From Deltaproteobacteria bacterium RIFCSPHIGHO2_02_FULL_40_28 (GTDB taxonomy: Bacteria > UBA10199 > 2-12-FULL-40-28): a stretch of 64,000 nucleotides of DNA. The notes below the pieces were generated by a model. That model searched no databases. It worked only from the letters and a program-made list of their open reading frames with translations, and was not told the origin of the DNA. Positions within the stretch are counted from its first letter, which is position 1; each line of letters begins with the position of its first letter. Of this stretch, positions 1 to 64,000 are shown piece after piece. A program made the position numbers and the translations under genes. Location: positions 76,176 through 140,175 of the forward strand of contig MGRJ01000027.1 in assembly GCA_001798135.1 (NCBI GenBank), in the 5' to 3' direction.

Positions 1-1
1 C

Positions 2-769
2 TATCGTCCCATTCCCACAATTATTCCTAAACCAGAAGATTTGGGTATTCCCCAAATGGCCATGAATTTAACTCTCAAACCAAGAGGCTTGGTTTTAGTA
101 ACGGGCCCAACGGGATCAGGCAAATCAACAACACTAGCTGCCATGATTGATCGCATTAACGAGGTGAGAAGCGAACATATTATTACCGTTGAAGATCCCA
201 TCGAATATTTACACACTTCTAAAAAATGTTTGATCGCACAAAGAGAAGTGGAAAAAGATACACAGAATTTTGGTGCTGCCTTGAAAAGAGTTTTAAGACA
301 AGATCCCGATGTTGTGCTGATTGGAGAAATGCGTGATTTAGAAACCATTGCCACAGCCATTACTGTTTCTGAAACTGGTCATTTGGTCTTTGCCACCTTG
401 CATACAAACACGGCAGTACAAACGGTTAACCGTATTATCGATGTATTTCCAGCCCATCAACAACCACAAATCCGTACCCAGCTTTCTTTTATTTTGGAAG
501 GAATTTTGTCTCAACAACTTATTCCCAAAAAAGATGGAGGCAGAGCCTTGGCCATGGAAATTTTGGTTCCTACATCAGCGATTAGAAATTTAATCCGGGA
601 AGATAAAATTCATCAAATTTATGCTGCCATGCAGATGGATCAAGCCCGAAGTGGAATGCAAACCATGAATCAATCACTTGTTAAACTTGTAAAAGAAGGT
701 AAGATCAGCAAAGAATCAGCAATGGATTATTGTACGGAGATGGAAGAAATCAAAAAACTCTTATCATAG
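2..769 (+). CDS. pilT: Type IV pilus retraction ATPase PilT (5'-truncated by window edge)
   Basis: Hexameric ATPase at the cytoplasmic base of type IV pili that powers pilus retraction and twitching motility. The reading frame is open from base 2, so the N-terminal part lies outside the window. Walker A GPTGSGKST is at about nt 104-130. The Walker B/Asp-box region DPDVVLIGEMRD and the His-box TGHLVFATLHTN follow. The AIRNLIRE motif near the C-terminus is the retraction signature that separates PilT from the extension ATPase PilB. The next gene starts 16 nt downstream but has an unrelated function. PilU is the alternative, but the AIRNLIRE motif favours PilT. Confidence 0.93.
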   Translation, partial: YRPIPTIIPKPEDLGIPQMAMNLTLKPRGLVLVTGPTGSGKSTTLAAMIDRINEVRSEHIITVEDPIEYLHTSKKCLIAQREVEKDTQNFGAALKRVLRQDPDVVLIGEMRDLETIATAITVSETGHLVFATLHTNTAVQTVNRIIDVFPAHQQPQIRTQLSFILEGILSQQLIPKKDGGRALAMEILVPTSAIRNLIREDKIHQIYAAMQMDQARSGMQTMNQSLVKLVKEGKISKESAMDYCTEMEEIKKLLS

Positions 770-785
770 GGGTGAGGAAAATAAA

Positions 786-1637
786 ATGTTTCAAAGCAAT
801 TTACTGAAAGACAAGGTTATTTTGATTACAGGTGGGGGAACGGGCCTTGGAAAATCAATGGCTTTGGGTTTTTCTAAATTAGGAGCCAAGTTGGTTTTAT
901 GTGGAAGAAGAGAAGACATGTTGAAGGAAGTATCTCATGAAATTAAAAAAGGGGGAGGGGAGGTTTTTTACAAAACTTGTGATGTGCGCAAAATGGATGA
1001 AGTAGAAGCTTTAATCAACGCTGCTTTTGAGCATTTTGGAAAAATCGATGGGCTGATTAACAATGCAGCTGGTAATTTTCTTTGTCCAACAGAGTATCTT
1101 TCTCCCAATGGATTTGATGCCGTTGTTAAAATTGTTTTGTATGGATCTTTTAATTGCACCCAGGCTCTTGGAAAACAATGGATTGAAAGAGGGGTGGGTG
1201 GAAGAATTTTAAATATGTGCACTACCTATGCTTGGACAGGCTCTGCCTTTGTGGTGCCTTCGGTTTGTGCAAAAGCAGGGGTTTTAGCCATGACACGTTC
1301 TCTAGCTGTTGAATGGGGAAAATATAACATTCGCCTCAATGCTATTGCTCCAGGCCCTTTTCCTACCGAGCAAGCCTGGGCTAATTTAATGCCTCCAGGT
1401 TTTGAGCAAAAAATGATGCACAAAAATCCAACCCAAAGAACTGGTAAACACGAAGAGCTTGTAAATTTAGCAACCTACTTGATGTCGGATGGGGCGGGAT
1501 ATATTAATGGGGATTGCATTACCATTGATGGGGGCGAATGGCTACAAGGTGCTGGAGAATTTAATGGACTCCTCGATTTAACCGCCGAGGATTGGATGAA
1601 TATGAAAATAAAAGCCGAAGCTAATCGGAAGAAGTAA
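786..1637 (+). CDS. SDR oxidoreductase, 2,4-dienoyl-CoA reductase-like
   Basis: A 283-aa short-chain dehydrogenase/reductase with the NAD(P) Rossmann motif GGGTGLGKS near residue 16 and the NNAAGNF segment near residue 90. The usual catalytic YxxxK is replaced by SVCAKAG, keeping the Lys but not the Tyr. This pattern, together with NNAAGNF and the following LAVEWGKY, is typical of the mitochondrial-type 2,4-dienoyl-CoA reductase branch. It probably reduces unsaturated fatty acyl-CoA during beta-oxidation, which fits the acyl-CoA dehydrogenase at 52.0 kb. A strong ribosome site (GGTGAGGA) precedes the ATG. The exact substrate is inferred from the family. Confidence 0.8.
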
Positions 1638-1680
1638 ACGTAAAAATCCCATCAAAATCGAATCCCCAAAACAACACGAT

Positions 1681-2700
1681 ATGAAACCAGGAAATTTTAA
1701 AAGTTTATTTGCAGGCGTAGCTCTCGCACTAGTTGTATTTTTATCAATCCCGATTGATGCAAAAGATATAACGCTTTTAAATGTATCTTATGATCCAACC
1801 CGTGAGCTCTATCAAGAATTTAACCAGGCTTTTGCCAAGTACTGGAAAGAAAAAACAGGAGATACGGTCACAGTCCAGCAATCCCATGGTGGGTCAGGTA
1901 AACAAGCGCGCACTGTTATCGATGGTTTAGCAGCCGATGTGGTAACCCTGGCTTTAGCGTACGATATCGATGCTGTCTCTGAGCGGGCGGGATTGTTGCC
2001 AGCTACCTGGCAAACACGTCTTTCCAATAATAGTTCACCTTACACATCCCCCATTGTTTTTCTGGTGCGCATCGGTAATCCCAAGGGAATCAAAGACTGG
2101 GAAGATCTTGTAAAACCTGGAACAGCGGTTGTTACACCAAATCCAAAAACATCAGGAGGAGCCCGGTGGAATTATTTGGCAGCCTGGGCCTTTGCTTCCA
2201 AAAAATATGGTAACCAAGACCGAGCTAAAGATTTTGTGCGGGCTCTTTATAAAAATGTTCCTGTGCTTGATTCGGGAGCCAGAGGATCAACCATTACCTT
2301 TGTTGAACGGGGCATTGGTGACGTGCTTTTAGCTTGGGAAAGCGAGGCTTTGTTAGCCTTAAATATGTTGGGCAAAGACAAGTTTGAAATTATTATTCCT
2401 TCCCTTTCAATTTTAGCAGAGCCCCCCGTGACTTTGGTAGATAAGGTGGTAGATAAAAAGGGTACACGTGTTGTAGCCGAAGCATATCTTAATTATCTCT
2501 ACTCACCTCTTGGACAAGAAATTGCAGCAAAACATTATTATCGTCCCAGGCTGCAGGCTGCTTTGGCCAAGTATCCTGGGCGTTTTAGAGAGGTGCAATT
2601 TGTAACCATTAATGATACTTTTGGTGGCTGGGCCAAAGCTCATCGCTTGCATTTTATTGATGGTGGTGTTTTTGACCAAATTTATTCGGAAGGGTTTTAG
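1681..2700 (+). CDS. sbp: Sulfate ABC transporter periplasmic binding protein
   Basis: A 339-aa secreted protein that captures sulfate (or thiosulfate) in the periplasm and delivers it to the CysTWA importer. It has an N-terminal signal peptide (about residues 1-27, ending near IDA-KD). Family hallmarks are [12 protein letters not shown] just after the signal, [16 protein letters not shown], and [18 protein letters not shown] in the second lobe. It is the first gene of an uninterrupted four-gene operon. Its TAG stop is immediately followed by the ATG of cysT. Sbp and CysP are hard to tell apart from sequence alone. Confidence 0.95.
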
Positions 2701-3534
2701 ATGAAATTTGTACTGAAGGAAAAAAGCGTGCTTCCCGGATTTAAACCCACCATGGGTTTTACTCTTTTTTATCTTTCAGTCTTGGTTTTAATTCCACTTT
2801 CGATGTTGTTTTTTAAAACAGCAAACTTATCTTTGCAGGATTTTTGGCAAGCCATTAGCTCTCCCAGAGTATTGGCTTCTTATCGTTTAAGCTTTGGAGC
2901 TTCATTTGTTGCAGCAACTTTAAACATGATTTTTGGAACGCTTGTAGCTTGGGTTTTAGTGCGTTATCCTTTTCCTGGCAAGTGGGCTGTAGATATGTTG
3001 ATTGATCTTCCTTTTGCTCTGCCTACGGCAGTAGCAGGCATTGCCTTGACCAGTGCTTTTTCTCCCAATAGTGTTCTGGGCAGCATGCTTGCCCCCCTTG
3101 GGATTCAGGTAGCTTTTACTTTCCTGGGGATTATAGTGGCCCTCACTTTTATTGGCATTCCCTTTGTGGTGAGAACCGTGCAGCCTGTTTTAAAAGATCT
3201 TGATCGTGATATGGAAGAAGCTGCTGTATGTTTAGGCGCCAGACGCTACCAGACTTTTGTTCATGTGATTTTTCCTGCTATTCTTCCAGCCATGATGAGT
3301 GGCTTTGCCATGGCCTTTGCAAGAGCCTTGGGAGAGTATGGTTCGGTGGTTTTTATTGCAGGTAATTTGCCGATGAAAACCGAAATTGTTCCGCTGATTA
3401 TCATGACCAAGTTGGAACAATACGATTACGCAGGAGCCACAGCCATTGCAGTTGTGATGCTTTTAGCTTCTTTTGTGATTCTTTTTCTTATTAACAGGCT
3501 TCAATGGTGGAGCCATTCGCGTTACAAGGTGTAA
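2701..3534 (+). CDS. cysT: Sulfate ABC transporter permease CysT (CysU)
   Basis: A 277-aa inner-membrane permease of the sulfate/thiosulfate importer, with about six hydrophobic segments. The EAA coupling loop is visible near residue 174 as [15 protein letters not shown], where it contacts the CysA ATPase. A second conserved stretch is [16 protein letters not shown]. It starts directly after the sbp stop codon, indicating translational coupling. CysW (3537) starts 2 nt after its stop. Length is standard for the family. Confidence 0.95.
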
Positions 3535-3536
3535 GG

Positions 3537-4367
3537 ATGACAGAATCTAATTTAGTGCGTAGAATTTTTATTTTAATCGCCTTGGGTTTTTTAACTCTTT
3601 TTCTCATTGTACCCTTGTTTGCTGTTTTTAAGGGAGCTGTAGCAGGTGGCATGGGAACTTTTTTAAATACCTTACGTGATCCTTATACCCTTTCTGCTGT
3701 GGGTTTAACTTTAAAAACGGCCGCTATTGTGGTGCCGCTTAATCTTTTTTTTGGTGTGATGGCAGCTTGGTCTATTGCTAAATTTAATTTTGTTGGGAAA
3801 AAAATACTGATGACCTTCATTGATCTTCCCTTTAGTGTTTCGCCCGTTATTGCAGGTTTGATTTTTGTTTTACTTTTTGGAGCCCAAGGGCTTTTAGGAC
3901 CATGGCTTTTAGCACATGATATTAAAATCATGTTTGCCCTTCCTTCCATTATTCTGGCCACTCTTTTTGTAACCTTTCCTTACGTGGCCCGTGAATTAAT
4001 TCCTCTCATGCAAAGTCAGGGCACAGATCAAGAAGAAGCCGCCTTAACCCTTGGAGCTAACGGGTGGCAGACTTTTTTTAGTGTTACTCTTCCTAACATT
4101 CGTTGGGGTATTATTTATGGTGTTATTTTGCTCAATGCTCGTGCCATGGGAGAATTTGGTGCTGTGAGTGTGGTTTCGGGGCACATTAGGGGATTAACAA
4201 ACACCATGCCCCTCCATGTTGAAATTCTTTACAACGAATATAATTTGGTGGGGGCTTTCTCTGTTGCTTCTCTCTTGGCTTTGATGGCTTTGGCTACCCT
4301 GCTCATGAAGGCTCTCGTTAAATGGAAAATGCGCCAACAAAAACTTGAGGTTAATTATGAGTATTAA
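3537..4367 (+). CDS. cysW: Sulfate ABC transporter permease CysW
   Basis: A 276-aa partner permease of CysT. The EAA loop is visible as [15 protein letters not shown] and the [16 protein letters not shown] segment is typical of CysW. I chose the ATG at 3537 because it follows the cysT stop by 2 nt and has an AAGG just upstream. An in-frame ATG at 3504 would overlap cysT by 31 nt. The 3' end overlaps the start of cysA by 11 nt, so the whole unit is translationally coupled. Confidence 0.95.
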
Positions 4368-5403
4368 CATCGAACATTTAATTAAACACTTTAATGGTTA
4401 TATGGCCGTGAATAATGTTTCCTTTTCGGTGGGAGAGGGGGAGTTTGTTACTCTTTTGGGTCCATCTGGTTCAGGTAAATCAACCATTCTTCGCTTGATA
4501 GCTGGTTTAGAGGCAGCCGATTCAGGATTAATTGAAGTGAATGGTGAAGATGTGACAAAAATTCCTGTTCAAGAAAGAAAAGTAGGTTTTGTTTTTCAAC
4601 ACTATGCTTTGTTTCGTCATATGAATATTTTAGAGAATATTGCCTTTGGATTAAAGGTAAGTGGAGTTAAGAAAAAAATCCGTGCAGAAAAGGCCAGTGA
4701 ACTTTTAGAGCTTGTAGGGCTTTTTGGTTTGGGGCATCGTATGCCTTCGCAAATTTCTGGTGGGCAAAGACAGCGTGTGGCTCTAGCACGTGCCCTGGCG
4801 CCAGAGCCTGGGCTTTTACTTTTAGATGAACCTTTTGGGGCACTAGATGCCAGGCTTCGAAAAGAATTGCGCAGTTGGCTTAAGAAACTTCATGATCGTA
4901 TCAAACTCACTACCTTGCTTGTTACTCATGATCAGGACGAAGCTTTAGAACTGTCTGATAAAGTACTTGTGATGAACCGCGGCAAAATTGAGCAAGAAGC
5001 TCCTCCTCAAGCTATTTTTGATAATCCAGCTACAGAGTTTGTTGCTACCTTTGTGGGGGAAACCAATCGTGTAGATACCCTCGTTAAAAACGGAGAGGTG
5101 AGGTGGGGGCCACTTCTTTTTGGTTACTATCACATGATGGATGGAGCACAGGCCAAGGTATTGTTTAGACCCAATGATGTTTATGTTTCTTCTCATCAAG
5201 AAGCAGGAGCCATTTCTGGCACTATTTATTCCATGCAATTTTTGGGGGCCACGGTTGCCCTTCAAATTCGTTTAACCGATGATTACTTCATTACAGCCCA
5301 TATTCCCAAGGGAGTTGCCGAACAAAGCCATTTTGCTCTGGGGCGACAAGTTTATGTTACGGTGACCCGGAGCCATATTTTTTGTTCATTGGGATCATCT
5401 TAA
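4357..5403 (+). CDS. cysA: Sulfate ABC transporter ATPase CysA
   Basis: A 348-aa ATPase that energises sulfate import. It shows Walker [10 protein letters not shown], the Q-loop FVFQHYALF, the signature [14 protein letters not shown], Walker [12 protein letters not shown] and the H-loop [11 protein letters not shown]-terminal TOBE-like regulatory region follows (about residues 245-348). The ATG at 4357 lies inside the last codons of cysW. An upstream in-frame ATG at 4345 is possible, but 4357 starts the conserved [12 protein letters not shown] segment. No cys regulator or sulfate-reduction gene is adjacent. A sulfite/nitrite reductase lies at 40.8 kb. Confidence 0.95.
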
Positions 5404-5445
5404 ATCTTTGACTTTTTGTCCCCCTTAAGTCAATAAGGGCAAACT

Positions 5446-5988
5446 ATGGTTAAGAGTATTCTTAAAGGGTTAGACAAAATAGATGTTTGCCTTTCTTTTT
5501 TTGAGAAGGGGCTTATTTGTGTGAGTTTAAGTGTGATGCTTATTATAGCCATTCTTCAGGTTATTTTGCGGAACATTTTTGATTCGGGTATTGAATGGGG
5601 TGATGTGTTTATTCGTCACATGGTTTTGTTTCTTTTATTTTTTGGAGCCAGTCTTTCTACGCGCAATAAATCTCACATTCAAATGGATGTTTCTTCTAAA
5701 ATTACTCCCCAGCGGTTTAAACCGGTGATTTTTTTTCTCATTAATTCTTTTTGTATTTTAGTTAATTTTTATCTTCTAAAAGCCGCATGGATTTTTGCTG
5801 GTGATGAAAAGGCGTCGGGGAGTATTTTATTTGGGCAAGTTCCTACCTGGTTTTTTATTGCCATTATGCCTATTGGTTTTTCCATTATTTCTTTTCGTTT
5901 TCTTTTAAATTGGATTGATAATATTTTTGTAATGTTAGGTTACAAACGCGCATCCGCGGATGATCATCCTGTAATAATCGGAGCTTAA
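5446..5988 (+). CDS. dctQ: TRAP transporter small membrane subunit (DctQ family)
   Basis: A 180-aa inner-membrane protein with four predicted hydrophobic segments. It is the small subunit of a tripartite ATP-independent periplasmic transporter, which uses a sodium gradient to import organic acids. The stretch RHMVLFLLFFGASLSTRNKS matches the conserved DctQ region. It begins 42 nt after cysA, preceded by AAGGGC. The large subunit follows after 2 nt. No periplasmic DctP binding protein lies on either side, so the substrate cannot be predicted. Confidence 0.88.
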   Translation: MVKSILKGLDKIDVCLSFFEKGLICVSLSVMLIIAILQVILRNIFDSGIEWGDVFIRHMVLFLLFFGASLSTRNKSHIQMDVSSKITPQRFKPVIFFLINSFCILVNFYLLKAAWIFAGDEKASGSILFGQVPTWFFIAIMPIGFSIISFRFLLNWIDNIFVMLGYKRASADDHPVIIGA

Positions 5989-5990
5989 AT

Positions 5991-7262
5991 ATGGGAATTA
6001 CTATAGCCCTTTCTACCTTAGCTCTTTTAGGAACCCCCTTATTTGTTTTGTTTGGAGCCAGTGCTCTTACTCTTTTCATGCAGGCCCATATTAATATTTC
6101 TGCTGTCATGATTGAGTTTTATCGTTTAGCTTCGGCTCCTACCTTAAGTGCTATTCCTTTTTTTACTTTTGCTGGTTTTATTTTAGCCGAAAGTAATGCT
6201 CCCAAACGTTTGGTAAATGTGGCCAAGGCCTTTGTGGGATTTTTACCAGGCGGGCTTCCAATTGTTACGGTTTTAGTGTGTGCTTTTTTTACAGCTTTTA
6301 CTGGCGCTAGCGGGGTTACCATTATTGCTTTGGGTGGTCTTTTGTATCCAGCGCTCATGAAAGAAAAATATAAAGAGCGCTTTTCTATTGGGGTGGTTAC
6401 TTCTTGTGGTAGTATTGGCTTGCTGTTGCCACCCAGCCTGCCTTTAATTCTTTATGGTCTTATTGCTCAAGTGAGCATCGATAAACTTTTTATTGCAGGT
6501 ATTTTGCCTTCGCTTCTTTTGGTAGGATTATTTTCTATTTATAGTTGTTTTATTGGAGTGCGTTCTAAAATTGAGCGTATTCCTTTCAAACCAAAAAATA
6601 TTTGGAAATCTTTGAAGGATGCAAAATGGGAAATGCCTCTTCCCATTATTGTTTTGTATGGAATTTATGGTGGCATTATTACAGCTTCTGAGGCTGCAGC
6701 CATTACAGCTATATATGCCTTTATTGTCGAAGTTTTTATTATCAAAGATTTAAAATTAAAACGCGATGTACCTAAAATTATGGTGGAGTCTATTACCATG
6801 GTAGGGGGCATTTTAATTATTTTGGGTGTTGCCATGGGGCTTACCAACTACTTAGTTGATCAAGATGTAACGACTCAAATTTTTAATTGGGTTAAGCCGC
6901 ACATTACAAGCCAGGCCATGTTTTTACTTCTCCTTAACGTTTTTCTTTTAATTGTGGGTTCTTTGATGGATATTTTTTCAGCTATTATTGTGGTGGTGCC
7001 AATCATTATGCCTTTGGCATTAAAATACGGTGTAAATCCCATTCATTTAGGCATGATTTTTTTAACCAACTTAGAGGTTGGTTACTTACATCCGCCTTTA
7101 GGTTTAAATCTTTTTATTGCTTCTTACCGTTTCAAAAAATCCCTCTACGAGCTGTATTGGGCCACCCTGCCTTTCTTAATTTTGGTGATTATTGCTTTGT
7201 TAGTGATTACTTATGTTCCGGAGCTAAGCCTTTATCTCATTAAAATGTTAAACGTGAGATAA
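5991..7262 (+). CDS. dctM: TRAP transporter large permease (DctM family)
   Basis: A 423-aa polytopic permease with about 12 hydrophobic segments, which forms the transport channel with DctQ. Recognisable DctM features are the GASGVTIIALGGLLYPAL block, SCGSIGLLLPPSLPLILYG, and the C-terminal LEVGYLHPPLGLNLF segment. Its length is typical of the family. It is tightly linked to dctQ (2-nt gap). The helicase gene begins 16 nt downstream and could share the transcript. Confidence 0.92.
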   Translation: MGITIALSTLALLGTPLFVLFGASALTLFMQAHINISAVMIEFYRLASAPTLSAIPFFTFAGFILAESNAPKRLVNVAKAFVGFLPGGLPIVTVLVCAFFTAFTGASGVTIIALGGLLYPALMKEKYKERFSIGVVTSCGSIGLLLPPSLPLILYGLIAQVSIDKLFIAGILPSLLLVGLFSIYSCFIGVRSKIERIPFKPKNIWKSLKDAKWEMPLPIIVLYGIYGGIITASEAAAITAIYAFIVEVFIIKDLKLKRDVPKIMVESITMVGGILIILGVAMGLTNYLVDQDVTTQIFNWVKPHITSQAMFLLLLNVFLLIVGSLMDIFSAIIVVVPIIMPLALKYGVNPIHLGMIFLTNLEVGYLHPPLGLNLFIASYRFKKSLYELYWATLPFLILVIIALLVITYVPELSLYLIKMLNVR

Positions 7263-7278
7263 TTGGATTTTATAAAGT

Positions 7279-8502
<1,224 letters not shown>

Positions 8503-8611
8503 TTCCAAGGAAGTTTGAAATTGTGGAGAAAGTTGAACAGAGATGAATTGCCTGTACTTGAAAGTTAGTATCGTTGTTTATCTGACACCAGATTTGATTC
8601 ACATGTTTTCA

Positions 8612-9133
8612 CTACTTCACTTTAAACCCAATTTTTTGTTTTTTCTCTTCAGGAGGGTTCATCATTTGTCGGATAGTGTTAAAGAGGGACCTGATTGCAT
8701 CATCATGGGTACCAAGGCGTTTTTCCAACTCGGTTAATTTATGAGCCATTTCTTTATGTGTTGCCAACATTTGACGAAGTTTAACAAAGGCACGAACCAC
8801 AAAAACACTTACTTCAATGGCTCGCTTAGTATTTAAAATGCTAGCGGCCATAATGACCCCATGTTCTGTAAAAACATTTGGTAGAAATCTGCGACCTCCC
8901 CAGCTTAAACTTGAAGTCGCAAAATGCGACCTCAAGATGGTAACCTCTTGAAATATAAGCTGAAACATAAAGTCTTTAGGAAAACGGTGTTTATTGCGTC
9001 GTACCTGTTCGTTTAAACGCTTTGTGGTCACTCCATATAGTTTTGCGAGCGTTGAATCGAGAATAACTTTTTGTCCTCGGATAAGAAGAATTTCGTTTTC
9101 AATAACTTCTAAAGAAATAAGCGATTTTGGCAT
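8612..9133 (-). CDS. ORF6N domain protein (KilA-N-like DNA-binding)
   Basis: A 173-aa protein whose first ~90 residues match the ORF6N domain: VIENEILLIRGQKVILDSTL, LAKLYGVTTKRLNEQVRRN and RFPKDFMFQL, then LPNVFTEHGVIMAASIL. ORF6N proteins are phage-associated or chromosomal DNA-binding proteins of uncertain role. The C-terminal third is helical and may be a coiled coil. It is isolated and opposite in strand to the helicase, with an 8-bp inverted repeat 15 nt upstream that may be its own operator. Function beyond DNA binding is not known. Confidence 0.85.
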   Translation of the reverse strand: MPKSLISLEVIENEILLIRGQKVILDSTLAKLYGVTTKRLNEQVRRNKHRFPKDFMFQLIFQEVTILRSHFATSSLSWGGRRFLPNVFTEHGVIMAASILNTKRAIEVSVFVVRAFVKLRQMLATHKEMAHKLTELEKRLGTHDDAIRSLFNTIRQMMNPPEEKKQKIGFKVK

Positions 9134-9147
9134 AAATTTCCTTTTTT

Positions 9148-9170
9148 TAAGGTCATATATTGTGACCTTA
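9148..9170 (-). promoter_or_regulatory. Inverted repeat upstream of the ORF6N gene, candidate operator
   Basis: TAAGGTCA and TGACCTTA form a perfect 8-bp inverted repeat separated by 7 nt, 15 nt upstream of the ORF6N start codon on the minus strand. The position and symmetry suit a dimeric repressor, perhaps autoregulation by the ORF6N protein. That link is inference. Confidence 0.4.
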
Positions 9171-9248
9171 CATCAACTTCCTATTCTCGGCAGTTCACCC
9201 CACCAAAGTTGTTTCTTATGTGAAATTTTTTTGAGTATGGATAGAAAC

Positions 9249-9758
9249 CTAGGCTTTTGTTACTCTTCTCAATTCTTTTCTTACGATTTTATCGATGTGG
9301 CTGAAGTTTTTTTGAATGAAGGTTTGATTTTTTTTGGAAGTGTGGCCCTTCACCCAACAAATTTCTGGTTGAAGTTGATCGTAGAGTACAAATAATTTTT
9401 GATACAGATCTGCATTCGATAATATTTCTTTTTTTCGGCCACTCATAAAACCCGTAGACTCTAATTTTTTTCTTCTTTGTAAAAGGTTGGGGATAACCTC
9501 ACAATCGGTATACAAATTTATTTTAGAAATATTTTTTAGAACGGCAACCGTTTCCAAAGCCAAAATGGCGCCTCTTAATTCGGCCCGGATATTTGTTTTT
9601 TCTGGAAACTTCATGGTGCAAATTAAAGACGATGGAATAACCCCAACTTCATGTTCCTCATCATTTTTAAAAATAATAAATCCAGAAACCCCCATCAGTT
9701 TTATATTATTAAAACTCGCATCGGTATAAATGTGCAATGTATTGTTAGGCATTTGCAT
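9249..9758 (-). CDS. Ribonuclease H-like protein (RNase HI fold)
   Basis: A 169-aa protein with RNase HI hallmarks: the first strand HIYTDASF carries the first catalytic Asp. RAELRGAILALE carries the catalytic Glu, YTDCEV the second Asp, and WVKGHTSKKNQ corresponds to the flexible His loop. A final Asp in the HIDKIVRKEL segment completes the set. It would cleave RNA in RNA-DNA hybrids. Its divergence from E. coli RnhA (long insertion around residues 90-125) leaves substrate range uncertain. It stands alone, 24 nt upstream of and co-oriented with the VOC gene. Confidence 0.8.
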   Translation of the reverse strand: MQMPNNTLHIYTDASFNNIKLMGVSGFIIFKNDEEHEVGVIPSSLICTMKFPEKTNIRAELRGAILALETVAVLKNISKINLYTDCEVIPNLLQRRKKLESTGFMSGRKKEILSNADLYQKLFVLYDQLQPEICWVKGHTSKKNQTFIQKNFSHIDKIVRKELRRVTKA

Positions 9759-9782
9759 CTGGATAGTTTTCAGAGGTGTTTT

Positions 9783-10238
9783 TTAGTAACTGATATCCCA
9801 CTTTTTAGGAAGGGAAACAGTTGGATCTAAATTGCCTTTACCTGGAACATAATTAGCTTCGATACGAATACCATCCGGATCTTCAAAAAGAATGGAATAA
9901 TATCCGGGGGCCCAGTGGCTATCTTCTTGAGGTTTACGGATCATTTTAACGTCTAATTTTTTAACAAACTGATACAAAGCTTCTACATCTTCACGTGAGC
10001 GCAAGCGAAAACAAAAATGATGTAGACCTGATCGATTTTGATGGAAGTTTTCGTTTTGAAATTGCTTGTCTGCTTTGCAAATAGCAATGCCAGTTTTGCC
10101 ACCCACACAGTAGTAAAAACCATCACCATCTAGAATGGGTGTCATTTCAAAAAAATGAAGGAGTTTTTTGTAGAAAGGAAGGCATTTTTCATAGTTTTTT
10201 ACGGTGAGTTGGATATGTGCAATGCCATTAATTTGCAT
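9783..10238 (-). CDS. VOC family (glyoxalase/dioxygenase-like) protein
   Basis: A 151-aa vicinal-oxygen-chelate fold protein. The first beta-alpha-beta module begins IAHIQLTVKNYEKCLPFYKK with a putative metal His. HHFCFRLRSREDVEALYQF opens the second module, and FEDPDGIRIEANYVPG carries the metal-binding Glu. Members include glyoxalase I, dioxygenases and antibiotic-binding proteins. The reaction here cannot be named from sequence. It is divergent from the release-factor-like gene, whose start is 86 nt away. Confidence 0.82.
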   Translation of the reverse strand: MQINGIAHIQLTVKNYEKCLPFYKKLLHFFEMTPILDGDGFYYCVGGKTGIAICKADKQFQNENFHQNRSGLHHFCFRLRSREDVEALYQFVKKLDVKMIRKPQEDSHWAPGYYSILFEDPDGIRIEANYVPGKGNLDPTVSLPKKWDISY

Positions 10239-10323
10239 ACAATTTTATTGCGTGAATAGAAAGGATGGTCAAGCTGAAAAAAAGAAGATAGGAATTATTA
10301 ATGAAATAAAAAAGGCAGTTTTT

Positions 10324-10743
10324 ATGAACGATTTTCCTGTGTCTTTAAAGAAAAGAGAAGAGCTTCAAACAAGAATGAATCGTCTTGGTTTGAAGGAAGA
10401 CAACTTGGTTGAAAAATTCATTCGAGGCTCTGGTGCCGGCGGACAAAAAATAAATAAAACATCTGTTGTAGTTTATTTGTCTCATCCAGCTTCAGGAATT
10501 AACGTTCGTTGCCAAGAAGGGCGCTCTCAAGCTTTAAACCGCTACTTTGCCAGAAGAATGCTGGTTGAAAAACTGGAAGAAAAACTTTTAGGATTAAAAA
10601 GAGAAAAAGATCGATTAAAAAGTAAAATTAGACGCCAGAAAAAACGCCGCTCTCGTCGTGCTCAAGAAAAAATTCTTTCCGATAAAAAATATTCAGGCTT
10701 TAAAAAGAAATTACGCAGTAAACCCACGGAAAAAGACCTATGA
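10324..10743 (+). CDS. Peptide chain release factor-like protein (RF-1 domain, GGQ)
   Basis: A 139-aa single-domain protein carrying the peptidyl-tRNA hydrolysis motif GSGAGGQKINKT, followed by VRCQEGRSQALNRYFARRML, and a very basic Lys/Arg-rich tail. It lacks the stop-codon recognition domain of RF1/RF2. It therefore resembles the ribosome-rescue factors ArfB and C12orf65 (mtRF-R). The basic tail could enter the empty mRNA channel, as in ArfB. I chose the ATG at 10324 because upstream codons are not conserved in type. The stop overlaps the next gene by 4 nt. The rescue role is an inference. Confidence 0.85.
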   Translation: MNDFPVSLKKREELQTRMNRLGLKEDNLVEKFIRGSGAGGQKINKTSVVVYLSHPASGINVRCQEGRSQALNRYFARRMLVEKLEEKLLGLKREKDRLKSKIRRQKKRRSRRAQEKILSDKKYSGFKKKLRSKPTEKDL

Positions 10744-11918
10744 TCTACGATGTAATTGTTATTGGCGCTGGGGCCGCTGGTTTATTTGCAGCTTATTCTG
10801 CCAAGCTTCGTCAAAAAAAGATTCTTATTTTAGAATCTAATTCTCGTCCGGGGCTTAAAATTTTAATCTCCGGGGGCGGGCGATGTAATTTTACAAATTT
10901 AAACATCACTTCAAAAGATTTTGTTTCAAATAACCCCCATTTTTGTAAATCAGCTTTAACGCAATTTACTCAAAACGATTTTATTCACTTGGTAGAAGAA
11001 GCGGGCATTTCTTTTTATGAAAAAACCTTGGGCCAACTTTTTTGCACGCATACCTCCAAAGAAATTTTAGGTCTTTTATTAAAAAAGATTGGAGATACCG
11101 AATTAAAGACTGAAGCCCTTGTTCAGTCTGTTACACATCAAGAAAATATTTTTAGTGTTGAAACCAACCAAGGACTTTTTAAATCTAAAAATTTAATCGT
11201 AGCTACGGGGGGATTATCTATTCCTAAATTAGGGGCTAGTGATTTAGGATACAAAATTGCCCAACAATTTGGGCATACAATCATAAAACTTTCCCCCGCC
11301 CTTGATGGTTTTGTTTATAATACCTCTGAAGCCTCCTTTTTTAAAGGTTTAGAGGGCATTTCTCTTTTGGCAACTCTTAAAATTAACAAACGTGAATTTA
11401 CTGAAAATATTCTTTTTACTCATCAGGGTATTAGTGGCCCTGCTGCTTTAAAGGCTTCTTTGTTTTGGGAAGAAGGCCAGGAATTGGAAATTAATTTTTT
11501 ACCAAGCCTCTCTGATTTTATTTCTTGGATAAAAGATCAAAGGAATGAGCATCCTAAAAAAACTATTTCATCTGTTTTATCTTTTATTTTACCAGCACAC
11601 TTTTGTGAAAAAGTTATCAAAAAATGCTTAGATTCAGATATTAAGATGGCTGAAATTTCTAATGAGCAAATTAAAAACCTAGATGCATTTTTAAAAAGGT
11701 GGAAATGGATTCCTTTTGAAACTGTTGGGTATGCCAAGGCTGAGGTAACCAGGGGCGGTGTTGATACAAAAGATATTTCATCTCAAACCATGGAATCTAA
11801 ACTGGTACCTGGGCTTTATTTTGTTGGAGAGGTGTTAGACGTTACTGGCCTTTTAGGTGGTTACAATTTTCAATGGGCCTGGTCTTCTGGTTGGGTGGCG
11901 GGGAAGAGTGTGGAGTAA
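10740..11918 (+). CDS. NAD(P)/FAD-dependent oxidoreductase, HI0933/YhiN family
   Basis: A 392-aa flavoprotein with N-terminal dinucleotide-binding motif VIGAGAAGLFAAYSAK, the HI0933 family signature ISGGGRCNFTN near residue 45, and a C-terminal FAD segment GLYFVGEVLDVTGLLGGYN. Family members are widespread and poorly characterised; some are linked to tRNA or cofactor chemistry. Translation is coupled to the release-factor-like gene by an ATGA overlap. Six nucleotides after its stop begins the left copy of a 53-bp repeat that flanks fic. Confidence 0.9.
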   Translation: MIYDVIVIGAGAAGLFAAYSAKLRQKKILILESNSRPGLKILISGGGRCNFTNLNITSKDFVSNNPHFCKSALTQFTQNDFIHLVEEAGISFYEKTLGQLFCTHTSKEILGLLLKKIGDTELKTEALVQSVTHQENIFSVETNQGLFKSKNLIVATGGLSIPKLGASDLGYKIAQQFGHTIIKLSPALDGFVYNTSEASFFKGLEGISLLATLKINKREFTENILFTHQGISGPAALKASLFWEEGQELEINFLPSLSDFISWIKDQRNEHPKKTISSVLSFILPAHFCEKVIKKCLDSDIKMAEISNEQIKNLDAFLKRWKWIPFETVGYAKAEVTRGGVDTKDISSQTMESKLVPGLYFVGEVLDVTGLLGGYNFQWAWSSGWVAGKSVE

Positions 11919-11920
11919 AG

Positions 11921-11973
11921 TAATTAAAAATCTCTCCCAATCACTGTTTTACGGCCAGAGGCTCTGGCTTTAT
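11921..11973. repeat. Left copy of 53-bp direct repeat flanking fic
   Basis: This stretch matches 13136-13188 at 51 of 53 positions. It corresponds to the last codons and stop of the histone-fold gene at 13139-13594. The two differences fall within adjacent codons: Met to Ile, and a silent Gly change. The copy lies between the YhiN gene and fic. Confidence 0.93.
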
Positions 11974-12004
11974 TATTAGAATCTTTTCTTGATTTATTAC
12001 CCAT
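11924..12004 (-). pseudogene. Remnant of a histone-fold gene 3' end
   Basis: On the minus strand an open frame of 26 codons ends ARASGRKTVIGRDF plus stop, nearly identical to the C-terminus of the zinc-finger histone at 13139-13594 (ARASGRKTVMGRDF). Upstream of it the similarity stops after about NKARAS, and no further histone-fold codons are seen. It is best read as the tail of a lost or displaced second copy, left behind when the fic segment arrived. An independent micropeptide is possible but has no ribosome site. Confidence 0.6.
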
Positions 12005-12017
12005 TAAATTACATAAT
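11989..12017 (+). promoter_or_regulatory. Candidate sigma-70 promoter for fic
   Basis: TTGATT and CATAAT are separated by 17 nt, 24 nt upstream of the fic start codon, with an AGGA ribosome site between. The match to the consensus is fair in an AT-rich background, so this is only suggestive. Confidence 0.4.
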
Positions 12018-12040
12018 TCATAAGTTAGGAAAATTAAACA

Positions 12041-13102
12041 ATGAAGACGCTCGAACAATTGCTATCTGACTTTGAAAATGTGCCGACAACAATATCCTGG
12101 TATCTTGCTGATCTTGGTGAGGCAAAAGGCAAGCAGGATCTTTTTACCAAGCAATCTCCTCAAAAATTAAAAACCTTACGTGAGCATGCTTTGATCGAAA
12201 GTGCTGTGTCCTCAAACCGTATTGAAGGCGTTGAAGTTAACCAAGCCCGTATTGGTACCGTGGTATTTGGAAAAGCTTTCCTGCGTGATCGCAATGAGGA
12301 GGAAGTGCGTGGTTATCGCAAAACCTTAGATTGGATTCATCAAAAGGGAGTCAAATTGCCTGTGTCTGAAAAAACCGTTCTCCAATTTCATAAGCTAACA
12401 CGCGGGGAAATATGGGATGCAGGAAAATACAAGGAAAAGGATGGGGACATCATCGAAAAATACCCAGATGGTCGTGAACGAGTTCGTTTTAAAACGGTCA
12501 AGGCTTCTAATACATCTCGTTATATGAAAGCATTAATTCTGAAATGGAATGATTGCATCAAACAACGGGAAGTCCATCCTTTGATTGTTTTAGCAGCTTT
12601 CAGCCTGGATTTTCTCTGCATTCACCCCTTTCGTGATGGTAACGGCAGGGTATCTAGGCTCTTGTTGCTATTACAGTGTTACCATTTGGGCTATGAAGTA
12701 GGTCACTTTATCAGTTTGGAACGGATTATCGAAGAAAACAAAAATCGTTATTACGAAACCTTGGAACAATCTTCCCGGCATTGGCACGAGGGGAAACATG
12801 ATCCCTGGCCCTACATTGGCTATGTTTTGTACATTCTCAAAACTGCTTATCGAGAATTTGAAGAACGGATGGGAGATCTTAAAAACCCTCGTGGTGAAAA
12901 AACTGCTTTGGTTGTTCGAGCCATTCGACAATCTTCCGAAACGTTTCGTATTGCTGATATTCAACGTAAATGCCCTAGCATTAGCGTGGATATGATTCGG
13001 AAGGTACTTAAAGACTTAAGGGCCGAAGGCCGAACGAAATGTCTCGGACGGGGAAAAACTGCCCAGTGGAAACGTGTAGGGAAATGGCGGAATTTGAATT
13101 AG
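12041..13102 (+). CDS. Fic family protein (AMP-transferase type, with N-terminal inhibitory motif)
   Basis: A 353-aa Fic-domain protein that probably transfers AMP or another nucleotide monophosphate onto a target protein. The active-site motif HPFRDGNGRVSR is complete at about residue 195. SNRIEG near residues 58-63 fits the inhibitory motif (S/T)xxxE(G/N), so this is a self-inhibited class II Fic protein needing no separate antitoxin. The C-terminal ~80 residues look like a winged-helix domain (FRIADIQRKCPSISVDMIRK), common in this subfamily. The gene sits between near-identical 53-bp repeats, suggesting arrival as a unit. The target is unknown. Confidence 0.93.
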   Translation: MKTLEQLLSDFENVPTTISWYLADLGEAKGKQDLFTKQSPQKLKTLREHALIESAVSSNRIEGVEVNQARIGTVVFGKAFLRDRNEEEVRGYRKTLDWIHQKGVKLPVSEKTVLQFHKLTRGEIWDAGKYKEKDGDIIEKYPDGRERVRFKTVKASNTSRYMKALILKWNDCIKQREVHPLIVLAAFSLDFLCIHPFRDGNGRVSRLLLLLQCYHLGYEVGHFISLERIIEENKNRYYETLEQSSRHWHEGKHDPWPYIGYVLYILKTAYREFEERMGDLKNPRGEKTALVVRAIRQSSETFRIADIQRKCPSISVDMIRKVLKDLRAEGRTKCLGRGKTAQWKRVGKWRNLN

Positions 13103-13135
13103 GTAATACAAGATTCAAATAGGTAATAATATGGG

Positions 13136-13188
13136 TAATTAAAAATCTCTTCCCATCACTGTTTTACGGCCAGAGGCTCTGGCTTTAT
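13136..13188. repeat. Right copy of 53-bp direct repeat flanking fic
   Basis: This copy is the genuine 3' end of the histone-fold gene, covering codons for KARASGRKTVMGRDF, the TAA stop and three following bases. It lies 1215 bp from the left copy, and the fic gene fills almost all of the space between. Confidence 0.93.
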
Positions 13189-13594
13189 CGATGGCCTTAA
13201 GGCATTCTTTCACCACAATTTCGGTTAGGGCATCTACGGCGCATTGACTGGTGTTATAACCCGAGCGGTCTTGGATGATTTTTTTAACTTTAGAAACCAC
13301 TACCAAAGTATCTACTTCAGGAAGGGAAAAGGTGGTTGATTGGTTGGATCGAATTACGATTTTTTTTGCAGCGGGAATACTTGCTCCTGCATGGGAGGGC
13401 GCTGTTTTTTCAATGGCGGAGGATTCTCGATGATTGGCAAAGCCTAAGTGCGCATCCCAACAGGCTACGCAGCAAAAAGCCAAACCTGTTTTTTTGGTAT
13501 TGCAGGTGGATACTGAACAAGTTTGGTACTTCCCCCCAAACACAATGGGCTTTTTACAGCTGGCACATTTTTTCCAAAATAATTCTTCGGACAT
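13139..13594 (-). CDS. Bacterial histone-fold protein with N-terminal zinc finger
   Basis: A 151-aa fusion. Residues 10-55 hold a Cys/His cluster: C10-x2-C13, C26, C31, C41-C42, C45, H49 and H55, consistent with two zinc sites. After a flexible linker (about 56-85), the last ~60 residues look like a single histone fold: VVVSKVKKIIQDRSGYNTS, an Ala/Leu-rich central helix, then ARASGRKTVMGRDF. That ending is the same type as the archaeal histone AGRKT motif and Bdellovibrio Bd0055. Zinc-finger ('ZZ') histones have been described in bacteria by structure-based surveys. DNA binding and a chromatin role are inferred. The 3' end is duplicated beyond fic. Confidence 0.82.
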   Translation of the reverse strand: MSEELFWKKCASCKKPIVFGGKYQTCSVSTCNTKKTGLAFCCVACWDAHLGFANHRESSAIEKTAPSHAGASIPAAKKIVIRSNQSTTFSLPEVDTLVVVSKVKKIIQDRSGYNTSQCAVDALTEIVVKECLKAIDKARASGRKTVMGRDF

Positions 13595-13682
13595 AGCCTC
13601 ATGATAAGGGGAGGGAGGGGGGAGAACAAGGGGTTTTTTAGAAGAGTTTTAACGATAGGTGATCAGAAAACCGAGTAGACAA

Positions 13683-14540
13683 TCAACATAGGGATCTCCA
13701 ATCTTTCTTTTCATTGGCCATTCTTATGATGTTGCCTATTTTTTCAAGGTCTTTTGAAAGATTTGCGAAATCTGGCTTCGGATTACAACTTATAATCATA
13801 AGGAATGCTTTATTTACATTTAACCATCTTTCTTTTTTAGGCTTCGTTTTTTCGCTGTTGTCAAAATCACCATAAAAAATTGATACAAGTGCATGAAACA
13901 AGCAGGCAAGATTAAACATTATGATATTCACACACATTGGCATTCCGAAGTTTTTATCAGATTGGTATAAAAGTCTTACAATTTGGTTTGGATCACTTTG
14001 TCTAGAGATGATTTCTGATAAAACCCGATGTTTTTTAGAATGGTGAATCGCACTCATTATACGGTATAGAAAATCCCATTTTAATTTAAGGATGTCATTT
14101 GGGAAATTGGAAACGTTAAAGGTAACTTTGCCTTTTTCAGGCTTTATAAAAACTGATTCATGATCGTTTGGGAAGCAAGAGATAAAGACGATTCTCAAGA
14201 AAGTTTCATAGATGCTTCTATTTAACATCATTGACTCGTCATAATAACCATCATTTAGATCTTCGAATGCCCTATGTAAGGTTTTCATTGTTTCGGGAAA
14301 CATTAGGTATTGAATTTTTTTTGTATAAGGCCAGTCGTCCTTGGGAACATAGTTCAACAGGACAACAAGTTCATTCATATCGTTAAAAAAAACTTCAAAC
14401 TGCTTAATAAAATTTTCGAACTCTTTATGAAAAAACAATTTGTGCTCTTGAACGTATTTATAAATATCAAGGCTTGTTTCTGAGGGGTCAGCCCACAGAA
14501 GGCTTTCAACAAATTCTTTGGTTTCTTTTTCCTTACTCAT
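13683..14540 (-). CDS. Hypothetical helical protein (DUF5677-like)
   Basis: A 285-aa, mainly alpha-helical protein with no signal peptide or clear membrane anchor. The block RAFEDLNDGYYDESMMLNRS followed by YETFLRIVFIS resembles proteins of the DUF5677/AbiV-like helical group often found near defence genes. I do not recognise catalytic residues. Codon use is AT-rich, like the local accessory DNA. It may belong to the accessory block that begins here. Function unknown. Confidence 0.6.
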   Translation of the reverse strand: MSKEKETKEFVESLLWADPSETSLDIYKYVQEHKLFFHKEFENFIKQFEVFFNDMNELVVLLNYVPKDDWPYTKKIQYLMFPETMKTLHRAFEDLNDGYYDESMMLNRSIYETFLRIVFISCFPNDHESVFIKPEKGKVTFNVSNFPNDILKLKWDFLYRIMSAIHHSKKHRVLSEIISRQSDPNQIVRLLYQSDKNFGMPMCVNIIMFNLACLFHALVSIFYGDFDNSEKTKPKKERWLNVNKAFLMIISCNPKPDFANLSKDLEKIGNIIRMANEKKDWRSLC

Positions 14541-14588
14541 AAAATGAGATGTGCTTACTGGGTTAAAAATGGCCCTTTGATGTCACTC

Positions 14589-14624
14589 ACACTCCCAAAC
14601 CCCTTCAAAATAATCAATCCAAAA
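14589..14624. repeat. 36-bp repeat, left copy (GIY-YIG gene 3'-end sequence)
   Basis: Matches 17672-17707 at 33 of 36 positions. On the minus strand it reads the last codons and stop of a GIY-YIG-type gene (ending ILD-stop) plus about 25 nt of downstream DNA. No intact GIY-YIG gene is present here, so it is a remnant of a gene tail. Confidence 0.75.
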
Positions 14625-14868
14625 TAATCTTCTCTGGAATAGTAGAAAAAATAGGATAGACAAGTGAACGGCCTTAACTGTAGGCGTCGATTTGTGAACC
14701 GTTTTGTGCAATTTAAAGATGAGTTAAAACGCATGGTTGGGCAACTAGAAATCAACTGGAAAATGGCCTTGAATTTATCAATGATATCCTTTATAACTAA
14801 TATATCTACTCCCCGTTGGACCAGCCCTCACAGGCCTCCTTCGGGGTTTTGTTTTTTAGGGGGTGGAA
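14625..14868. other. Non-coding stretch with gene remnants upstream of the NYN gene
   Basis: No convincing intact gene. It holds the left 50-bp repeat (14643-14692). An open frame continuing from it, starting at the GTG at 14664, reads KRMVGQLEINWKMALNL and looks like a gene fragment. A short hairpin-like stretch (GCCTCCTTCGGGG followed by a T-rich run at about 14833-14858) lies just before the NYN ribosome site. Confidence 0.5.
14643..14692. repeat. Left copy of perfect 50-bp direct repeat flanking the NYN gene
   Basis: Fifty bases identical to 15537-15586, with a period of 894 bp. The repeated segment includes AGGATAGACAAGTGAACGGC and ends GTAGGCGTCGATT. The single gene between the copies is the NYN-domain gene. 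Confidence 0.97.
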
Positions 14869-15510
14869 ATGCCTGCTGAACCGACTATCAAACGGGCTAT
14901 AGCTTTTATCGACGGCCAGAATCTTTTCTATGCTGTTAAAAAAGCTTATGGGTATAAATTTCCTAATTACGATCCGAAGTTATTATCTAAAAAAATTTGT
15001 GACTCTCATGGTTGGAAATTGGAAGGTGTTCATTTCTATACCGGTGTTCCTCAATCTACTGATGATTCATTTTGGCATTATTTCTGGACAAAAAAACTTG
15101 CGATCATGGGTACCCGTAAGGTGCAGACTTTTTCCAGACCTCTGCGTTACCGCCATCAAACCGTAACTCTTCCCAATGGAAATTCAACTTCTATCCTTGT
15201 TGGTCAAGAAAAAGGAGTCGATATTCGGATTGCCCTTGATGTGGTGAGATTAGCTTTGGATATCAAGTATGATATCGCCTTAATTTTTAGCCAAGATCAG
15301 GATCTTTCCGAAGTTGCCGATGAGGTAAGAAAAATATCCATCCTTCAAGACCGGTGGATTAAAGTTTGTTGTGCCTTCCCGATAAGTCCTGCCTATGACA
15401 ATAAGCGCGGAATCAATAATACTGATTGGATTAAGATTGATCGTAAAACTTATGATGCTTGCCTAGATCCCATGGATTATCGACCTAAACCTAAAGCAGA
15501 TAAAAAATAA
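14869..15510 (+). CDS. NYN (PIN-like nuclease) domain protein
   Basis: A 213-aa protein with a NYN/LabA-like fold related to PIN nucleases. The first acidic site is in AFIDGQNLFYAVKK near residue 14. EKGVDIRIALDVVRLAL supplies the central Asp, and IFSQDQDLSEVADEV the third acidic site. Such proteins are predicted metal-dependent RNases. The ATG at 14869 has a strong AGGGGG site at the right distance; a GTG at 14863 is less likely. It is the only gene between perfect 50-bp repeats, which suggests recent insertion as a cassette. Target RNA unknown. Confidence 0.87.
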   Translation: MPAEPTIKRAIAFIDGQNLFYAVKKAYGYKFPNYDPKLLSKKICDSHGWKLEGVHFYTGVPQSTDDSFWHYFWTKKLAIMGTRKVQTFSRPLRYRHQTVTLPNGNSTSILVGQEKGVDIRIALDVVRLALDIKYDIALIFSQDQDLSEVADEVRKISILQDRWIKVCCAFPISPAYDNKRGINNTDWIKIDRKTYDACLDPMDYRPKPKADKK

Positions 15511-15536
15511 CCCCCCTTGGTGCCAGATACTTTTTT

Positions 15537-15586
15537 TAGAAAAAATAGGATAGACAAGTGAACGGCCTTAACTGTAGGCGTCGATT
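15537..15586. repeat. Right copy of perfect 50-bp direct repeat flanking the NYN gene
   Basis: Identical to 14643-14692. Just before it lies GGTGCCAGATACTTTTTTT (15519-15537), whose core GTGCCAGATA recurs at 17980-17989. That recurrence is a hint of a dispersed short repeat. Confidence 0.97.
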
Positions 15587-15621
15587 ATGATTTAAATAGC
15601 TGTATTTTATAGGTAAAATAT

Positions 15622-15693
15622 AAGTATATATTTATATATAAAAATAATAAGTATAAGTTTATACTTGATAATTATTAGTATATATGTATACTA
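15622..15693 (+). promoter_or_regulatory. Three phased palindromic operators upstream of the HipA-type kinase
   Basis: Three 18-bp sites of the form (A/T)AGTATA-N4-TATACT(A/T) start at 15622 (imperfect right arm), 15649 and 15676 (both perfect 7-bp arms). They are spaced exactly 27 bp apart. The last ends 6 nt before the kinase ATG. This is the arrangement expected for cooperative autorepression by a HipB-like HTH protein, and the HTH lies in the following gene product. The sites would overlap the promoter, which I cannot define in this very AT-rich stretch. Confidence 0.75.
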
Positions 15694-15699
15694 AAAAAC

Positions 15700-16638
15700 A
15701 TGGGAAGAAAGTATTGTCTCAGATGTAACCAAGTCATTGCGGCAGGTCAGGCGCATTATGGGCAGCATATTTACTGCTTTAAAGAAATATTTTTAGTTTC
15801 TGAGGTTTTAGAATTTCATTCCTTAGCTAGGAAGGAATCAAGCAGTAACAAAGAACAGAAAAGCTTGTTGCCGCATCTTACTTCTTATTTTGCCGGTAAC
15901 TATAAAAAGTATGAAGGGAAGTTAGGAGACTTAAGCTACATTTTAAAATTTTCAAAGTCTGAGTATCCAGAATTGGCACCGGTGGAATATGTTTGCAATA
16001 AAATTGCTTACTATTGTGGCATCCCTACCCCAAAACCTTTTACTCTTATCGAGATGGCGGATGATGAACTGGCGTTCGTTTCAAAAAACTTCATGCACAC
16101 CATGAAAACTCATTCTACCTTAGTGCATATCTATCGATATTTGGAAGGGGGCGCAGAAAATTACAATGTTGAAACAATAAGTAACACTATTTTCCGAGAA
16201 ACCAAGGCGTCTCAGGATGTGACAAATTTTTTTAAAGTTCTTTTGTTTGATTCGTTAATAGGAAACCACGATAGGCATGGAAGTAATTTGGCACTTTTTG
16301 AAACAGCAAAAGAAAAACAATTAGCTCCTATTTATGACAACCCCTCATATCTTGGATTAGAATCAGGCGGGATGCTCAAGGCGGATTTTTCGCCAAAAGG
16401 CAAAATATGGACGAAAGATTCCAAAGAACCAGGGATGACAGAATATTTAGAGGAAATAAGCCGGTTGGGTGTGTTTGAAATGGCGGAGGATTTTTTTAAT
16501 AAACTTCCAATTGAAAGGATTCGATCAACAATTAGTGAAGCTGTTTGCCTTTCAGATCCGATGAAAAATGTTCTGCTTAAACTTATTGATAAGAGATACC
16601 TGGAACTTAAAAAATATGTCGAAAATAGAAGAAATTAA
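15700..16638 (+). CDS. HipA/HipT-type serine/threonine kinase toxin
   Basis: A 312-aa kinase matching the C-terminal (catalytic) part of HipA but lacking its N-terminal subdomain. ATP-site elements include LSYILKF (Lys). The catalytic loop is LLFDSLIGNHDRHGSNLAL and the metal-binding segment LAPIYDNPSYLG. A short N-terminal Cys motif CLRCNQVI plus a later Cys could bind zinc. HipT kinases phosphorylate aminoacyl-tRNA synthetases and stop growth. The missing HipA N-subdomain sits in the next gene, as in the three-part HipBST systems. No clear ribosome site is visible; operators reach almost to the start. Confidence 0.85.
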   Translation: MGRKYCLRCNQVIAAGQAHYGQHIYCFKEIFLVSEVLEFHSLARKESSSNKEQKSLLPHLTSYFAGNYKKYEGKLGDLSYILKFSKSEYPELAPVEYVCNKIAYYCGIPTPKPFTLIEMADDELAFVSKNFMHTMKTHSTLVHIYRYLEGGAENYNVETISNTIFRETKASQDVTNFFKVLLFDSLIGNHDRHGSNLALFETAKEKQLAPIYDNPSYLGLESGGMLKADFSPKGKIWTKDSKEPGMTEYLEEISRLGVFEMAEDFFNKLPIERIRSTISEAVCLSDPMKNVLLKLIDKRYLELKKYVENRRN

Positions 16639-17230
16639 TATCTATAGCCAAACAAAAACAAAGCGCATCTTTGTCGGAAAGCTATGGAGAGAAGGTAAAA
16701 AATATTTCTTTGAGTATGCCAATACTTATAAGAAATTAAGAAGTGCCTTGTCTCTTGGCCCTGAGCTTCCTTTGTGGAAAGGTAGGGCTTCTTCAAGCGC
16801 CTTATTCCCAGCTTTTTCAGACCGCATCCCATCCAAAAAAAATCCTGCCTACAAGGATTATTGTCGCGAATGGGGGATTGGCGAAAATGAGAAGGATGTT
16901 TTTGTTTTGCTAACAACTATCGGGCGCAGAGGTCCTTCGACCTTTGTTTTTGAGCCAGCTATTAAAAACGAATATACAGCTTCACAACTGAAAGATTTTA
17001 GAAATCGATTAGGACTTACTCAATCTGAATTTGAAGTGTTCTTTAATATATCTCATATGACTTTGTTTCGTTTGGAAGCGGGTAAGTCCAAGAGTGACTT
17101 CTATTTGCGGTATTTTGAACTATTCGACAAAGTGCCTCAGGCTTTAGCTTGGATGTTGGAAAAAAGAGGGCAATTACTGCATGATGAAAAAAGAATTCGT
17201 CTGCTAAGCCAAAAGAAGCTGATATGTTAG
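16616..17230 (+). CDS. HipS-like HipA N-domain fused to XRE helix-turn-helix (antitoxin/regulator)
   Basis: A 204-aa protein. Residues about 1-110 resemble the HipA N-terminal 'couple_hipA' subdomain: the segment RIFVGKLWREGKKYFFEYA, then SLGPELPLW and the RIPSKKNPAYKDYC block. Residues about 130-190 form an XRE HTH: LKDFRNRLGLTQSEFEVFFN and ISHMTLFRLEAGKSK. It thus combines the roles of HipS (kinase-inhibiting subdomain) and HipB (DNA-binding antitoxin), with the HTH at the C-terminus. The ATG at 16616 lies within the kinase gene (23-nt overlap), so the two are translationally coupled. It probably binds the three operators upstream. Confidence 0.78.
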   Translation: MSKIEEINIYSQTKTKRIFVGKLWREGKKYFFEYANTYKKLRSALSLGPELPLWKGRASSSALFPAFSDRIPSKKNPAYKDYCREWGIGENEKDVFVLLTTIGRRGPSTFVFEPAIKNEYTASQLKDFRNRLGLTQSEFEVFFNISHMTLFRLEAGKSKSDFYLRYFELFDKVPQALAWMLEKRGQLLHDEKRIRLLSQKKLIC

Positions 17231-17448
17231 CCGCTATTCATGAGGCTTTATTGCATCCCGAGTTTGTAGTACAATCAAATAGTGATGAGAAGGCACATTT
17301 GTATTATCGGTATTATTCAAAAACCATGGTTGGGGGAAAATATTTGTGCGTCATTGTTAAGGTAGAGAAAAAAGAAGCTTTTATTTTAACAGCCTATTTG
17401 ACTGACAAAGTTAAGAAAGGAAAAATATTATGGGAAGCAAAACAATAA
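17215..17448 (+). pseudogene. 5'-truncated DUF4258-like (BECR-fold) gene
   Basis: The 74-codon frame starting at 17224 aligns with residues about 31-104 of the intact copy at 21079-21393 (shared blocks EALLHPEFVVQS and YYRYYSKTMVGGKYLCVIVK). The first ~30 residues, including the LTDERLAHILEHPEM segment, are missing. Similarity begins at about 17215, inside the last codons of the HipS-HTH gene. The fold is typical of small RelE/EndoU-like ribonuclease toxins. The truncation makes activity doubtful, although the internal ATG at 17224 could still give a short product. The DUF2283 partner follows intact. Confidence 0.7.
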
Positions 17449-17642
17449 AAGTTTGGTTTGATCCTGAAGGCGATTTTTTAGAGGTCATTTTTGAAAACAA
17501 ACCCGGTTTTTTCAAAGAAACTGATAATGATCTCGTCATGGAAAAAGTGGATGAGGATGGAAATATTCTTGGTTTTTCAGTTCAGCAAATCAGCTCCATC
17601 AAGAAAAAACCCTTAGAAGCAATTTTGCAAGTTATAGGCTGA
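17430..17642 (+). CDS. DUF2283 family protein (putative partner of DUF4258 module)
   Basis: A 70-aa DUF2283 protein: IKVWFDPEGDFLEVIFENKP, then VMEKVDEDGNILGFSVQQIS. It differs at only a few positions from the copy at 20885-21097. DUF2283 genes commonly lie downstream of small BECR/RelE-like toxin candidates and may act as antitoxins. That role is not proven. It overlaps the truncated upstream gene by 19 nt, the same overlap as in the second copy. Confidence 0.82.
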   Translation: MGSKTIKVWFDPEGDFLEVIFENKPGFFKETDNDLVMEKVDEDGNILGFSVQQISSIKKKPLEAILQVIG

Positions 17643-17671
17643 AAGGCATAAGTTAGTCTTGGTCCCAGGCA

Positions 17672-17707
17672 ACACTTCCAAACTCTTTCAAAATAATCAA
17701 TCCAAAA
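17672..17707. repeat. 36-bp repeat, right copy (3' end of GIY-YIG gene)
   Basis: Covers the last 11 bases of the GIY-YIG gene, including its stop, and 25 nt beyond. It matches 14589-14624 (33/36). The two copies bracket the NYN gene, the kinase system and the truncated DUF4258/DUF2283 pair. Confidence 0.75.
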
Positions 17708-17948
17708 CACCTTTAACCAACCCCTCTTTTTCCTTCCTCGACAGTTTTTTAATTTGAGTTTCGCGTTTTAAAGCTTGGAATTTGTCTGGAAAAATTTCGT
17801 GATAAAGAATTTTTTTGGCGCCAAATGATTTTGTAAATTTTCCACCAGATCCGGATTGATGTTGCTTAAAGCGTCTCTCCAAATCTGTGGTGTAACCCGT
17901 ATAAAAACGCCCGTCTTTAGTTTGAAGAATATAAACAAAAAAGTTCAT
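17697..17948 (-). CDS. GIY-YIG nuclease superfamily protein
   Basis: An 83-aa single-domain protein of the UPF0213/YhbQ type. The two core strands FVYILQTKDGRFYTGYT contain the (G/V)IY-YIG equivalent (VYI...YTGYT). LERRFKQHQSG supplies the conserved Arg, and ALKRETQIKKL is the end-of-domain helix with the metal-binding Glu. Many such small proteins exist as near-identical paralogues in uncultured bacterial genomes. The cellular role is unclear. Its 3' end is repeated at 14.6 kb. Confidence 0.9.
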   Translation of the reverse strand: MNFFVYILQTKDGRFYTGYTTDLERRFKQHQSGSGGKFTKSFGAKKILYHEIFPDKFQALKRETQIKKLSRKEKEGLVKGVLD

Positions 17949-18126
17949 GGGTAGAAGGTTAGTGTTGCTTAAAAAGAAAGTGCCAGATATTTTTATTTTT
18001 TTTATATCATTGCCCTTAATGTACTATTTTTTGTATGTTAATTATTTTTAATAAAATAATTAAATTAATAATTACAAATAGTTATAATAAAAAATGTACA
18101 CAAAAAATGCAATAATTTAAATTAAT

Positions 18127-18151
18127 TTGTTGACTCTTTTTTCATCAACAA
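18127..18151 (+). promoter_or_regulatory. Inverted repeat before the TIGR02147 gene
   Basis: TTGTTGA and TCAACAA are a perfect 7-bp inverted repeat with an 11-nt T-rich spacer, ending 15 nt before the ATG at 18167. It could be an operator for the downstream regulator or an RNA hairpin in its leader. The surrounding 200 bp (17950-18150) are extremely AT-rich and hold no gene. Confidence 0.4.
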
Positions 18152-18166
18152 GTAAAATTGAGAGGT

Positions 18167-19033
18167 ATGAAAGATGGTTCTCAATCTATTCTCATCACTC
18201 AATATCAGGATTATGTTCCGTATTTAAAAGATCTGGTGACCTTTAAGAAGAAAGAAGAAGGTTTTACCTTTCGTAGTTTTTGTAAAAAATCAGGTTTCAA
18301 ATCTCCTACTTATCTTAAATGGGTTTTAGATGAGGTACGTCCTGTTTCTCCAAAAAGTGCAGGGCGTTTTGCTAAAGGTTTAGGGCTAGGAAAAAGGGAG
18401 CAACGTTATTTTGAGTTGTTGGTCCATTACAAGGATAGTCCCGAGCCTGGGAAGAAAAAATTTTTCTTTGAGGAACTGCTTCGTTATCAGGAGGATGAGC
18501 AAAAACCTGTTGTTCAGGATCGCTATGAGTATTTAAGCCATTGGTATTACGTTACCATCCGTGAGCTTGTTGCTCATCCCAATTTTAAAGAAGATCCAGA
18601 ATGGATTCGCCAAAAACTTTACGGCAGCGTGTCTCTTTGGGAAGTAAAGCATGCCATGCATACCTTGCAAAGGCTTGGGTTGATTGTGCGGGATAACTTG
18701 GGGCGGTGGAGCCAAAACGATGCCGAACTTCATACAGGAAAAGAAGTGGAGTCTTTAGCTGCCTACAATTACCATTTCGAAAGTCTTGGTTTGTCTCGTG
18801 AAGTGCTTCAACACACTTCGCACCGCATGCGCGAATATTCTTCCTTAGTTGCTTTGCTTGATCATGAGAGTTTTTTAGAATTGAAACAAAAGATGCTTTT
18901 TTTTCAGACAAGCCTAGTTGCAGATCTTCGCCGTAAAATGAAGATGGGAATGGGGCAGGGGGTTCCTTTGGAGGTTTTTATGCTCAATATGCAGCTTTTT
19001 CCTGTAACCCAATTTGAAAGGAACCCAAAATGA
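18167..19033 (+). CDS. TIGR02147 family protein (DUF4423), putative regulator
   Basis: A 288-aa protein of the TIGR02147 family, found in Bdellovibrio, Fibrobacter and relatives. An N-terminal HTH-like region (GFTFRSFCKKSGFKSPTYLK) recalls lambda-repressor-like folds. The C-terminal half has the family block YEYLSHWYYVTIRELVAHPNF and a winged-helix-like LWEVKHAMHTLQRLGLIVR. It is coupled to a lipoprotein gene by an ATGA overlap, a pairing seen repeatedly for this family. The ATG at 18167 is chosen; a TTG at 18158 is possible. The target is unknown. Confidence 0.88.
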   Translation: MKDGSQSILITQYQDYVPYLKDLVTFKKKEEGFTFRSFCKKSGFKSPTYLKWVLDEVRPVSPKSAGRFAKGLGLGKREQRYFELLVHYKDSPEPGKKKFFFEELLRYQEDEQKPVVQDRYEYLSHWYYVTIRELVAHPNFKEDPEWIRQKLYGSVSLWEVKHAMHTLQRLGLIVRDNLGRWSQNDAELHTGKEVESLAAYNYHFESLGLSREVLQHTSHRMREYSSLVALLDHESFLELKQKMLFFQTSLVADLRRKMKMGMGQGVPLEVFMLNMQLFPVTQFERNPK

Positions 19034-20031
19034 TGATCAAAAAAATATCAGTAATTATTTTTATTTTTTGTTTTTTTCTATCCGCCTGTGGTGGCTTAAC
19101 TACGGTTGGAAATCCTCGTGGAAAACCTGTAGAAGCTTCTCTCACCAATGATGTTGATAATCCGGTTTCCGAAGCACTTCATGCTGTAACTGTTCAAAGC
19201 GGTGCGGATTGCCGGTTAGGCAGTGGCAGCTGTTACACTCCACCCCTTTACATTTTTGGAATGAGGAGCTTGGGGCTTGTGCGCTGTGTGGATGTTGCTG
19301 GTGATGACGAGGCTTGCCCAGGCCAAACGGGTGAAGAGCTTGAAGAAAATGCTCTTACTATCAATGAAGACTTTTTTGTCTCTTCCTTAAACGAAACTGT
19401 AACGGATTTTATTCTCTACAGTGATCCTAGCGAGGCCTCAGCACTGCTTGGAAGCAATTCTGGAACTGTTACAGGGGAGATTACCCAAGGGGGAATATAT
19501 TCCGGGCTTGAGTTTGCTCTTGATTTCGTTGTGACTCAACTTCCAAGTGATATTTTTAGTATTGATGCTACTTTTGCTTTTTATTGTCTTAATTCAGAAG
19601 GCTGCAGTTCTTTGAATGGGTACAGCTCTTTTTACGATGGTTTAAGTGAAGGAGAGGTAAGCGGAGGGGACATTGTTTTTCTAGATGAGTTGGGTGCTAA
19701 CTGGTTTTACTGGGATTTTGATGCTGATGCTCTTGTTCCGTTGTCTACAGAGAAGCCAACAAATGTTCTGAGCCAGAGCTTGCCGGACTGGGAGGATACG
19801 TCGACGGGCGCTTTGGTTTATCATCCTTCCTTCGGATCGGTTACCCCTTTAACTATTAGCGTTACATCGGAGGAGACGGCTTTTTTGAGGCTTATTTTTG
19901 CAGTAGAAAACGCCATGGCCTTTCAAGATGCAAATAGCAATAGTCAAGTAGATGCCAGTGAAATAGAAAATTTGGAATTTGGAAAACCTTTCATTATTGA
20001 TGGTGGAATTAGTATTACCGACCCTACTTAA
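19030..20031 (+). CDS. Lipoprotein coupled to TIGR02147 regulator
   Basis: A 333-aa secreted lipoprotein. The hydrophobic signal (IIFIFCFFLSACGG) ends in a clear lipobox LSAC, followed by GGLTTVGNP. The mature part is acidic, contains several Cys residues, and has calcium-site-like Asp/Asn patches near the end (QDANSNSQVDASEIENLEF) resembling a dockerin/EF-hand loop. No enzyme domain is recognised. Its start overlaps the upstream regulator by 4 nt, so the regulator probably governs or responds to this surface protein. Confidence 0.85.
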   Translation: MMIKKISVIIFIFCFFLSACGGLTTVGNPRGKPVEASLTNDVDNPVSEALHAVTVQSGADCRLGSGSCYTPPLYIFGMRSLGLVRCVDVAGDDEACPGQTGEELEENALTINEDFFVSSLNETVTDFILYSDPSEASALLGSNSGTVTGEITQGGIYSGLEFALDFVVTQLPSDIFSIDATFAFYCLNSEGCSSLNGYSSFYDGLSEGEVSGGDIVFLDELGANWFYWDFDADALVPLSTEKPTNVLSQSLPDWEDTSTGALVYHPSFGSVTPLTISVTSEETAFLRLIFAVENAMAFQDANSNSQVDASEIENLEFGKPFIIDGGISITDPT

Positions 20032-20371
20032 GCAGGTGAAGTTTTTCAAAAACCAAAACTCCAATAAAAAGCGCAACGGTAGAAATTCCCATGGTTATGA
20101 GGAATGGCACTTTCGCGCGGAACAGATAAATGGCCGCAATTAAAAAAAGAAAGCTGGGTAAAATCCAAATCAAAACATCCTTGGTGTAGTTTGCAAGAAG
20201 CGCCAGGTCTTTTGTTTCCACATAAATCCAAATCAACGAAAGAAAGGTCATGAGTGGCAGCGCGGTTAAAAGGGCTGCCCATTTTGGAAAAGTTTTGGCA
20301 AGGCTACTGATAGCAGCAATAAGAACCCCTGAGATAACAACTTTCCCAATAAAAAAAATTGAAGCTGGCAT
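20024..20371 (-). CDS. DUF3147 family membrane protein
   Basis: A 115-aa protein with four hydrophobic helices. The loops FPKWAALLTALPLMTFLSLIW and the Tyr/Lys-rich turn are typical of DUF3147. I used the ATG at 20371, which directly precedes the first helix (MPASIFFIGKVVISG). Longer upstream codons are polar and not membrane-like. Function unknown. It is convergent with the lipoprotein gene and overlaps its end by 8 nt. Confidence 0.8.
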   Translation of the reverse strand: MPASIFFIGKVVISGVLIAAISSLAKTFPKWAALLTALPLMTFLSLIWIYVETKDLALLANYTKDVLIWILPSFLFLIAAIYLFRAKVPFLITMGISTVALFIGVLVFEKLHLLK

Positions 20372-20493
20372 GAAGTTTATGTAAACTAAAGCTTCCTGTT
20401 TGACAAGAGGGGAGTGACAGTTCTTAACGATCTTATTGACACCCCTTCTTCTTTCCAATAATTAAGCCAAACGGTGGAATTTTTAAGTGAAAT

Positions 20494-20778
20494 TCCGGAG
20501 TAGCTCAGTCGGTAGAGCAAGCGGCTGTTATTGTTAGCAGCCTCTTCCAGTAATGGAGGAGTGAAAAGTGGGCTAAGTCAGGGAAACCGTAACGTCGAGT
20601 CGACGGCAATCCTGAGCTAGCATCCCTTAACGGGAGGGCAAGTGCAGAGACTCTACACCCACTATCCCGAGTGAGGCCTTCAAGGCCAAGTCGAGGGATA
20701 AAGATAAAGTCCGACTCTTGGGGAAACTCAAGTCAGATTGTAACCGCTAGGTCGCCGGTTCGAGTCCGGCCTCCGGAG
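20494..20778 (+). tRNA. tRNA-Asn(GTT), interrupted by a group I intron
   Basis: The 5' exon (20494-20528) gives the acceptor strand TCCGGAG, the D arm TAGCTCAGTCGGTAGAGCA and the 5' anticodon stem AGCGG. The 3' exon (20741-20778) gives CCGCT, the T arm GTCGCCGGTTCGAGTCCGGC and acceptor CTCCGGA with discriminator G. Joined, the 73-nt RNA has anticodon loop CTGTTAA, anticodon GTT. Only CA of the 3' CCA is encoded. The intron lies between anticodon positions 35 and 36. A terminator follows 15 nt after the end. Confidence 0.93.
20529..20740 (+). ncRNA. Group I self-splicing intron in tRNA-Asn
   Basis: A 212-nt intron without an ORF. The internal guide AGCAGCC pairs with the exon end GGCTGTT to form P1, with a U-G wobble at the splice site. 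Conserved elements are in order: P-like GTCAGGGAAACC, Q-like GGCAATCCTGAGC, R GTGCAGAGACTCTAC, and S AAGATAAAGTCC. The last intron base is G (20740). The size and elements resemble subgroup IC3 introns such as Azoarcus tRNA-Ile. It is expected to splice itself; this was not tested. Confidence 0.9.
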
Positions 20779-20793
20779 CATTTCCGTAGAAGA

Positions 20794-20827
20794 AGCCGTT
20801 TTTCCGAATAGGGAGAACGGCTTTTTC
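20794..20827 (+). terminator. Rho-independent terminator after tRNA-Asn
   Basis: AGCCGTT and AACGGCT form a 7-bp stem around a 15-nt loop, followed by TTTTCTTTT. It ends the single-gene tRNA transcript. Confidence 0.8.
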
Positions 20828-20884
20828 TTTTCGTATCCGAGGGTTGCGCCGTTTAGTGGTGCCTGAAAAAATTCTCGCATGTAA

Positions 20885-21097
20885 TCAACCAGCGACTTGT
20901 AAAAGTGCTTCTAAAGGTTTTTTCTTGATAGAACTAATTTGCTGAACGGAAAAACCTAAAATGTTCCCATCCTTATCCACTTTCTCCATGACGAGGTCAT
21001 TGTCCGTTTCTTTGAAAAACCCCGGCTTGTTTTCAAAAATGACCTCTAAAAAATCACCTTCGGCATCAAACCAAACTTTTATTGCTTTGCTTTCCAT
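20885..21097 (-). CDS. DUF2283 family protein (second copy)
   Basis: A 70-aa protein nearly identical to that at 17430-17642, with IKVWFDAEGDFLEVIFENKP and VMEKVDKDGNILGFSVQQIS. It overlaps the end of the intact DUF4258-like gene by 19 nt on the same strand, forming a two-gene module that resembles a toxin-antitoxin pair. The DNA of the two module copies is roughly four-fifths identical with many silent changes, so the duplication is not recent. Confidence 0.83.
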   Translation of the reverse strand: MESKAIKVWFDAEGDFLEVIFENKPGFFKETDNDLVMEKVDKDGNILGFSVQQISSIKKKPLEALLQVAG

Positions 21098-21393
21098 AAT
21101 ATTTTTCCTTTCTTAACCTTGTCGGTTAAATAAGCTGTCAACACAAACGCGTCGTCATTCCGAATCTTGACGATGACGCAGAGATATTTCCCCCCAACCA
21201 TAGTTTTCGAATAATAGCGGTAATACAAATTTGCCGTTTCATCACTCTTTGATTGTACAACAAATTCGGGGTGTAATAAAGCTTCTTGAATTGCGGCTGC
21301 CATCTCATGCATTTCTGGATGTTCCAAAATATGAGCCAGCCGCTCATCGGTTAGTCGCACAGAAATACCCTTGTAATCTTTAAGATATTTCAA
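21079..21393 (-). CDS. DUF4258-like / BECR-fold putative RNase toxin
   Basis: A 104-aa protein and the intact version of the truncated copy at 17.2 kb. It has the layout of small BECR-fold (RelE/barnase-like) proteins: VRLTDERLAHILEHPEM helix, EALLHPEFVVQS, a basic/aromatic core strand YYRYYSKTMVGGKYLCVIVK, and a final strand FVLTAYLTDKVKKG. Translation starts at TTG (21393), supported by a strong AGGAGG. It overlaps the upstream gene's stop by 4 nt. Nuclease activity is inferred from fold likeness only. Confidence 0.75.
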   Translation of the reverse strand: MKYLKDYKGISVRLTDERLAHILEHPEMHEMAAAIQEALLHPEFVVQSKSDETANLYYRYYSKTMVGGKYLCVIVKIRNDDAFVLTAYLTDKVKKGKILWKAKQ

Positions 21394-21770
21394 GCAATCC
21401 TCCTATTCAGGCTTTGTTCATATTCTCTTTCCCACGGATCAAAAACTAACCAGCCGCTTTCACGTGCCTGGATCACGTCAGCCAAGAATTCAGAGATGCG
21501 TCTGCAATGGCGGTCATTACTTGGTACGTCAGTGTATTTCATGCCGATAAATTCATGAAAACAGTGGTCGTCACTAGAAAAATGGTGCTTATCAAAAAAT
21601 AATTCGGGTATTTTGATCTGGTCAGCGATGAATGCCCCGTGAATAACAGTACATTCAAATGCTAAGCTGATGGCACTAAGCGACCATGAATCTGGATTTT
21701 CAAAAATGACTTGGCCACTTCTCTTAAAATTACTGGCGTCTCTGTATTGATAATTAAAAGCAATATTCAC
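21390..21770 (-). CDS. Hypothetical protein in the nuclease/toxin gene cluster
   Basis: A 126-aa soluble protein I do not recognise. It starts at GTG with a strong AGGAGG seven bases upstream. The sequence is rich in aromatic and His residues (FFDKHHFSSDDHCFHEF). It lies between the HNH nuclease and the BECR-fold gene, overlapping the latter by 4 nt and 8 nt from the former, so all are co-transcribed. It may be an immunity or accessory factor, but nothing in the sequence proves that. Confidence 0.65.
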   Translation of the reverse strand: MNIAFNYQYRDASNFKRSGQVIFENPDSWSLSAISLAFECTVIHGAFIADQIKIPELFFDKHHFSSDDHCFHEFIGMKYTDVPSNDRHCRRISEFLADVIQARESGWLVFDPWEREYEQSLNRRIA

Positions 21771-21778
21771 AAATCCTC

Positions 21779-22546
21779 CTATCCGACAAAGATGTGTTGA
21801 TTGTGGTAATCCAAAAATTGAGCCTCTGGCTGAAAGCGGTTTGGTAGTTTAATTTTCTTAGAATGATATTTGCCGATAAAATCTGTAAAGGGCTCTTCGT
21901 TCGATTTCTTTAACAAAGATTTGGCAAATCGCACTTCAAAATCAGGAGTAACAGTCATCAACCCGCGATCAAAGGCACGGTCGTGAAGAGCATTAAGACA
22001 TAATCCATTTTTAGGATTGATACGATTAGACTCATCAACAGCCCAAGGCACAATATGACTTGCAACCAACAATTCAGGAACGGTCAGCCCCGTTAAACAG
22101 CACTTATTTTCATGGGCCGCTAAAACCGATTTTCTGAAGAATTGTTGATTAACTCTCACCATGACGACACTTTCCCGTTCCTTGCCCTCCTTAGGCAAAT
22201 CATCTGTTTCAATTTCAGCAATTTTCTCCACAGGTTTATGGAGCAACTCGGCTAAACATCTCTCGCTTTCAAAAGCTAATCGATCCCAATTGCTATGGAA
22301 TTCTTTCCATATTTCTTCTTCGCCTTTTGAGCCATGAGCCGCGCCCTTAATATTGCGTTGTTGCAAAGCCGGATCTAATCTCGCAAAATTTGCCAGTTTC
22401 CATGAAACTGATGAAGGTGTTCTTCCAAAAGCTTTTGCAAGCTCGATAATTTCTGGATTCCGAATATGAATTCTGCCGAACGGAATCTTGCAATAGAGAT
22501 TGAAAGCAATAATCAGTTCTTCTCTGGTCCATTGATTACTTTTCAT
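21779..22546 (-). CDS. HNH endonuclease domain protein
   Basis: A 255-aa protein with an HNH_2-type nuclease domain in its C-terminal half: CCLTGL, then LLVASHIVPWAVDESNRINP, NGLCLNALHDRAFDRG. These include the catalytic His, Asn and His. The N-terminal ~110 residues are helical with an SSVSWKLANF segment resembling an HTH. This architecture is common in predicted restriction or mobile-element nucleases. The ATG at 22546 avoids overlap with the upstream peptidase gene; a TTG at 22570 is the alternative. Confidence 0.85.
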   Translation of the reverse strand: MKSNQWTREELIIAFNLYCKIPFGRIHIRNPEIIELAKAFGRTPSSVSWKLANFARLDPALQQRNIKGAAHGSKGEEEIWKEFHSNWDRLAFESERCLAELLHKPVEKIAEIETDDLPKEGKERESVVMVRVNQQFFRKSVLAAHENKCCLTGLTVPELLVASHIVPWAVDESNRINPKNGLCLNALHDRAFDRGLMTVTPDFEVRFAKSLLKKSNEEPFTDFIGKYHSKKIKLPNRFQPEAQFLDYHNQHIFVG

Positions 22547-22556
22547 AAAATCTCGC

Positions 22557-23069
22557 TCACAAGATTCCAAGAACCGACAGCCTTATGCTCATGGCCTGCA
22601 GGCTGACACCAAAAAAATTGGCCATCTCGGCAATGGTTGTTTCAGTAATCCCCCTGATCTTGTTGTCGGCAAAGTATTGCCCAACGCACTTTTCAGGCAT
22701 CAAAAGTTCTGCGGCAAACTGGTTGGCTTCAATTTCGTGAAGATCTTCACCTGTCGAGGACTTGCTGTTTCTGTAAACCACCGTGAAATCATTATCCACA
22801 TGCACCTGTTCCTTTTTGTGAAGCAGGTAGTGGCCCAATTCGTGGGCAATTGTGAATCTCTGCCTGTTTGAATGCTGCTCGGAATTTACAAAAATCACGG
22901 GTTTTTCCTCCTGCAACACAAGAACACCCGAAACTTCATCATCCAGTTTTTCAAATACGACTTTTAGACCGATTTTTTTTGCCAGACTCTCAGGCTCGGT
23001 CTTGCCGTATTCCCCAATATGGGTTTCCCAGATTTTTTTTGCCTCGTTTTTTGCCTGAATTACACTCAT
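22557..23069 (-). CDS. ImmA/IrrE family metallopeptidase
   Basis: A 170-aa predicted zinc peptidase. The motif AHELGHYLLH gives HExxH with a third ligand in the downstream EANQFAAELLMP block. ImmA-type peptidases cleave a cognate XRE repressor, releasing neighbouring genes. Here the XRE gene lies immediately upstream (3-nt gap) and a nuclease lies downstream. The base composition is higher in GC than the surrounding chromosome, suggesting transfer. Confidence 0.92.
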   Translation of the reverse strand: MSVIQAKNEAKKIWETHIGEYGKTEPESLAKKIGLKVVFEKLDDEVSGVLVLQEEKPVIFVNSEQHSNRQRFTIAHELGHYLLHKKEQVHVDNDFTVVYRNSKSSTGEDLHEIEANQFAAELLMPEKCVGQYFADNKIRGITETTIAEMANFFGVSLQAMSIRLSVLGIL

Positions 23070-23072
23070 GGT

Positions 23073-23405
23073 TTATGTCCTGTTAAGGCGGTTCAGTATT
23101 CTTGAAGCTGAATGTGCCGGAAGTTTTTTGTTTAATTCCTTTTTCAGAGCATCGTCGTTTCGGTCTGCCTTCTGGGGCATTGCAATCTTTGGCAGTAACT
23201 TGAACGGATCTGTATGGCAGGCATCTGCTATATTATAAAGGGTGTGCAGAAGAATTTGCTGACGTCCGCTTTCGATATTGGCTACAGCGGCCCTTGTAAG
23301 ACCAATGTTGCCTGCCAGCATTTTCTGGGTGAGGTTGGCTGATTTTCTGGCTTCCCTGATTTTATCGGCAACAGGTCTGTAGAAATTATTGTCCAATGTC
23401 CCCAT
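23073..23405 (-). CDS. XRE family transcriptional regulator
   Basis: A 110-aa protein with an N-terminal Cro/C1-type HTH: DKIREARKSANLTQKMLAGN followed by LTRAAVANIESGR. The tail is basic and helical. It is the probable repressor of the XRE-ImmA-HNH operon and the likely target of the adjacent ImmA peptidase. The ATG at 23405 precedes the HTH by the usual distance. An in-frame upstream extension to 23477 would run through the candidate operator. Confidence 0.9.
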   Translation of the reverse strand: MGTLDNNFYRPVADKIREARKSANLTQKMLAGNIGLTRAAVANIESGRQQILLHTLYNIADACHTDPFKLLPKIAMPQKADRNDDALKKELNKKLPAHSASRILNRLNRT

Positions 23406-23448
23406 GATGTTTCTCTTGTAAACCAGCCGCCCACCAGTGTCAATATAA

Positions 23449-23469
23449 AACACACTGTAATAATGTGTT
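23449..23469 (-). promoter_or_regulatory. Candidate operator of the XRE-ImmA operon
   Basis: AACACA and TGTGTT form an inverted repeat with a 9-nt spacer, 44 nt upstream of the XRE start. A TTGACA on the plus strand begins two bases further on, so divergent promoters may overlap here, serving the operon and the nucleotidyltransferase remnant. Confidence 0.4.
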
Positions 23470-23528
23470 CTTGACAATCAGAGTGTTTATAATTATCTAT
23501 TTTTAGGTGTCACTAATAATATCCAAAG

Positions 23529-23910
23529 ATGTTTACGCCAACCAAAAAACCGCTTGAAGAAGCCTTCTCAACCCTGCTTACACGGCTCGAACTGAATTTG
23601 GGAACCGGCGGATTACGATTATGATGCTGAATACCTGACCCAGCTGAATCAATCCCCAGACGTTGATGGACGGCTTATTCCTGCCATAAAAATCACAAAA
23701 GCCTTTTTGCGGAATCACGGGATTTCGATAAAATCCTTTTTCATCGAGATTGTCTGTGCACAGCATCTTCCGAATGTCCTGCGTTTTGCCAAACTGTTCA
23801 ATACAGACTTGGGTTATGCCCGCACGTTGTGCAACACCTTCAATTCTGCGGCTCTTATGGATCGATGGGGTGTTTTTTTTGGATTTCCTTTTCCGCAGGG
23901 GGAAATATGA
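23529..23910 (+). pseudogene. Decayed nucleotidyltransferase-like gene upstream of SLATT
   Basis: Two frames are needed. Codons from the ATG at 23529 give PLEEAFSTLLTRLELN and stop at about 23622. A second frame from about 23608 reads DYDYDAEYLTQLNQSPDVDG, then RLIPAIKITKAFLRN and GISIKSFFIEIVCAQHLPN, to a TGA at 23910 that overlaps the SLATT ATG. The latter resembles the C-terminal helical part of SMODS/CD-NTase enzymes. The central catalytic region (GS and DxD motifs) is not present, so this is an internally deleted remnant. Family assignment is tentative. Confidence 0.45.
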
Positions 23911-24383
23911 TTGATGATTTGAGCAAGGCTTGCAGTAAAATAGCCGAAGATTCTCTTTACACGGCGCAGGCCCATTTTTTCTGTGCAAAAAAGTGGCACA
24001 CGAAGTCGTTTTGGCTTGTGGTCGTGCCCTCATTCATGGCGGGCTTGGCCGGTTTTATAGTGGCAATGGGCGGCCCCTCTTGGATAGCAGCCATTTCTGC
24101 CCTTGGTGGCCTGATTACAGCTGTTGCATCATGGGTGGGTGTGGAGCGGGACAGCATTCGTCACGAGTTTGCCGGCAAAATGTTTACCTCACTTCGTCGT
24201 GAAGCCGATGTTTTGAATGAAACCTTGAAAAACACAATGCCACCCGAAGAATTTAAAAACCACTTTTTGCAACTACACAAAAAATACCTGCTGCTGTCAG
24301 AGACGCTTGAGATAACCGAAGATGACTGCCTTCGCAAGGCGAGAGAAAATGTTCAGCAGGGTATTTTTCTAGGTCCTTTTTGA
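23907..24383 (+). CDS. SLATT-type two-transmembrane protein (candidate CBASS-like effector)
   Basis: A 158-aa protein with two membrane helices, FWLVVVPSFMAGLAGFIVAM and AAISALGGLITAVASWVG, flanked by a charged helical N-terminus and a C-terminal coiled-coil-like region. This is the layout of SLATT domains, membrane effectors thought to act with SMODS nucleotidyltransferases or SLOG sensors in antiphage defence. The ATG overlaps the stop of the decayed upstream frame (ATGA), the coupling expected of such a pair. The C-terminal end runs into Rep-like DNA and may have been altered there. Confidence 0.62.
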   Translation: MIDDLSKACSKIAEDSLYTAQAHFFCAKKWHTKSFWLVVVPSFMAGLAGFIVAMGGPSWIAAISALGGLITAVASWVGVERDSIRHEFAGKMFTSLRREADVLNETLKNTMPPEEFKNHFLQLHKKYLLLSETLEITEDDCLRKARENVQQGIFLGPF

Positions 24384-24722
24384 GCCGCTGCCATGTCCGG
24401 TTGGAGGTCTTTCCCATGATGGACCGAAGGCCCCGGAGCCCGATCGATTGAATCAGGGACAGCCCGCCCAAAACCTGAAGGGCCTTTGCCGGCTTCATCC
24501 CACCGCTGGTCAGGATCTGGAATAGATCCTCCGGTTTATGTTGCGACAGCGACACGACATTCAGTTCCAGTTCGATCAGCCCCCAAAAATGAAGAAGGAC
24601 ATGTTGAGCGATGTCTTGGCGAAAGGCGTCCCGAAATGTTTACGGGCGGAGGGATTGAATTTGTCGTAGTCCAAAATCCGGAATTGGTCTTCAGACAATG
24701 TCAGCACAATCGTATCGATCAT
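24363..24722 (-). pseudogene. Remnant of a phage/plasmid Rep (group II/X)-like gene
   Basis: From an ATG at 24722 the minus strand reads MIDTIVLTLSEDQFRILDYD, then KFNPSARKHF, which resembles the N-terminus of filamentous-phage-type Rep II proteins. The frame breaks at a T/G homopolymer run near 24583-24592 and continues in the next frame as LIELELNVVSLSQ and later SNRTWQRLKKDLEKYP. The middle of the protein is missing. An open fragment ending in ATGA overlap precedes it (about 24719-24820). No intact mobile genes remain. The assignment rests on pattern memory and needs a profile search. Confidence 0.45.
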
Positions 24723-24863
24723 AGGCTTTGCTCATTACGTTTTTCCTTCTGTTCACGGTCGATTTGGAGGAGAGTCTCAAAGAAACCGAGCAAATTATGG
24801 GTGTATGTATTGGCAGTTCGTAGAAAGAAAATTTAAAATATGTCCACAATTTATTTTATAGCC

Positions 24864-26300
24864 TCATATCAACAAAAAATAGCTCAACGGCAGATAAATA
24901 ATTCTGTCTTCCGGGAAATGGGTCAGTTTTCCGTCACCAATCACAATGCCGTAGTCGCATTGAATTCTTTCCATTGTTTTTTGCACTTGAGTCCGATCCT
25001 TTTCCCCAACACCGATCTCAATGGCGATTTGTTTTTTGTTGGCGATTTGCAGAATGAAGTCGGCACCGCCTTGCACAGCGTCGTAGGTCAACGCTCCGGC
25101 CCCGGGTCCGATAAACTCCCGACTGAAATGCATTGCGGCGGCGTCTTCCAAAAGCTTTCCCATCCGTGTGTGAAACGTGGCCTCTTTTCCGACAATCCCC
25201 AAAAGGGCCATCCGGATAGCTGGAGACATGAAAAGATATTTGGAAGGTTTGGTTAGTTTGCTTTTGTGTGAACCGTGCGGAAGCACCCGAATCAACAATT
25301 CAGCTTGCTCCAAAACTGAAAGAACCTTCTGCGCCGTTATACTGCTTTCAATGCCTGTAAGTACCGGAAGTTTTGCGACACTCACAACATCACCAGCATC
25401 GGCAAGCAGAAAGAGTAGCCGCTTGATGGATTGCAGTGTTTGGGAGTCGAAGGATTTTAGATTTTCAATATCTTTTTGAATGATCTTGTCGAGAAGACTG
25501 CTGATGGTTTCGTAAACTTGAGTCGGATTGGAGAATTGAAGGGCAAAAGGCAAAGTGCCGAGCATGAGATATTGGTGAATCTCCAGCTTGTCCACCCGGC
25601 TCCAGTATTGAAGCACATCTTTCCACAACTTCGACAGATTTTCATAAGCCTCGTGGCTATCTGATGAGAAATAGACGGCTTGTTTAATCTGTTTTTTGAG
25701 TCCCTTGGCGGGGAAAATGCCTTGGCGAAGCATTTGGTATTCAGGAAAGCTCAAGGGATACAATTTTTCCACAACCACCCGACGATAGACATCCGGATTT
25801 GTTTGCAGTGATACGGCAGACGATCCCGTGCAAAAAATAAATACCTGCTTGGTCCGGTCATAAAGTGATTTCAGGGCAAGTCCCCACTTCGGGTCGTATT
25901 GAACCTCATCAATAAAGAGAAAGATCGGTTTTTTCGCCCGCTCAAAGCTCTCACCTAATATGCTTTCGTAGGCCTCGAGAATTTCCACAAGATTGGAATT
26001 GAGAAGTCCGGTTGCTTCGTCGAGGGAAACATACAAGGTGCGCAAGGCATCAAAGCGAGGTTGTAGTTTCAAAAAAAGTTGGGACAAGACGGTTGTCTTG
26101 CCAACACCCCGAAGGCCCGGCACGATGATCCAACGTTGCTCCGTTTTACCGGAGAGAAAGTCGTCCAGATGTCTTTCAAGTTTTTTGTAAATGTGCCTTT
26201 GAGGATAAACTTTCCCAGCAGGATCAGTAATATGGCCCTTTAGGCGATGAGGTGCCTGTGCGATCTGTCCTTGGACGTAATTGAGAGTAGCCTCTTTCAT
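24864..26300 (-). CDS. AAA family ATPase with C-terminal DUF4143-like domain
   Basis: A 478-aa predicted ATPase of the AAA_14/DUF4143 group. Walker A is GLRGVGKTT near residue 67 and Walker B FLFIDEVQYD near residue 127. The sensor-like FIFCTGSSAVSL follows. The C-terminal half is helical with a restriction-endonuclease-like GGADFILQ...AIEIG segment. These proteins are widespread, variable, and of unknown function. Its GC content is higher than that of core genes here, so it probably arrived with the adjacent remnants. A second family member lies at 38.2-39.6 kb. Confidence 0.87.
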   Translation of the reverse strand: MKEATLNYVQGQIAQAPHRLKGHITDPAGKVYPQRHIYKKLERHLDDFLSGKTEQRWIIVPGLRGVGKTTVLSQLFLKLQPRFDALRTLYVSLDEATGLLNSNLVEILEAYESILGESFERAKKPIFLFIDEVQYDPKWGLALKSLYDRTKQVFIFCTGSSAVSLQTNPDVYRRVVVEKLYPLSFPEYQMLRQGIFPAKGLKKQIKQAVYFSSDSHEAYENLSKLWKDVLQYWSRVDKLEIHQYLMLGTLPFALQFSNPTQVYETISSLLDKIIQKDIENLKSFDSQTLQSIKRLLFLLADAGDVVSVAKLPVLTGIESSITAQKVLSVLEQAELLIRVLPHGSHKSKLTKPSKYLFMSPAIRMALLGIVGKEATFHTRMGKLLEDAAAMHFSREFIGPGAGALTYDAVQGGADFILQIANKKQIAIEIGVGEKDRTQVQKTMERIQCDYGIVIGDGKLTHFPEDRIIYLPLSYFLLI

Positions 26301-26314
26301 ATATTGTAATATAT
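26299..26314 (-). promoter_or_regulatory. Palindrome at the AAA ATPase start
   Basis: ATATATTGTAATATAT is a near-perfect palindrome (7-bp arms, GT centre) overlapping the ATPase start codon. It may be an operator, but the AT-rich setting makes chance likely. Confidence 0.3.
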
Positions 26315-26375
26315 AATAAACATAACTTTATTCAATACTAAAATATATAATACTATGATTCCTTTTTGATTTCAG

Positions 26376-26522
26376 CTAATTGCCCTCGTACGCAGCAGCT
26401 ACAAGGCTTAAATCATACAGGGCTGCTTGCAACTCCAGTTGGTCGAAAATACGTGTTGCTTTTTGACGCACACAAGTCATGAGACTAGGAAGAATTTCAT
26501 TACTGTAAAACTTATGCCCCAT
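26376..26522 (-). CDS. Small ORF coupled to the 26.5-kb hypothetical gene
   Basis: A 48-aa frame beginning MGHKFYSNEILPSLMTC and ending LVAAAYEGN. Its ATG overlaps the stop codon of the upstream gene (TGATG), which suggests translational coupling. It has an amphipathic helical look, with no known motif. It may be a real small protein or the end of an originally longer upstream gene split by a frameshift. Confidence 0.35.
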   Translation of the reverse strand: MGHKFYSNEILPSLMTCVRQKATRIFDQLELQAALYDLSLVAAAYEGN

Positions 26523-26902
26523 CAAAGGTATGGAAGGGATTTGTTTAGTTTTACCAATGTGTGGGTAATGGGATAAGTGTTACTGAAGGAATTTTTAATG
26601 TAACGAATTGTTTGTCTAATTTTAAGCCAGGCTTTTAAATCCTTATCCGAACTCAACACAAAAAATGGATTTTCAAATTGATCAGCTAATACTTCATGAA
26701 GTTGATTTAAAAGAAAATCAAAGGTGTTTTTTTCGTTCAAACTTAATTTTTTAAGTCTTCTGGGTAAAAAATCTTTTTCCTCATGACCCTGGCGATAAGC
26801 TTGCGAGAGAGCCAAACGCAGAGACCAAAAACGATTAGCAGAAATGTTCAAATCATTTTTTAAAGTTTTTAATTTTTTTAAAACTGATTTGGGTTGAGTC
26901 AT
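26522..26902 (-). CDS. Hypothetical helical protein downstream of fusA
   Basis: A 126-aa basic, helical protein (LKKLKTLKNDLNISANRFWS near the start) with no recognised domain or signal. It lies 6 nt downstream of fusA on the same strand and so is probably co-transcribed with it. A 48-aa frame overlaps its stop. Confidence 0.6.
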   Translation of the reverse strand: MTQPKSVLKKLKTLKNDLNISANRFWSLRLALSQAYRQGHEEKDFLPRRLKKLSLNEKNTFDFLLNQLHEVLADQFENPFFVLSSDKDLKAWLKIRQTIRYIKNSFSNTYPITHTLVKLNKSLPYL

Positions 26903-26908
26903 GGTTTT

Positions 26909-29005
26909 TTATTTATTTTCTGCAGCACGTTTTTCTTGATATTGCTTTACCATCAAATCTTGTACGTTGCGAGGAACAGGTGCATATTTTAAAAATTCCA
27001 TCTGAAACTCACCCTTACCTTGTGTGCTACTTCTTAAATCTGTGGAATAACCAAACATTTCGGATAAAGGCACTTCCGCATCTACCTGAACATATTTATT
27101 CGAAGTTGAAGTCCCCGCAATAACTCCTCGGCGTTGGTTAATTTGGCCAACAACGGCCCCCTGAAATTCTTCGGGAGCCTGGGTTTGTAGTCTCATGATG
27201 GGTTCTAAAACAACGGGCTTACAGGCATTGTAAAATTCGCGTACGGCTGTCATAGCGCAAATTCTAAAAGCAAGATCAGATGAATCTACATCATGATACG
27301 CTCCATCATCAACAACGGCCCGTACTCCTACCACAGGAAAGCCAATCAAAAGCCCTTTTTTCAGTTGCTCCTGAAAACCCTTGTCGCAAGAAGGAATAAA
27401 TTCACGAGGAATTTTTCCACCAACCACTTCATCCACAAATTCATAGGTTTCAACTGCATCTACAGGCAGGGGCTCAAAGTAACCAGCAATTTTAGCATAC
27501 TGACCAGAACCACCTGTTTGTTTTTTGTGCTGCCACACAAAATCTGTTTTTTGTGTGATGGTTTCACGGAAGGCCACTTGGGGTTTACCGGCAATAACTT
27601 CGCAAGCATATTCACGCTTCATGCGTTCGATGTAAATTTCTAGATGAAGTTCTCCCATTCCAGAAATAATGGTTTGGGCCGATTCTTCATCGCGATGCAC
27701 GCGGAAGGTGGGATCTTCCTTGGAAAAGCGGTTTAAAGCTTTTGAAAAATTAGCCGTGGCACCCTTGTCTTTGGGAGACACAGCCAAAGAAATAACAGCA
27801 TTAGGAACAAACATGGAAGTCATGGTGTAGCGAATGGTGCCATCGGTGAAGGTATCTCCCGAGGCACATTCTACACCAAACATGGCTACAATATCCCCAG
27901 CAGAAGCGCTTTCGATGTCGTTCATTTCATCGGCATGCATACGGACCAAACGAGGAATTTTTACCTTTTTTTCGTTTACAGAATTAATAATCCAATCTCC
28001 CTTAGAAACCTTTCCTTGGTAAATTCTCATGTAGGTTAGCTGTCCAAACCGGCCGTCTTCTAGTTTGAAGGCCAAGCCTACAAAGGATTTATTGGGAACT
28101 GATTCAAGAACAATTTTTGCCTCGTTGTTTCTTTGATCATGAGCTTCGTTTTGTACTTCACTTGGGTTGGGAAGGTAATTGGCAATATTATCCAATAAAA
28201 GCTGCACACCCTTATTTTTGTAAGCCGAGCCCATCATCACAGGAGTAAACTTAAGACTTAAGGTTGCTGTGCGAATGGCTCTTTTAAGAAGCTCTGGTGC
28301 AACATCTTTGTCTTCCAAATAGAGATGCATGACTTCTTCATCAAAATCACCGGTTGCTCCAATAAGCTCGTGGCGATATTCTTTAGCTTCTTTAAGTAAA
28401 TTGGCTGGAATTTCTTCGATTCTTATTTTTTCGCCATTGTCTCCATCAAAATACCAGGCTTTCATTTCAACAAGATCAATCACTCCCTCAAACTTGTCTT
28501 CAGCTCCAATGGGAAGGGCAATCAAGTGAGCATTATGGGCTAGCTTGTCCCGGAGTTGTTTCATCACACGAATGGGATCGGCTCCAGCTCGGTCCATTTT
28601 GTTAACAAAGGCAATGCGGGGAACATGGTAGCGGGTCATTTGGCGATCAACGGTAATTGATTGGCTTTGCACGCCAGAAACAGCACACAACACAAGAATG
28701 GCTCCATCTAACACACGCAGGGCGCGTTCTACTTCGATGGTAAAATCCACGTGGCCCGGGGTATCAATGATGTTAATAACAGAATTTTTCCATTCACAAT
28801 AAGTAGCAGCCGATTGAATGGTAATGCCTTTTTCGCGCTCCAGGTCCATAAAATCCATGGTGGCACCTACGCCCGATTTTCCACGCACTTCCTCAATTTT
28901 ATGAATTTTTTTGGTGTAGAAAAGAATACGTTCGGTCAGGGTGGTTTTCCCTGAATCGATGTGAGCTGAAATTCCAATATTTCGAACATTTATAATATCT
29001 ACCAT
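26909..29005 (-). CDS. fusA: Elongation factor G, mitochondrial EFG1-like (spd type)
   Basis: A 698-aa GTPase that translocates tRNAs and mRNA on the ribosome. G1 is AHIDSGKTT (Ser where most bacterial EF-G have Ala), G2 region [11 protein letters not shown]3 DTPGHVDF, and G4 NKMD. The blocks [20 protein letters not shown] and [19 protein letters not shown] match mitochondrial EFG1 and the spdEFG1 group. In the organisms that carry it, spdEFG1 handles translocation and a second paralogue handles ribosome recycling. No second copy is in this window, and it is not beside tuf. Start codon ATG at 29005 is preceded by AAGGAG. Confidence 0.95.
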
Positions 29006-29098
29006 ATTTTCTCCTTAAAACGAAGACTCCTCCCATACTGAACTCATCAAACAATGTAAATAAAAAAGAGGGGGGTGATGTATATAACCTATTGATTT

Positions 29099-30745
29099 TT
29101 AAACGGATGGTTTCAGTAAATGAATGGCTTGATTAATAGCTTGATCAATATGGGTGGCTGTATGTTTATTTCCCCCAATGCGATCTAAAAGGCCATGGCT
29201 TTCTAGAACTTCTTTTACATGGGGTTGAAGTGAAACTAAAATAACTTGGCCCTTATTATTTTGAATTTTTTCCACGATCAAATCGAGGGCGTGAAGGGCT
29301 GTAGCATCAATAACAGGAACATTTTTAAGAGTTAAAATAAGAATTTCTCCGGATTCGTGTTCGATACTTTCTTCTAAAAAACTAGCCGCCCCAAAAAACA
29401 TGGGACCATTAATTTCATAAAGAGAAATTTGAGGATAATCTTTGATGAGTTCCTTAAGTCTTAAGGCTGCCTCACTTCCTGTTTTGGTATTGTCTTCCAA
29501 AGAAACTACATTAATTTCACTAGCTCGCTTGATAAATAACAAAGCAGCCAAACCAAAGCCAGCACCCACAGCAACAGTTAAATCTAAAAAAACAGTGAGC
29601 AAGTAAGTTGTAACTAAAACAGCAATGTCTTCAAAAGGAGAACGAAACAAACGAACCAAGTGATGAAACTCGCTCATTTGATAAGAAACTACCATGAGGA
29701 TGGCAGCCAGAGATGCCAAGGGAATAAAGCGGGCATAGTTAGCAAAATAAAGCATCATTACAAGGAGAGTAATGGAATGAATAACACCTGAAACACGGGA
29801 TCTGGCTCCGTTGCGGATATTAACTGCTGTTCTGGCAATGGCTCCTGTTACTGGAATTCCGCCCAATAAAGGAGCTACAATATTGCCAATTCCCTGGGCG
29901 ATAAGTTCTTTATTGGAATTGTGTTTGGTGCCTGTCATTCCATCGGCCACAACAGATGAAAGAAGAGATTCAATAGCTCCTAGCATAGCAATGGCTAAAG
30001 CTGCAGGAAAAAGATGCTGGATGGTGGCAAAAGATAAATGAATGAATTCAAAAGTAGGAAGGGAAGTAGGGACAAAGCCAATTCGTTTTATAGATTCTCC
30101 AAAAGGGAGTGAAACTAAAGTGCCAACCAGCATAGCTAACGGAGTAGAAGGTAGTTTTTTATTTATTTTGGGCCAAATCCAAAAAATTGAAAGGGTAGTA
30201 AGTCCCACTAAAGCTGTTTTTAAATTAATGCCATGAACAAAACCTTGAGTGAGTGAAAAGATGATGTCCACAAAACCATGGGGTTTATGTGAAAATTGAA
30301 GGCCAAAAAAATCCTGAATTTGTCCAAAGAAAATAATGGTTCCAATACCAGCTGTAAAACCAACGGTAACAGGATAGGGAATAAATTTAATGGTAGCTCC
30401 AATCCGAAAAACACCTAAAAGCACCAACATAATACCAGCCATAAAGCCTGCTGTTAAAAGCCCAGAAATTCCATATTGGTTTACAATTCCCAAAAGAAGA
30501 ACAACAAAGGCTCCTGTTGGGCCTGTAATTTGGTAACGAGAACCCGAAAGAAAGGCTACAAGCCCACCTGCAAAGATAGAACTGTACAAACCTTGCTCGG
30601 GCTTAGCACCCGATGCCATGGCAAAGGCAATGGCTAAGGGTAGAGCCACAAGGCCTACAACCACTCCAGAAACTAAATCATGACGAAAATTTCCCTTTAA
30701 ATAGGGAGTAAGGCGGGAGAAAAACTTTGAATGAAAAGATCTCAC
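29099..30745 (-). CDS. SulP family anion permease with STAS domain
   Basis: A 548-aa inner-membrane transporter of the SulP/SLC26 family, probably importing sulfate, bicarbonate or another anion. The N-terminal block GVVVGLVALPLAIAFAMASG and the GPTGAFVVLL segment are family signatures; 10-12 membrane spans follow. The last ~100 residues form a cytoplasmic STAS domain (ISLYEINGPMFFGAASFLEE, then DVPVIDATALHAL-like strand VPVIDATALHAL). The start is GTG, with a weak ribosome site. The substrate is not determined. A separate sulfate ABC importer is encoded at 1.7-5.4 kb. Confidence 0.92.
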   Translation of the reverse strand: MRSFHSKFFSRLTPYLKGNFRHDLVSGVVVGLVALPLAIAFAMASGAKPEQGLYSSIFAGGLVAFLSGSRYQITGPTGAFVVLLLGIVNQYGISGLLTAGFMAGIMLVLLGVFRIGATIKFIPYPVTVGFTAGIGTIIFFGQIQDFFGLQFSHKPHGFVDIIFSLTQGFVHGINLKTALVGLTTLSIFWIWPKINKKLPSTPLAMLVGTLVSLPFGESIKRIGFVPTSLPTFEFIHLSFATIQHLFPAALAIAMLGAIESLLSSVVADGMTGTKHNSNKELIAQGIGNIVAPLLGGIPVTGAIARTAVNIRNGARSRVSGVIHSITLLVMMLYFANYARFIPLASLAAILMVVSYQMSEFHHLVRLFRSPFEDIAVLVTTYLLTVFLDLTVAVGAGFGLAALLFIKRASEINVVSLEDNTKTGSEAALRLKELIKDYPQISLYEINGPMFFGAASFLEESIEHESGEILILTLKNVPVIDATALHALDLIVEKIQNNKGQVILVSLQPHVKEVLESHGLLDRIGGNKHTATHIDQAINQAIHLLKPSV

Positions 30746-30832
30746 AAAAGCAATTTCAAATTAGCAAAAAAATCATGAATTGAAAAGTTTTTAAATAAAC
30801 GGTAGTTTATTTTTTTTAAAGAAGGGGCTTTT

Positions 30833-32425
30833 ATGAAAAAAATAATTTTTTTGAGTTTGTTTCTTTTTTCTTTTTTGCAAATAGGAAATGCTGTCACTGA
30901 CATCGAATTTATTCTTGATGTGTCGGGATCTATGAAGCAAATTTCTGGTGGCGAAGCCCAAATTGATACAGCTAGAAAAGCTCTGCTGAGCTCCCTTACT
31001 TCCATTACAGATCCTACAACGCATGTGGCTCTTAGAGTTTATGCTCATCGAGTAGAACAAACTAATAAAGCTGGAAGTTGCCAAGACACCGAACTTTTAA
31101 TTCCCTTTGGCCCTGTAGATAGAGTAAACCTTGAAGCCAAGCTTAATACTTTGGTGCCCAAGGGTTATACGCCCATTGCTTATTCGTTAGAGCAATCTAA
31201 AAACGATTTTTCATTAACTCGTGAGGCCAATAAAACCATTATTCTTTTAAGTGATGGCGAAGAAACCTGCGGAGGTGATGCCGTAGGAGTGTTAAAGAAA
31301 CTCAAAGAACAAGGTTTTGAAGTGGTGGTGCACACCATTGGTTTTAATGTGGATGCTCAAACAAGAAGCCAGTTGGAAGCTATTTCATCAGCTACGGGTG
31401 GAAAATATTTTGATGCACGTGATGCTCAGTCTTTAACGGGAGCTTTAAAAGACGCTACGGCTCAAGCTGTTGTTATTCAGAAAGACAAGCAAATTTATGG
31501 AGCCCCTCTTCGTGGCGGAAATTCTTACGAAACAGCCGTGGCCATTACGCCCAATCAGGAATTTCGTTTGGATCATCATCAAAGACAAAATGAGTTTGAT
31601 TATTTTTATGTAGATTTAAAGGCAGGCCAAGAAATTACAGCCTCGGTGTCAACTCTTGAAAGAGGAGTGAATTTACAAAACGGGCAGGCGCGTGCTAATT
31701 CTCAGCCTTATGCGGGTATTCAAATGCATGGCGATCAACGCAATTTGATAAGAAAAGAAGAAATTATTGGGGATACACACAAAACTAAAACAATTGTGTA
31801 TGCAACACCCAGAGATAGCCGCATGTATGTTCTCATTGGTTCTACCTACGATAACATGAATGCTGATGAAACCAACTTTAAGGTGAGTGTAGGAAGTAAG
31901 GGAGATTTGGGAAAAGAAGGAGAGGCAGGAGATACCATTCAAACAGCCATGCCCATTACTTTGGGGCGCTATCCCACCAATTACTTGGGTGGACCAGATC
32001 TGCGGGATACCTATAGTTTTCAAGCTAAAAAAGGAGAGGCTTACTGGGTTGGGTTTATTCCAGATCAAGGTATTAGTGAATTTTTTGGGATTCAAATTTA
32101 CAATGATTATCGCCAAAAAGTTTTAGAGGTTTCGGTTCCACCAGGAGAGGGCTTAAAAACCCAGCCTGTTCCCATGCCCGAAGATGGAACTTACTATTTG
32201 GAAATTGCTCCTCGTTACACCATGGAAAAAACAGGAGGATATCTTCTGGAATTTCAAAAAGCAGGAGAGCCTTCGGGCGCGGTTACGCCTTCGGTGGGCG
32301 CGGTTCGCTCCGCCCCTACAGGATTACCTGTGCCAACCCCTGCAACAACACCATCGACCCAACCTAGTGAGCCGGCTCCAAAAGAGGAGAGTAAATCCTT
32401 TTGGAAAAGATGGTTTGGAAAATAA
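30833..32425 (+). CDS. Secreted von Willebrand factor A domain protein
   Basis: A 530-aa protein with a signal peptide (about residues 1-20) and a vWA domain. The MIDAS motif is DVSGSM near residue 29, with TPIAYSL and the strand IILLSDGEETCGG completing the metal site. The middle region (about 230-460) has two beta-rich modules typical of extracellular or peptidase-associated domains (FDYFYVDLKAGQEI, DTYSFQAKKGEAYWVG). A Pro/Ser/Thr-rich linker leads to a basic end FWKRWFGK. Adhesion or protein binding outside the cell is inferred. Confidence 0.88.
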   Translation: MKKIIFLSLFLFSFLQIGNAVTDIEFILDVSGSMKQISGGEAQIDTARKALLSSLTSITDPTTHVALRVYAHRVEQTNKAGSCQDTELLIPFGPVDRVNLEAKLNTLVPKGYTPIAYSLEQSKNDFSLTREANKTIILLSDGEETCGGDAVGVLKKLKEQGFEVVVHTIGFNVDAQTRSQLEAISSATGGKYFDARDAQSLTGALKDATAQAVVIQKDKQIYGAPLRGGNSYETAVAITPNQEFRLDHHQRQNEFDYFYVDLKAGQEITASVSTLERGVNLQNGQARANSQPYAGIQMHGDQRNLIRKEEIIGDTHKTKTIVYATPRDSRMYVLIGSTYDNMNADETNFKVSVGSKGDLGKEGEAGDTIQTAMPITLGRYPTNYLGGPDLRDTYSFQAKKGEAYWVGFIPDQGISEFFGIQIYNDYRQKVLEVSVPPGEGLKTQPVPMPEDGTYYLEIAPRYTMEKTGGYLLEFQKAGEPSGAVTPSVGAVRSAPTGLPVPTPATTPSTQPSEPAPKEESKSFWKRWFGK

Positions 32426-32516
32426 GGAAAAATCTGGGTATTTTTTTACTTGTTTTTTCTGTCCTTAAGAGAGATAATAAAAAGTTCAATTTTGAAAAGG
32501 GGTAAAGGGGGATCAA

Positions 32517-33563
32517 ATGGGTAGCAAAAGATTTTCCCAAAACGGGAATTTTTTGAGTTTTGTTTTTTTAGCCTTTGTTCTGAGTATTTTATCAGCTTGT
32601 GGTGGTGGTAGTGGAGATAGCAGTTCTAGTTCTAGTTCTTGTGCTGAAGGATCTAATGATTTTTATGTTGTTGAGAATGGATCTTGCACTTCAGGAGAAG
32701 GGAAGTTGTCCCGTATTAACCCGGATGATTTGTGTAAGGAAGAAATTCTCACCGATTTAAATTGCCCTGTTGATTTTGTTCTTTCCACAGTTGATTCAGG
32801 CATTGGGTATCTTTCCTCTCAAACAGATGGTATTTTCCAAGTTGATCTTAACGCTGGAACGGCTACCGAAATTGTTACAACTACCACCATTGTTGCCCCA
32901 GCTGGTCTTTTTCTTCTAGAGAGTATTACAGAGGCTGAGCGTGAAGGCCCCTGTGGGGGAAACACCCTCGTGGATGCCATCCTCATGATTGCTGATGAAG
33001 GAACTGAACTTGATGGCGGCATGATTTGGCGTTGGTGTCTTATTACGGATGATCCAGATACCTTGGCTTCTGGATTAAACCCCAGTCCCGTTTCAGAAAT
33101 TAGCCCAGCACAAATTGAACATCCTCGTGGAGTTGTTATTATTGATAGAACACAAGTCTACGCAACTGGCCATAACCCTGATGTTGAAGATACAACCCTA
33201 TCAGCACTTTTAGCTACATGGGTACTGGATTCTGGGGAAGTTATTGTTCCAACCTTTTTAACAGATGCAGGTGATTTTTCAGGAACTATTCAAGATCTTA
33301 TTGCGGATGCAGATGGAACTCTTTTGATTGCTGATCCAGGACAAGATGCCGTTCTCCGTTATGATGTTGATGCAGATACTTTAACAACTATTTCCGATTT
33401 TACAGGAGGCCCTCACGATATTTTACAAGTTTCAACAGATCTTTACTTGGTTTCTCAGTTTGACGATAATGTGGTTTCAAGTACTACGATGGTGGATGGA
33501 GCAGCTATCACTACTGCAACAACGGGAATTACACTTTCTTCTCCAGAAGGAATTGCTCAATAG
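32517..33563 (+). CDS. Lipoprotein with beta-propeller-like repeats
   Basis: A 348-aa lipoprotein. The signal ends in the lipobox LSAC, followed by a Gly/Ser-rich tether. The mature part contains repeated motifs of the type DADGTLLIADPGQDAVLRYD and DIL-QVSTDLYLVSQFDDNV, as in NHL/SMP-30-type beta-propellers. It may bind ligands or partners at the outer membrane. It has a good AAAGGGGGATC ribosome site. Its stop is within a 25-bp sequence repeated at 34.7 kb. Confidence 0.78.
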   Translation: MGSKRFSQNGNFLSFVFLAFVLSILSACGGGSGDSSSSSSSCAEGSNDFYVVENGSCTSGEGKLSRINPDDLCKEEILTDLNCPVDFVLSTVDSGIGYLSSQTDGIFQVDLNAGTATEIVTTTTIVAPAGLFLLESITEAEREGPCGGNTLVDAILMIADEGTELDGGMIWRWCLITDDPDTLASGLNPSPVSEISPAQIEHPRGVVIIDRTQVYATGHNPDVEDTTLSALLATWVLDSGEVIVPTFLTDAGDFSGTIQDLIADADGTLLIADPGQDAVLRYDVDADTLTTISDFTGGPHDILQVSTDLYLVSQFDDNVVSSTTMVDGAAITTATTGITLSSPEGIAQ

Positions 33564-33584
33564 TTACATTCCAAATAATTGGGG
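33560..33584. repeat. 25-bp repeat, copy 1 (3' end of the 61-aa ORF)
   Basis: Matches 34703-34727 at 22 of 25 positions. On the minus strand both copies encode P(K/Q)LFG(A/M) and a TAA stop followed by CTAT. Just upstream on the minus strand both also contain GAAAATTAT (ENY). Confidence 0.75.
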
Positions 33585-33749
33585 ACATTTTTTAGTATAA
33601 TTTTCATTTTTAAGATTTTTGATAATTTTTTTGAGCAATAAATGTTTACCCGTATTGGGAAGTTTTTTGTTGAAAGTACTTATTTCTTTTTTCCAATTTT
33701 TTAAAAAGGAAGGATTTTTTTCAAACAGTTGAATAAGCTGATTTAGCAT
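33564..33749 (-). CDS. 61-aa small protein near the ComQ-like gene
   Basis: A short basic ORF preceded by an excellent ribosome site (AAGGAG, about 7 nt before ATG). It begins MLNQLIQLFEKNPSFLKNW, which recalls the N-terminus of ComX pheromone precursors (LI-x-F-x2-NP-x2-L), and ends ENYTKKCPQLFGM. That end resembles the C-terminus of the ComQ-like synthase (ENYHGVQQPKLFGA). It could be a peptide substrate or signal, or merely the tail of a lost gene duplicate. Unlike ComX there is no Trp near the C-terminus, but there is a Cys. Confidence 0.45.
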   Translation of the reverse strand: MLNQLIQLFEKNPSFLKNWKKEISTFNKKLPNTGKHLLLKKIIKNLKNENYTKKCPQLFGM

Positions 33750-33787
33750 TTATTACTCCTTTTTTTCAAGAAATTATTGTCCGCTTA

Positions 33788-34684
33788 CTATTCGATCAAA
33801 GCACAACAACCATCGTCGGCACATTCCACATTGTCGGTTTCAAATTCATCCGTGGTATCATCGTCGGCAAAGAGTTGACATTGAAAATCGGTGGTGCAGG
33901 AAATAGTTGTATCATCACAATCACTTTCTTCCGCAACGAGAGCGCAACAACCCGAAGCACATTCAGTGTTCCCCGTGGTGAATTCATCATCAGGGTCATC
34001 ATCTGCGAAAAGTTGGCATTGAAAATCGTTGGAACATTCTAGGGTGCTACAAGCAGCATCATCGTTATCAGAGCAGGCACTATCGACTTCTGAATCTGTG
34101 AGGGCAGACAAGTCGGCATTATCAAAGGTGCCATCTTGCCAAACTTCCCCATCGTGCAAAATACTTAAAGTCAGATCACTTGTACCATCGGAATTATTGG
34201 TTACAACGCCTGTAATGCGGTAAACCCCGCTGGAAAAAGTAGCTGAAAAATCAAATGCAATTAAATCATCTAAAGTGTCAAAGCTAATAGAGCCCGTAGT
34301 TGAAAAAGTTTCATCATCAATGATTAAATCTTGATCCCACTCATGGGTAACTAGACTCCCTGATTCTGTTACAGTATAAGTTCCCCGACCTAAATAAGTG
34401 ACTGCAGAGTTGGAGGTAACTATACAGTCATTAAGAGCAATACTAGAACCCGATTCAGTCATCGTTCCACCTCCAGGGCATGTAATAGGCAAGGAGAGGG
34501 TTTTATCTGAGTCCATGAAGTCGTTTACAGCTTCCCAAGCTGCACCAGACCATTTAATAAAGAGAGCTAGATCAGCGTCAGAGGGTTCTGAGGAGGTCGT
34601 AGTACTACTTCCTGATGAGCCCCCACATTGAAGAGTAGAACAAACTAAAAAAACAATGAAAATGATTTTTGAAAATAAAGACAC
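33788..34684 (-). CDS. Lipoprotein with two C-terminal Cys-rich repeats
   Basis: A 298-aa lipoprotein starting at GTG (34684), supported by AAAGGAGGT. The signal IIFIVFLVCSTLQCGG has lipobox TLQC and a Gly/Ser/Thr-rich tether. The C-terminus has two tandem ~45-residue units, each with DFQCQLFADDD and a CCAL near the end, likely disulfide-stabilised. No enzyme domain is seen. It sits between two copies of a 25-bp gene-tail repeat, between the ComQ-like gene and the 61-aa ORF. Confidence 0.8.
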   Translation of the reverse strand: MSLFSKIIFIVFLVCSTLQCGGSSGSSTTTSSEPSDADLALFIKWSGAAWEAVNDFMDSDKTLSLPITCPGGGTMTESGSSIALNDCIVTSNSAVTYLGRGTYTVTESGSLVTHEWDQDLIIDDETFSTTGSISFDTLDDLIAFDFSATFSSGVYRITGVVTNNSDGTSDLTLSILHDGEVWQDGTFDNADLSALTDSEVDSACSDNDDAACSTLECSNDFQCQLFADDDPDDEFTTGNTECASGCCALVAEESDCDDTTISCTTDFQCQLFADDDTTDEFETDNVECADDGCCALIE

Positions 34685-34702
34685 TTTGTACCTCCTTTGA
34701 GG

Positions 34703-34727
34703 ATAGTTACGCTCCAAATAATTTGGG
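34703..34727. repeat. 25-bp repeat, copy 2 (3' end of the ComQ-like gene)
   Basis: Covers the last seven codons and stop of the isoprenyl-synthase-like gene. It matches 33560-33584 at 22 of 25 bases, with the lipoprotein gene and the 61-aa ORF body lying between the copies. Confidence 0.75.
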
Positions 34728-35720
34728 TTGTTGAACCCCATGATAATTTTCACCAGTCAAATTATTAAAAGTTGTTCCTAAGAGTGAAGCCGATAGGATT
34801 TTTTCTTTTAAAAAAACTTCCATTTCCTGAGTTAAAGTTAAAGAGTTCAAAATCTCAAGTGATTGCTGGCAAAGATTTTCAACCACAAGAGTTGTATAAG
34901 CCAGAGCTCCTGCATCTGTTAGAATATTTTTTAAGCACGTTTTTTCTTGAGAACCCCAATGTGGTGTTTGAAGTAATTCGATTAATTTTTTTCGATCATC
35001 ACCTTGAAATTTTTCTAAGCAAAAGGCAATGGGAAGAGATCTTGTTCCTTGTTTTAAATCTGAGCTTGTCTTTGACCAAATTAATTCATGAAAATCCGAG
35101 ACAATTTGAATGGCAGTGCCTAAAGTGCGTCCAAAATTTTCGTAAGATTTTTGTTGAGATAGGGAGAGTTTAGCTAATTGAGCTGCGAGTGAGCAAGAAA
35201 GAGCTAGTTCTTCACCAGATTTACACTCAATGGATTTTTTGATGATTTCCACAGAAACAGAATTTTTGTGTGAGAGGGCGAGGTCTTGTTGTTGCCCTGC
35301 ACTCATCACTAAAAGTGAATGAGCCAGTGTTTTTTGCATTTTAAACTTTGTATCCGTATCGGTTTCTAGATCAGCAAGAGCCAATATAGGAAAAACAGTT
35401 AAAAGAGTAGCTGAAATAAGAGTAACTTCAGAAGGAGAAATGTTGTATGAAGAAAGCTCTAACTCTGCGTCTTGGAGATCATCTAAAAGGTCAGCTCCTA
35501 GATAAATAAAACTACTTGTCATTGTTAAGAGACGAATGTCTTGAGGAGCAAGATTTAAACTTGAGGAGAGGAGATCGGGCAACTCCAGACAGGGGATCCA
35601 ATAACCTTGTTCAACCATGGCCTCGGTTTTTTTAAAGCGTTCCATCAAAAAGAAATGCCATGAAGAATGAATTTTTTTTTGTTCAAGAAAGGCTTGGATA
35701 TTTTCTAGGACTTTTATCAC
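34707..35720 (-). CDS. Polyprenyl synthetase-like protein (ComQ-like)
   Basis: A 337-aa all-helical protein related to trans-isoprenyl diphosphate synthases. The first Asp-rich motif is intact (YLGADLLDDLQD, giving DDxxD near residue 79). KKSIECKSGEELALS matches the KT-containing helix region, and GTAIQIVSDFHELI replaces the second DDxxD with a degenerate SDFHE. This degenerate second motif and overall divergence recall ComQ, which prenylates the ComX peptide, more than housekeeping synthases. Start is GTG with AGGGGGA upstream. The product could be a prenyl diphosphate or a prenylated peptide; undetermined. Confidence 0.72.
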   Translation of the reverse strand: MIKVLENIQAFLEQKKIHSSWHFFLMERFKKTEAMVEQGYWIPCLELPDLLSSSLNLAPQDIRLLTMTSSFIYLGADLLDDLQDAELELSSYNISPSEVTLISATLLTVFPILALADLETDTDTKFKMQKTLAHSLLVMSAGQQQDLALSHKNSVSVEIIKKSIECKSGEELALSCSLAAQLAKLSLSQQKSYENFGRTLGTAIQIVSDFHELIWSKTSSDLKQGTRSLPIAFCLEKFQGDDRKKLIELLQTPHWGSQEKTCLKNILTDAGALAYTTLVVENLCQQSLEILNSLTLTQEMEVFLKEKILSASLLGTTFNNLTGENYHGVQQPKLFGA

Positions 35721-35825
35721 TTATCCCCCTAAAATTTATAGGAGGTTTATAGTTTAAAGAAAAATAAGGCGTAATTCAAGTTATATTGCTAAAATTACTC
35801 ATTTCTTGACTCATCACCCTCAAAT

Positions 35826-36617
35826 ATGAAAATTGAAGATATGCATCAAGTTGTGAAATGTACAGTTTTGGGTTCGGGTACTTCATCGGGAGTCCCGTTT
35901 ATAGGATGCACGTGTTTAGTGTGCACATCCACTAATCCAAAAAATAATCGATTACGATCTTCGTGTTTGTTTCAAGTGGATGGAAAAAATATTGTGGTTG
36001 ATACCAGCCCCGATTTGCGTCAGCAAGCTTTGCGAACTCCTTTCAAAATTATTGATGCAGTGCTTTATACCCATGTGCATGCCGATCATGTGCACGGCAT
36101 TGACGAGCTTCGCATTTTTAATGTACATAAAAAGGGAGCTATTCCTGTTTATGGCACCAAAGAAACAATTGATCATTTAATCGCAAAATTTCCCTATGTT
36201 TTTTTACCTCACCAAGACTCCACTTATTTTATTCCCCATGTTGAAACCCATGTGGTAACGGGTTTATTTGATTGTGAAGGGGTGAAAGTTCAAATGATTC
36301 CCTGTCATCATGGAAAAAACTATATAACCATGAATTATCGTATTGGAAACATCGCCTGGCTCACCGATACCAATGGAATCCCAGAGGAGTCCAAAAAATT
36401 ATTAAAAGGTTTGAAATATCTTTTTTTGGATGGGTTGCGCATCACACCACACAACACGCATTTTAATTTGCAAGAAGCCATCAAAGTTGCGCAAGAAATT
36501 GGTGCAGAAAAAACATACCTCATTCATTTAACGCACGATTACGATCACGACGAATTCAACAAAACCCTTCCCGCAGGAATTGAACTGGCCTACGATGGAT
36601 TAACGGTTGAGGCTTAA
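35826..36617 (+). CDS. MBL-fold metallo-hydrolase (PhnP-like)
   Basis: A 263-aa metallo-beta-lactamase-fold hydrolase. The metal motif HVHADHVHGIDELR (HxHxDH) is at about residue 80. LGSGTSSGVPFIGCTCLVC opens the protein, with Cys residues that bind a structural zinc in PhnP-type phosphodiesterases. Further ligands lie in MIPCHHGKNY and WLTDTNG, and the final TYLIHLTHDYDHDEF. It probably hydrolyses a cyclic phosphate or phosphodiester. It directly abuts the next gene (0-nt gap). Confidence 0.85.
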   Translation: MKIEDMHQVVKCTVLGSGTSSGVPFIGCTCLVCTSTNPKNNRLRSSCLFQVDGKNIVVDTSPDLRQQALRTPFKIIDAVLYTHVHADHVHGIDELRIFNVHKKGAIPVYGTKETIDHLIAKFPYVFLPHQDSTYFIPHVETHVVTGLFDCEGVKVQMIPCHHGKNYITMNYRIGNIAWLTDTNGIPEESKKLLKGLKYLFLDGLRITPHNTHFNLQEAIKVAQEIGAEKTYLIHLTHDYDHDEFNKTLPAGIELAYDGLTVEA

Positions 36618-37646
36618 ATGAAAATCGCACTTTTAAAAGAATCCCATGCCCATGAAGGAAGGGTAGCTCTAACTCCAGCTCAGATAAAAATTCTGACACG
36701 AGAGGGGCATTTGGTTTTAGTGATGAAGGGGGCAGGTCTTGGTTCTGGTTTTTTTGATAGTGACTATACAAAATCTGGAGCTAAAATTTATTCATCTTTT
36801 TCACAAATAATTTCCCAAGCAGATTTAATTATAAAAGTGAAAGAACCGCTTCTTTCTGAAATAAAATTTATGAAACCGGGGCAGATGGTTTTTAGTTTTC
36901 TTCACTTGGCAGCTCTGCCACAGATTAGGAGAGCACTTATCAGAAAAAAAATTATAGCTCTGGGTTACGAAATGGTTCAACTGTCTGATGGAAGCCTGCC
37001 TCTTTTAGCTCCTATGAGTGAAATTGCTGGCAAAATGGCCACACAATTAGGGGCTCATTTTTTAAGATCAGATCAAGGTGGTAGAGGAATTCTTTTAGGA
37101 GGAACAAAAAAAGTAAATCCTGCTACTGTTGTGGTTTTAGGAGGGGGAGTAGTGGGAGAGGGAGCTATTCGAGTGGCTTGTGGCATAGGAGCATCGGTGT
37201 ATGTGCTCGATAAAAATAAAAAACGTCTTACAATTTTGAAAAATAAATATAAGGGGCTTCATGTGTTTTTATCTACCCCTGAAACCATTGCAAGGCTTGT
37301 TCAAGAAGCTGATTTACTTATTGGTGCTGTTCTTATTCCTGGAAAAAAAGCACCCATCTTAGTTTCTAAGAATCTTGTTAAAAAAATGAAAAAGGGTTCT
37401 GTAATTATTGATGTGGCAGTTGATCAAGGAGGATGTGTTGAAACTACTCAAAAAACAACTCATGCTAAGCCCATTGTAGTAAAACATGGCGTTGCCCACT
37501 ATGGGGTTCCTAATATTCCAGGTTTGGTGCCTAGTACTGCTACACTGGCCTTAACAAAAGAAACCTTCCCCTACATTCAAATTTTAGCCAAGTGGGGTTT
37601 GGCAGCTCTCCAAAAATTTCCTCAACTTCAAAAAGCTGTTTGCTGA
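36618..37646 (+). CDS. ald: Alanine dehydrogenase
   Basis: A 342-aa NAD-dependent enzyme interconverting alanine and pyruvate plus ammonia. N-terminal substrate-domain motifs are LKESHAHEGRVALTPAQI and VKEPLLSE; the NAD-binding Rossmann motif is VVLGGGVVGEGAIRVA near residue 173. The C-terminal block VDQGGCVETT and YGVPNIPGLVPSTAT is characteristic of Ald. It is slightly shorter than the usual ~370 residues. It is translated immediately after the MBL hydrolase gene and likely shares its mRNA. Confidence 0.93.
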   Translation: MKIALLKESHAHEGRVALTPAQIKILTREGHLVLVMKGAGLGSGFFDSDYTKSGAKIYSSFSQIISQADLIIKVKEPLLSEIKFMKPGQMVFSFLHLAALPQIRRALIRKKIIALGYEMVQLSDGSLPLLAPMSEIAGKMATQLGAHFLRSDQGGRGILLGGTKKVNPATVVVLGGGVVGEGAIRVACGIGASVYVLDKNKKRLTILKNKYKGLHVFLSTPETIARLVQEADLLIGAVLIPGKKAPILVSKNLVKKMKKGSVIIDVAVDQGGCVETTQKTTHAKPIVVKHGVAHYGVPNIPGLVPSTATLALTKETFPYIQILAKWGLAALQKFPQLQKAVC

Positions 37647-37648
37647 TT

Positions 37649-38161
37649 TTAATTTTCAAAAATTTTATTTCTTAGAAAATTTAAAATGACACCAAAGCTT
37701 AAACCAAAGCCAATGTGTAAAAAGATGGCAAGGATGGGAGAGAGAACTTCTCTCAATGGAAGATTAAAGGATGGCATAAAAAGCATGCAACCAAAAATCC
37801 AAATGATCATGCTGGTAACCACGCCTAAAATAAGCAGAGACTGGGGTTTACTTTTTTCGCAAACGAGTTGAGCAAACACAGCACCATACAAGGCCGATAA
37901 ACTTAAATGGAGTACAAGCCCTGCAAAACCAGAAGCTCCCATGGGCCCAAAGCGGGTTCCTTCACTTCCAAAAAAAACAACCCCAATGTATTTAAGGCCA
38001 GCAGTTGACTCACCTAAATACGATGCAGCTATCGGCATTGTGATAATTGCAATCAAAAGACCCGCTAGAACGCCGGATAAAATGCCGCAAATAATCCAGC
38101 GAAGATTGAAACGGGTCCAAATGTGAGTGATGGTAGGTACTTGTTGTGTGTTGGTATCCAT
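37649..38161 (-). CDS. Hypothetical membrane protein
   Basis: A 170-aa protein with about four hydrophobic helices: GILSGVLAGLLIAIITMPIA, LVLHLSLSALYGAVFAQLV, LLILGVVTSMIIWIFGCMLF, and ILAIFLHIGFGLSFGVILNF. The C-terminal tail is basic. It resembles DUF6789-type small membrane proteins, but I cannot assign it. It is convergent with ald, with a 2-nt gap. Confidence 0.65.
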   Translation of the reverse strand: MDTNTQQVPTITHIWTRFNLRWIICGILSGVLAGLLIAIITMPIAASYLGESTAGLKYIGVVFFGSEGTRFGPMGASGFAGLVLHLSLSALYGAVFAQLVCEKSKPQSLLILGVVTSMIIWIFGCMLFMPSFNLPLREVLSPILAIFLHIGFGLSFGVILNFLRNKIFEN

Positions 38162-38233
38162 AAGTAAAAGGCCTTTTGTCTTATTTTTTCAAGTTTGACA
38201 AGTGTTTTTCAAAGTAGCTGAGGTATAGTAGGT

Positions 38234-39592
38234 TTAAGAAATGGTCTCATTGACAATTCGTCGTAACTCGCCAATCAGGTAGATGGGCAACGAAATTAAA
38301 GTCATCGCATCGTGTTTGTAAATGGATGGTTCATCGCCGTTGAAGCGAACAGCCCTCAGTGATGGGTGTTCTTTCATGAAAACATGAAGTGATTTGAGTT
38401 GCCCTGTTTTTCCGGATTTTACCTCAACAGGAATGATTTGCTGATTTTCTGAAAACACATAGTCTATTTCGGCCGCCGCATTTCGTTTTTCCCGCAACCA
38501 ATAGAAAACCTCCGGTTCTTGATACGGCTGATGATCGTAAAGCAGGTGTTGCCCTATAAATTGTTCTGTGATGGCGCCCTGGTTGATCAAATTAACGTCT
38601 TCACTCTTTTTAATATCAATATAGCCAAGCCCGCTGCTTTGACAAAGAAGACCCACATCCAAAAACAGAATTTTAAAAATGCGCTCGTTGATTTGAGCTC
38701 GTAAAGGAACGCCCTGGCACGACGAGTGATGCACACGATGGCAAACCAGCGCCATACACAGTAGATCAATGGCCTCTGAGAGAGGGCGGGATTGATCCTG
38801 CGGATCAAGGTTCACGTATTTAATTTTTTGGCCTACCATTAACGGCAATTTTGAAAAAATATTGCGTAATCGGTTCTGATTAACCCTTTTGTGATATTTG
38901 TGAAAGTCGTCCTGATAGGTTGATAGGATATTCTGCTGGATTTTAAAACATGCCTCAAAATCTGTCGTTTCTGTATAGGTTTTTATCACTTCTGGCATAC
39001 CTCCCAAAACAAAATACAGGCGTGCCAGATCCATCAATCGTTGGTGAAAGGGTAGTGGAATTTTTTTGTGGATTGAAAATCCCAGCATAAAATCGTGCAG
39101 CGGTTTTTCGTCAATTGCCAATAAAAATTCCGGAAATGTCATTTGTGCCAGATGCAAATATTCGATCCGGCCAATAGGCATCGAAAATTCGTGGGTCGCA
39201 AGTACAAACTCCAGAAGTGAGCCGGCCGCAATGACATGTAATTCAGGAAAATCTTCGTAAAAATAACGGAGCATTGGAATTAATTTGGGCGCGTTTTGAA
39301 TTTCGTCAAAAAAAAGCAGCGTTTGGCCGGCGATAATTTTTGTTCTGAAATGGATTTCTAGAAGAGGAATCAAATCTTTGGGCGAGGTTGATTCAAAAAG
39401 AGGAATTAGGTCTTTTATTGTTGGGTGATCAAAATTGACTTCAATGAATTGTGAAAATTCCTTTTTGGCAAAGTCACGAACAAGATAAGTTTTGCCCACT
39501 TGCCTGGCCCCACGCAGAATCAGGGGTCTTCTTTGGGGAGAAGACTTCCATTTTATTAAGTATTTTAAATGATTACGATAAAACATCATCAT
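38234..39592 (-). CDS. AAA family ATPase with DUF4143 domain
   Basis: A 452-aa protein of the AAA_14/DUF4143 family. Walker A is ILRGARQVGKT near the N-terminus, Walker B LLFFDEIQNAP, and sensor-like VIAAGSLLEF. The DUF4143 half contains IYFVLGGMPEV-like YFVLGGMPEVI and ends with a nuclease-fold-like EIDYVFSENQQIIPVEVKSG. These proteins are common in accessory DNA and occur in many paralogues, with unknown function. The ATG at 39592 is chosen because the upstream codons are hydrophobic and not conserved in type. Confidence 0.92.
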   Translation of the reverse strand: MMMFYRNHLKYLIKWKSSPQRRPLILRGARQVGKTYLVRDFAKKEFSQFIEVNFDHPTIKDLIPLFESTSPKDLIPLLEIHFRTKIIAGQTLLFFDEIQNAPKLIPMLRYFYEDFPELHVIAAGSLLEFVLATHEFSMPIGRIEYLHLAQMTFPEFLLAIDEKPLHDFMLGFSIHKKIPLPFHQRLMDLARLYFVLGGMPEVIKTYTETTDFEACFKIQQNILSTYQDDFHKYHKRVNQNRLRNIFSKLPLMVGQKIKYVNLDPQDQSRPLSEAIDLLCMALVCHRVHHSSCQGVPLRAQINERIFKILFLDVGLLCQSSGLGYIDIKKSEDVNLINQGAITEQFIGQHLLYDHQPYQEPEVFYWLREKRNAAAEIDYVFSENQQIIPVEVKSGKTGQLKSLHVFMKEHPSLRAVRFNGDEPSIYKHDAMTLISLPIYLIGELRRIVNETIS

Positions 39593-39722
39593 CAGTTTAT
39601 ATAAAAAAATATTAAAATACAACTATAAATTAGTATAAAAATATTAAAATACAATGTAACTGTTTTTCAAAAAAGTGGGGGCATGATTTCAAAATTGATT
39701 TCTATGAAGTATGAGCATGGTG

Positions 39723-39743
39723 GGGCCCGCCTGAGGCGGGCCC
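39723..39743. repeat. GC-rich perfect palindrome upstream of bioB
   Basis: GGGCCCGCC-TGA-GGCGGGCCC is a perfect 9-bp inverted repeat, in sharp contrast to the AT-rich flanks. No T-run follows, so it is not a classic terminator. It may be a REP-like element. The rest of 39593-39797 holds no gene. Confidence 0.6.
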
Positions 39744-39797
39744 AACGTGTAAGGGTGAGGGGATATTGACAGAAATCACCTTAAGAGATAGGGGGAA

Positions 39798-40811
39798 ATG
39801 ATGGGTTTGTGGAATTTGGATGTTGAGCACATTTATCATCATGGGGTAAGGGCTGATGTCGCATTGGCTGTTTTAACCTGCGATGAAAAGACTTATTTTA
39901 GAGAAGTTATGCCATTAGCGCGTGCTCTGCGATCAAAGGCTTTTGGCAATAAAATCAGTTTTTGTTCCATTACCAATGCTAAAAGTGGGGCCTGTATCGA
40001 AGATTGTAAATTTTGTGCCCAATCCTCTCATTACAAGGAAGGCCAGTCTCCTGTGTATGGTCTTAAATCTGCTGATCAAATTGTTGCAGATGCTAAACAA
40101 GCCTGGGATTTTGGCGCTACCGAATTTTCCATTGTAACGAGTGGACGAGGAATAACCAAAGAACGTGAAATGGATACCTTGGTTAATGCCATCGATCGTA
40201 TTCATCAAGAAACAAATTTGGAATCGTGTGCTTCCCTGGGTCTCATGAAAAAAGAAGATTTAAAACGTCTTCGGGATGTGGGGATGATTAATTATCATCA
40301 CAATATTGAAACTTCTCGCTCCTACTTTCCTAATATTGTCACTACACATCAGTTTGATGATGAAATAGAAAGTTTAAAACATGCCAAAGAATTAGGATTT
40401 CAAATTTGTTCGGGTGGAATTTTAGGAATGGGTGAAAATTTGGATCAACGTGTTGAGTTTGCTTTTAACTTAAAAGAAATAGATCCCGATTCTATTCCGC
40501 TTAATTTTTTAAACCCAAGACCAGGAACCCCCTTAGCTCATTTGCATGATTTAACCCCACTCGATTGTTTAAAAGGTATTTCCATGATTAGGCTGGTTCT
40601 TCCAAAAAAAGAGCTTTTTGTTTGTGGTGGACGTGAGGTTAATTTGGGAGAATGGCAGGATAAAATTTTTGATGCGGGTGCTTCGGGTACCATGTTAGGT
40701 AATTATCTTACAACAAGGGGACAAGCCCCGGAAGATGATGTAAACATGATTAAACGTTTGGGCCTAGAGGCTGTGGCCCCCCATCGTAAAAACTATGACC
40801 CATCCATTTGA
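39798..40811 (+). CDS. bioB: Biotin synthase
   Basis: A 337-aa radical SAM enzyme that inserts sulfur into dethiobiotin. The SAM cluster motif is CIEDCKFC in NAKSGACIEDCKFCAQSSHY. Other family blocks are SLGLMKKEDLKRL, HHNIETSRSYFPNIVTTH, ICSGGILGMGE, and NFLNPRPGTPL. The second cluster Cys residues lie in the middle region. Other bio genes are absent from the window. The 3' end overlaps the sulfite/nitrite reductase gene by 17 nt, suggesting co-expression. Confidence 0.93.
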   Translation: MMGLWNLDVEHIYHHGVRADVALAVLTCDEKTYFREVMPLARALRSKAFGNKISFCSITNAKSGACIEDCKFCAQSSHYKEGQSPVYGLKSADQIVADAKQAWDFGATEFSIVTSGRGITKEREMDTLVNAIDRIHQETNLESCASLGLMKKEDLKRLRDVGMINYHHNIETSRSYFPNIVTTHQFDDEIESLKHAKELGFQICSGGILGMGENLDQRVEFAFNLKEIDPDSIPLNFLNPRPGTPLAHLHDLTPLDCLKGISMIRLVLPKKELFVCGGREVNLGEWQDKIFDAGASGTMLGNYLTTRGQAPEDDVNMIKRLGLEAVAPHRKNYDPSI

Positions 40812-43077
40812 TGACAAAAATCTCATCAATCCATCGGTGCTTCACTGGAAGAAAAATCTGAGTGAAAAAATGCCTTCTGATTGGGAAAAAGAAATTAACG
40901 AATACGAAACCGAGCTGTATCTTAAGAAACAAGGAAAAATTGAAGACAAGGTTTTTGCAGAATCGCGGCTGCGAAGAGGTTCCTATGGCCAACGCTACGA
41001 TCATGGCCAAAGACACGATGGAAAAGAAACTAAAAAAATTAATTTTCCAAATGAACTCACTAAAGGTCCCATGACACTCTGGGATGCCCCTGGCATGGAA
41101 CGTATTAAAATTCCCTATGGGGGGCTAAATGTCAAACAGTTAGAAGTTTTAGCTGATTTAGGCGAAGAATATTCTGATGGCATTTTACATGTAACCACTC
41201 GCCAAGATATTCAGCTTCATTATGTTCATATCGAGGACACTCCCAGTTTGTTTCGCCGTTTGGCAGCTGTTGGTATTACAACACGCGAGGCTTGTGGTAA
41301 TTCGGTGCGTAATGTAACGGGATGTCCTTACGCGGGAGTATGTCCTGATGAATCCTTTGATACAACTGGATATGCCGATGCTACTTTTCGTTTTCTTTTA
41401 GGTCATCCCGATGTTCAGGATTTTGGAAGAAAATTCAAAATTTCTTTTTCAGGTTGTAAAAATCATCCTTGCGCTCTTGCTAGCATGCACGATTTAGGTT
41501 TAATTGCTGTGACAAAAACAGAAAATGGAAAAGAAAAGCGTGGTTTCGAATATTATGTAGGTGGAGGCCTGGGAGCCGTACCCCAGCTGGCTAAGCTTTT
41601 TGACGATTTTGTACCCGAAGAAGAACTTTTGCCTTTAACTCAAGCTGTAGCCCGCATTTTTGCGCGGTATGGGGAAAAGAAAAATCGTAATCGATCCCGT
41701 ATTAAATTTTTAGTTTCCGATTGGGGTATCGATAAATTTCGTGAAGCTGTTTTAGAAGAGCGAAAAAAAATAAAACCCGATCCTCGTTGGAATTCTTTTT
41801 TAGAAAAAATAAATCAGTTTGATGAAACAGCTTTGCGTCCTCCTGGTGAAATAAAACAAATTGGTACCCCTGATTATTTAAAATGGTTACAACACAATAT
41901 TCGTCCTCAACGCCAAAAAGGTTATAGTGTTGTAACTCTTGTGCTTCCTTTAGGAGATTTAACCTCTAACCAAGCGCGTGATTTAGCAGGTATTACCAGA
42001 AAATTTATTAAAGATACCATTCGTTTAACCGTAGAACAAAACTTGGTGTTTCGTTGGGTTTCTAACAATGATTTACCACAATTGTATGAAGAGCTTAAAA
42101 AAATTAATTTAGCTGAACCTACAGCAGGAAGTATTGTGGATATTACTTCTTGCCCAGGAACCGATACGTGTAAGTTGGGTATATCTTCTTCACGTGGATT
42201 GTCGGGAGAACTTCGTAAACAATTAGCAGAAAAAAATTATCAGAACGATGAAGTAATTGGCAATTTACGTATTAAAGTTTCTGGTTGTTTTAATTCCTGT
42301 GGCCAACATCACATTGCTGATATGGGTTTTTATGGAATTTCTCGTAAAGTAGGAAGCTATATTGTGCCTCATTTTCAACTGATTTTAGGTGGACAGATGC
42401 AAGAAAATGCAGGGGCTTATGGGCTTCCCATTGTTGCTATTCCTTCTAAAGCCGTTCCTAAAGCTATAGAGCGTTTAACAGGTATGTATGTGAGCGAACG
42501 GCAAGGAAAAGAAAATTTTCAGGCATTTATCAAACGTTTAGGTAAGGTTGAAATTAAAAAGCGTTTAGAAGATTTAACACAAGTTCCAACCCATGATGAA
42601 GATCCTTCTTACTATGTGGATTGGTCGGATGTACGTGAATACACCACAAGTGATATTGGCAAGGGAGAATGTGCTGGTGAAATGGTATCTCTTGTTGATT
42701 TTGGTTTAAAGGCAGCAGATCGCATTGTGTTTGAAGCTCAAATTGATTTGGATGTTGGTAAATTTGAAGATGCAGGCACTAAAGCCTTACAAGCCATGCT
42801 TACAGCAGCCCAGGGGCTTATTAAAGATAAAAATCCTGATATTTCAGATAAACCAGATGAAATTTTGGCAGAATTTAAAACGCGTTTTTGTGACACGGAA
42901 ATTTTTTACGATCCTTTTGCGCGCGATAAATTTGCACGGTATCTTTTTAGTTTTGCAGAAAAAGGAATTGTGGGCTTAAGGCCAGAACAAGTGCGCCAAA
43001 GAGTAGAGGAAGCAACATTGTTTATCGAAGCAGCATATAGCTGTAATGTGCGCATGAGCATGCAAAAGGCTGTTTGA
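40795..43077 (+). CDS. Ferredoxin-type sulfite/nitrite reductase with C-terminal extension
   Basis: A 760-aa siroheme [4Fe-4S] enzyme reducing sulfite to sulfide or nitrite to ammonia. The tandem-repeat core has the TRQDIQLHYVHIEDTP block and GNSVRNVTGCPYAG in the first half. The cluster ligands are CPGTDTC and GCFNSCGQH in the second. After about residue 600 an extra ~150-residue helical segment follows (AADRIVFEAQIDLDVGKFED, YSCNVRMSMQKAV), not part of standard NirA/Sir. Given the sulfate transporters, sulfite is a reasonable substrate, but nitrite is equally possible from sequence. Confidence 0.88.
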   Translation: MTHPFDDKNLINPSVLHWKKNLSEKMPSDWEKEINEYETELYLKKQGKIEDKVFAESRLRRGSYGQRYDHGQRHDGKETKKINFPNELTKGPMTLWDAPGMERIKIPYGGLNVKQLEVLADLGEEYSDGILHVTTRQDIQLHYVHIEDTPSLFRRLAAVGITTREACGNSVRNVTGCPYAGVCPDESFDTTGYADATFRFLLGHPDVQDFGRKFKISFSGCKNHPCALASMHDLGLIAVTKTENGKEKRGFEYYVGGGLGAVPQLAKLFDDFVPEEELLPLTQAVARIFARYGEKKNRNRSRIKFLVSDWGIDKFREAVLEERKKIKPDPRWNSFLEKINQFDETALRPPGEIKQIGTPDYLKWLQHNIRPQRQKGYSVVTLVLPLGDLTSNQARDLAGITRKFIKDTIRLTVEQNLVFRWVSNNDLPQLYEELKKINLAEPTAGSIVDITSCPGTDTCKLGISSSRGLSGELRKQLAEKNYQNDEVIGNLRIKVSGCFNSCGQHHIADMGFYGISRKVGSYIVPHFQLILGGQMQENAGAYGLPIVAIPSKAVPKAIERLTGMYVSERQGKENFQAFIKRLGKVEIKKRLEDLTQVPTHDEDPSYYVDWSDVREYTTSDIGKGECAGEMVSLVDFGLKAADRIVFEAQIDLDVGKFEDAGTKALQAMLTAAQGLIKDKNPDISDKPDEILAEFKTRFCDTEIFYDPFARDKFARYLFSFAEKGIVGLRPEQVRQRVEEATLFIEAAYSCNVRMSMQKAV

Positions 43078-43084
43078 TAGGCTT

Positions 43085-43233
43085 CTTTTGTCATTCCCGC
43101 GAAGGCGGGAATCCATCTGTCTGTCATTCCCAGTGCTCAGTTTGTCATCCCGCACTTGATGCGGGATCCAGGATTTATTCATTAAGATGGATCCCTGCCT
43201 TCGCAGGGATGACAAAGGATGCAGGGATGACAA
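43085..43233. repeat. Cluster of REP-like palindromes
   Basis: Several inverted repeats with shared words lie in tandem: GTCATTCCCGCGAAGGCGGGAA, GTCATCCCGCACTTGATGCGGGATCC (as two halves ATCCCGCA and TGCGGGAT), and GGATCCCTGCCTTCGCAGGGATGACA. The GTCAT/ATGAC ends recur, as in repetitive extragenic palindromes. Shorter relatives (ATCCCGC-ATC-GCGGGAT) sit among the tRNA genes at 63.5 and 63.7 kb. No gene lies here. Confidence 0.75.
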
Positions 43234-43281
43234 GGTGAAGCGGGATTTCCCAAAAGGGATTTTTTGAGAGATTCTAAAGAT

Positions 43282-43851
43282 ATGATTGAATTTCAAAAGA
43301 TAAACTGGAAACTGCATTTTAAAAATCCGGAGGCCGCACAGGCCGATGATTTTTTTAAGGTGTTTAATACCTGGATTCCCGATAGCCCCGAGATTTTTAT
43401 CGATGTGGCAGATTACCAGCATGTGCGTGATGGAACGATAACCATCCTGGTGGGGCATTATGTGGATTATGCCCTTGATGAGATGGATCGAAAACTTGGT
43501 TTTCTTTACTCCCACAAGCGTTTAATGGATGGAAGTAACCAAGATAAATTACAAAACACATTTCGTGATTTTTTAAATCATGCTCAAAAATTGTTGGATG
43601 ATTCTTTTTTTAAAGGGAAATTAAATTTTGATACTGCGGAGCTTCTGTTTTTTATTAACGATAGAGCTCTGGCTCCCAATACGCCGCAAACTTTGGAGGC
43701 AGCAAAACCCGATCTGATTCAATTTGCAGATAAAATTTTTGGAAAAGGAAATTATACAATCAAGCCTCAAGCTAACTCCACAAAGCGATTTGGGGTTTTA
43801 TTTCAAAATTCAAAACCTATTTCAATTTCAGAGTTAATCAAAAAAATTTAA
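43282..43851 (+). CDS. Hypothetical protein
   Basis: A 189-aa soluble protein without a recognisable domain. It starts at ATG 43282. Notable segments are VFNTWIPDSPEIFIDVADYQ and TITILVGHYVDYALDE in the N-terminal half and a helical C-terminal half. It follows the palindrome cluster and precedes the rRNA methylase gene by about 85 nt. Function unknown. Confidence 0.65.
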   Translation: MIEFQKINWKLHFKNPEAAQADDFFKVFNTWIPDSPEIFIDVADYQHVRDGTITILVGHYVDYALDEMDRKLGFLYSHKRLMDGSNQDKLQNTFRDFLNHAQKLLDDSFFKGKLNFDTAELLFFINDRALAPNTPQTLEAAKPDLIQFADKIFGKGNYTIKPQANSTKRFGVLFQNSKPISISELIKKI

Positions 43852-43938
43852 AACACCCAGCCACCATAAACATGGGTATCAAAGCTATCCCTGCAAAAGC
43901 TCCTTGGCCAAAAATAAAAGTAATGTAAAGCTGTGAAA

Positions 43939-44892
43939 ATGAAGGGTTTAGAGAAATTAGTTTTTAGCTTATTTGATCAAAAAGAAGAAAGGGAGGGTTT
44001 TATGAAAGTTCTTGCCCACCCATTACCATCTTCTTTAGCCCTTCTTTGGTTAAAACAAAAACCATCTCCTCTTCCATTTCCCATGGAACCCTTTCTTTTT
44101 CCAGAAATTGATTTTGTTAGTTTGGTTTCTTCTGATGTAAAACCCGGTAAAAACCCCCTACATGATCAAGGGACTTATTATTGCCTTGATGCTTCTTCAG
44201 TTTTTGCAGCCTCCGTTTTAACAGCAATTTCTAGGCAAGTAAAAATTATCATTGATGGATGTGCATCTCCTGGGGGAAAAGCACTTTTTGCTTGGAAATA
44301 TTTTAAGCCGCAATTTTTACTCGCCAATGAAGTTGTAAAATCCCGTTTAATGGCCCTCATGTCTAACTTGAAGAGATGTAGTGTAAATCCTTCTGCTGTT
44401 TCTAGTTTTGACCCCAAAGTTTTAGCAAATCATTTTGAAAGCTTAGCTGATGTTGTGATTGCCGATGTGCCTTGCTCGGGTCAATCCCTTTTAGTGAAAG
44501 GAACAAGAGTTCCTGGATGTTTTAATCCCTTGGTGGTGAAGAAAAATTTTTTACGGCAAAGGCGTGTTATTTCTGAACTAGCTAGGTTGGTAGTTGCCGG
44601 AGGGTATTTAGCTTACATGACCTGTACTTTTTCTCGTGAGGAAAATGAAGGAATCATTGAATGGTTTTTAAAACATAATCCTACTTTTCATCCTGTGGAA
44701 GTTTCTCTGCTCAAAAATTATCAATCTCACTTAACTTCTCTTCCTTGCTATCGTCTTTGGCCTCATCGTAATAGCGGTGCTGGGGCTTTTACTTGTTTAT
44801 TGCAGAAAGAAGGGGGGGTTATTGAAGATATTGATTCACGTCTTGCAGTTTTTAAAGATTTAAAATACCCGTGGAGTTCTTATGGCGCATAA
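43939..44892 (+). CDS. RsmB/NOP family RNA m5C methyltransferase
   Basis: A 317-aa S-adenosylmethionine-dependent methyltransferase modifying cytosine in rRNA or tRNA. Motif I is DGCASPGGKALFAWK, motif IV DVPCSGQSLL with the release Cys, and motif VI TCTFSREENEGIIEWFL with the catalytic Cys. The N-terminal RNA-binding domain is shorter than in RsmB. The target position is unknown. ATG at 43939 or GTG at 43933 are both possible starts; neither has a strong ribosome site. Confidence 0.87.
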   Translation: MKGLEKLVFSLFDQKEEREGFMKVLAHPLPSSLALLWLKQKPSPLPFPMEPFLFPEIDFVSLVSSDVKPGKNPLHDQGTYYCLDASSVFAASVLTAISRQVKIIIDGCASPGGKALFAWKYFKPQFLLANEVVKSRLMALMSNLKRCSVNPSAVSSFDPKVLANHFESLADVVIADVPCSGQSLLVKGTRVPGCFNPLVVKKNFLRQRRVISELARLVVAGGYLAYMTCTFSREENEGIIEWFLKHNPTFHPVEVSLLKNYQSHLTSLPCYRLWPHRNSGAGAFTCLLQKEGGVIEDIDSRLAVFKDLKYPWSSYGA

Positions 44893-44901
44893 TTTGTGAA
44901 C

Positions 44902-45690
44902 CTATTTTTTGAAAATAAGGAAAGAGAAAAAGATCAAACCTTGGGTGAGAATAATGGTGGCTCCACTTGGAATATCCCAAATAAAAGAAGTAAAAAGTCC
45001 AATGATGGTACTTAATAGGCCAATAATTACAGAAACAAGTGTCATGCTCATGAGGCGATTGGTAACTAAGCGTGCAGAAGCAGCAGGAATAACTAAGTAA
45101 GAAGCAATCAACACAGTTCCCAAAATTTTTACTCCAATTACAATCGATATCGAAATCAAAAACATCAGAAGGTAGTCATCTTTTTTAACTGGAATATGAT
45201 CAGCCATTGCTAGTTCGTGATCAAAGGTGGTATAGGCAAAACGGCCCCACAGAGGTAAAAAAGCTAAAAGAATAATAACCACTAATCCCGAAAGAATGAG
45301 ATCTGTATTTTTAATGGTGAGAATGGAACCAAAGAGGTAGCCATAAATATCTGCCACATATGATTTTTTAAGAGATAAAAAAACAACTCCCAAAGCTACT
45401 GCAATGGCAAATAACACTCCAATGGTGGCATCGTTGCCCAATTTACTTTTGTTGTGAACCCAAGACATAGAAAGGGCTACTATGAGGGTAAAGGGAATGG
45501 CAATCCAAAGGGGTTCAAAATTAAGTAATAGCCCTAAGGCTACTCCCCCAAAGGCTGCATGGGCAAGCCCGCTACCTAAAAAACTCAAACCTCGTTGGAC
45601 GACAAAAACACCCAAAATACTGGTAGTAAAAGAAACAGCTAATCCTCCTAAGAGGGCTTTTTGAATAAATGTATAACTTAAATATTCCAT
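44902..45690 (-). CDS. znuB: Zinc/manganese ABC transporter permease
   Basis: A 262-aa inner-membrane protein with about eight hydrophobic segments and the family blocks GLAHAAFGGVALGLLL and SYLVIPAASARLVTNR. It forms the channel of a zinc-type importer. I used the ATG at 45690, which follows the ATPase stop by 1 nt. A longer start would overlap the ATPase gene. It is the last gene of znuA-znuC-znuB. Confidence 0.92.
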   Translation of the reverse strand: MEYLSYTFIQKALLGGLAVSFTTSILGVFVVQRGLSFLGSGLAHAAFGGVALGLLLNFEPLWIAIPFTLIVALSMSWVHNKSKLGNDATIGVLFAIAVALGVVFLSLKKSYVADIYGYLFGSILTIKNTDLILSGLVVIILLAFLPLWGRFAYTTFDHELAMADHIPVKKDDYLLMFLISISIVIGVKILGTVLIASYLVIPAASARLVTNRLMSMTLVSVIIGLLSTIIGLFTSFIWDIPSGATIILTQGLIFFSFLIFKK

Positions 45691-45691
45691 A

Positions 45692-46414
45692 CTAGTGATG
45701 CACGTGGGTATCGTGTCCAAAGGCACGATACAAATTTTCTTTTGTTAAAACTTTTTTTGCTGGTCCAAAACAAATTTGTTTTTGATTGAGAAGTAAAACA
45801 GAATGAGCATGATGGCTGGCTACTTCTAAATCGTGAGTTGACATGATAATAACGGCTTTAATTTTTTTTCGATAATCCTCTAAGAGAGAATACATGTCTG
45901 ATTCACCAACTGTATCAATGCCTGTGGCTGGTTCATCTAAGAGAACCAAGCGAGGATTACGAATAAGGGCACGGGCTAAATAAATCCTTTGGAGTTCCCC
46001 TCCCGAGAGGGAGGTTAGTGGTCTGTCAATCAAATGAGCGGCTCCTACTTGTTCTAAATTTTGAAACACTAATTTTTTTTCATCTTTTGAAATCCGAAAA
46101 GGCCACACTCCTTTTAAACCATTTAAAACTAATTCAGAAGCTAAAGCTGGAAAATGGCGGCTTAGGGTTTTAGTTTGGGGCACATAGCCAATAGGAGAAA
46201 TATTTTGAGAGAGGGGTTCTCCCCATAAAGTCATACTTCCTTGGGAAGGTTTAATTAAACCTAAAAGTGTTTTTATCAAAACTGTTTTTCCTGCGCCATT
46301 GGGACCAATAATGGCAACAAATTGATTTTCAAAGGCTTCAAAGAAAACATTTTCTAAAACAGGATGTGCTTCTAGTTGAATGGATAAATTTTGAATTTGA
46401 AGAATGGGTTTCAT
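45692..46414 (-). CDS. znuC: Zinc/manganese ABC transporter ATPase
   Basis: A 240-aa ATPase with Walker A GPNGAGKT, Q-loop GYVPQTKT, signature SGGELQRIYLARAL, Walker B LVLLDEPATGID, and H-loop MSTHDLEV. It powers metal import with the permease downstream. It overlaps the binding-protein gene upstream by 4 nt. The C-terminal HDTHVHH tail is His-rich, as in some metal-linked ATPases. Confidence 0.93.
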   Translation of the reverse strand: MKPILQIQNLSIQLEAHPVLENVFFEAFENQFVAIIGPNGAGKTVLIKTLLGLIKPSQGSMTLWGEPLSQNISPIGYVPQTKTLSRHFPALASELVLNGLKGVWPFRISKDEKKLVFQNLEQVGAAHLIDRPLTSLSGGELQRIYLARALIRNPRLVLLDEPATGIDTVGESDMYSLLEDYRKKIKAVIIMSTHDLEVASHHAHSVLLLNQKQICFGPAKKVLTKENLYRAFGHDTHVHH

Positions 46415-47274
46415 TGAAGGACTTTTGTTATTTGCTCCGTATTGTGGGTTAAAAGTTGTTCGTAAGTAAATAATTCATTGGTGCCACCAATGGGATCTGT
46501 GACAATAATAGGAATTTGAGTGGCCTCAGAAAGAGCCATAAGGGTAGAACGTGGAAATTGAATCTCCGCTAAAAGACCTCCACTTTTTTCTTTTTTTAAT
46601 TGATCAATCAAAACTTTAAAGTCATGAGCTGTAGGTTCTTTGCCTGGAGAATGATAAAAGCTTCCCATTATTTTTATCCCATATCTTTTGGCATAATAGT
46701 TTAAAAAAGAATGAGTTGTAAAAACAGGAAGACGATTAGTTTGAGAAATTTTTTGAGAGATGGTGGTATCTAAATTACCCAGTACTCTCATGAAGTGATC
46801 TGCATTGATTTGAAAACCCTGACAACCTTCGGGATCAACCTGACAAAGGTGATTTGTAATTTTAGGAATGAGAGAGGATACTAAAAGAGGATCTAACCAA
46901 AAGTGAGGATCCACTTCCCTTATTTGAGGATTTTCTTCGTCTTCAATCATTATTTTTTCATTTTCAGGTATTAAGTCGATGAGTCTCAATTTATTTTTTA
47001 TTTCGGAATTAATGGCCCAACCATCCATATGATTGGAAATGTAAATGACTGAAAGAGAGTTTTGGATAAGAGCTACTTGGGATGGTTTAAGTTCAAAACC
47101 ATGAGGAGTGGCTCCTGGTGGTAGGAGAGTGATAAGGGTATGTCTTGTGCCTACAATTTCAGAAAGAATAGCTCTTAAAGGGTTAATAGTAACAATGAGG
47201 GGTTTGATGGATGAAGTGGTTTTATAACAAGAAATGGTAAAGAAAAATAAGAACAAAATCCATTGATATCTCAT
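46411..47274 (-). CDS. znuA: Zinc/manganese ABC transporter substrate-binding lipoprotein
   Basis: A 287-aa periplasmic metal-binding protein. Metal-ligand regions include ATPHGFELKPSQ, DPHFWLDP, and TTHSFLNYYAKRYG. An acidic SGGLLAEIQFP segment follows. The N-terminal signal ends in FTISCYKTT, consistent with a lipoprotein. The His-rich loop of E. coli ZnuA is absent, so manganese cannot be excluded. The ATG at 47274 places the signal peptide at the N-terminus; longer frames do not. Confidence 0.9.
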   Translation of the reverse strand: MRYQWILFLFFFTISCYKTTSSIKPLIVTINPLRAILSEIVGTRHTLITLLPPGATPHGFELKPSQVALIQNSLSVIYISNHMDGWAINSEIKNKLRLIDLIPENEKIMIEDEENPQIREVDPHFWLDPLLVSSLIPKITNHLCQVDPEGCQGFQINADHFMRVLGNLDTTISQKISQTNRLPVFTTHSFLNYYAKRYGIKIMGSFYHSPGKEPTAHDFKVLIDQLKKEKSGGLLAEIQFPRSTLMALSEATQIPIIVTDPIGGTNELFTYEQLLTHNTEQITKVLQ

Positions 47275-47327
47275 AGGAGAACCATAGATAACTTGACAAA
47301 AAAATCCTATTGGAAAATGAAGGATAA

Positions 47328-47711
47328 ATGCAACAAGCTGTAACACATGGAATTCGTGTAAGTGTAGAAACCCAATATGTGGAAGATGAATCTAATTCAG
47401 ATGAGAGTTACTATGTTTTTTCATATACCATCACCATTACCAACGAAAGTGATGGGATAGCCCAACTGATGAGCCGCCACTGGGTTATTACTAATGCTGA
47501 TGGTAAAACCGAAGAAGTGCGTGGGCCAGGAGTGGTTGGGCAGCAGCCTATTTTAGCACCAGGTGAATCTTTCACTTATTCTAGTTTTTGTCCCTTATCC
47601 ACACCCATTGGATCTATGTATGGCACCTATCAGGTAGTAAAAAATTCTACAGAAACATTGGAAGTAAAAATTCCCGTCTTTTCCTTGGCAGTGCCTCATG
47701 TATTGCATTGA
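47328..47711 (+). CDS. apaG: ApaG domain protein
   Basis: A 127-aa beta-sandwich protein of the ApaG family. The sequence includes VFSYTITITNESDGIAQLMSRHWVITNADG-type strands (YYVFSYTITITNESD and SRHWVITNADGK), then GPGVVGQQPILAPGESFTY and GSMYGTYQ. ApaG proteins are small, Fn3/LPMO-fold-like, and bind nucleotides or proteins in various systems; the cellular role is uncertain. It is divergent from znuA. Start ATG has AAGGA seven bases upstream. Confidence 0.9.
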   Translation: MQQAVTHGIRVSVETQYVEDESNSDESYYVFSYTITITNESDGIAQLMSRHWVITNADGKTEEVRGPGVVGQQPILAPGESFTYSSFCPLSTPIGSMYGTYQVVKNSTETLEVKIPVFSLAVPHVLH

Positions 47712-47715
47712 TAAG

Positions 47716-47814
47716 GAGACAGGGAGGGGTGTTTCTTGAGGAACCGAGGACTGTCTGACGAGCCTTCAAGGCGAGGAGTTCCGCAGGGACGAAAGAAACA
47801 CCCCTCCCTGTCTC
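47716..47814. repeat. Long perfect hairpin between apaG and tonB
   Basis: A 22-bp perfect inverted repeat (arms 47716-47737 and 47793-47814, beginning GAGACAGGGAGGGG) encloses a 55-nt centre. The centre itself pairs (GGAAC with GTTCC, CCTT with AAGG). It lies between two convergent genes, so it may serve as a bidirectional terminator, although only the plus side has T-rich DNA (TTTTTATTTTT from 47825). It may also be a mobile palindrome or structured RNA. Confidence 0.7.
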
Positions 47815-47833
47815 ACAGATCCCGTTTTTATTT

Positions 47834-48658
47834 TTATAAATACACTGAAAAAGTCCAAGCCATATGAAGTAAGTTATCTGGAGCTAAAAGGTTGGATGGC
47901 GGGGATGTAAAAGGGGATGAGGCCCGTACCGTTCTGATGCCTTCCTGATCGTAAGCTGGAATTCCAGAAGTGCGAATAACAATTAAATCGGCTATATTTC
48001 CTTGTGCATTAACCGAAACCCCCAAAATAACATCAATTTTTCCTCTAGAAATTTCATTAATATGAGCTCTTAAAGCTGGGACGGGATTAAAAGTAAGTTT
48101 AAATTTTCTTTTCAGCTCTACAAAATAAGCAATATTGGGATTTGCTAGGGTGTTTAAGTAAGTTCTATTTCCAATGGTGTAATTGGGAAGAAAATCTCCT
48201 TGGGGCCTAAAGGGTTTTTCAGCTTGTTCAGGCATCCCTGGAATGGAAGGTGGAGATTCTTTTTTAAAAATAAGAGCCTCCGCTTGTTTTTGAGTCTGTG
48301 ATTTTTCTTGAGGGGCTTTCTGAGGTGATGTTTTTTGAGAGGCTCTCTGAGATGGTTTTTTTTGCGGCCCACTGCTGGGAGCTACCATTTCTTTTTCTAC
48401 TTTTTGGTTGTAAAGACCTTCTGCACTAGCCTTGCTAGGTGTTTCTTCTTTTTGTGGTTTTTCTATATCAGCAATGGGCAGGTTTTTTTTAAGGGGAATG
48501 AAAACTATTTTTTCTTGGTGTGAAATATTTTTTTCATAAGAAATCAACCCGGATTTTAAGAGAAATAAAACACTCAAGTGAATAAACAACGAGATAAAAA
48601 CAAAAAGCAACAAACGTTGGTGTATTTTTTTATTTGTTTCAAAAACGGTAAGGCCCAT
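47834..48658 (-). CDS. TonB family protein
   Basis: A 274-aa energy-transducer-like protein. An N-terminal membrane anchor (LLLFVFISLFIHLSVLFLL) is followed by a Lys/Pro/Gln-rich spacer (about residues 60-140) that could cross the periplasm. The C-terminal TonB domain reads GKIDVILGVSVNAQGNIADL and RTSGIPAYDQEGIRTVR. It would couple proton motive force to outer-membrane receptors. No ExbB/ExbD genes are adjacent. Confidence 0.87.
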   Translation of the reverse strand: MGLTVFETNKKIHQRLLLFVFISLFIHLSVLFLLKSGLISYEKNISHQEKIVFIPLKKNLPIADIEKPQKEETPSKASAEGLYNQKVEKEMVAPSSGPQKKPSQRASQKTSPQKAPQEKSQTQKQAEALIFKKESPPSIPGMPEQAEKPFRPQGDFLPNYTIGNRTYLNTLANPNIAYFVELKRKFKLTFNPVPALRAHINEISRGKIDVILGVSVNAQGNIADLIVIRTSGIPAYDQEGIRTVRASSPFTSPPSNLLAPDNLLHMAWTFSVYL

Positions 48659-49117
48659 TTATCCGCCTATTCTGACAGCCCGTCTTTTTTTGGCTTCCAT
48701 ATTCCATCTTTTTTCTTGTTCTGTATGGGGGAGAACGGGTGGCACAGGAACTGGATGCCCTTTTTCATTAACAGCTACAAAAGTAAGATAAGCAGAAGCT
48801 GTATGTTTTTTTTCTCCAGTTAAGGGATTTTCTGTTGTTACTTTTACTCCAATTTCCATTGAAGTTTTGCCTGTGTAATTTACACTGGCTTGCAAAATGA
48901 CAATTTCACCCATTTTAACTGGAGAAATAAAGTGAAGAGCATCCATTGAGGCAGTAACGCATTGGTTACGGCAATGTCTAAAAGAACAAACAGCTGCTGC
49001 CGTATCAATCCAAGCCATCAATTGCCCTCCAAAAATAGTTCCTAGCGCATTAGTATGGTTGGGAAGAACAAGCTCTGTCATTTCAACCCTGGATTCAGAA
49101 GGGGATTTTGCTTTCAT
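48659..49117 (-). CDS. Acyl-CoA thioesterase (hotdog fold, YciA-like)
   Basis: A 152-aa hotdog-fold thioesterase hydrolysing acyl-CoA. The family block is LPNHTNALGTIFGGQLMAWID, containing the catalytic Asn/Asp region. TASMDALHFISPVKMGEIVI and VNYTGKTSMEIGVKV follow. The ATG at 49117 is used. It overlaps nothing: the ABC1 kinase gene ends 1 nt upstream on the same strand. Chain-length preference is unknown. Confidence 0.92.
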   Translation of the reverse strand: MKAKSPSESRVEMTELVLPNHTNALGTIFGGQLMAWIDTAAAVCSFRHCRNQCVTASMDALHFISPVKMGEIVILQASVNYTGKTSMEIGVKVTTENPLTGEKKHTASAYLTFVAVNEKGHPVPVPPVLPHTEQEKRWNMEAKKRRAVRIGG

Positions 49118-49118
49118 A

Positions 49119-50813
49119 TTAATGTTTCCTATTTCTAATGAGTGAAACAAACAGACTAAAACCAAAAAAATAAGAAAGATATTTTGTTTTCAGGTAAAAC
49201 TCTGCATTTCCATTTTGGTGAAATAAATAGGCAAAACTTACACTCGTAATAAGCATCAACCCCAAGGTTAACTGCTGGAGAGCATCAGCAATTTTAGAAT
49301 GGGTATTTTTTTGATCTTTTACCGTGATAGTCAGTTTTCCCTCATCTAGTTTTTTAATGAGTTTTCTTATTTCAGTGGGCAGACCAATGTAGGAAAGGAG
49401 TAATTCTTTGGAAGCCTGGATAATAATATCTGTTACTTTTTTATCTTTTCCTAAAACAAATTCTTCAACATAGGGAGTTACAATATCCATGGGGTTTAGA
49501 TGGGGATCAAGATGAGTGGTTAAACCCATCATGAGAATTAAGGTGCGTTCTAAAAGAATCCAATCCTTGGGGACATGAAAGGTGGTGGTGAGCTCCCGGA
49601 AACTAATATCCATTTTACGAAGCTCGATGATATCGTCTAAATGTTGAAAATTAGAAATATTGATTTTTCGAAAATCATCAATTTTAACGCCACGGATTTT
49701 GCTGTAAAAATAATCTACAATTTTATCGAAAGTTTCTTCGTTATCAATTTTGGCAATAAATCCCATTTGTTTCATGGCTCCCGAAATCACGCGTGTATCT
49801 TTTTTAATCAGGCCTTCCACAAAGAGGGTAATACCGGCTCTCATTTGCGGTGAAATTTCAGCTGTAGCTCCATAATCTACCAGGGTAATGATTGGTTTTA
49901 GATATCCTTCTGAAGTTTTTTCACAACTGGCCGATACAAGAATATTTCCAGGGTGTGGATCGGCATGGTATATTCCATCGATAAAAATTTGTTTACAATA
50001 GGCGTGAATCAGCTCTTTAGCCACATCTTGTGGATTAATTTTTAAATCTTTAAGGGCATTCAGGTTAGTAACTTTTACACCTTCCATAAATTCTAGAGAG
50101 AGAATTTTTTTACTGGAATATTCCCAGTATACTTTAGGAAAAAGAAGGTTTGGATTTTCTTGTAGGTTTTTTGAAATTTTTTCGATGTTTTGTCCTTCTT
50201 GGTTATAATCTAATTCACTCACAATCATGCGGGCACCTTCACCAAAGGCGCTTTTAATACCGTAATTTGGAAAAATAAAATCCAGGATGGAAAAGATTTT
50301 TTTTAAGGTTTTAAGATCAGATTCTACAATCTCATCAATCTGGGGATATTGAAGTTTAATGGCTAGTTTAGTTCCATCTTTCAGAGTAGCTCTATGTACT
50401 TGGCCTAACGAGGCAGAGGCCAATGGAATTTTTTCGAAGTGAGAAAAAATTTCATCTGGTTTTTCCCCAAAGTCTTCTTCAAAACGGGCTACTACGTCTT
50501 CATAGGGATGCGGGGGAACTGCATCTTGGAGTTGTTCCAATTCTTCAGTAAAAGCTTTTGGTAGAAAGTTGGTCATGATGGAGAGGGTTTGGCCAATCTT
50601 GATGTAGAGGCCTTTTAATTCTAAAATAGATTCTACAATTTTTTTGGCTGATTTTTGGTGGGTATGGGCAGTAAGAGTGATGGCTCTTTTTTCAGAGATT
50701 ATTTTTTGGATACCCCATAAAAAAAAGTATTTTGCCAAAATGACAAAGGTGATGTGGTAAGCTTTAACAAACCGCCAGGGGGAGGTAAATGCTTTGTTTC
50801 CAAGGAGTTTCAC
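49119..50813 (-). CDS. ABC1/UbiB family atypical kinase
   Basis: A 564-aa ABC1 (AarF/UbiB/COQ8) family protein. Diagnostic features are the N-terminal KxGQ-type motif GLYIKIGQTLS, the Ala-rich loop PLASASLGQVHRATLKDG, catalytic loop HADPHPGNIL, and metal motif LVDYGAT. Two C-terminal hydrophobic helices (QLTLGLMLITSVSFAYLF and YFFGFSLFVSLI) anchor it in the membrane. Members support quinone biosynthesis or lipid homeostasis. No ubiquinone genes adjoin. The apparent start is GTG at 50813, with an AGGGG too close to be ideal. Confidence 0.9.
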   Translation of the reverse strand: MKLLGNKAFTSPWRFVKAYHITFVILAKYFFLWGIQKIISEKRAITLTAHTHQKSAKKIVESILELKGLYIKIGQTLSIMTNFLPKAFTEELEQLQDAVPPHPYEDVVARFEEDFGEKPDEIFSHFEKIPLASASLGQVHRATLKDGTKLAIKLQYPQIDEIVESDLKTLKKIFSILDFIFPNYGIKSAFGEGARMIVSELDYNQEGQNIEKISKNLQENPNLLFPKVYWEYSSKKILSLEFMEGVKVTNLNALKDLKINPQDVAKELIHAYCKQIFIDGIYHADPHPGNILVSASCEKTSEGYLKPIITLVDYGATAEISPQMRAGITLFVEGLIKKDTRVISGAMKQMGFIAKIDNEETFDKIVDYFYSKIRGVKIDDFRKINISNFQHLDDIIELRKMDISFRELTTTFHVPKDWILLERTLILMMGLTTHLDPHLNPMDIVTPYVEEFVLGKDKKVTDIIIQASKELLLSYIGLPTEIRKLIKKLDEGKLTITVKDQKNTHSKIADALQQLTLGLMLITSVSFAYLFHQNGNAEFYLKTKYLSYFFGFSLFVSLIRNRKH

Positions 50814-50865
50814 CCCTTTTACTTTACTTCAAAATGATGATTTCAACAAGAAAATGATTCAATGA

Positions 50866-51504
50866 TTAAATTTGAATTTGAATCTCGACGCGGCGGTTTT
50901 TGGTACGACCCTCTGGATTGTCACTGCCATCGGGATTTGTATTGGGTGCCACAGATTGAGTTTCCCCAAAACCTTGAGTAGTAAAAAAAGTGGGCATTAT
51001 TTTTTCATTTTCAACAAACCAGTTTTTAACGGCCATGGCTCTTTTTTCAGAAAGTGATAAATTATAAGCATCGTCTCCCTTGGAATCTGTATATCCTCCA
51101 ATAAAAACTTTCTTAGCTGTTTTAGCTCGAATGATAAGTGCTACTTTTTTTAAACTTTCATGAGCCTCTGGTTTAATAGTGGCTTTATCAAAATCAAACA
51201 GAATATCACTGGAAAGCTCTACTTCAATTTTTGTTTGAGTTACCTCTGCCCCTAAGTCTGCAATGGCCTTATTTAAGTTTTCTACATCGGAAACAAGAGT
51301 TAAGCCCTGGCCACTAGTTAACTTCGAGCTTTCTTGCAGATTTTCAGGTAGCCCTAAAATTTTTAAGGCTCCACGATTTGGTCCCAGTTTTTGCAAAGCT
51401 TTAATAGCTTCAAGTTGGGCCGAAGGATCGTTAGGATTATTTCCATCCCAAGCTAAAACAGGAGAACTAATGAAAAAAAATAAAATGGGGATTAGTTTTT
51501 TCAT
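50866..51504 (-). CDS. OmpA family protein
   Basis: A 212-aa secreted protein with a signal peptide (KKLIPILFFFISSPVLAWD) and a C-terminal OmpA/MotB peptidoglycan-binding domain: ILFDFDKATIKPEAHESLKK, VFIGGYTDSKGDDAYNLSLS, and GRTKNRRVEIQIQ. The N-terminal half is helical and not a beta-barrel, so it is likely a periplasmic or peripheral anchor linking the envelope to peptidoglycan. Confidence 0.92.
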   Translation of the reverse strand: MKKLIPILFFFISSPVLAWDGNNPNDPSAQLEAIKALQKLGPNRGALKILGLPENLQESSKLTSGQGLTLVSDVENLNKAIADLGAEVTQTKIEVELSSDILFDFDKATIKPEAHESLKKVALIIRAKTAKKVFIGGYTDSKGDDAYNLSLSEKRAMAVKNWFVENEKIMPTFFTTQGFGETQSVAPNTNPDGSDNPEGRTKNRRVEIQIQI

Positions 51505-51520
51505 AAACAATCTTCAAAAA

Positions 51521-52036
51521 TTAACGACTCACTGGAACTTTTTCGAAGGGAAGAATACCAGGAATATTAATGTTAATTTCATTTGTTGTTGCTGGTGGAG
51601 CAGGAAATTTAAACCAAACCATTTTTTGTCCTGCTTGAGGAATTTCAAGGCCCGAGGCTGCAATGGTTTCTTCAACAGCTATCATGCCACGAGCAACAGG
51701 AGAGGCAATCCATTCTCCTTTTTCGTCTTTAAGCACGTGATATTTTTTTTGTTCCTTGCCATCAATGTAATAAACTTCATCAACTTTGTAAGGGGTAATT
51801 TTTATCAGATTGGGTGAAGTATTTCTGTAAGATAAAACCAAGGTTAAAATTGAATCGCTTATTTTAGCTTGTTTGGCATCAACTTCATAGGTTCCATCTG
51901 TTCCCATCTGAGTAATCATTGTGTTTTGAGGTTGAGCTGGTGACGGAGGAGTTGCTGATATCTGAGGAGTTTGTGCCCAAACAGGTTTTGATAACAAAAC
52001 GAATACACAAAATGCACCTAAAACTAATTGTTTCAT
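51521..52036 (-). CDS. Hypothetical periplasmic protein
   Basis: A 171-aa protein with a clear signal peptide ending in KPVWA-QTPQ, then a Pro/Gln-rich stretch and a beta-rich domain (ILTLVLSYRNTSPNLIKITP, YYIDGKEQKKYHVLKDEKG, KMVWFKFPAPPATTNEI). The pattern resembles DUF4352-like or immunoglobulin-like extracellular domains, but I cannot name it. Its start overlaps the end of the acyl-CoA dehydrogenase gene by 4 nt. Confidence 0.72.
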   Translation of the reverse strand: MKQLVLGAFCVFVLLSKPVWAQTPQISATPPSPAQPQNTMITQMGTDGTYEVDAKQAKISDSILTLVLSYRNTSPNLIKITPYKVDEVYYIDGKEQKKYHVLKDEKGEWIASPVARGMIAVEETIAASGLEIPQAGQKMVWFKFPAPPATTNEININIPGILPFEKVPVSR

Positions 52037-53769
52037 AAAACCTCCTTATTTTTTGAATTTGTTTGCATGATGCTTTCTGCACGGGCAGAAACCAAGGGAA
52101 GAAATTCGTTACAAAAGAAAAGTGCGGTTTGAATTTTATTTTGATGAAATTCGGAATTTTGTTTTGGAATGCATAACAAAGCTTGTTCCAAAAGCACATG
52201 AGATAAAACAACATGCCCACACATTTCTAAAAAGGGAGTAGCATAAAATTGCGGGCTATCCCAATTTCCATTCATGCCCCATTCACCAAATTTCATGGCC
52301 ACCTGGCCCAGGGTATTTATTCCCTTTCTTAATTTTTGAGCAGCTTCTACTAGTTGTTTTTCTTTTTCGATTTTTTGAAGACTGGTTTCTACATCTTCAT
52401 AAAACTCTCGAAATAATTGACCGCCATTTTTTGTTAGTTTACGCCCCACAAGATCCAAGGCTTGAATGCCATTGGTTCCCTCGTAAATGGATGAAATTTT
52501 TACATCCCTTAAATATTGCTCGGCAGGATACTCAGAGGTGTAACCATAACCCCCAAAAATTTGTAGAACAATTTCAGTGATGCGAAAGCCAAAATCAGAG
52601 CAATAAGCTTTGCAAATAGGGGTAAGTAAATCGATACGGTTTTGAGCTCGTTCTTTTGTAATTGGATCAGTTTCATTTTTGGCAACATCTGCTATCAAAG
52701 CTACTTTGTAGAGAAGCCCGCGCATGCCTTCGGTAAGACTTTTACAAATCATCAGGTTTCGACGCACATCTGGAAATTGGAGGAGAGTTTTTCCAAATTG
52801 AGAACGCTCACCTGCATACTTTAAAGCGTGTTGGTAACTAGCTGCTGAGACTGCCAGGCCTTGTAAACCTACAAAAATTCTTGCTTCATTCATCATTTTA
52901 AACATGTGTTTCATACCTTGAGAACGTTCTCCTACTAAGAAGCCCCGGCATAATCCTTTTTCTCCAAAGTTAAGAGAGCAGGTAGCTGAGCCTTTAATAC
53001 CCAGTTTGTATTCGATGCCCAAACACATCACATCATTGTTTGCACCTAAACTGCCATCATCATTAACCCAAATTTTTGGAACAGCAAAAAGGGAAATGCC
53101 TTTTGTTCCTTTTTGATCTCCCTCCACTCTGGCCAAAACCAAGTGGATAATATTTTCGGTGATGTCATGATCGCCTGCTGAAATAAAAATTTTGTTTCCA
53201 GAGATTGCATAAGTTCCATCAGGAAGTGGTTTTGCTTGTGTTCTTAAATTTCCAACATCACTTCCAGCATCGGGTTCTGTTAAACACATGGTGCCACTCC
53301 ATTGCCCCAAGTACATTTTTTCGCAAAAAAGCTTGGCGAGAGTTTCTGATCCAAATGTTTCAATGAGATGGGCTGCTCCACGTGTTAATCCTGGATACAT
53401 TTCAAAGGCATAATTGGCCCCCATGATAAATTCATTGGCAGCCAGTGTAATGGTAACAGGTAATCCTTGTCCCCCATATGTTTGAGGGACATCCATTCCA
53501 ATAAAACCATTTTTGGCAAAATCGATATAAGCTTCCTTAAAGCCATGAGGTATTTTAACAACGCCTTGTTCTAGTTTGCATCCCTCTCGGTCTCCACTGG
53601 TATTAAGAGGGGCCAGGGTTTTTTGTGAAAACTTTAACGCCTCGGTAATAACCATGTGGTAGAGTTCAGAAGTATGAGAAGAAAAAGCAGGATAGCGGAT
53701 TAATTGATCAATGTTTAAATATTCATCAAGGTTAAAAGAAACATCCTTGATGTCAACAAGGTAATCCAT
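52033..53769 (-). CDS. Acyl-CoA dehydrogenase
   Basis: A 578-aa FAD-dependent enzyme of fatty-acid oxidation. MCLTEPDAGSDVG and the GDHDITENIIHLVLAR segment form the FAD/substrate region; FGGYGYTSEYPAEQYLRDVK precedes IYEGTNGIQALDLVGRK, with the catalytic Glu in YEGTN. The length and C-terminal extension match the long-chain/AcdA-like FadE12-type group with a C-terminal ACAD_C domain. It is coupled to a periplasmic-protein gene downstream. Confidence 0.94.
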   Translation of the reverse strand: MDYLVDIKDVSFNLDEYLNIDQLIRYPAFSSHTSELYHMVITEALKFSQKTLAPLNTSGDREGCKLEQGVVKIPHGFKEAYIDFAKNGFIGMDVPQTYGGQGLPVTITLAANEFIMGANYAFEMYPGLTRGAAHLIETFGSETLAKLFCEKMYLGQWSGTMCLTEPDAGSDVGNLRTQAKPLPDGTYAISGNKIFISAGDHDITENIIHLVLARVEGDQKGTKGISLFAVPKIWVNDDGSLGANNDVMCLGIEYKLGIKGSATCSLNFGEKGLCRGFLVGERSQGMKHMFKMMNEARIFVGLQGLAVSAASYQHALKYAGERSQFGKTLLQFPDVRRNLMICKSLTEGMRGLLYKVALIADVAKNETDPITKERAQNRIDLLTPICKAYCSDFGFRITEIVLQIFGGYGYTSEYPAEQYLRDVKISSIYEGTNGIQALDLVGRKLTKNGGQLFREFYEDVETSLQKIEKEKQLVEAAQKLRKGINTLGQVAMKFGEWGMNGNWDSPQFYATPFLEMCGHVVLSHVLLEQALLCIPKQNSEFHQNKIQTALFFCNEFLPLVSARAESIMQTNSKNKEVL

Positions 53770-53778
53770 AAGTTGTTT

Positions 53779-54159
53779 TCAGTCTAGCTGGCCTGAAAAT
53801 CCAATGCCATAGGAATCTGCAAGGAGCTTTAAGGCTTTATCGTGCGTCCATAACTGGTGGTTTTCTGCCAAGGATGAATAAAAGATTTGAACATCAACCA
53901 GGGATAACCCAGAGCCAAAGAGTTTTCCCCTTTCCACAAAGGATATGATTTCAGAAACAGGAAATTCCGAAAGGGCGGAAAGCCTTTCTAGATCTTTCAG
54001 AAAATTTTTTCTTTGAGAGCCCAAGTGTCCCAAAGCTAATTCCGCAATCACCCAAGTGTGACTAATAATTTGTTGTTCCATTAAAAGGGTGCTTAAAATT
54101 TTGGCCTTGGGAGACCCTCTTAAATGATCAATCCAGACGCTTGTATCAGCAAGAATCAT
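53779..54159 (-). CDS. vapC: VapC family PIN-domain toxin
   Basis: A 126-aa PIN-domain RNase. Acidic residues are placed in ILADTSVWIDHLRG (Asp5), WVIAELALGHLG (Glu), and LSLVDVQIFYSSL with LWTHDKAL (Asp). It would cleave tRNA or rRNA to stop growth unless neutralised. It overlaps the antitoxin gene by 4 nt. Confidence 0.93.
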   Translation of the reverse strand: MILADTSVWIDHLRGSPKAKILSTLLMEQQIISHTWVIAELALGHLGSQRKNFLKDLERLSALSEFPVSEIISFVERGKLFGSGLSLVDVQIFYSSLAENHQLWTHDKALKLLADSYGIGFSGQLD

Positions 54160-54350
54160 TGGGGAGTTTTTCTACGAGAGGGAGCTTTTGCTTTTTTGAC
54201 CGAACCATAAAGTCTGGCTAGCCTACGACTCGCTGTTTCACGGATTAAGGCTTCAAGTCCTAAGTGGATGAGCTTGGTTTTTTCGGCAACGCCAGTGGCC
54301 TGGGAAGCTTCTTGGTAAAGATCGTTCGAAAGGTTTAAAGTAGTTCTCAT
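54156..54350 (-). CDS. vapB: VapB family antitoxin (type II TA)
   Basis: A 64-aa ribbon-helix-helix protein: MRTTLNLSNDLYQEASQATG, then KTKLIHLGLEALIRETA and a basic C-terminus that would wrap the toxin. It is predicted to neutralise VapC and repress its own operon through the two palindromes that overlap and precede its start codon. Confidence 0.92.
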   Translation of the reverse strand: MRTTLNLSNDLYQEASQATGVAEKTKLIHLGLEALIRETASRRLARLYGSVKKAKAPSRRKTPQ

Positions 54351-54392
54351 GCATACAAGTATGCATTAAACATATGTACTTGTCAAGTACAT
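54349..54392 (-). promoter_or_regulatory. VapBC operator: two palindromes
   Basis: ATGCATAC-AA-GTATGCAT (54349-54366) overlaps the vapB start codon, and ATGTACTTG-T-CAAGTACAT (54374-54392) lies 7 bp further upstream. Both are perfect inverted repeats. Each carries GTA-AC half-site words suited to ribbon-helix-helix binding, so VapB or VapBC probably autorepresses here. Confidence 0.7.
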
Positions 54393-54400
54393 GCACAAAA

Positions 54401-55720
54401 TTAGCTCTGGTAATAATCCATCCCTAAATGAGTGATTTGTTCCTCGCCCATTAAATAGCGAAGAGTGTTCATCAACTTCATTTCTTGGATAAAAAGATTA
54501 TGTTCTGGGTAAAGACCTTCTTTTACCATGGGAGATTTGAAGTAGAAGGAAAGCCATTCTTGAATGCCCTTTAAGCCTGCTCTATGGGCTAAATCCATAA
54601 AGAGAACCAAGTCGAGAACCAAAGGAGCTGCTAAGATAGAATCACGGCAGAGAAAATCAATTTTAATTTGCATGGGAAGCCCTAGCCAACCCACGATATC
54701 AATATTATCCCAACCTTCTTTGTTGTCTCCCCTTGGAGGGTAGTAGTTAATTTTTACTTTGTGGCATATATCGCCATACAAATCAGGATAAAGATGGGGT
54801 TGAAGGATGGTATCAAGCACTCCTAGTTTTGATTCTTCTTTTGTTTTAAAATTAGCAGGATCATCTAACACTTCACCATCACGATTCCCTAAAATATTTG
54901 TTGAAAACCAACCTCTAATACCCAGATAACGGGCTTTTAAACCTGGGGCTACCATAGTTTTCATGAGGGTTTGGCCTGTTTTAAAATCTTTACCTGAAAG
55001 AGGCACTTTGGCAAGCTCGGCTAATTCAATCAAGGCTGGGCAATCTATTGTAAGATTAGGAGCCCCGTTTGCATAACCAATGCCTGATTTCATCGCCGCA
55101 TAGGCATAAATTTGGCTAGGCGCAATGTTGGGATCATTATTTTTAAGGCCTTCCTCAAATTTTTTCAGACTTTTATGTGAGTCTTGAATGGTGCAATAAG
55201 CTTCTGTTGAAGCACACCAAATCATAACCATGCGATTAAGGCCATTTTTAGTTTTGAAGTCTTGGATATCTTTCATCAAGGCTAGAGCTTGATCCATCTT
55301 GCTTGGAAGATTTTTAATATTTCTACCATCTAGGTTACGGACGTAATTTTTATCAAATACGGCTGGCATGGGTTTGATATTGGATAAATCAACTTTGATT
55401 TGATCGAGAAGATCACGGGGAATTACACCACTTTTCAGTGCTGCTTCGTAACCATTATCTGGGAAAGGATCCCATGCAGTATAAACAATGTCGTTAGGAT
55501 TGGCCAAGGGAACAAATTCTTTAACCAAGGGAGTTTTATTCTCAGTTCTTTTGCCCAGCCTGATGCGGCCCATTTGAGTAAGAGAACCAATGGGCTTTCT
55601 TACCCCTTTTTTGATGGCTTCAACTCCTGCAATAAAGGTGGTTGAAACAGCTCCCAAGCCTACAAGTAAAATTCCTAATTTACCTTCTGGCTTTTGAATC
55701 TCAATTTTTTTGTTTTCCAT
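54401..55720 (-). CDS. Inositol-3-phosphate synthase
   Basis: A 439-aa enzyme converting glucose-6-phosphate to inositol-3-phosphate with NAD. The Rossmann motif GILLVGLGAVSTTFIAGVEA opens the protein. Family blocks include YTAWDPFPDNGYEAAL, APSQIYAYAAMKSGIGYANG, and LSGKDFKTGQTLMKTMVAPG. SNILGNRDG-like STNILGNRDGEVLDD and GWLGLPMQIKIDFLCRDSIL contribute active-site Lys and Asp. It suggests inositol lipids or osmolytes, uncommon among bacteria outside actinobacteria and some deltaproteobacteria. It stands alone. Confidence 0.95.
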   Translation of the reverse strand: MENKKIEIQKPEGKLGILLVGLGAVSTTFIAGVEAIKKGVRKPIGSLTQMGRIRLGKRTENKTPLVKEFVPLANPNDIVYTAWDPFPDNGYEAALKSGVIPRDLLDQIKVDLSNIKPMPAVFDKNYVRNLDGRNIKNLPSKMDQALALMKDIQDFKTKNGLNRMVMIWCASTEAYCTIQDSHKSLKKFEEGLKNNDPNIAPSQIYAYAAMKSGIGYANGAPNLTIDCPALIELAELAKVPLSGKDFKTGQTLMKTMVAPGLKARYLGIRGWFSTNILGNRDGEVLDDPANFKTKEESKLGVLDTILQPHLYPDLYGDICHKVKINYYPPRGDNKEGWDNIDIVGWLGLPMQIKIDFLCRDSILAAPLVLDLVLFMDLAHRAGLKGIQEWLSFYFKSPMVKEGLYPEHNLFIQEMKLMNTLRYLMGEEQITHLGMDYYQS

Positions 55721-55764
55721 AGGGTTTACACGATTAACAAGATTCTATAAAAAATCAATCTATT

Positions 55765-58536
55765 TTACTTAGAATCCTTGGGGCCCATTACGGAGAGAAA
55801 TTTATGGCCTATTAGCTTTCTTTCGTCACGGGCTTGGATGCTGATGAAATTAGAACCAGCATCTAACGGAATATCAGTTGTAAAGCTCAAGATTTTATTT
55901 GTTTGTTCATGAGGGGCTGCTTGATAATATACCTTTTTACCTCCTACAAAGATCATCACATCCTCTAAGGCCTTTTCATCGATGGCCTGGCCTGTTAGTT
56001 TTAAAAATTTTTGATCGGAAGAAAGAATTCTTTCTTTAATTTGAACTACAGGGGGTAGCTGTTTATCGCCAAATGGAGGATCAATTTTGATTGTTTTAAC
56101 TCCACCAAGGGGGAGGGTAAGTGAGTCTACTAATCCGGCCTTGCTTTTTTTATCCATAATTCCTAAATCAATTTTGATTTCATCTTTTGAAGAATTGGAA
56201 GGAATGACAAACGAGAGATGAGCTTGTTTTTCTTGATCACCTTCAAGTTTCCCAATAAGGGCTCGTCCTTCCTTAATAATAATTTCAGTGCCCTCGCTAT
56301 TTTTAATATTAGCCAGTACATCTTGGGCGTTTTCTTGCCCTTGGTTAAAAACATGAAGATTAAGTACAAGGGTTTCACCTTTTTCAGGGAGCCCGTTTCC
56401 ATTTCCCTTAGAACCCAGGGTGCCATCATCAATTAAGGTGTATGAATAACCAAGGTGGGCCTTATTTTTTTCTACAAACATCATTGGTTTTGTAATTTGA
56501 TAAGTGTTGGGTGCATTGGCTGTATGGATTTCAATTTGCGTGGGTTCATCAAAATCTGAAAAATCATCTGGCGTTTTTATATTAACAACAGCTTCACGGG
56601 TTTCCCCATTGGATAAATAACCAAAAACAAATTCTTTTTGGTTGATAATTGGATTTTCAGATTTTACAACACCAATAACACGATAAAGATCTGCACCGCT
56701 TTGGTTGGTAATTTTAAGTTTCCAAATGGCTTCTGTGCCTCCTATGAGTTTTCCTAGAGGGATATTGGTTGCCTTGTCTATAACCTCAGAGGTTGTAACA
56801 AATTTGAGTTGAATGGGTTTTGTTGTTTCACTTGGTGGTTCACTCCAATCAATTTTTTGTTCGTTTAAAGCCCTGGTAATTTGTTTATCCTGATTTTTGT
56901 TTTCAGATGTAAGCCAGGGAATGGCTTTTTCTAAAAGATCATTTCTTGTTCCCAGGTGAGATCGTGTCATCAAATTTAAGGCTACTGACAGCACATAATC
57001 TTTAGCTTCATTGATAGTGGCTGTGTATTCAGACTCTTTTTGGTCTTGATCTGGGTTGGTTGTATCTAAATAGCGGTATTGGAAAGAGGGTTTTTCTTGT
57101 ACCAAAAATTTGGAATTTTCTAGATGTTCGTCTAGATTTTTCTCACCATAGTTTTCATCATCCCACAGATCAAAGGGCTGATTTTTCATGATACGGGTGG
57201 GAACAATACGAATATCGGGTGTAATCCCTACAGCCTGAATAGAAATATGGCCAGGGGTTAAGTATTGGGCGATTGTAATTTTAATAGCGGCCCCATTGGC
57301 TAGACTAAAAAGGGATTGTACCGAACCTTTTCCAAAAGTTTGGGCTCCAATAACCAAGGCGCGATCGTTATTTTTAAGAGCGCCAGCTACAATTTCAGAA
57401 GCTGATGCTGATCCTTGATTAACCAAAACAACAACAGGTTGGTTTCCAAATTCGTTGCCAGGAGTGGCTTTAGTTACTTCTTGTTTAGCGGGATCTGCTC
57501 CTACAGTGTAGAGAAGATCTCCTTGTTTAAGGAAGAGATCAGCCATTTCTAAAGATTGATCCAAGAGTCCCCCTGGGTTATCACGCAGATCAAGAATAAC
57601 TCCATCAAAGATACCCATTGTTTCTAAAGCCTTGGCCATATCTTCAAAAGTGTCCTCTTGAAAACTGCGCACACGTAAGATGGCAATTCGTTTTTTATCT
57701 TTTATAACCATTTTAGATTTTACACTTTGAATAATAATTTTTTCTCTGGTGATGGTTACTTCCCAGGGATCTTTATCTTTTCTTTTTAGAGTAAGGGTTA
57801 CAAGGGATCCTACCTTGCCACGCAATTTTTCTACGGCTTCTGATAAAGGCATGTTAATGGTTGGGATATGATCAATTTCCAGGATTTTATCTTCAGCCTT
57901 AATGCCAAGTTTCATTGAAGGCGTGTCTTCAATGGGAGCAATTACTGTAAGATCATCCTCCTTGATTCCTACCACAATTCCAATGCCTCCATATTCTCCC
58001 TCGGTTTGAGTTTTAAATTCTTTGAAAATTTCTGGAGCAAGAAAGTTAGAGTGAGGGTCTAGTTTTTCGAGCATGCCGTTAATAAAGGCATACTCTCTTT
58101 TGTCTGGTTCTATTTCTCCTTGATAAATTTTGGCAACAAAAGTGAAAATTTGGGCTGTTGGTTTTAAAATATCATAAAGTCGGTTTGCTTTTTCTAGAGG
58201 AATCATTTGAATTGTATTGCCTACCTTAATTTCAATTTTGTCATTTTCATCTGAAAACTTAACAATCAGTTCAGGAATTTGTTGTGAGAGTGCCATTAAG
58301 CCTGATTGCAGCATTTTCAAGGGATTAATTCTTTGAGGATCATAATAATGTCTTTGAATAAGGCTTACACTGCGCGTAATTTGGCGAATTGTATTGTAAT
58401 CAGGAATAGGGGGAGGCATGGATTGCGAAAGATTAAAAAGACCTGTCACCCCTGTTTTTAAAACAAGGATCAAAACCAACATCGCAAACAAAGTGAGGAA
58501 AGCCTTTTTTGGATTTATGTTATTGATCTGCCCCAT
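55765..58536 (-). CDS. S41 family carboxyl-terminal processing peptidase with long C-terminal extension
   Basis: A 923-aa envelope protease. One N-terminal membrane anchor (FLTLFAMLVLILVLKTGVTG) is followed by a helical region. A PDZ domain (GIGIVVGIKEDDLTVIAPIE, SMKLGIKAEDKILEID) and the S41 core come next, with Ser in NQGSASASEI and Lys in TFGKGSVQSL. Beyond about residue 480 come several beta-sandwich modules not present in Ctp/Prc proteases, resembling the MXAN_5808-type architecture. It probably trims secreted proteins. The ATG at 58536 is preferred over a TTG at 58584, which precedes a non-membrane segment. Confidence 0.9.
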   Translation of the reverse strand: MGQINNINPKKAFLTLFAMLVLILVLKTGVTGLFNLSQSMPPPIPDYNTIRQITRSVSLIQRHYYDPQRINPLKMLQSGLMALSQQIPELIVKFSDENDKIEIKVGNTIQMIPLEKANRLYDILKPTAQIFTFVAKIYQGEIEPDKREYAFINGMLEKLDPHSNFLAPEIFKEFKTQTEGEYGGIGIVVGIKEDDLTVIAPIEDTPSMKLGIKAEDKILEIDHIPTINMPLSEAVEKLRGKVGSLVTLTLKRKDKDPWEVTITREKIIIQSVKSKMVIKDKKRIAILRVRSFQEDTFEDMAKALETMGIFDGVILDLRDNPGGLLDQSLEMADLFLKQGDLLYTVGADPAKQEVTKATPGNEFGNQPVVVLVNQGSASASEIVAGALKNNDRALVIGAQTFGKGSVQSLFSLANGAAIKITIAQYLTPGHISIQAVGITPDIRIVPTRIMKNQPFDLWDDENYGEKNLDEHLENSKFLVQEKPSFQYRYLDTTNPDQDQKESEYTATINEAKDYVLSVALNLMTRSHLGTRNDLLEKAIPWLTSENKNQDKQITRALNEQKIDWSEPPSETTKPIQLKFVTTSEVIDKATNIPLGKLIGGTEAIWKLKITNQSGADLYRVIGVVKSENPIINQKEFVFGYLSNGETREAVVNIKTPDDFSDFDEPTQIEIHTANAPNTYQITKPMMFVEKNKAHLGYSYTLIDDGTLGSKGNGNGLPEKGETLVLNLHVFNQGQENAQDVLANIKNSEGTEIIIKEGRALIGKLEGDQEKQAHLSFVIPSNSSKDEIKIDLGIMDKKSKAGLVDSLTLPLGGVKTIKIDPPFGDKQLPPVVQIKERILSSDQKFLKLTGQAIDEKALEDVMIFVGGKKVYYQAAPHEQTNKILSFTTDIPLDAGSNFISIQARDERKLIGHKFLSVMGPKDSK

Positions 58537-58596
58537 TTTATAGAGTATTATTAGTACTTCACTTTTTATGAAATCAAAAACCAAAGGTAAATAAAA

Positions 58597-59154
58597 ATGA
58601 TGAAATTTCCAAGACTTCTTTTTATTTTTTTTATTTTAAGTCTTTTTTTACCCCGGCAATCTCTTGCTTGGTCTACTAAACCTTTAACTCTTAATCAGAT
58701 GGTAACACTTTCTCATCTGATTTTTAAAGGACAAATAGTTGATGTTACTCGTGAGGACGATGCTTACGAAAGTGGACAAATTGTCTCCTTTGTTACTTAT
58801 CTGGTGAAGCCTGAGGATTGTATAAAGGGCTCTTGCAAAGATGGCAAGGTTGTTGTGAAGCAGTTGGCGGGTGGGCCAACTACTTCTGCTCTTACTCCCG
58901 GGCAGCACTTTTTAGTTTTTTATCCAGAAAATTCAAAATTGGGTTTGGTTGCTCCCTTAGGTTTTGATCAGGGTTTGATGAGGATGACAAAAGAAGGGGA
59001 AAATTGGAAAATTCCAGCCCTATCCAAAAGGCCTCGGTTGGCAAAAGATCCAAACTTTATTTCTGGAAGTAGGGCTGCTACCAAAGTTTTAAACGAAAAT
59101 GATTATGAGAGTTTTAAGCAGATTGTTTCTGGTCTTGTGGAGGAACAAAGATGA
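58597..59154 (+). CDS. Hypothetical secreted protein
   Basis: A 185-aa protein with a signal peptide (LLFIFFILSLFLPRQSLAWS). The mature part begins TKPLTLNQMVTLSHLIFKGQ and has an OB-like/beta-rich layout with a conserved-looking ALTPGQHFLVFYPEN block. It overlaps the metalloprotease gene by 4 nt (ATGA), implying co-expression with it. It may be a chaperone, inhibitor or partner of that protease, but this is inference. Confidence 0.75.
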   Translation: MMKFPRLLFIFFILSLFLPRQSLAWSTKPLTLNQMVTLSHLIFKGQIVDVTREDDAYESGQIVSFVTYLVKPEDCIKGSCKDGKVVVKQLAGGPTTSALTPGQHFLVFYPENSKLGLVAPLGFDQGLMRMTKEGENWKIPALSKRPRLAKDPNFISGSRAATKVLNENDYESFKQIVSGLVEEQR

Positions 59155-60704
59155 AAAAGGGAATTATTTTAGCTGCTGTCATGAGTGTTTTCTTGATTGG
59201 AGAAGCACAGGCAGGCGGCCCTATTACAGTGGCTCCAGCAAGTGGCACTTCATCTGCTTGGGCTAGTGGAGATATATCATTATCTCCAGAAGGTGGCACC
59301 TGTGGAAGTTTTACTCGCACTGAGATGATTACTAAAATTGAGACAAACGTTGCTTATTGGACGGATGTAAGTGGTATTTCATTAACCATTATTCTTGATA
59401 CTGCAGATATTACAGATGATGTTACTAGTTGTAACTATACCGACTACTACGTAGATAGTTCGGATGATGCTGGCCTTACCGATTCTATCAACCCAGTTAT
59501 TTTTGATGATGATGCTGAAATAGTGGCTGAGCTTTTTGGAAGTGGAAATCAATATGTTGTTTTGGGATTTGCAGGACCGGATGGTTTTACTTCCAACTAT
59601 GAAACCATGGTTGATGGCCAGGCTTTTTTTAATTGTCGCTGTTTATCTGGCAATCCCAATGGTGATTGTCCGGGTGGTATCACTTTTAGTGAGGACGATT
59701 TAAATTTTACCGTTACTCATGAGATTGGACATTTAATAGGTCTTGATCATACTCAAGCAAATCAAGCTTTAGCCGAAGCGGGATGCAACGATGCAGTTGC
59801 TGGAGATTGTGATGATATTCCTACCATGTATCCTCAATCGGTTGATCCTGCAGATCAAATTAGTCCTGCCCGAGATGATGAGGTGGCTATTTTAAGTTTG
59901 TATGGATTAGCTACCATGAATGCTGCAAGTTGTACAGTTACTGGCAGCTTAACTGATGCACGAGGTCGTCCCCTGCGTTGTATGGATGTGCAAGCCACCA
60001 CTTCAAATACGGCTGATACCATCACCTATGTTTCGGGAAGCAATGCCGTTTATACAGATAGTGATAGTGATGGTTATTCAGATGATGATGGAGAATGCAC
60101 AAGTAGTTGCGGGGCTTTTACATTAAGGGGGTTGTCCCCATCTAAAACTTATACGGTGAGGGCTAGACCTGTCGATGCTGACTGGATTTCTGGCTCTAGT
60201 GTTGGCCCTTGTGTTCATGGGCAATTAACTGGGGTACAAGTTGAAACCCTTGCTACTATTACTTCTGGCACTTGTGTAGCAGGAGCAACTTCTGCACAAG
60301 GAACTATTTCAACAAGCTCTTGTGGCGGTGATATTTCCGCTGCCTCAGGATGTACTGGAACAACTGGAGATTTTGATGGCGATGGAGATACCGAATGTTG
60401 TTCGGGAGATGCAGCGGGGGTTGATGGTTCTTCTACATTGGTTCGTGCTTTAACTGACGATGAAGATCAGTCTGTGGAAGTACAAGCAGGAGTTACTTTA
60501 GCCCGTGCTCTTTTAGGTACTCCCCTCGATAATATTTTAGCCGCTGCTACTTGTAGTACTTCTAGTAGTTCTTCTACTTCTTCATCGGGTTGTTCTTTTG
60601 TAAAAAATACATTTTCTTCGCAAGGCTCCTGGGTATCGATTTTCCTTGTGTTAATTAGTTTAGGTGGACTTTACTTCCATCGAAAAAAGAAATCTTGTTC
60701 ATGA
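59151..60704 (+). CDS. Matrixin-like metalloprotease with C-terminal sorting signal
   Basis: A 517-aa exported protease. After a signal peptide ([18 protein letters not shown]) comes a metzincin domain with zinc motif [13 protein letters not shown] and a downstream Met-turn TMYPQS. A beta-rich region follows. The C-terminus is Ser-rich, then a Cys-containing SGCSF, a hydrophobic helix ([15 protein letters not shown]) and basic HRKKK. That tripartite tail resembles MYXO-CTERM/GlyGly-CTERM signals, cleaved by a sorting protease and tethered at the outer surface. It is coupled to the small secreted protein upstream and to proS downstream (4-nt overlap). Confidence 0.83.
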
Positions 60705-61957
60705 AAGTTTCAGAGCTTCTCATCCCAACACTCCGTGATGATCCAACTGAAGCTGAAGTGATAAGTCACAAACTTATGATACGTGCAGGTTTTATCAGAA
60801 AGCTTGCAAGTGGTATTTACACCTTACTCCCATTAGGCTTTTTGGTATTGGAGAAAATAAAAACAATCATTCGTCAGGAAATGAAGGCAGCAGGCGCCCA
60901 GGAGATTTTAATGCCCATGGTGTTACCTGCGGATCTTTGGAAAGAAACAGGGCGATGGGATGTTTATGGCAAAGAACTTCTAAGGCTTAAAGACCGCTCA
61001 GATCATGATTATTGTTTAGGTCCCACACATGAAGAAATTGTAACCGATCTTTTTCGCAAGGAAGTGCGTTCTTATAGGCAGCTTCCCCTTGCTCTCTACC
61101 AAATTCAAACTAAATTTCGTGATGAAATAAGGCCTCGTTTTGGGATGATGCGAGCCAGAGAATTTTTGATGAAGGATTGTTATTCCTTTGATCGTGATGA
61201 AGAAAGTGCTCTTAAAAATTATTGGATTTATCATGCGGCTTATCACAAAATTTTTTCTCGTCTAGGTCTTAAATTTAGGGCAGTTGAGGCAACAACAGGC
61301 GCCATTGGTGGAACTCTTTCTCATGAATTTCAAGTGCTAGCAGAATCTGGTGAGGATGAAATTGTTTCATGTAAAGTTTGCCCTTATACAGCCAACACAG
61401 AAAAGGCCGAAGCTCGCGAGAGCGAAAAATGTCCACGTTGTCACAAAGGAGAGATGCAAAAATTTAGAGGAATTGAAGTAGGGCAAGTATTTTATTTAGG
61501 AACAAAGTATTCAGAATCTTTAAAGGCTGTGTATCTTGATAAACAAGGGGCAGAACATTTAGCCGTCATGGGCTGTTATGGTATTGGCGTAGGCAGAACA
61601 GCAGCAGCAGCCATTGAACAAAACCATGATAGTAAGGGAATTATTTGGCCTCAATCTATTGCTCCGTATACAGTAGCGCTTCTCTCGCTGGGTGAGGATG
61701 CCTTGGTGATGCAGGCAAGTGAAAAGATTTATCGTCTTTTATCTGAAGCTGGGATTGAAGTTTTATGGGATGAAAGAGTAGAGCGTGCAGGAGTTAAATT
61801 TAATGATATGGATTTAATTGGCATTCCTATCCAAGTGATGGTGGGACAAAAGGGATTACAAAATAATCAAATTGAAATAAAAAAACGCAGAGATGGAGTT
61901 AAACATGTATTTCCTTTGGACGAAGTGTTAAAACGAGTGAATGAATTTTTGTCTTAA
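60701..61957 (+). CDS. proS: Prolyl-tRNA synthetase lacking the editing insertion
   Basis: A 418-aa class II synthetase charging tRNA-Pro. Motif 2 region is [21 protein letters not shown] and motif 3 region [19 protein letters not shown]. The C-terminal anticodon-binding domain ends with [12 protein letters not shown]. Most bacterial ProS are about 570 residues with a ~180-residue editing (INS) domain in the middle. Here a short Cys-rich linker ([10 protein letters not shown] to CPRCHKGEM) takes its place, so mischarged Ala-tRNA-Pro cannot be cleared in cis. The ATG at 60701 overlaps the protease stop. Confidence 0.93.
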
Positions 61958-61969
61958 GAAGAGGTTATT

Positions 61970-62686
61970 GTGCAAGGTGAAGATTTATCAAACAATCCCT
62001 TAATTATAGCTTTAGATACTCCTTCTACTTTTAGTGCTGTTCGTTTAGTGAAAAAACTTAAAATTACAGGTGTGGGTTTTAAAATTGGTTTCGAACTTTT
62101 TTCCCATGCAGGTCCTCGTTTTGTAAAACATGTTGTTGGGCACGATGTGCGCGTTTTTTTAGATTTGAAATTTCATGATATTCCCAACACCGTAGCAAGA
62201 GCTGTGGATGTGGCAACGAAAATGGGAGTGTGGATGTTAAATGTACATTGTAGTGGTGGTAGTGAGATGATGAAAATGGCTAGAGAAGCAAGGGATGCGG
62301 CTGCAGCTAGTTTAAAAATCACTCCACCTCTTTTAGTGGGAGTTACTTTTTTAACAAGTTTATCTGATCCCAAGGAAATTCAAATTTCCTCAACGGTAGA
62401 AGATTATGTTTTAGGGATGGCTCATCTTGCAAAAAAATCTGGTTTGGATGGAGTGGTAGCTTCGGGACAAGAAGCTGCTTTGATTCGTCGTGAGTTAGGT
62501 CTTGGTTTTGTGATTGTCACACCAGGTATCAGACCTCTCAATTCAGCAGCAGGAGATCAGAAACGTATTATCACTCCTAAAGAAGCACTCAAGCAGGGTT
62601 CAAATTATTTGGTCGTAGGTCGCCCAGTTACTGAAACCCCATCCCCTTTAAAAGCCGTTGATGATCTGCTTACCTCTCTTTCTTAG
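61970..62686 (+). CDS. pyrF: Orotidine-5'-phosphate decarboxylase
   Basis: A 238-aa TIM-barrel enzyme making UMP from OMP. IIALDTPS opens the first strand, FLDLKFHDIPNTV contains the catalytic Asp-Lys-Asp set, and VTPGIRPL and YLVVGRPVTET form the phosphate-binding end. Translation starts at GTG (61970) preceded by AAGAGG. It lies 12 nt after proS and is probably co-transcribed. Confidence 0.95.
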   Translation: MQGEDLSNNPLIIALDTPSTFSAVRLVKKLKITGVGFKIGFELFSHAGPRFVKHVVGHDVRVFLDLKFHDIPNTVARAVDVATKMGVWMLNVHCSGGSEMMKMAREARDAAAASLKITPPLLVGVTFLTSLSDPKEIQISSTVEDYVLGMAHLAKKSGLDGVVASGQEAALIRRELGLGFVIVTPGIRPLNSAAGDQKRIITPKEALKQGSNYLVVGRPVTETPSPLKAVDDLLTSLS

Positions 62687-62842
62687 TCTTTATTTTTGAG
62701 GGTTTTACTCCCCAATATGGGGTGTGCAAACCATGATTTTGTGGGGCTTACCCCCCAAAAAAACATCAAATCAAGAGCTATTTTACCGATATTTTTTAAT
62801 AATAATAAATAATTTCAATAACTTATAATATTAACTCTTTTT

Positions 62843-62858
62843 TGGTCCCTCCCTTGCA
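62843..62858 (+). promoter_or_regulatory. Candidate sigma-54 promoter
   Basis: TGGTCCCTCCCTTGCA has the GG and GC dinucleotides at the spacing of a -24/-12 promoter (consensus TGGCAC-N5-TTGCA). It is 28 nt upstream of the gene at 62886 and would start transcription near 62870. The -24 half is imperfect. No activator site could be named. Confidence 0.45.
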
Positions 62859-62885
62859 TCATAAAGAAGGTGAAAGGAAGAGGTT

Positions 62886-63194
62886 ATGTATCAAACACTT
62901 AATTATCTCAATAAGTTGCAAACATATCCTGAAGCCATGGATGAGGGCTTAGAATGTGAAGTGCTTCTCACCAATTCTTCCTTGGCTCACGAATATGCCC
63001 TCATGGTTCTGGCAGAATTAGAAGATGAAGACGAAAAAAGGCTTCTTGTTATTGAACTTGAAAAACATAAAAAAGCTTATTTTATTGCCCGCAACAAACT
63101 TTCAAAAATTAATCCAGATCGTTTAAGTTCTCTTGAAAACAGTTTAACCCAACAAAAAGTAGCTCTTCGAGATAGTGATCGAGTTCTTCATTAG
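62886..63194 (+). CDS. Hypothetical small helical protein
   Basis: A 102-aa helical protein without signal or membrane helix. It is acidic in the middle (LAELEDEDEKRLLVIELEKH) and looks like one long coiled coil. It follows a candidate sigma-54 promoter and ends at a strong terminator. I recognise no family. Confidence 0.6.
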   Translation: MYQTLNYLNKLQTYPEAMDEGLECEVLLTNSSLAHEYALMVLAELEDEDEKRLLVIELEKHKKAYFIARNKLSKINPDRLSSLENSLTQQKVALRDSDRVLH

Positions 63195-63250
63195 TCTCTG
63201 AAATTCCTTCTTTTTTACCCATAAAAATCTTGACAAGGTTAGTCAAATCC

Positions 63251-63290
63251 AATAAGTTTCCCCAGCTTTAAAAGGAAACCTTATTTTTTA
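63251..63290 (+). terminator. Rho-independent terminator after the small helical gene
   Basis: AATAAGTTTCC pairs with GGAAACCTTATT (one bulged base) and runs into a TTTTTT tract. It separates the small gene from the tRNA operon. A TTGACA just before it (63230) is not followed by a good -10 box. Confidence 0.75.
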
Positions 63291-63447
63291 CCTTTGGGCT
63301 ATTAAAAACTTAAATCATTTCGGTGAATTACGAAAATCAACCATCATGTAAAAAAAACGGTGAGTTGGTGTATCGAAATTTTTTTTATTTTTGTTCTTTG
63401 AATTTAGGTAGCAGAGTTTTTTTTGAGTCAAAAGCCGGATTTTTTTG

Positions 63448-63523
63448 GCCGGCGTAGCTCAGTTGGTAGAGCAACTGATTTGTAATCAGTAGGTCGCCAG
63501 TTCGAGCCTGGCCGTCGGCTCCA
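63448..63523 (+). tRNA. tRNA-Thr(TGT)
   Basis: Acceptor GCCGGCG pairs with CGTCGGC. The D loop TAGCTCAGTTGGTAGAGCA, anticodon loop TTTGTAA with anticodon TGT, and T arm GTCGCCAGTTCGAGCCTGGC are all standard. CCA is encoded. It is the first tRNA of the tuf operon, in the position of E. coli thrU. Confidence 0.95.
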
Positions 63524-63541
63524 TCCCGCATCGCGGGATAG

Positions 63542-63624
<83 letters not shown>

Positions 63625-63733
63625 CAAAAATTTCGGATGGAAATTTTTGTGTCGCGCCAAAGCGTAGCGGAGGCGGACAGTATTGTTGGCCCGCCTTCAT
63701 CCCGCGTTGCGGGATTACGGCGTGGCGCTTCGC

Positions 63734-63807
63734 GCGGGAGTAGCTCAGTTGGCTAGAGCATCAGCCTTCCAAGCTGAGGGTCGCGGGTTCGAGTCCCGTC
63801 TCCCGCT
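63734..63807 (+). tRNA. tRNA-Gly(TCC)
   Basis: Acceptor GCGGGAG pairs with CTCCCGC, discriminator T. The anticodon loop CTTCCAA gives TCC. It is in the position of E. coli glyT. A GC-rich palindrome-like stretch (ATCCCGC...GCGGGAT) lies just upstream at about 63699-63715. Confidence 0.95.
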
Positions 63808-63829
63808 CAGAAGTATCAGGAGTGAACTT

Positions 63830-64000
<171 letters not shown>

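What the first reader, a model, noticed from the sequence alone, without database searches (positions are those of the whole stretch)
13139..13594. Zinc-finger histone: Cys/His cluster fused to a Bd0055-like histone fold
The last 60 residues match the archaeal/Bdellovibrio histone pattern, ending in SGRKTVMGRDF. A nine-ligand Cys/His N-terminal region precedes it. Prokaryotic zinc-finger histones have been proposed from structure surveys, but almost nothing is known of their function.
Basis: partly seen in the sequence, partly recalled or inferred. Interest (0 to 1): 0.8.

Follow-up and report, generated by a model that had tools for sequence, protein, structure and literature searches.

The report
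Bacterial histone with zinc-binding domain
This gene makes a small bacterial protein that joins a predicted two-zinc domain to a DNA-binding histone domain; it is a clear new member of the already catalogued "ZZ histone" class, whose function in cells nobody has tested.

Summary
Window 13139-13594 (minus strand) is a real 151-residue gene. Residues 95-151 are a histone fold: profile E ~1e-20 to the Bdellovibrio histone HBb/Bd0055, and a confident AlphaFold model with Z 8.7 and rmsd 0.6-0.9 A to HBb. Eight of the ten HBb residues reported to contact DNA are identical. Residues 7-56 carry a Cys/His cluster with eight strictly invariant ligands and fixed spacing, C-x2-C-x12-C-x4-C-x9-C-x3-C-x3-H-x5-H, in all 16 family members collected from three phylum-level groups.

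This is the "ZZ histone" category of Schwab et al. 2024, so it is a new member of a known kind. New details: the zinc module occurred only in histone genes, once per genome, in 385 genomes searched. There is no conserved gene neighbourhood. It is the only histone match in two near-complete relatives, which argues against reading another histone's tail. The window's genome instead carries three alpha3 histones. Histones lacking the zinc module nest among ZZ histones, suggesting module loss.

Best mechanism: a low-abundance dimeric DNA bender, with the zinc module as a protein-docking domain (inferred). In passing: a Fic gene sits between two 54-bp copies of the histone gene's 3' end.

The parts
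13139..13594 (-). ZZ-type histone gene, 151 aa plus stop
   Evidence: ORF; 14 intact full-length homologues plus one split across contigs
13427..13576 (-). N-terminal zinc module, residues 7-56: C10 C13 C41 C45 (C4 site) and C26 C31 H49 H55 (C2H2 site), cross-braced by analogy with Schwab et al. 2024
   Evidence: All eight ligands invariant with fixed spacing in 16 sequences; pLDDT above 90 over most of it; site pairing from PMC11390915. Zinc binding itself inferred
13313..13426 (-). Flexible linker, residues 57-94, containing a short basic-hydrophobic motif KKIVIR (residues 77-82)
   Evidence: pLDDT under 50 at residues 82-89; linker length 36-106 aa across the family; motif [KR].?[IV][IV] in 10 of 16 linkers against 1.2 expected in shuffles, 0 of 2000 shuffles as high, chosen post hoc and related sequences
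13142..13312 (-). C-terminal alpha3-truncated histone fold, residues 95-151 (helices 100-111, 117-140 and one short turn 148-150); R143-D150 clamp, K144-T145
   Evidence: DNA-contact residues mapped from PMC11317129

Best explanation
The gene encodes a ZZ histone. Shown: an alpha3-type bacterial histone fold almost superimposable in prediction on HBb, joined by a variable flexible linker to a module with eight invariant Cys/His. Inferred, in decreasing certainty: (1) the histone part dimerises and binds the DNA backbone without strong sequence preference, bending it as HBb does; (2) the Cys/His module binds two structural zinc ions; (3) the module is a docking surface for a protein partner (or holds the dimer at particular sites), so the protein is a low-abundance accessory chromatin factor and not the bulk genome packager; (4) in this organism bulk packaging is left to the separate HBb-like and FtF-like histones.
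For: Histone. DNA binding: of the ten HBb residues with most DNA contacts (T8 S9 K10 K12 K16 N22 S24 K52 T53 R57; PMC11317129), eight are identical here by the gapless alignment (S101 K102 K104 N114 S116 K144 T145 R149), and S101, K104, N114, S116, T145 and R149 are invariant in the 15 aligned ZZ histones. The RD clamp R143/D150 is kept. Zinc: eight ligands invariant with no indels between them. Docking: invariant non-ligand residues K14, I17, Y23, S27, V28, S29, F40, W46 and R56 suggest a selected surface; the module occurs only in histone genes, once per genome, among 385 genomes. Accessory role: the B. bacteriovorus ZZ histone is poorly expressed (PMC11390915), and Bd3044 (that genome's second histone, by inference the same gene) cannot readily replace Bd0055 (PMC10627809); this genome also has an HBb-like and an FtF-like histone.
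Against: No zinc, DNA-binding or expression measurement exists for this protein. Two DNA-contact positions differ (T8 to V100, K16 to Q108). In two near-complete relatives (G005, G028) the ZZ histone is the only histone match, which fits poorly with a purely accessory role there. No partner is suggested by gene neighbourhood.
Confidence: 0.55

Rival explanations
1. The zinc module is a second DNA-contacting element. Together with the histone dimer and the basic linker motif it clamps DNA or gives sequence preference, making the protein a bacterial NF-Y-like transcription factor and not a docking protein.
For: The whole protein is basic (pI 9.3, charge about +10) and the zinc module itself is basic (pI 8.8). 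The linker or C-terminal tail carries conserved basic patches, and three relatives lacking the linker motif have VIRRR or VVIRRKPRP tails. Plant zf-FLZ and animal zf-FCS are the commonest sub-threshold Pfam hits of the module.
Against: Those Pfam hits are far below cut-off. The invariant residues of the module include few basic ones (K14, R56). No regulator-like neighbourhood is conserved.
Confidence: 0.25
2. The ZZ module reads the tail of another histone, as eukaryotic ZZ domains read H3.
For: Structural likeness of the class to HERC2, p300 and ZZZ3 ZZ domains reported in PMC11390915; this genome has two other histones.
Against: G005 and G028 (94-95% complete) have no other histone match. 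Schwab et al. report that the pocket residues are not conserved and that half of the proteomes have no second histone.
Confidence: 0.08
3. The protein is the main chromatin packager of its cell, with the zinc module stabilising or multimerising the histone dimers.
For: It is the sole histone match in G005 and G028.
Against: In the window's genome two other histones exist. The ZZ histone of B. bacteriovorus is of low abundance (PMC11390915). The module is lost in some relatives.
Confidence: 0.12

Closest known systems
ZZ histones (alpha3 histone category, Schwab et al. 2024 Nat Commun, PMC11390915; e.g. D0LYE7 of Haliangium ochraceum, and one in B. bacteriovorus HD100)
   Same: N-terminal Cys/His module with the same ligand numbering (C10, C13, C26, C31, C41, H49, H55) followed by a bacterial-dimer-like alpha3 histone
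   Different: The fourth C4 ligand is C45 here and in all 16 sequences; the paper prints C43/C53, where this family has V43 (or another non-Cys residue), probably a misprint for C45/C55. D0LYE7 itself was not compared here
HBb / Bd0055 of Bdellovibrio bacteriovorus (bacterial dimer histone; 8FVX, 8CMP, 9EZZ, 9F0E)
   Same: Histone fold, RD clamp, KT motif, 8 of 10 DNA-contact residues, single-turn alpha3
   Different: HBb lacks the zinc module and linker; about 47% identical over the fold; V100 and Q108 replace T8 and K16
FtF histone HLp of Leptospira perolatii (9QT0, 9QT1)
   Same: alpha3 histone fold (Z about 8)
   Different: Sequence match to the window protein is much weaker than HBb's (E 0.0012)
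Eukaryotic ZZ domain (PF00569) and FCS/MYM- or FLZ-type zinc fingers
   Same: Eight Cys/His in a likely cross-brace; FC[S] followed by C-x3-H in a helix
   Different: No PF00569 hit in any of 16 members at E up to 10; FCS/FLZ hits weak and below cut-off; C-x3-C in place of the C-x2-C of ZZ, from general knowledge

Membership tests
[quoted passage not shown]
   HBb best match; alpha3 only residues 148-150
ZZ histone (Schwab 2024) | N-terminal module with a C4 and a C2H2 set of ligands at profile positions 10, 13, 26, 31, 41, 49, 55 and one more Cys | tested here: met
   eight invariant ligands at the same numbers; last C4 ligand C45 (paper prints C43)
ZZ histone (Schwab 2024) | N-terminal module has the ZZ-type zinc finger fold | tested here: inconclusive
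ZZ histone (Schwab 2024) | Binds two zinc ions | not testable with these tools
   needs purified protein
Bacterial dimer histones (HBb) | Short stand-alone histone without extra domain | tested here: not met
   94 residues precede the fold
Face-to-face (FtF) histones | Conserved R48 and N52 at the dimer-dimer interface | tested here: inconclusive
   Not aligned position by position; the protein is closer to HBb than to HLp. The genome's C6 histone carries an R and an N at about these places
Archaeal nucleosomal histones (HMfB) | Full-length alpha3 and long alpha2 | tested here: not met
   alpha3 of three residues in the model; HMfB Z 5.7, against 8.7 for HBb

The most novel reading that the evidence does not exclude
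A zinc-dependent, recruitable bacterial chromatin factor: the zinc module docks the histone dimer to a specific partner or site, giving bacteria a histone with a built-in targeting domain that some lineages have secondarily discarded.
Probability: 0.3. Interest if true: 0.7.

Novelty: new member of a known kind. Interest (0 to 1): 0.38.

Why it matters
ZZ histones are named in one survey and have had no functional study in the papers searched. This member adds a family alignment with strict ligand and surface conservation. It adds genomes in which the ZZ histone is the only histone match and a genome where it coexists with two other types, and relatives that appear to have lost the zinc module. 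Together these make the question "what does the zinc module add to a bacterial histone" testable by comparing natural ZZ and ZZ-less versions.

Tried and rejected
Chance ORF: rejected, 14 intact full-length homologues. Phage or plasmid origin: no match in phage, plasmid or viral collections. Function from operon context: no neighbour shared among the compared loci apart from the histone gene itself. Zinc-module identity by sequence: no PDB hit up to E 10 and only sub-threshold Pfam hits. First AlphaFold run with 5 sequences was poor (pLDDT 57.6); repeated with 45 sequences. Structure search of the whole model listed no ZZ protein among the rows shown, because histone folds fill the list. Two separate origins of the ZZ-histone fusion: the histone-fold tree rejects one ZZ clade when ZZ-less histones are included (AU p 0.0013) but not when these, L016 and the long L003 branch are left out (p 0.38), so module loss is the simpler reading; only 58 columns.

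Full report
Observation. The minus-strand ORF 13139-13594 encodes MSEELFWKKC...GRKTVMGRDF, 151 aa. The single sequence hits the HBb/Bd0055 structures 8CMP and 8FVX over residues 95-150 at E about 1e-11; a 15-member family profile hits them at 1e-20, the Leptospira histone at 6e-9 and an Asgard archaeal histone at about 1e-3. Pfam CBFD_NFYB_HMF and NCBIfam archaeal histone match the same stretch below cut-off, so routine annotation would probably miss it.

Family. Searches gave 14 intact full-length relatives and one split over two contigs, in three phylum-level groups. The loci with public titles are called Deltaproteobacteria bacterium. In the window's own phylum-level group 7 of the 46 genomes held carry the zinc module. 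Ligand positions C10, C13, C26, C31, C41, C45, H49 and H55 are invariant with no indel between them in 16 sequences. Schwab et al. give C43 as the fourth C4 ligand; position 43 here is V and the invariant Cys is 45, so their figure legend probably carries a misprint.

Structure. With 45 aligned sequences AlphaFold gives mean pLDDT 87.6, over 90 for most of the zinc module and the histone fold, and below 50 at residues 82-89 of the linker. pTM is 0.48, so the placement of the two domains relative to each other is undefined. Helices 100-111 and 117-140 and a three-residue alpha3 match HBb at Z 8.7, rmsd 0.6-0.9 A, 47% identity; HMfB scores Z 5.7.

DNA binding. Hu et al. list T8, S9, K10, K12, K16, N22, S24, K52, T53 and R57 as the main DNA contacts of HBb (PMC11317129). 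By the gapless alignment these fall on V100, S101, K102, K104, Q108, N114, S116, K144, T145 and R149: eight of ten identical. The R51-D58 clamp is R143-D150. DNA binding by the histone part is therefore likely, but inferred.

What the zinc module goes with. In 385 genomes the module profile found eight places, one per genome. Seven lie in histone genes (one of them split over two contigs), and the eighth (G013) lies directly upstream of a decayed histone remnant. It has no conserved neighbours. In G005 and G028 the ZZ histone is the only histone match; G003 has an FtF-like histone too; the window's genome has an HBb-like (C1:8519) and an FtF-like histone (C6:64786). This argues against a general role in reading another histone's tail.

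Loss of the module. L012, L073, L074 and L075 are histones of ZZ-histone type without a zinc module. In a histone-fold tree they fall inside the clade of the window protein (95/85), and a single ZZ clade is rejected only while they, L016 and the long-branched L003 are included (p 0.0013 against 0.38). This suggests loss of the module at least once; the tree has only 58 columns.

Linker. A basic-hydrophobic motif ([KR].?[IV][IV]) is in 10 of 16 linkers against 1.2 expected; three relatives without it in the linker have a similar VIRR(R/K) motif at the C-terminal end. The pattern was chosen after seeing the sequences and they are related, so this is a lead only.

Mechanism. Most likely the protein is a dimeric DNA-bending histone with a two-zinc docking module, of low abundance (by analogy with B. 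bacteriovorus). The histone part is supported by sequence and model. Zinc binding is inferred from ligand conservation. Docking is inferred from invariant non-ligand residues and from the module's exclusive pairing with histones.

Novelty. The class is published (PMC11390915), and Bd3044, the second B. bacteriovorus histone (PMC10627809), is by inference a member. No functional study was found in the library. This is a new member of a known kind.

Noticed in passing
window 11920-11973 and 13135-13188, flanking 12041-13102: A Fic-domain gene lies between two direct copies (54 bp, 96% identical) of the 3' end of the histone gene; the outer copy begins right after the stop of an HI0933-like flavoprotein gene. 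It looks like an insertion at the histone 3' end that duplicated the site; the repeat holds a perfect 7-bp inverted repeat. Not found elsewhere in the genome, and the genome's other Fic genes lack long flanking repeats of this kind.
   Followed up: partly
window 15700-17227: HipA split in two overlapping genes in unusual order: a HipA_C kinase gene with an N-terminal CxxC stretch, then a gene with the HipA N-terminal (Couple_hipA) domain and an apparent helix-turn-helix; resembles a rearranged HipBST toxin-antitoxin set.
   Followed up: no
L034:1-260 (G013): A ZZ histone at a contig edge keeps its zinc module but has lost the histone core; a stop precedes the remnant IDHAKADGRKTVMGRDIKT. Real decay or an assembly fault.
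   Followed up: partly
G000:C1:8519-8710 (L002) and G000:C6:64786-64974 (L003): The same 2.16-Mb genome has two more alpha3 histones, one HBb-like and one FtF-like, so three types coexist.
   Followed up: yes
L072 (G099): A ZZ histone with an unusually long linker (106 aa against 36-65 in the others) that carries a second basic patch FIRRRS.
   Followed up: no
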